Source of the DNA: Nitrospirota bacterium
GTDB lineage: Bacteria > Nitrospirota > Nitrospiria > Nitrospirales > Nitrospiraceae
Assembly (NCBI GenBank): GCA_004296865.1
Contig: SCVQ01000573.1
Span: 1 to 12,389, forward strand
Direction of reading: 5' to 3'
DNA: 12,389 bases
In this document: positions 1 to 12,389 of the stretch, in pieces
Numbering within the stretch: the first letter of the stretch is position 1
How the letters are laid out: every line of letters begins with the position of its first letter
The notes under the pieces: model-generated
What the model saw: the letters and a program-made list of their open reading frames with translations, nothing else
The model's database searches: none
What the model was told of the DNA's origin: nothing
Program-made: the position numbers and the translations under genes

Positions 1-483
1 GACCATGACGTGGACGCAACGATGCGGACAATGACCGATGCCCCGTACTTGCTCCATGTGCCAACGATGACCGGCGGTATGGGGGCCAGCGAGGTCCGGC
101 GCTTCTATGCGAACTACTTCGTCGGGAAATGGCCGGCTGATACAAAGGTATCACAGGTTTCACGAATGGTCGACGGCGATCAAGTGGTGGACGAGATCAT
201 CGTGAGCTTTACCCACGACAAGCTGCTGGAGTTTATGTTGCCCGGCGTCTCACCGACCGGCAAGCCCGTGGTCCTGCCGCTCGTGGTCGTCATGAAGTTC
301 GAGGGCGGCAAGATCGCGCACGAACATATCTACTGGGACCAGGCCTCGCTGCTGGCCCAGGTTGGACTGCTCGATCCTCAGACCTTGCCGATCACCGGCG
401 CGGAACAGGCCGAGCGGTTGCTGGACAAGTCACTGCCGCTCAACACGCTGATCGAGCAGTTTCAGAAACCTCCAACCCAGTAA
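1..483 (+). CDS. NTF2/SnoaL-like protein, 3' part (left-truncated)
   Basis: The reading frame is open to the left edge, so the start codon lies outside the window; 160 residues are visible before the TAA at 481-483. A GTG at 10 and ATGs at 22 and 31 are in frame but probably internal, because the visible part begins inside the conserved region. The pattern HVPTMTGG, then FYANYF, then a DEIIVSFTHD strand, then LPGVSPTGK, then AHEHIYWDQASLLAQVGLLD matches the NTF2-like/SnoaL fold group of small alpha+beta barrel proteins, some annotated beside carboxymethylenebutenolidases. It could be a stand-alone protein missing about 20-25 N-terminal residues, or the C-terminal domain of a dienelactone hydrolase fusion. 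The substrate is unknown. A 254-bp gap separates it from the next gene, so it is probably not part of the complex I operon. The family call is by eye. Confidence 0.75.
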   Translation, partial: DHDVDATMRTMTDAPYLLHVPTMTGGMGASEVRRFYANYFVGKWPADTKVSQVSRMVDGDQVVDEIIVSFTHDKLLEFMLPGVSPTGKPVVLPLVVVMKFEGGKIAHEHIYWDQASLLAQVGLLDPQTLPITGAEQAERLLDKSLPLNTLIEQFQKPPTQ

Positions 484-525
484 GCCGGGCGGACTATCCC
501 AGGTCCGGAGGCTGGACCTCGCAAA

Positions 526-542
526 GGCCTCGCGCCGAGGCC
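526..542 (+). terminator. GC-rich hairpin, possible weak terminator
   Basis: A perfect 7-bp stem, GGCCTCG/CGAGGCC, encloses a 3-nt loop 42 bases after the NTF2-like gene. A second hairpin, 501-519, precedes it. No T-run follows (the next bases are CCTTCGCC), so intrinsic termination would be weak; it may instead stabilise the 3' end or be incidental. Confidence 0.3.
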
Positions 543-686
543 CCTTCGCCAGAATCGGCCGATGATCCAACCGACAATTACCTGTTTGCATTTCTAATTC
601 TGGTAGGTCTTTCGGCCTATCCGCCGCCGGATCACTCTCACCGACCAAATCGGCCAAAACCCCCTGGCGTTTCAAGGTCTTTGCGC

Positions 687-716
687 TTGACTTGCCCTTG
701 TACCTACGGCTAATGT
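687..716 (+). promoter_or_regulatory. Candidate sigma70-like promoter for midA-nuo
   Basis: TTGACT at 687-692 matches five of six bases of the -35 consensus. After an 18-bp spacer, TAATGT at 711-716 is a poor -10 (three of six). Transcription would start near 722-724, leaving a short leader before the midA start at 738 or 759. Position and orientation fit an operon promoter, but the -10 is weak and other promoters, including ones inside the operon, are possible. Confidence 0.3.
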
Positions 717-737
717 AACGCTCCATTTGGGTCTGCC

Positions 738-1997
738 ATGATGATGGGAGAGCCTGTCTTGAAGCAGCCTACTAACATCGGTCATCCCCGTCTAGTCGCC
801 GCGATCGCCGCGGAAATCCAGGCGTCCGGGCCAATCACCTTTGCCCATTTCATGGACCTGGCCCTCTACCACCCCGAATTCGGCTACTACACCCATACAA
901 ACGATGCGGTCGCTGAACATACTGCCGGCGAAGATCGGATCGGCCCGGATCGAACGTGTGAAGATCGCATCGGATGGTCCGGCGATTTCTACACCAGCTC
1001 GGACGTCCATCCTGCGCTCTCTCACGCACTGGCACGACAGGTCCGCCAGATCGACGACCTGCTCGGCCGGCCCGATCCCTTCACGGTCATCGAGATGGGC
1101 GCGGGCAAGGGCCTCCTGGCCCGCGACTTTCTGGCAGCCAGCGAGAAAGACTCGGCCTCCTTTTTCAACCGCCTCCGCTATGTGCTCGTCGAGCGCAGCC
1201 AGGCCATGCAGGCTTCGCAACGGGCCCACCTGGCCCCCTGGATGAACGCACAAGGCCGCGTTTCCTGGCTCGACGGCCTGGAAGAATTGGCATCCGGCAG
1301 CGTGACCGGCGTGATGCTGTCCAACGAACTGGTGGATGCCTTTCCCATCCACCGCATCACGATCGGCGACGGCGAGCCGAAAGAAATCTTCGTGGACTAT
1401 CAAGACGGGCGGTTCTGCGAGAGGCTGCAGCCTCTCTCCACCCCAGCCCTGTCGGACTACCTGCAACGCCTTGCGCAGTTGGAGATCACGCTCCCGGAGG
1501 GGTACAAGACCGAGATCAACCTGGACGCCCTCGCCTGGATGAAACACGTGGCGCGGGTGTTGGGGCGCGGGGTCGTCATCACGATCGACTACGGCCACAC
1601 GGCGCAGGACCTCTACGGGCCGGATCGGCGCAAGGGCACGCTCCTATGCTACCATCGGCAAATGACGTCGGAGACTCCCTACGAGCGGGTGGGACGCCAG
1701 GACATGACGGCCCACGTGGACTTCACGAGCTTAGCGGCAGTGGGTGAAGACGCGGGCCTGCGCGTGACCGGGTTCACGAATCAAATGAGCTTCCTCATGG
1801 GCCTCGGCGTCGAGCAACTGATCGAGTCGTTGGAGCCGGGATCGGCGGAATTCCAGTCGCTCATCCAGTTGCTGAAGCCGGAAGGCATGGGGCGGACGTT
1901 CAAGATCCTGATCCAGCATAAGGGCCTGGCCTCGCCGGAATTAGACGGGATCAGGTTCAAACCTTTTTTCGGCTCGGTGCTGGCCATGAAGAGCTAA
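738..1997 (+). CDS. midA: MidA/NDUFAF7-family SAM-dependent methyltransferase (complex I assembly factor)
   Basis: This 419-residue protein belongs to the DUF185/COG1565 family. Its mitochondrial member NDUFAF7 (MidA) dimethylates an arginine of the complex I 49-kDa subunit, the NuoD homologue. Visible motifs in order: ALYHPEFGYY (42-51), GDFYTS (82-87), SAM-binding motif I EMGAGKG (119-125), SNELVDAFPIHR (195-206), ITIDYG (281-286) and QDMTAHVDFT (321-330). A roughly 20-residue stretch between the first two motifs contains a repeated EDRIG and looks like a lineage insertion. The start is uncertain: ATG 738 (followed by two more ATGs) has no ribosome site, whereas TTG 759 follows GGGAG at 746-750 with 8 nt spacing. 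The gene sits just before nuoA, and its stop codon lies inside a palindromic element. A role in maturing NuoCD is inferred from family and context. Confidence 0.9.
   Translation: MMMGEPVLKQPTNIGHPRLVAAIAAEIQASGPITFAHFMDLALYHPEFGYYTHTNDAVAEHTAGEDRIGPDRTCEDRIGWSGDFYTSSDVHPALSHALARQVRQIDDLLGRPDPFTVIEMGAGKGLLARDFLAASEKDSASFFNRLRYVLVERSQAMQASQRAHLAPWMNAQGRVSWLDGLEELASGSVTGVMLSNELVDAFPIHRITIGDGEPKEIFVDYQDGRFCERLQPLSTPALSDYLQRLAQLEITLPEGYKTEINLDALAWMKHVARVLGRGVVITIDYGHTAQDLYGPDRRKGTLLCYHRQMTSETPYERVGRQDMTAHVDFTSLAAVGEDAGLRVTGFTNQMSFLMGLGVEQLIESLEPGSAEFQSLIQLLKPEGMGRTFKILIQHKGLASPELDGIRFKPFFGSVLAMKS
930..973 (+). repeat. In-frame 30-nt near-duplication within midA
   Basis: GAAGATCGGATCGG (930-943) recurs as GAAGATCGCATCGG (960-973), 13 of 14 bases identical and exactly 30 nt apart. 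It encodes EDRIG twice (residues 65-69 and 75-79), ten residues apart. This suggests a small in-frame duplication in a loop just before the conserved GDFYTS motif. Confidence 0.6.
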
Positions 1998-2072
1998 TGG
2001 CATATAGCTGATGGCAAGAAAAGTTTCGCTAGTCCGAACCATACGCTATCTGCCATGAGCCATTCGCTCTTC
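1988..2072. repeat. Heptamer palindrome element 1 (midA-nuoA), NNATGGC type
   Basis: The left arm runs in 7-nt steps: GAAGAGC, TAATGGC, ATATAGC, TGATGGC. The reverse complement of the right arm gives GAAGAGC, GAATGGC, TCATGGC, AGATAGC. The last five bases of each unit match in register while the first two vary. The central core starts GCAAGAA at 2014 and ends TCCGAACC at 2040. The left arm covers the last codons and the TAA stop of midA; the right arm ends 11 nt before the nuoA start. It lacks a T-run, so it is not an obvious terminator. Confidence 0.8.
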
Positions 2073-2083
2073 GGAATTAAATT

Positions 2084-2455
2084 ATGTCCAACGAATCAGT
2101 GCCGCTGAATTATATCCCGATCCTGATCTTCATCATGATCGCCCTGGGCTTCGGGGTCGTGTCGCTTTTGGCCGGCCGGGTGGTCCGACCGAGCAAGCCT
2201 TATCGGGCCAAGCTGACGCCCTACGAGAGCGGCAGCCCCCTCTTCTCCGATGCGCGCATCCAGTTCCCGATGCGGTACTACGTCATCGCCATGTTGTTCG
2301 TCATCTTCGACATCGAGATCGTGTTCATGTTCCCCTGGGCGGTGAGCTATCGCAAGCTGGGGCTGCTCGGCCTGCTGGAAATGGGGCTGTTTATCGGCGT
2401 TCTGATCGTGGGCTTCTGGTACGCCTGGAGGAAAGGCGCGCTGGAGTGGGACTGA
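2084..2455 (+). CDS. nuoA: NADH-quinone oxidoreductase subunit A
   Basis: NuoA is a small membrane subunit at the quinone-site end of complex I, related to mitochondrial ND3. The 123-residue protein has the usual three membrane segments (about 10-31, 64-86 and 95-116). The loop between the first two contains YESGSPLFSDARIQFPMRYY (47-66), and FDIEIVFMFPWA (75-86) carries the conserved acidic residues of the second helix. The position of the ND3 switch cysteine is a serine here (Ser49), as in the E. coli protein. The ATG at 2084 follows a weak GGA (2073-2075) and an ATTAAA tract. It is the first nuo gene, 86 bp after midA. Confidence 0.97.
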   Translation: MSNESVPLNYIPILIFIMIALGFGVVSLLAGRVVRPSKPYRAKLTPYESGSPLFSDARIQFPMRYYVIAMLFVIFDIEIVFMFPWAVSYRKLGLLGLLEMGLFIGVLIVGFWYAWRKGALEWD

Positions 2456-2530
2456 CGGAAAGCTATCAGCCATCAGCATTCAGCCGTCAGCTTTCCGAAC
2501 TGCTGAAAGCTGAGAGCTAACAGCTTACGG
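2456..2530. repeat. Heptamer palindrome element 2 (nuoA-nuoB), NNTCAGC type
   Basis: The left arm is GGAAAGC, TATCAGC, CATCAGC, ATTCAGC, CGTCAGC. The reverse complement of the right arm is CGTAAGC, TGTTAGC, TCTCAGC, TTTCAGC. Two perfect 9-bp stems share bases 2489-2495 and so exclude each other: 2456-2464 with 2489-2497, and 2487-2495 with 2505-2513. The middle contains TTTCCGAAC, resembling one end of the core seen in other elements. The array starts at the base after the nuoA stop and ends at the nuoB ribosome site. Confidence 0.8.
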
Positions 2531-2532
2531 AG
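2529..2532 (+). promoter_or_regulatory. nuoB ribosome binding site
   Basis: GGAG lies 8 nt before the ATG at 2541, directly at the end of the right repeat arm. It supports that start codon. Confidence 0.6.
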
Positions 2533-2540
2533 CTTCTGTT

Positions 2541-3020
<480 letters not shown>

Positions 3021-3128
3021 GCGAATGGCGAAGAGCCTATGGCGAATGGCATATGGCCGATGGTAAGAAAATCGTTCCGCGAAGCTTGTGATACTCGTCT
3101 TACTATAAGCTATTAGCCATACGCTCTT
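3021..3128. repeat. Heptamer palindrome element 3 (nuoB-nuoCD), NNATGGC type
   Basis: The left arm begins right after the nuoB stop: GAAGAGC (3030-3036), CTATGGC, GAATGGC, ATATGGC, CGATGGT, preceded by GCGAATGGC. The right arm, reverse complemented, reads AAGAGC, GTATGGC, TAATAGC, TTATAGT. The centre starts GTAAGAAAA (3063) and contains TTCCG, a degenerate form of the core in elements 1 and 4. It is the longest of the spacers and visibly more A+T-rich than the genes. It ends 9 nt before the nuoCD start. Confidence 0.78.
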
Positions 3129-3137
3129 GTTATAAGC

Positions 3138-4886
3138 ATGCATTCACTACTCGAAACACTAAAAACCAGGTTCCCCGAGGCCGTCCTGTCGGTGAAGGAA
3201 GACACGGAGCGCGGCGAACTCTCCCTGCGCGTGGCCGCCCCCTGCTTGCTGGAGGTCGCCACCTTCCTCCATGACGACCCTTCGGCTGCCTTCGACCACA
3301 TCACCGACATCTGTTCGGCCGACTATCCGGATGATACAGAGCGCTTCGAAGTAATTTACCACTTCCTGTCGCTTCCGCACCGCACCCGCATTCGTATCAA
3401 AGCCCGGGTGACGGAGGACGACCCGACAATCGCCTCGGTCACCGGCATCTGGAAGGGGGCCAACTTCCTGGAGCGGGAGGTCTATGACCTCATGGGCATC
3501 CGCTTCAGCGGCCATCCCGACTTGCGGCGGATCCTCATGCCGGAGGACTACGACGAAGGCCACCCCCTGCGAAAGGACTTCCCCACCGAAGGCAGGGGCT
3601 GGCGGAGCCGGTTCGAGTTCATCCCGCGGCTGGACGAACCGGCGGCGGAAGGGCTCGACGAGGACATCTCGGAGGAACAAAGGAAGGTGTTTGTGTCCGA
3701 GTCCGGCCCCTCTTCCCATCGGACCGAAGAACTGCTGCTGAACATGGGGCCGCAGCACCCCGCAACCCACGGGGTCTTGCGGGTCGTGCTCGAATTGGAC
3801 GGCGAACGGATCGTCAAGGCGACGCCGGATATGGGGTACCTGCACCGAGGAGTGGAGAAGCTGGCCGAAGGGCTGGCCTACATGCAAATCATCCCCCACA
3901 CGGACCGGCTCGACTACATCTGCTCGATGAGCAATAACTACGCCTACGTGCGTGCGGTGGAGAAGCTGCTGAAGCTGGAGATCCCCGAGCGGGCGGAATA
4001 TATCCGGACCATCGTGGCCGAGATGCAGCGCATCGTCGGACATCTCTTCTGGCTGGGGACCCAGGCCCTGGACATCGGCGCCATGACGGTTTTCTTCTGG
4101 ACCTTCCGCGAGCGCGAGGTCCTGTTGGACCTGTTCGAGAAACTCTGCGGCGCCCGGCTCACGCTGAACTATTTCCGCATCGGCGGAGTGGACAGCGACT
4201 TCACCCCGGATTTGGTCCAGCGGCTGACCGCCTTTCTGGAAGCCTTTCCCGGCCACATCAAGGAATATGAGGAGTTGCTCCAGACGAACCGGATCTGGGT
4301 GGGCCGCACGAAGAATGTGGCGGTCATTTCCGCTGAAGACGCGATCAACTTCGGCCTCACCGGGCCGGTGCTCCGGGCCTCCGGCGTCGCCTACGACGTA
4401 CGAAAGCTGGAGCCCTACGGCGCCTACGGCAAAGTCGAGTGGGAAGTGCCGGTCGGCAAGAACGGCGACACCTACGACCGCTACTGGGTCCGAATGGAAG
4501 AGATGCGCCAGAGCAGCCGCATCATCGCGCAATGCCTGGCCCAGATGCCCGAGGGTCCCATCGTGGCCGACGCACCCCAGATCGTCCCGCCGCCCAAGGT
4601 CAAGGTCATGCGGGACATGGAGAGCTTGATCCATCACTTCATTCTCTTCACGCACGGGTTCAAGCCGCCCAAGGCCGAGACCTACTGCGCGACCGAGGCG
4701 CCCAAGGGCGAGTTGGGCTTCTTCATCATCAGCGACGGGAGCCCGCGCCCCTACCGGATGAAGATCCGCTCTCCGTCCTTCGTCCACATGGGAGCCTTCG
4801 ACCACATGGCGCGGGGTTATTTGATTTCCGACATCATCACGATCTTCGGCACCTACGATATCGTGATGGGGGAATGTGACAGATAG
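3138..4886 (+). CDS. nuoCD: NADH-quinone oxidoreductase fused subunits C and D
   Basis: One 582-residue protein combines the 30-kDa NuoC and 49-kDa NuoD subunits, which form the peripheral-arm core around the quinone site. NuoC spans about 1-165, with the signature EREVYDLMGI (112-121), FSGHPDLRRILMPEDY (123-138) and GHPLRKDFP (141-149). A charged linker (about 165-197) leads into NuoD, which starts near LLLNMGPQHPATHG (199-212). His207 and Tyr260 (in DRLDY) correspond to the quinone-binding His59 and Tyr108 of the bovine subunit. Arg237 in YLHRGVEK corresponds to the arginine methylated by NDUFAF7 in mammals. C-D fusion is also known in E. coli and other lineages. No clear ribosome site precedes ATG 3138. 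Confidence 0.97.
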   Translation: MHSLLETLKTRFPEAVLSVKEDTERGELSLRVAAPCLLEVATFLHDDPSAAFDHITDICSADYPDDTERFEVIYHFLSLPHRTRIRIKARVTEDDPTIASVTGIWKGANFLEREVYDLMGIRFSGHPDLRRILMPEDYDEGHPLRKDFPTEGRGWRSRFEFIPRLDEPAAEGLDEDISEEQRKVFVSESGPSSHRTEELLLNMGPQHPATHGVLRVVLELDGERIVKATPDMGYLHRGVEKLAEGLAYMQIIPHTDRLDYICSMSNNYAYVRAVEKLLKLEIPERAEYIRTIVAEMQRIVGHLFWLGTQALDIGAMTVFFWTFREREVLLDLFEKLCGARLTLNYFRIGGVDSDFTPDLVQRLTAFLEAFPGHIKEYEELLQTNRIWVGRTKNVAVISAEDAINFGLTGPVLRASGVAYDVRKLEPYGAYGKVEWEVPVGKNGDTYDRYWVRMEEMRQSSRIIAQCLAQMPEGPIVADAPQIVPPPKVKVMRDMESLIHHFILFTHGFKPPKAETYCATEAPKGELGFFIISDGSPRPYRMKIRSPSFVHMGAFDHMARGYLISDIITIFGTYDIVMGECDR

Positions 4887-4887
4887 A

Positions 4888-4980
4888 CAAAGAGCATATG
4901 GCAAATGGCTTATGGCCGATAGCAAGGAGTTCAGCTCGCTCCGGACCATAAGCCATACGCCATAAGCCATTAGCTCTTCG
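4888..4980. repeat. Heptamer palindrome element 4 (nuoCD-nuoE), NNATGGC type
   Basis: This is the cleanest element. Left units are CAAAGAGC, ATATGGC, AAATGGC, TTATGGC, CGATAGC; right units, reverse complemented, are CGAAGAGC, TAATGGC, TTATGGC, GTATGGC, TTATGGT. The fixed five bases pair in register, whereas the two leading bases mostly do not, so the folded form would be short helices separated by small internal loops; slipped registers also pair well. The core GCAAGG...TCCGGACC (4922-4947) closely resembles that of element 1. It ends 9 nt before nuoE and is followed by ATTAAA. Confidence 0.85.
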
Positions 4981-4989
4981 ATTAAAGAG

Positions 4990-5517
4990 ATGCTGAAAGA
5001 AAAATACAAAGCTGAGATCGACGAGATTCTGAGCCGGTATCCGGTGCGGCGGTCGGCCTTGCTGCCCTTGCTCTACCTGGCCCAGCAGGAAGAGGGGTAC
5101 GTGAGCGAGCCGGCGATGAAGGAGATCGCGTCCATCCTGCGGCTCACCCCCCCGCAGGTCTATGAGACGGTCACCTTCTACACGATGTTCAACCTCAAGC
5201 CGATCGGGAGGTTTCACATCCAGGTCTGCAAGTCGCTCATGTGTGCCCTGGTCGGCTCCGATCCCCTCATCGGGTGGCTGGAGGCCAAGTTGGATGTCAA
5301 GCCGGGCGACACGACGAAGGACGGGCTGTTCACGTTGAGCAAGGTGGAATGCCTGGGTGCCTGCGGGACCGGCCCCATGATGCAGATCAACAGCGACTAT
5401 TACGAGCGGCTGACCGAAGAGAAAGTGGATCGGATTCTGGCCGACTTGAAGCGCGACGGCACTTCGACGCTCAAGAGCGGCCCCTTCATGTGGCCGGAAC
5501 CGGCGCAACGGGCGTGA
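4990..5517 (+). CDS. nuoE: NADH-quinone oxidoreductase subunit E (24 kDa, N1a cluster)
   Basis: NuoE is the thioredoxin-fold subunit of the NADH dehydrogenase module and carries the off-path [2Fe-2S] cluster N1a. In this 175-residue protein the ligands are Cys80 and Cys85 (VCKSLMC) and Cys121 and Cys125 (CLGAC), in the classical C-x4-C and C-x3-C pattern. The N-terminal helical part (about 1-70) contains LLPLLYLAQQEEGYVSE and PPQVYETVTFYTMF, typical of the family. The ATG at 4990 follows ATTAAAGAG. The TGA stop at 5515 is part of the next palindromic element. It is followed by nuoF and nuoG, giving the usual E-F-G block. Confidence 0.97.
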   Translation: MLKEKYKAEIDEILSRYPVRRSALLPLLYLAQQEEGYVSEPAMKEIASILRLTPPQVYETVTFYTMFNLKPIGRFHIQVCKSLMCALVGSDPLIGWLEAKLDVKPGDTTKDGLFTLSKVECLGACGTGPMMQINSDYYERLTEEKVDRILADLKRDGTSTLKSGPFMWPEPAQRA

Positions 5518-5597
5518 AGCGTCATTCGTATCTCGTCGCTCGCAAGAAAGAAATCCGAGATGTCTAACGCTTCACGCTTCACGAGTGACGTTTCACG
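5513..5597. repeat. Heptamer palindrome element 5 (nuoE-nuoF), NCGTGAA type
   Basis: Left units step by seven: GCGTGAA, GCGTCAT, TCGTATC, TCGTCGC. Reverse-complemented right units are TCGTGAA, ACGTCAC, TCGTGAA, GCGTGAA, GCGTTAG. The outermost 17 bases of the arms (5513-5529 and 5581-5597) are complementary with two mismatches. The core starts GCAAGAA at 5542 and contains TCCGAG at 5554-5559. The nuoE stop TGA lies in the first unit. An in-frame GTG at 5585 lies inside the right arm, which argues against it as the nuoF start. Confidence 0.78.
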
Positions 5598-5608
5598 AGA
5601 TTAAAGCA

Positions 5609-6919
5609 ATGCCCAAGCACGAGCCAGTCCTGTTAAAGAACATGCTGCAGCCGGGCTACACCGGCTCGCTCGCGGACTACGAGCGGGCGGGCGGCTATCA
5701 GGCCCTGAGGACGGTCCTCGGCAAGATCCCGCCGGCGGAAGTGACCCACATGGTTATAAAGTCCGGCTTGCGAGGGCGCGGCGGCGCCGGCTTCCCGACC
5801 GGCGTCAAGTGGGGCTTCCTCCCGAAAGACTACACAGGACCCAAGTACCTCTGTTGCAACGCCGACGAGAGCGAGCCGGGGACGTTCAAGGACCGCCAGT
5901 TGATGGAGCGCGACCCCCACCAAGTGCTGGAAGGGATCGCGATCGCCTGCTATGCCATCGGCGTCGAGACGGCCTACATCTACATCCGCGGCGAGTTCGC
6001 CCTGGGCGCAAAAATCCTGGAGGCGGCGATCCGTGAAGCCCGCGCGGCCGGCTATCTAGGCACCAACGTGCTCGGCACCGGCCGCACGATGAATGTCTGG
6101 GTGCATCGAGGCGCAGGCGCCTACATCTGCGGCGAGGAAACGGCGCTGCTGGAATCATTGGAAGGCAAACGGGGCCTGCCCCGCGTGAAGCCCCCGTTCC
6201 CTGCCACGCACGGCCTCTACAACAAGCCAACCGTGGTGAACAACGTGGAGACCCTGGCCAACTTGCCGCACATCATTACCCGCGGCCCTGACTGGTTCGC
6301 CTCGATCGGGTCGCCGCCCAAGAGCGCCGGCACCCGCATCTTCTGCGTGAGCGGCCACGTCAAACGGCCGGGTAACTATGAAGTGCCGATGGGCATCACC
6401 TGCCGGGAATTGATCTTCGAGCAGGCGGGAGGGATGCGGTCGGACAAGCCGCTCAAGGCCTTTATCCCGGGCGGGGCCTCGGCCCCGTTTCTGACCCCCG
6501 ACCATCTGGACGTGAAGCTGGACTTCGAATCGGTGGCTCAAGCCGGCTCCATGCTCGGGTCCGGCGGCGTCACGGTCATGGAAGAAGGCACCGACATGGT
6601 CTGGGCCGCGCTGCGCCTGACGGAGTTTTTCTATCACGAGTCCTGCGGCAAGTGCAGCCCCTGCCGCGAGGGCAGTTCCTGGCTGGTCCAGACCCTGCGC
6701 CGCATCGTGGCCGGACAGGGACGGATGCAGGACCTTGAAACGCTGACCGATTTGTGCCAGAACATCGCGGGGCGGACGGTCTGCGCCTTCGGCGACGCCG
6801 AGGTATCGCCGATTCTGAGCACGCTGAAGTACTGGCGGCACGAATACGAGGCGCTCATCCGCGCAGCGGAAGCCGACGGGCCGACGGAGTTGCTCATGCC
6901 GACCGCAGCGAGACATTAG
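5609..6919 (+). CDS. nuoF: NADH-quinone oxidoreductase subunit F (51 kDa, FMN and N3)
   Basis: NuoF oxidises NADH and passes electrons through FMN to cluster N3. From ATG 5609 the protein has 436 residues. The glycine-rich flavin/NADH segment GLRGRGGAGFPTGVKW is at 53-68, NADESEPGTFKDR at 84-96, and GAGAYICGEETALLES at 168-183. N3 ligands are Cys346, Cys349 and Cys352 (SCGKCSPC) plus Cys392. An upstream in-frame GTG (5585) would add eight residues, but it falls inside a repeat arm; ATG 5609 follows GAGATTAAAG, much like the nuoE leader, and gives the usual N-terminus. The gene is followed after 42 bp by nuoG. Identification is secure; only the start is a choice. Confidence 0.97.
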   Translation: MPKHEPVLLKNMLQPGYTGSLADYERAGGYQALRTVLGKIPPAEVTHMVIKSGLRGRGGAGFPTGVKWGFLPKDYTGPKYLCCNADESEPGTFKDRQLMERDPHQVLEGIAIACYAIGVETAYIYIRGEFALGAKILEAAIREARAAGYLGTNVLGTGRTMNVWVHRGAGAYICGEETALLESLEGKRGLPRVKPPFPATHGLYNKPTVVNNVETLANLPHIITRGPDWFASIGSPPKSAGTRIFCVSGHVKRPGNYEVPMGITCRELIFEQAGGMRSDKPLKAFIPGGASAPFLTPDHLDVKLDFESVAQAGSMLGSGGVTVMEEGTDMVWAALRLTEFFYHESCGKCSPCREGSSWLVQTLRRIVAGQGRMQDLETLTDLCQNIAGRTVCAFGDAEVSPILSTLKYWRHEYEALIRAAEADGPTELLMPTAARH

Positions 6920-6961
6920 CGCGGGATGACTTTACAGGCTTTCTAACTTTACGACTGATTT

Positions 6962-9643
6962 ATGCCACACGCGGCGGTTGACACAGTGACGCTGACCATC
7001 GACGGGCACCACCTCACGGTCCCGAAAGGCACGCTCGTGATCGAGGCGGCGCGTCAGGCCGGGGTGATGGTCCCCCATTTCTGCTACCACCCCAAACTCA
7101 AACCGGACGCCAACTGCCGCATGTGCCTGGTGGAAGTCGAGAAAATGCCGAAGCTGCAGACCGCCTGCAGCACGCCAGTGGCCGAAGGGATGGTCGTGCG
7201 GACCGCCACCACGGTCGTCAACGAGGCCCACAAGTCGGTGCTGGAATTCATCCTCGCCAACCACCCGCTGGACTGTCCCGTCTGCGACCAGGGCGGCCGC
7301 TGCGACCTGCAGGACTTCTCGCATCAGTACACGCCCACCACCAGCCGGTTCATCGAGGTCAAGCGGGTCTTCCCGAAGGAATACTTCAGCCCGTTGATCG
7401 AGACCCAGATGAACCGCTGCGTCCAGTGCCTGCGCTGCGTCCGGTACTGCGACGAAGTCATGGACGTGAAGGCCCTCGCCCCCTCCGGGCGGGGCACGAT
7501 GACCGAGATCAAGTCCTTTCTCCATCACGAACTGGACTGCGAGTTCTGCGGCGGGTGCGTGCAGATCTGCCCGGTCGGTGCCATCACCAGCCGCCTGTCC
7601 ATGTATGAATACCGGCCCTGGATGCTGAAACGCGCCGACACGGTCTGCACCTACTGCGGGGACGGCTGCCAGATCACGATCCAGACCAAGGACAACCAGT
7701 TGGTCGAAGTCATGTCGGCCCAGGGCGCCGGCCGCAACAACGGCGACCTCTGCGCCAGGGGATTCTTCGGCTACCACGTCAGCACCCACCCGGATCGCCT
7801 CCGGCATCCCCTCATCCGGCGCGACGGGGTGCTCGTCCAGGCCACGTGGGAAGAGGCGCTGGAGCTGGTTGCTGAGACCGCCGTCCGCCTGAAGCTCGCG
7901 CACGGTCCGAACGCCTTCGCCGGCCTGATCGCCGCGCGCTGCACGAACGAAGACCTGTACCTGTTCCAGAAATTCATGCGGCTGGCCATCGGCACCAACC
8001 ACCTCGACAGCAGCGCCCGCTACGGGCAGATCAACGGAGTCCGGGCGCTCCGCCGCGTGCAAGGCACCCACCGCTGGACGGTCACCTTCGAGGACATCGT
8101 CTCGGCCGACGCCCTCTTGCTGGTCGGAACGAATATCACCGAGACCAATCCGATCACCGGCCTCAAGGTCAAGGAAGCGGTCAAGAAGCGGCAGGCGACG
8201 CTCCTCACGATCGACAGCCTGGAGCCGGCGGTCGGCGCCATCAGCAACATCGCCAACCTCTCATCGCATCATTTCTCCGTCCACCCGGACCGGTTCAAAC
8301 CGGCCGTGTTGGGCCTCATCAAGGCCGTCGTCGAAGACGGGCATGTGGACCCGACGCTGGCGCAGCGGGCGCCCGCCTACCTGCAGACCATCAGCGATTC
8401 GGTGCAGGACCTCTCATGGCCCGCCATCGAGGCCGCCACCGGAGGCACGCCGGAATCGTTCCGGGAGGCCGCCCGCACGTTCGCCCGCTCGGCTCGCGCC
8501 GTGATTCTGATCGGACAAGGCGTCTTGCGGACGGCGGACGGATACGGCCTCGCCACCACGCTGTTGGACCTGCTGCTGCTCACCGGGCAGCACGGCCGCC
8601 CCGGCTGTGGCCTGGCCCCTCTGGCCGAGGAGAACAACGACCAAGGGGCGGTGGAGATGGGCGCCGTGGCGGAGTATCTCCCTGGGCCGGGCGACCTGAG
8701 CGACCCGGCCGCCCGTTCGCGCGTGGCACAACTCTGGAAAGAGGATCTGCCCCAGGAACCTGGCCTGACGCTGATGCCCATGCTGGAACGCGCCAGGGCC
8801 GGCGCGCTCAAGGCCATGTTCATCGTCGGCGAGAATCCGGTGGGCTCGCTCCCCCTGTCGGCCAAGGCCAAAGAAGCGTTGCAGAGCCTGGAATTTCTGG
8901 CCTGCCAGGAACTGTTCCTCACCGAAACCGCGCAGCTCGCGCATGTCGTCCTGCCGGCCTGCTCCTATGCCGAGAAGGACGGGACCTTCACGAACACCGA
9001 GGGACACGTGCAGGCCGTGCGCCATGCGATCGATCCGATCGGCGAAAGCCGGCCCGACTGGGAAATCTTCTCCGCCCTCTCGGTGCTGATGGGCTATCCG
9101 CTCGAGTACGGGGATGCCAAAGAAATTCTCAAGGAGATCCGAAGCCTGATCCCCGACTACGGACGCCTGGGCCCGGCGCCGACGCCGATGCGCCCGGCGA
9201 CTGAAGCCGTGGACGGCTACCTCCACACCGGCTATGCGACGGATGCAGCCGACCGCTATGCCCTGTCGGGCACGGGGCACGAGGCGCGGGGGGCGGGGAA
9301 CGATGGCCATCTGACGCTGCTGATCGCCCAGAGCCTCTTTCACTCCGGGAAACTTTCGACCCGCTCCAAAGGATTATTGCAGGTCCAGGCAGAGGGATCG
9401 CTCACGCTGAACCCGGCGGATGCGGCCAGGCTGGGCCTTGCGGATCGCGACCAGGTCCGCGTTACCAACAACCTCGGCGCGATGACCACGACCGTCATGT
9501 TGGCGGAGCGCGTGCCGAAAGGCCTGGTCCTCTTCCCGGAACACTTCGATCAAGAGGCGCGTCGGCTCCTGACCGTCTCAACGGACCCGGTCACACAGGT
9601 GCCGTATTACAAGCTGACGCAAGTAACAATTGAGAGGCTATAG
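6962..9643 (+). CDS. nuoG: NADH-quinone oxidoreductase subunit G (75 kDa), with extra [4Fe-4S] site
   Basis: NuoG relays electrons from NuoF towards NuoI. The 893-residue protein has, in order: a [2Fe-2S] domain (Cys41, Cys52, Cys55, Cys69; N1b); the His/Cys cluster N5 (His101, Cys105, Cys108, Cys114); two ferredoxin-like motifs, CVQCLRCVRYC (Cys153, 156, 159, 163) and CEFCGGCVQIC (Cys193, 196, 199, 203); an N7-type motif CTYCGDGC with Cys264 (229-264); and a molybdopterin-oxidoreductase fold with its C-terminal barrel near 800-880. Minimal NuoG has only the first ferredoxin-type triplet plus the last cysteine, forming N4, so a further [4Fe-4S] cluster is likely. The residues SSARYGQ stand where catalytic formate dehydrogenases have Cys/Sec-His, so molybdenum catalysis is unlikely. 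No ribosome site is obvious before ATG 6962. Confidence 0.96.
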   Translation: MPHAAVDTVTLTIDGHHLTVPKGTLVIEAARQAGVMVPHFCYHPKLKPDANCRMCLVEVEKMPKLQTACSTPVAEGMVVRTATTVVNEAHKSVLEFILANHPLDCPVCDQGGRCDLQDFSHQYTPTTSRFIEVKRVFPKEYFSPLIETQMNRCVQCLRCVRYCDEVMDVKALAPSGRGTMTEIKSFLHHELDCEFCGGCVQICPVGAITSRLSMYEYRPWMLKRADTVCTYCGDGCQITIQTKDNQLVEVMSAQGAGRNNGDLCARGFFGYHVSTHPDRLRHPLIRRDGVLVQATWEEALELVAETAVRLKLAHGPNAFAGLIAARCTNEDLYLFQKFMRLAIGTNHLDSSARYGQINGVRALRRVQGTHRWTVTFEDIVSADALLLVGTNITETNPITGLKVKEAVKKRQATLLTIDSLEPAVGAISNIANLSSHHFSVHPDRFKPAVLGLIKAVVEDGHVDPTLAQRAPAYLQTISDSVQDLSWPAIEAATGGTPESFREAARTFARSARAVILIGQGVLRTADGYGLATTLLDLLLLTGQHGRPGCGLAPLAEENNDQGAVEMGAVAEYLPGPGDLSDPAARSRVAQLWKEDLPQEPGLTLMPMLERARAGALKAMFIVGENPVGSLPLSAKAKEALQSLEFLACQELFLTETAQLAHVVLPACSYAEKDGTFTNTEGHVQAVRHAIDPIGESRPDWEIFSALSVLMGYPLEYGDAKEILKEIRSLIPDYGRLGPAPTPMRPATEAVDGYLHTGYATDAADRYALSGTGHEARGAGNDGHLTLLIAQSLFHSGKLSTRSKGLLQVQAEGSLTLNPADAARLGLADRDQVRVTNNLGAMTTTVMLAERVPKGLVLFPEHFDQEARRLLTVSTDPVTQVPYYKLTQVTIERL

Positions 9644-9712
9644 GCGATGGGCGATAGGCTATGGGTCGGAACGTCTTGCCTAGAGCCGATTGCCCCGCGC
9701 CTCTAGCCCATA
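9633..9712. repeat. Heptamer palindrome element 6 (nuoG-nuoH), CNATNGG type, inverted core
   Basis: Left units read CTATAGG, CGATGGG, CGATAGG, CTATGGG. Reverse-complemented right units read TTATGGG, CTAGAGG, CGCGGGG, CAATCGG, CTCTAGG, a looser match. The centre GGTCGGAACGTCTTGCC (9664-9680), read on the minus strand, starts GGCAAGA and ends TTCCGACC, the same core as elements 1 and 4 but in the opposite orientation. The nuoG stop TAG is part of the left arm. The nuoH ribosome site begins where the right arm ends. Confidence 0.72.
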
Positions 9713-9717
9713 AGGAG
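9712..9717 (+). promoter_or_regulatory. nuoH ribosome binding site
   Basis: AAGGAG lies 5 nt before the ATG at 9723. It is the strongest Shine-Dalgarno match in the operon and fixes the nuoH start. Confidence 0.75.
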
Positions 9718-9722
9718 TTTAC

Positions 9723-10784
9723 ATGGCTGAAGTCGGATTGAAATTGGCGTTCTCGGTAGCCCAGATCGCCGTGGTCATGGGCATCGTCCTGCTGACCGTC
9801 ATGTTCCTCACGCTGGCGGAACGCAAGGTCCTCGGCTGGATGCAGGATCGGATGGGGCCCATGGAAGTGGGGCCCTACGGGGTCTTGCAGCCCATCGCAG
9901 ACGGACTGAAGCTGTTCTTCAAGGAAGACATCGTCCCGGCCGGTGCGAACAAATTTCTCTTCACCCTGGCGCCGATCCTCGCGCTGGTCCCGGCCCTCAT
10001 CGGCTTCGCGGTGGTGCCCTTCGGCCCCAACCGGACCGTCGAGCTGTTCGGCTATCAGTTTCAGCCCTTCGTGATCAGCGACATCAACATCGGCATCCTC
10101 TACATCCTGGCTTTCACCTCCATCGGCGCCTACGGCATCATCCTCGGCGGCTGGGCCTCCAACAGCAAATATTCGCTGCTGGGGGGGTTGCGGTCGGCCG
10201 CCCAGGTGATCAGTTATGAGTTGAACGTCGGGCTGGCTATCGTCGGGGTGCTCCTGCTGGCCGGTTCACTCAGCCTGGTGAAGATCACCGAAGCCCAGGC
10301 CGGAGGATTCTGGCACTGGTACATCTTCGCGTTTCCTTTCCCGCAGGTCTTCGCCTTCGTCGTCTACGTCATCTCGGCCGTGGCGGAAACCAACCGGGTG
10401 CCCTTCGACCTGCCCGAAGCCGAAAGCGAGCTGGTGGCGGGCTTCTTCACCGAATACAGCGGGATGCGGTTCGCGTTCTTCTTCCTGGCGGAATACGCCA
10501 ACATGATCCTGGTCTCCTGCATCGCCGCCGCGCTGTTCCTGGGCGGCTGGAACGCGCCCTACCCCGGCACTTTGCTCCCCGAGAACCTGGCCTGGGTGGA
10601 GGGCGTCGTCTGGTTTGCGGTCAAAGTCTATTTCTTCCTGTTCCTGTTTTTCTGGTTGCGCGCGACGCTGCCGCGCTTGCGTTACGACCAGCTCATGCGG
10701 TTCGGCTGGAAGGTGATGCTCCCGATCGCACTGGGCAATATCCTCGTAACCGCCATCGCGGCGTACTTTTTTCCGAAAGGATAA
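9723..10784 (+). CDS. nuoH: NADH-quinone oxidoreductase subunit H
   Basis: NuoH is the membrane subunit that completes the quinone chamber and links it to the proton channels (ND1 homologue). The 353-residue protein has about eight membrane segments. Family motifs are [16 protein letters not shown] (31-46), [19 protein letters not shown] (143-161) followed by ISYE (163-166), and [20 protein letters not shown] (221-240) followed by [20 protein letters not shown]. The acidic residues in the loop at 230-244 are those usually placed near the quinone-to-membrane coupling path. The start is fixed by a good ribosome site. A palindromic element lies on each side of the gene. Confidence 0.98.
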
Positions 10785-10888
10785 GCTGTCAGCAATCAGC
10801 TCTCAGCTATCAGGCAAGAAGATGTGTGCAAAAATGGTGTGTCCGGATTCGGAAGCTGAATACTGACGGCTGACTGCTGAAGGCTCAG
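10785..10888. repeat. Heptamer palindrome element 7 (nuoH-nuoI), NNTCAGC type
   Basis: Left units are CTGTCAGC, AATCAGC, TCTCAGC, TATCAGG. Reverse-complemented right units are CTGAGC, CTTCAGC, AGTCAGC, CGTCAGT, ATTCAGC. These are the same unit type as element 2, eight kilobases away. The core is longer than elsewhere: it starts GCAAGAA at 10814 and ends TCCGGA at 10842-10847. The array starts immediately after the nuoH stop codon and ends 2 nt before nuoI, so its last bases include the nuoI ribosome site. Confidence 0.8.
10879..10883 (+). promoter_or_regulatory. nuoI ribosome binding site inside a repeat arm
   Basis: GAAGG lies 7 nt before ATG 10891 and within the right arm of element 7. Folding of the element could therefore hide or expose this site, which is an inference from position only. 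Confidence 0.5.
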
Positions 10889-10890
10889 TT

Positions 10891-11430
10891 ATGAAATTCA
10901 AAGCCTGGCTCAAGACGATCCTCTTTTACGAGATCCTGATCGGCATGAAGGCCACGCTCATGCACCTGGTGCACTACAAACCGATCACGCTGCAGTACCC
11001 GCACGAGAAACGAACGCTGCCGGACAGCTATCGCGGCATGCTCTCATTGCTGCGCTACGACGACGGAACGGAGAAGTGCGTCGGCTGCGACCTCTGCGAG
11101 GCGGCCTGCCCGTCCCGGGTGATCAAGGTGGTCAGCGCGGAGGTGCCCGGCGAGCCCACCAAGCGGTACGCCAAGGAATATTACATGGACATGACCCGCT
11201 GCCTGTTCTGCGGGCTCTGTGTGGATGCCTGTCCGGTGGACGCGCTGGGCATGACCCGCGAGTACGAGTGGGCCGTGTACGACAAGCGGCTGCTTCAGCT
11301 GAACAAGCAGCAACTCCTGGCGATCGGGGATCGGTCCTTCCCGGTGCGGGAGAAACGGCTGGAATTGCAGCATCCCAACGTGGCGTTCTTCAACGTCGCA
11401 TTTAAGCATTTGCCGCCGAAGCACACGTAA
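10891..11430 (+). CDS. nuoI: NADH-quinone oxidoreductase subunit I (two [4Fe-4S] clusters)
   Basis: NuoI carries clusters N6a and N6b, the bridge from NuoG to N2 in NuoB. The 179-residue protein has an amphipathic N-terminal stretch (about 1-30) that usually lies on the membrane, then two ferredoxin motifs: CVGCDLCEAACP (Cys63, 66, 69, 73) and CLFCGLCVDACP (Cys104, 107, 110, 114). All eight ligands are present. GAAGG lies 7 nt before the ATG. Downstream is an 89-bp spacer lacking the usual palindromic element, then nuoJ. Length and motif spacing are typical for the family. Confidence 0.98.
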   Translation: MKFKAWLKTILFYEILIGMKATLMHLVHYKPITLQYPHEKRTLPDSYRGMLSLLRYDDGTEKCVGCDLCEAACPSRVIKVVSAEVPGEPTKRYAKEYYMDMTRCLFCGLCVDACPVDALGMTREYEWAVYDKRLLQLNKQQLLAIGDRSFPVREKRLELQHPNVAFFNVAFKHLPPKHT

Positions 11431-11519
11431 CGCGATCCTCCACGCCCTGAGGATTGGAGTACGGGCGAAGACCGGTCATCGCGAACTGACGCGCAAGCAG
11501 GGCAAGAGGGTCCCACACT
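11431..11519. other. nuoI-nuoJ spacer with a small hairpin, no heptamer element
   Basis: This 89-bp spacer is more G+C-rich than the other long spacers and shows no seven-base periodicity. It contains a 6-bp stem, ATCCTC/GAGGAT (11435-11454), with an 8-nt loop and no following T-run. It ends with the nuoJ ribosome site. Confidence 0.5.
11505..11510 (+). promoter_or_regulatory. nuoJ ribosome binding site supporting a GTG start
   Basis: AGAGGG lies 9 nt before GTG 11520. There is no ATG near the expected N-terminus, so this site supports GTG as the nuoJ start codon. Confidence 0.55.
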
Positions 11520-12047
11520 GTGGCACTAGCGTTCTTCTTCTACTTCTCCGGGGTGATCGTCCTGACCTCCGTCTTGGTGGTGGCGCTTCGGAATCCCATC
11601 TACAGCGCCATCTCCCTGCTGATCATGTTCTTCCACGTGGCGGGACTCTACGTCACCCTCCACGCCGAATTCCTGGCCGCCGTCCAGATCATCGTCTACG
11701 CCGGCGCCATCCTGGTCCTGTACCTGTTCGTGGTGATGTTGCTGAACGTGAAGCGCGAGGAACGCTACCATGCCCAGTTCCCGCTGGCGGCGCTCTTGGG
11801 CGTGACCATCCTGACCGAGGTGCTGATGCTGGCGATCCTCCGCGGCTTCTCTTCGGAACCGCTGCCGACGTTGGGCGGCGCCGGACAGGCCGACCAGGCA
11901 ACCGGGAACACCGAGACGATCGGGGAGGTCCTGTACTCGACCTACCTGTTCCCGTTCGAAGTCGCCTCGCTGATCTTGCTGGTGGCGATGATCGGCGCGA
12001 TCGTGCTGGCCAAGAAAGACATCGGTTTGGCGAGCCGTAATCAGTGA
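11520..12047 (+). CDS. nuoJ: NADH-quinone oxidoreductase subunit J
   Basis: NuoJ is a membrane subunit (ND6 homologue) whose third helix takes part in coupling quinone reduction to proton movement. The 175-residue protein has five membrane segments (about 3-23, 27-47, 53-76, 87-109 and 141-164). The family hallmark VQIIVYAGAILVLYLFVVML (55-74) is intact. Translation starts at GTG 11520, supported by AGAGGG upstream. The loop between helices four and five (about 111-138) is long and polar, rich in Gly, Gln and Thr, where the family varies. The TGA stop at 12045 falls inside the first unit of the next palindromic element. Confidence 0.96.
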   Translation: MALAFFFYFSGVIVLTSVLVVALRNPIYSAISLLIMFFHVAGLYVTLHAEFLAAVQIIVYAGAILVLYLFVVMLLNVKREERYHAQFPLAALLGVTILTEVLMLAILRGFSSEPLPTLGGAGQADQATGNTETIGEVLYSTYLFPFEVASLILLVAMIGAIVLAKKDIGLASRNQ

Positions 12048-12118
12048 TGCCTCATGCGTAACGCGAACAGGACACGCATGTCCCCAAACTCGTCACGCAT
12101 CACCCATTACGCATAACG
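12044..12118. repeat. Heptamer palindrome element 8 (nuoJ-nuoK), GTNATGC type
   Basis: Left units are GTGATGC, CTCATGC, GTAACGC. Reverse-complemented right units are GTTATGC, GTAATGG, GTGATGC, GTGACG. The centre holds a separate small perfect hairpin, GGACA/TGTCC with loop CGCA (12070-12083), and only a faint trace of the core seen elsewhere. The nuoJ stop codon lies in the first unit, and the right arm ends at the nuoK ribosome site. Confidence 0.72.
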
Positions 12119-12123
12119 AGGGG
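12118..12123 (+). promoter_or_regulatory. nuoK ribosome binding site
   Basis: GAGGGG precedes ATG 12126 by only 2 nt, closer than usual. Its GAGG part (12118-12121) leaves 4 nt, which is acceptable. Confidence 0.5.
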
Positions 12124-12125
12124 TT

Positions 12126-12389
12126 ATGGCTGTCCCATTGTCCTACTACGTGATCCTGAGCGCCATCGTGTTCGTCACGGGGCTGGTCGGGGTCCTGATC
12201 CGGCGCAACATCATCATCATCTTGTTATCGGTCGAGTTGATGCTGAACGCCACCAACATCAACTTCGTCGCCTTTTCGCAGTATTTCCAGAATGTCGCCG
12301 GCCAGGTCTTCGTCTTTTTCACGCTCACCGTGGCCGCCGCCGAGGTGGCGGTCGGGCTGGCCATCATCATCGCACTGTACCGGAGCAAG
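12126..12389 (+). CDS. nuoK: NADH-quinone oxidoreductase subunit K, right-truncated
   Basis: NuoK (ND4L homologue) is a three-helix subunit of the proton path. The frame from ATG 12126 runs to the window edge without a stop: 88 residues of a family that usually has about 100. Both key glutamates are present, Glu37 in [16 protein letters not shown] and Glu73 in [12 protein letters not shown]; they match Glu36 and Glu72 of E. coli NuoK. Three helices are visible (about 5-25, 29-50 and 60-85), so only the C-terminal tail is missing. The [12 protein letters not shown] stretch makes the identity secure. By the usual order, nuoL, nuoM and nuoN should follow outside the window. Confidence 0.96.

Follow-up and report, generated by a model that had tools for sequence, protein, structure and literature searches.

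Facing arrays of seven-base units fill spacers of a nuo operon in a Nitrospirota bacterium and are exchanged between sister species

The window analysed here, a 12,389-nt stretch of DNA from a Nitrospirota bacterium, carries genes from midA through nuoK. Pfam was applied to ten proteins; the midA-like methyltransferase and nuoA, B, CD, E, F, G, H, and J were assigned by family, and nuoI by 4Fe-4S domains only. The assignment of nuoK is by position and tblastn to relatives. Eight of the ten junctions contain an element, and the elements are given without strand. The midA–nuoA element (1988..2072) has three and four units of the word ATGGC/GCCAT, starting at 1997, 2004, and 2011 and at 2038, 2045, 2052, and 2059, respectively. 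Its left end GAAGAGC consists of the last midA codons and runs into the TAA stop, its right end is GCTCTTC, and its centre (2016..2037, forward strand), AAGAAA...TCCGA, exemplifies the centre motif GCAAGAAA/TTCCG. The same word builds the nuoB–nuoCD element (3025..3129), with five and two strict units and a right end GCTCTTG, and the nuoCD–nuoE element (4890..4979), with four and four units between the ends AAGAGC..GCTCTTC. The word TCAGC/GCTGA builds the nuoA–nuoB element (2466..2527; four and four units) and the nuoH–nuoI element (10782..10887; five and five units). The nuoE–nuoF element (5513..5602) has two and five strict units of CGTGA/TCACG, the nuoG–nuoH element (9640..9712) has heptads of the ATAGGCN/CCTATNG type, and the nuoJ–nuoK element (12053..12120) has TCACGCA-type heptads on the right and a weak left arm.

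An earlier note on this DNA had read these eight junctions as imperfect inverted repeats of heptads with about five fixed and two variable bases. The lag-7 self-match of the ten spacers was compared with 500 dinucleotide shuffles each. The score of the midA–nuoA spacer was reached by two shuffles, and those of the A–B, B–CD, CD–E, E–F, G–H, H–I, and J–K spacers by none, so shuffled spacers mostly lack an equal periodicity and the heptads of all eight junctions hold. As 388 and 159 of the 500 shuffles reached the scores of the F–G and I–J spacers, no heptads are evident in these two. A repeat with 200 shuffles and ten extra upstream bases gave 0/200 for the eight spacers and a fraction of 0.25 for I–J, the 42-nt F–G spacer being shorter than the length tested there. 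A strict detector, which requires facing arrays of one same word, recovered six of the eight elements, among them those at A–B, E–F, and H–I; the G–H and J–K elements, periodic with an arm match too weak, were missed. The scheme of five fixed and two free bases describes the ATGGC and TCAGC elements; the nuoE–nuoF element is looser. The fold-energy z (200 shuffles) is –6.3 for the nuoCD–nuoE element, the best folder among the eight, –3.4 for B–CD, –2.3 for G–H, –1.1 for J–K, and –0.6 for E–F. Hence, foldability is unequal among the elements.

The earlier note had confined the elements to one nuo operon, which is too narrow, as they occur at many loci, across the family, and in an 8-nt variant. 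In 0.95 Mb of the source genome and relatives, 158 inverted 7-nt arrays were found, compared with 2, 2, and 5 in three shuffles from which N-containing loci were excluded, and 25 inverted 8-nt arrays, compared with 1, 3, and 1. Periods of 5, 6, and 9–12 showed no clear excess over their own controls in this sample. The word controls of the scan (reversed and complemented) gave 14 and 30 period-7 matches, which is above the shuffles. We also surveyed the nuo spacers of 30 operons of family f1, excluding junction gaps below –60 or above 500 nt and measuring periodicity only at 50–300 nt. Among the 192 spacers of that length, lag 7 was significant (p ≤ 0.01) in 115, lag 8 in 26, and lag 7 or 8 in 137, while lags 5, 6, 9, 10, and 11 were significant in 7, 5, 9, 2, and 1, respectively; the class thus occupies the majority of longer nuo gaps in the family. 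Extrapolation from seven elements in 93 kb gives perhaps about 200 places per genome.

The fixed words differ (ATGGC, TCAGC, CGTNA, AAGTC, and others), and the plan of about four plus four units around a short centre is constant. Cyanobacterial STRRs are intergenic 7-nt direct repeats of one exact word. Here, as the earlier note had stressed, the arrays face each other: of the 123 four-unit arrays with a 7-nt step, 107 sit within an inverted element, and about two of the seven bases are free, unlike in a direct near-identical array. Centres share short motifs in part, AAGAAA occurring in 12 of 31 ATGGC centres (0.31 expected) and CGCAAG in 9 of 26 CGT centres (0.61 expected); the GCAAGAAA/TTCCG motif is found in only part of the ATGGC- and CGT-word elements. 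Most ATGGC-family elements inspected end in AAGAGC..GCTCTT. The polarity of TCAGC is strict, with 317 TCAGC-left versus 8 GCTGA-left pattern matches, overlapping registers included, in 61 genomes. At 117 loci chosen for TCAGC, non-TCAGC matches numbered 34, 31, and 66 at periods 6, 9, and 7; as periods 6 and 9 give such counts, the 66 also count coding periodicity and the same arrays read in a shifted register.

The elements lie between co-directional genes. In an operon-biased sample with context called by a crude gene finder, 145 of 182 elements are co-directional, 6 convergent, and 3 divergent, 19 are inside called genes, and 9 are in other contexts; the 60–400-nt spacers of the same sample comprise 267 co-directional, 16 convergent, and 25 divergent ones. 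The 145 co-directional elements start at a median of 5 nt past the stop and end at a median of 12 nt ahead of the start. Shine-Dalgarno-like 4-mers are rarer after elements (38/137 versus 61/124, p = 5e-4), with start codons projected by homology and 16 of 277 junctions with intermediate p excluded. In the outgroups, represented by four operons of families f2 and f4, the genes are contiguous, with median gaps of 0.5 and 0 nt, and presence of an element differs between sister species at the same junction; both findings bear out the earlier suggestion that the spacers are expanded or inserted.

Comparison of nuo spacers between sister species found elements present, absent, or replaced, depending on the junction. 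At several junctions, the element is swapped for one of another word with the same plan, at a 4-fold divergence of 0.17–0.28. A replacement can also alter the period, as in nuoF–nuoG, where G020 has 8-nt AAGTC units and G031 has 7-nt GAGGT units. The nuoH–nuoI junction of the relatives G020 and G021 has CAGTT/AACTG units instead of TCAGC/GCTGA. At nuoE–nuoF, elements 83–85% identical occur in two other genera (G030 and G031), and that of a third genus (G008) is alignable. Replacement is fast: of 91 elements comparable between close species, 20 were kept and 71 changed or absent, 56 of the latter having flanks aligned across and an element below 0.80 identity or 70% coverage. Each species pair was entered in one direction, with the first species supplying the elements; elements less than 260 nt from the end of a stretch or with a centre above 60 nt were excluded, and 53 comparisons without one or both flanks stand outside the 91. 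The kept elements evolve at a lower rate than 4-fold sites (divergence 0.17–0.39), "kept" being an identity threshold (0.85 or 0.80) that caps their divergence from above. Within them, 46 of 725 unit positions changed versus 36 of 237 free positions (Fisher p = 8e-5), a contrast with p = 0.07 when the G000/G002/G021 set is left out; in nine kept pairs chosen more strictly, unit and free positions change alike (16/333 versus 6/115). Indels between kept orthologues are whole units (7, 7, 7, and 8 nt), apart from one of 1 nt.

The earlier note named no matching family, which is nearly right, but two precedents come close, the degenerate heptads of Nostoc trnL P6b and the inverted GGGAATC pairs of Xanthomonas. 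The P6b heptads of the cyanobacterial trnL (UAA) intron were reportedly treated by Costa et al. in 2002. In the cited passages, P6b of this group I intron contains heptads of class I (TDNGATT) and class II (NNTGAGT) (Kaasalainen et al., 2015, PMC4476775; PMC3488679). As described there, facing degenerate heptads with fixed and free positions form a stem, the word is replaced region-wide with a similar structure, and indels are whole units. The elements here likewise consist of facing degenerate heptads whose word class is replaced as a block with the structure kept. P6b, in those passages, is one locus, in a cyanobacterial intron, and has two words, whereas the present elements occupy many intercistronic places in another lineage, with many words and also 8-nt units; they do not lie in a group I intron, and an Rfam scan of the window at gathering scores gave no match. 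In two Xanthomonas genomes, GGGAATC heptad arrays form 70 and 75 close pairs with one array on each strand (Rehm et al., 2015, PMC4692102). That G-quadruplex study, in the part cited, concerns one G-rich word and also single arrays, unlike our elements, which are mostly paired, use many words, and leave two bases of each unit free. In Geobacter metallireducens, the predicted binding sites of global regulators include class 3 (5 × MTYCTGA) and the class 1 octads GTTGCTYN (PMC2700814). These sites share the 7- or 8-nt unit arrays, and class 1 is paired on opposite strands at variable distance; they differ, as far as the cited text goes, in numbering 16 and 48 sequences, each class with a single consensus word, and that text describes no exchange of words between species. 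The TAACTGA repeats of Beggiatoaceae form 169 direct sets and one indirect repeat in the cited part of the source (PMC4679880). Like the STRRs, they are intergenic 7-nt units, but direct and of one exact word as described there. REP/BIME sequences resemble our elements in being palindromic, extragenic, and high in copy number; however, copies of our elements share little beyond the word (in ATGGC also ends and centre), and Y1 transposase counts do not follow TCAGC counts. REPs have an intercistronic placement and are not known to contain a heptad ladder. REPs with a REP-associated Y1 transposase (RAYT) are, in the passage cited, palindromes of 20–40 nt tagged at one end by the tetranucleotide GTAG or CGTC (PMC3733652).

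We favour, with a probability of about 0.4, the reading that the elements are exchangeable non-coding intercistronic palindromic spacers kept for their architecture. Each is a facing pair of arrays, with about four units of 7 nt, sometimes 8 nt, on either side of a short centre, and spans from a stop to the next co-directional start. The dyad, unit length, and placement would be what persists; the word can be replaced at the same junction in sister species. An element may be retained since a palindrome able to fold between cistrons brings a benefit or at least does no harm there; it could act in the manner of REPs by shielding the untranslated stretch from one cistron to the next, or by spacing it, a role for which different words would be interchangeable. 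For the Nitrospira-like host, this suggests that the design of its respiratory-chain gaps outlasts their sequence, with words swapped between sister species. An architecture kept while its letters are swapped wholesale is hard to detect for identity-based repeat finders. If functional, it would be a general intercistronic device; if not, an unexplained way to make ordered repeats would exist. As sister-species junctions occur in old, new, and empty states, function and origin are directly testable.

Folding was surveyed in spacers of 55–140 nt. The mean z against own shuffles was –2.43 with an element (n = 130) versus –0.73 without (n = 32). The largest folded domain covers 0.79 of element spacers versus 0.68 in shuffles, with no excess over the 0.76 of non-element spacers; the exterior length is slightly shorter than in shuffles (10.7 versus 11.8 nt, p = 0.03) and no different from that of non-element spacers. 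An mRNA hairpin, a role proposed in the earlier note, lacks support at the level of bases and was rejected as a structure kept base by base. Cross-arm complementarity of free bases (0.388) exceeds the between-element null (0.267) and is not above within-element shuffling (0.396). The G/A and C/T unit variants of the ATGGC family show no covariation between arms, and sense-strand variants that preserve G-U pairing show no excess (85 versus 105). Eight terminator-like sites occur in the window (7.9 expected), none of them in the eight element spacers. A ribosome shunt, in which a hairpin joins stop to start, fits the placement and the lower Shine-Dalgarno-like rate and is kept only as an idea. 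As 7 and 8 are not multiples of three, one stop per unit would close all frames; this stop-codon ladder was rejected, because three-frame stops in any arm or strand occur in 82 of 146 elements versus 70.6 ± 5.4 in column-permuted arms, no clear enrichment, although one of the four arm/strand classes is higher (31 versus 19.1 ± 3.4).

A possible but doubtful alternative to the kept-architecture reading is a selfish or mutational by-product, in which arrays arise and change via slippage, template switching, or non-homologous insertion and are tolerated only in operon gaps, with no host function. The whole-unit indels agree with it, the rarity in divergent spacers could be simple purging, and heptads are over-represented among longer simple repeats, for which polymerase slippage is proposed in the cited passages (PMC4679880, PMC4692102). 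Free bases are also shared more within than between elements, identical neighbours numbering 65 versus 44.5 ± 6.2 in a pool shuffle of 116 TCAGC elements from named genomes, and 94 versus 47.4 for all words in a pool that mixes words. However, fresh tandem or inverted duplication predicts like neighbours and mirrored arms. Compared with shuffled unit order, neighbours are not in excess (94 versus 104 ± 7.6 for all words; 65 versus 64.6 for the TCAGC elements), and the arms were not found to be mirror copies of each other. An origin by slippage was considered and rejected. Neighbouring units avoid identical free bases in ATGGC (5 identical neighbours versus 11.8 in shuffled order, a value reached from below by 6 of 1000 shuffles) and, when bases are matched against the pool shuffle, in TCAGC; such avoidance is not general, as it is absent in other words and in the 116 TCAGC elements. 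The slow change of kept elements relative to 4-fold sites and the strict polarity of TCAGC also count against a by-product.

Protein-binding arrays at the DNA level, in which a candidate protein, e.g., of the ribbon-helix-helix type, would coat each dyad with separate proteins per word, are unlikely. Among ribbon-helix-helix proteins, omega binds 7-bp heptads and MetJ binds 8-bp boxes, and the 7- and 8-bp spacings that both occur here fit such operators. Also in favour, the word is kept without arm covariation or G-U bias, and the polarity of TCAGC is strict. But several words per operon, swapped between sister species, are hard to square with specific regulators, and the elements are intercistronic and seldom in divergent regions (3/182).

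A classical MITE or REP-like element moved in trans by a transposase is quite improbable, and the small mobile element considered in the earlier note is disfavoured, because near-identical same-genome copies are absent from the sampled parts of the genomes, where BLAST pairs reach at most 86%. Presence and absence at orthologous junctions and the common ends and partly shared centre of the ATGGC family speak for mobility, as do same-genome free-base matches somewhat above the pool null (ATGGC 0.57 versus 0.46, CGT 0.55 versus 0.47). Two ATGGC elements from different junctions, one in G012 and one in G002, agree at all 12 free bases compared (null maximum 0.83), although their overall identity is 81% over 73 nt. 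Against this, same-genome TCAGC copies are at null level (0.32 versus 0.33), ATGGC copies are alike within (0.57) and between genomes (0.55), and the best same-genome match is 0.75, or 0.86 for one CGT pair in G004. The nuoCD–nuoE element, the one searched on plasmids and phages, had no match. An unsystematic inspection of several empty/filled pairs showed no obvious target-site duplication. Y1 transposase (PF01797), present in 33 of 61 genomes, does not track the counts of TCAGC, the only word counted: G020, G017, G034, G006, and G010 have no PF01797 match, the first three having 43, 37, and 37 TCAGC matches; G031 (44 TCAGC matches) has two and G021 (31) one; G013 has eight and no TCAGC match.

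Least probable of all is a de novo writing process, which might resemble a telomerase-like or reverse-transcriptase activity and would lay down a fixed 5-nt word plus two untemplated bases in 7- or 8-nt steps from both sides of the junction; it would explain why near-identical sibling copies were not found, why neighbours are no more alike than distant units, the unmirrored arms, the strict TCAGC polarity, and the same word in many phyla, and its odds are lowered by the ATGGC and CGT free bases, which match somewhat above the pool null.

Lag-7 self-match was measured in all ten spacers from midA to nuoK, each against 500 dinucleotide shuffles. The heptad periodicity that an earlier note had reported at eight of the ten junctions holds: seven of the spacers were matched by 0 of 500 shuffles and midA–nuoA by 2 of 500, while the nuoF–nuoG and nuoI–nuoJ spacers lacked the period in the same test. 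Each element has two arms, which are arrays of 7-nt (or 8-nt) units facing each other around a short center. A unit carries a fixed word and about two free positions, for instance ATGGCNN facing NNGCCAT or TCAGCNN facing NNGCTGA. A strict detector of facing same-word arrays caught six of the eight periodic spacers; nuoG–nuoH and nuoJ–nuoK are periodic with a poor match between the arms. The midA–nuoA element extends across the midA stop codon (GAAGAGCTAATGGC). The nuoI–nuoJ spacer (window positions 11431–11519) is non-heptad and has an inverted repeat of its own, GCCCT..AGGGC, and a spacer of this kind occupies the junction in three other loci (L026, L031, and L032) as well; two genomes, G020 and G062, are identical at 92 of 95 positions of this spacer, and G031 has a longer spacer instead.

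The window is the entire contig C501 (12,389 bases) of a draft genome of 2.71 Mb in 613 contigs. The genome is probably Nitrospira-like, since Nitrospira MAGs are among the named records that share its TCAGC arrays. By Pfam, the gene order is a midA-like methyltransferase, nuoA, nuoB, a fused nuoCD, nuoE, nuoF, nuoG, nuoH, nuoI, and nuoJ, with the nuoI call resting on 4Fe-4S domains only; nuoK was assigned by its position and tblastn. An ORF of 157 amino acids lies upstream of midA at positions 10–483, and the 254-nt gap between the two is devoid of a 7-nt period. The same genome has a second nuo-like cluster (L007, on contig C250) with separate C and D subunits, adjoined by TCAGC elements.

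The inverted arrays occur in the nuo operon as first described but are not confined to it; they are found at many loci and in many genomes. In a 0.95-Mb sample of the own genome and relatives, which is enriched in nuo regions, 158 inverted 7-nt arrays were detected versus 2, 2, and 5 in three shuffles, and 25 inverted 8-nt arrays versus 1, 3, and 1. Fifteen contigs of the own genome picked by number, four of them masked, gave 7 elements in 93 kb; extrapolated from this sequence sample, the whole genome would hold about 200. The pattern TCAGCNNTCAGCNNTCAGC is present in 38 of 61 genomes, and its reversed control matches none of the 61. We also surveyed the spacers of 43 nuo operons from families f1 (30 genomes), f3 (9), f2 (3), and f4 (1). 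Of the 192 f1 spacers of 50–300 nt, 115 have a significant 7-nt lag, 26 a significant 8-nt lag, and 137 one or the other, as do 9 of 43 spacers in f3; f2 and f4 have no spacers of this length, their median gaps being 0.5 and 0 nt, respectively. A facing TCAGC array occurs in at least 117 stretches of named records. The 80 of these with listed titles include several Nitrospira MAGs and records from Planctomycetota, Acidobacteria, Methylomirabilota, Deltaproteobacteria, Elusimicrobia, Omnitrophota, Verrucomicrobia, Bacteroidales, Chloroflexi, Moorena, and others. As a class, the elements are real, strongly supported by the statistics, and odd in biological terms.

Among 182 elements, the commonest arm layout is 4+4 units (39 elements), and the center is mostly 10–45 nt long. 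Four-unit 7-nt arrays are part of an inverted element in 107 of 123 cases. For the TCAGC/GCTGA word pair, the 5′ arm is nearly always the TCAGC one, with 317 pattern matches versus 8 for GCTGA in 61 genomes, overlapping registers counted. ATGGC-family elements share the ends AAGAGC..GCTCTT, and their center, often with AAGAAA and TTCCG, is partly common to the CGT-word family. According to a crude gene finder, the flanking genes are co-directional for 145 of the 182 elements, convergent for 6, and divergent for 3, while 19 elements appear to be within called genes and 9 are unclassified; for the three flanking arrangements, the baseline of 60–400-nt spacers in the same sample is 267, 16, and 25, respectively. 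The co-directional elements start at a median of 5 nt past the stop codon and end at a median of 12 nt ahead of the next start.

Between sister species with a fourfold-site divergence of 0.17–0.28, element-bearing nuo spacers have an identity of either at least 0.85, referred to as kept, or at most 0.71. The range of 0.77–0.84 holds three comparisons, all of a short midA–nuoA spacer without element. When elements with both flanks located were compared within genus g19, G000/G002/G021, and G006/G025, 20 of 91 were kept and 71 were changed or absent. Within g19, nuoF–nuoG has an 8-nt AAGTC array in G020 versus a 7-nt GAGGT array in G031, and another junction, empty in G020, is filled by an array of AATT type in G031 and of CAATG type in G062. 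The nuoE–nuoF CGT element is 83–85% identical among G000, G030, and G031 and alignable in G008; G020, of the same genus as G031, has an ATGGC-type element instead. The 8-nt AAGTC array at nuoF–nuoG (L067, L033, and L034) is 85–90% identical across genera g5 and g19.

In kept elements, changes affect 46 of 725 unit positions, 36 of 237 free positions, and 56 of 383 center positions, and their mostly coding flanks changed at 887 of 7858. The difference between units and free positions has p = 8e-5, rising to p = 0.07 once the G000/G002/G021 set, in which 17 of 42 free positions changed, is left out. In a stricter set of nine pairs, units (16/333) and free bases (6/115) changed similarly, with 16/141 in the center and 26/213 outside. 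In both sets kept elements diverge less than fourfold sites (0.17–0.39), though selection by identity threshold itself lowers this divergence. The indels in kept elements measure 7, 7, 7, 8, and 1 nt.

As for the origin of new elements, copies were compared at free positions in sampled elements rather than complete genomes. Same-genome TCAGC copies match at 0.32 versus a null of 0.33. ATGGC copies match at 0.57 within and 0.55 between genomes (pool null 0.46), and CGT copies at 0.55 (pool null 0.47). Within a genome, no pair exceeds 0.75 apart from one CGT pair at 0.86. Between genomes, an ATGGC element of G012 agrees with one of G002 at all 12 free bases compared, although the whole elements are 81% identical over 73 nt. 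Units of the same element are more alike than those of different elements (65 versus 44.5, named genomes). Neighboring units show no excess likeness over shuffled unit order, and no mirror symmetry of the arms was found beyond general within-element likeness. By these comparisons, neither recent whole-element transposition nor fresh tandem or inverted duplication is plainly visible in the sampled elements, though a donor may lie outside the sample.

Element spacers exceed their own shuffles in folding by more than other spacers do, with a mean z of −2.43 (n = 130) versus −0.73 (n = 32), as expected from facing arrays. Free bases show no excess of cross-arm complementarity over within-element shuffles, ATGGC unit variants do not covary, and G-U-preserving variants on the sense strand are not in excess (85 versus 105, p = 0.17). 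A Shine-Dalgarno-like 4-mer is rarer at genes behind elements (38/137 versus 61/124, p = 5e-4). From these results we tentatively take the architecture, whatever its mechanism, to be what is retained, a reading to which we give a probability of roughly 0.4.

Comparable repeats are described in several papers. In trnL introns of lichen-symbiotic Nostoc, the P6b stem is always composed of one of two 7-nt motifs, and the region was replaced repeatedly with similar secondary structure (Kaasalainen et al., 2015, PMC4476775). Xanthomonas has GGGAATC arrays in opposite-orientation pairs, 70 and 75 in two genomes (Rehm et al., 2015, PMC4692102); hepta- and octanucleotide arrays of Geobacter metallireducens are given as predicted regulator sites (PMC2700814), and TAACTGA repeats are in direct orientation (PMC4679880). 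Our literature search gave no match for Nitrospira intergenic heptamers and no comparable family-wide class among the matches listed, with subscription journals mostly outside its coverage. Whereas these precedents are single-locus or single-word, the degenerate heptad palindromes occupy many intercistronic loci; what is new here is this plan at many such loci, with fast turnover and an exchangeable word.

Some nuo spacers are longer. Those of nuoA–nuoB in L026 (G002, 264 nt) and of nuoA–nuoB and nuoCD–nuoE in L030 (G018), 172–264 nt in length, contain non-heptad palindrome-like sequence of the CTCGC..GCGCGCAGTC type in the nuo sense. The nuoE–nuoF spacers of L041 (G026) and L047 (G017) are 450 and 459 nt long, and in the former additional sequence separates the heptad arrays.
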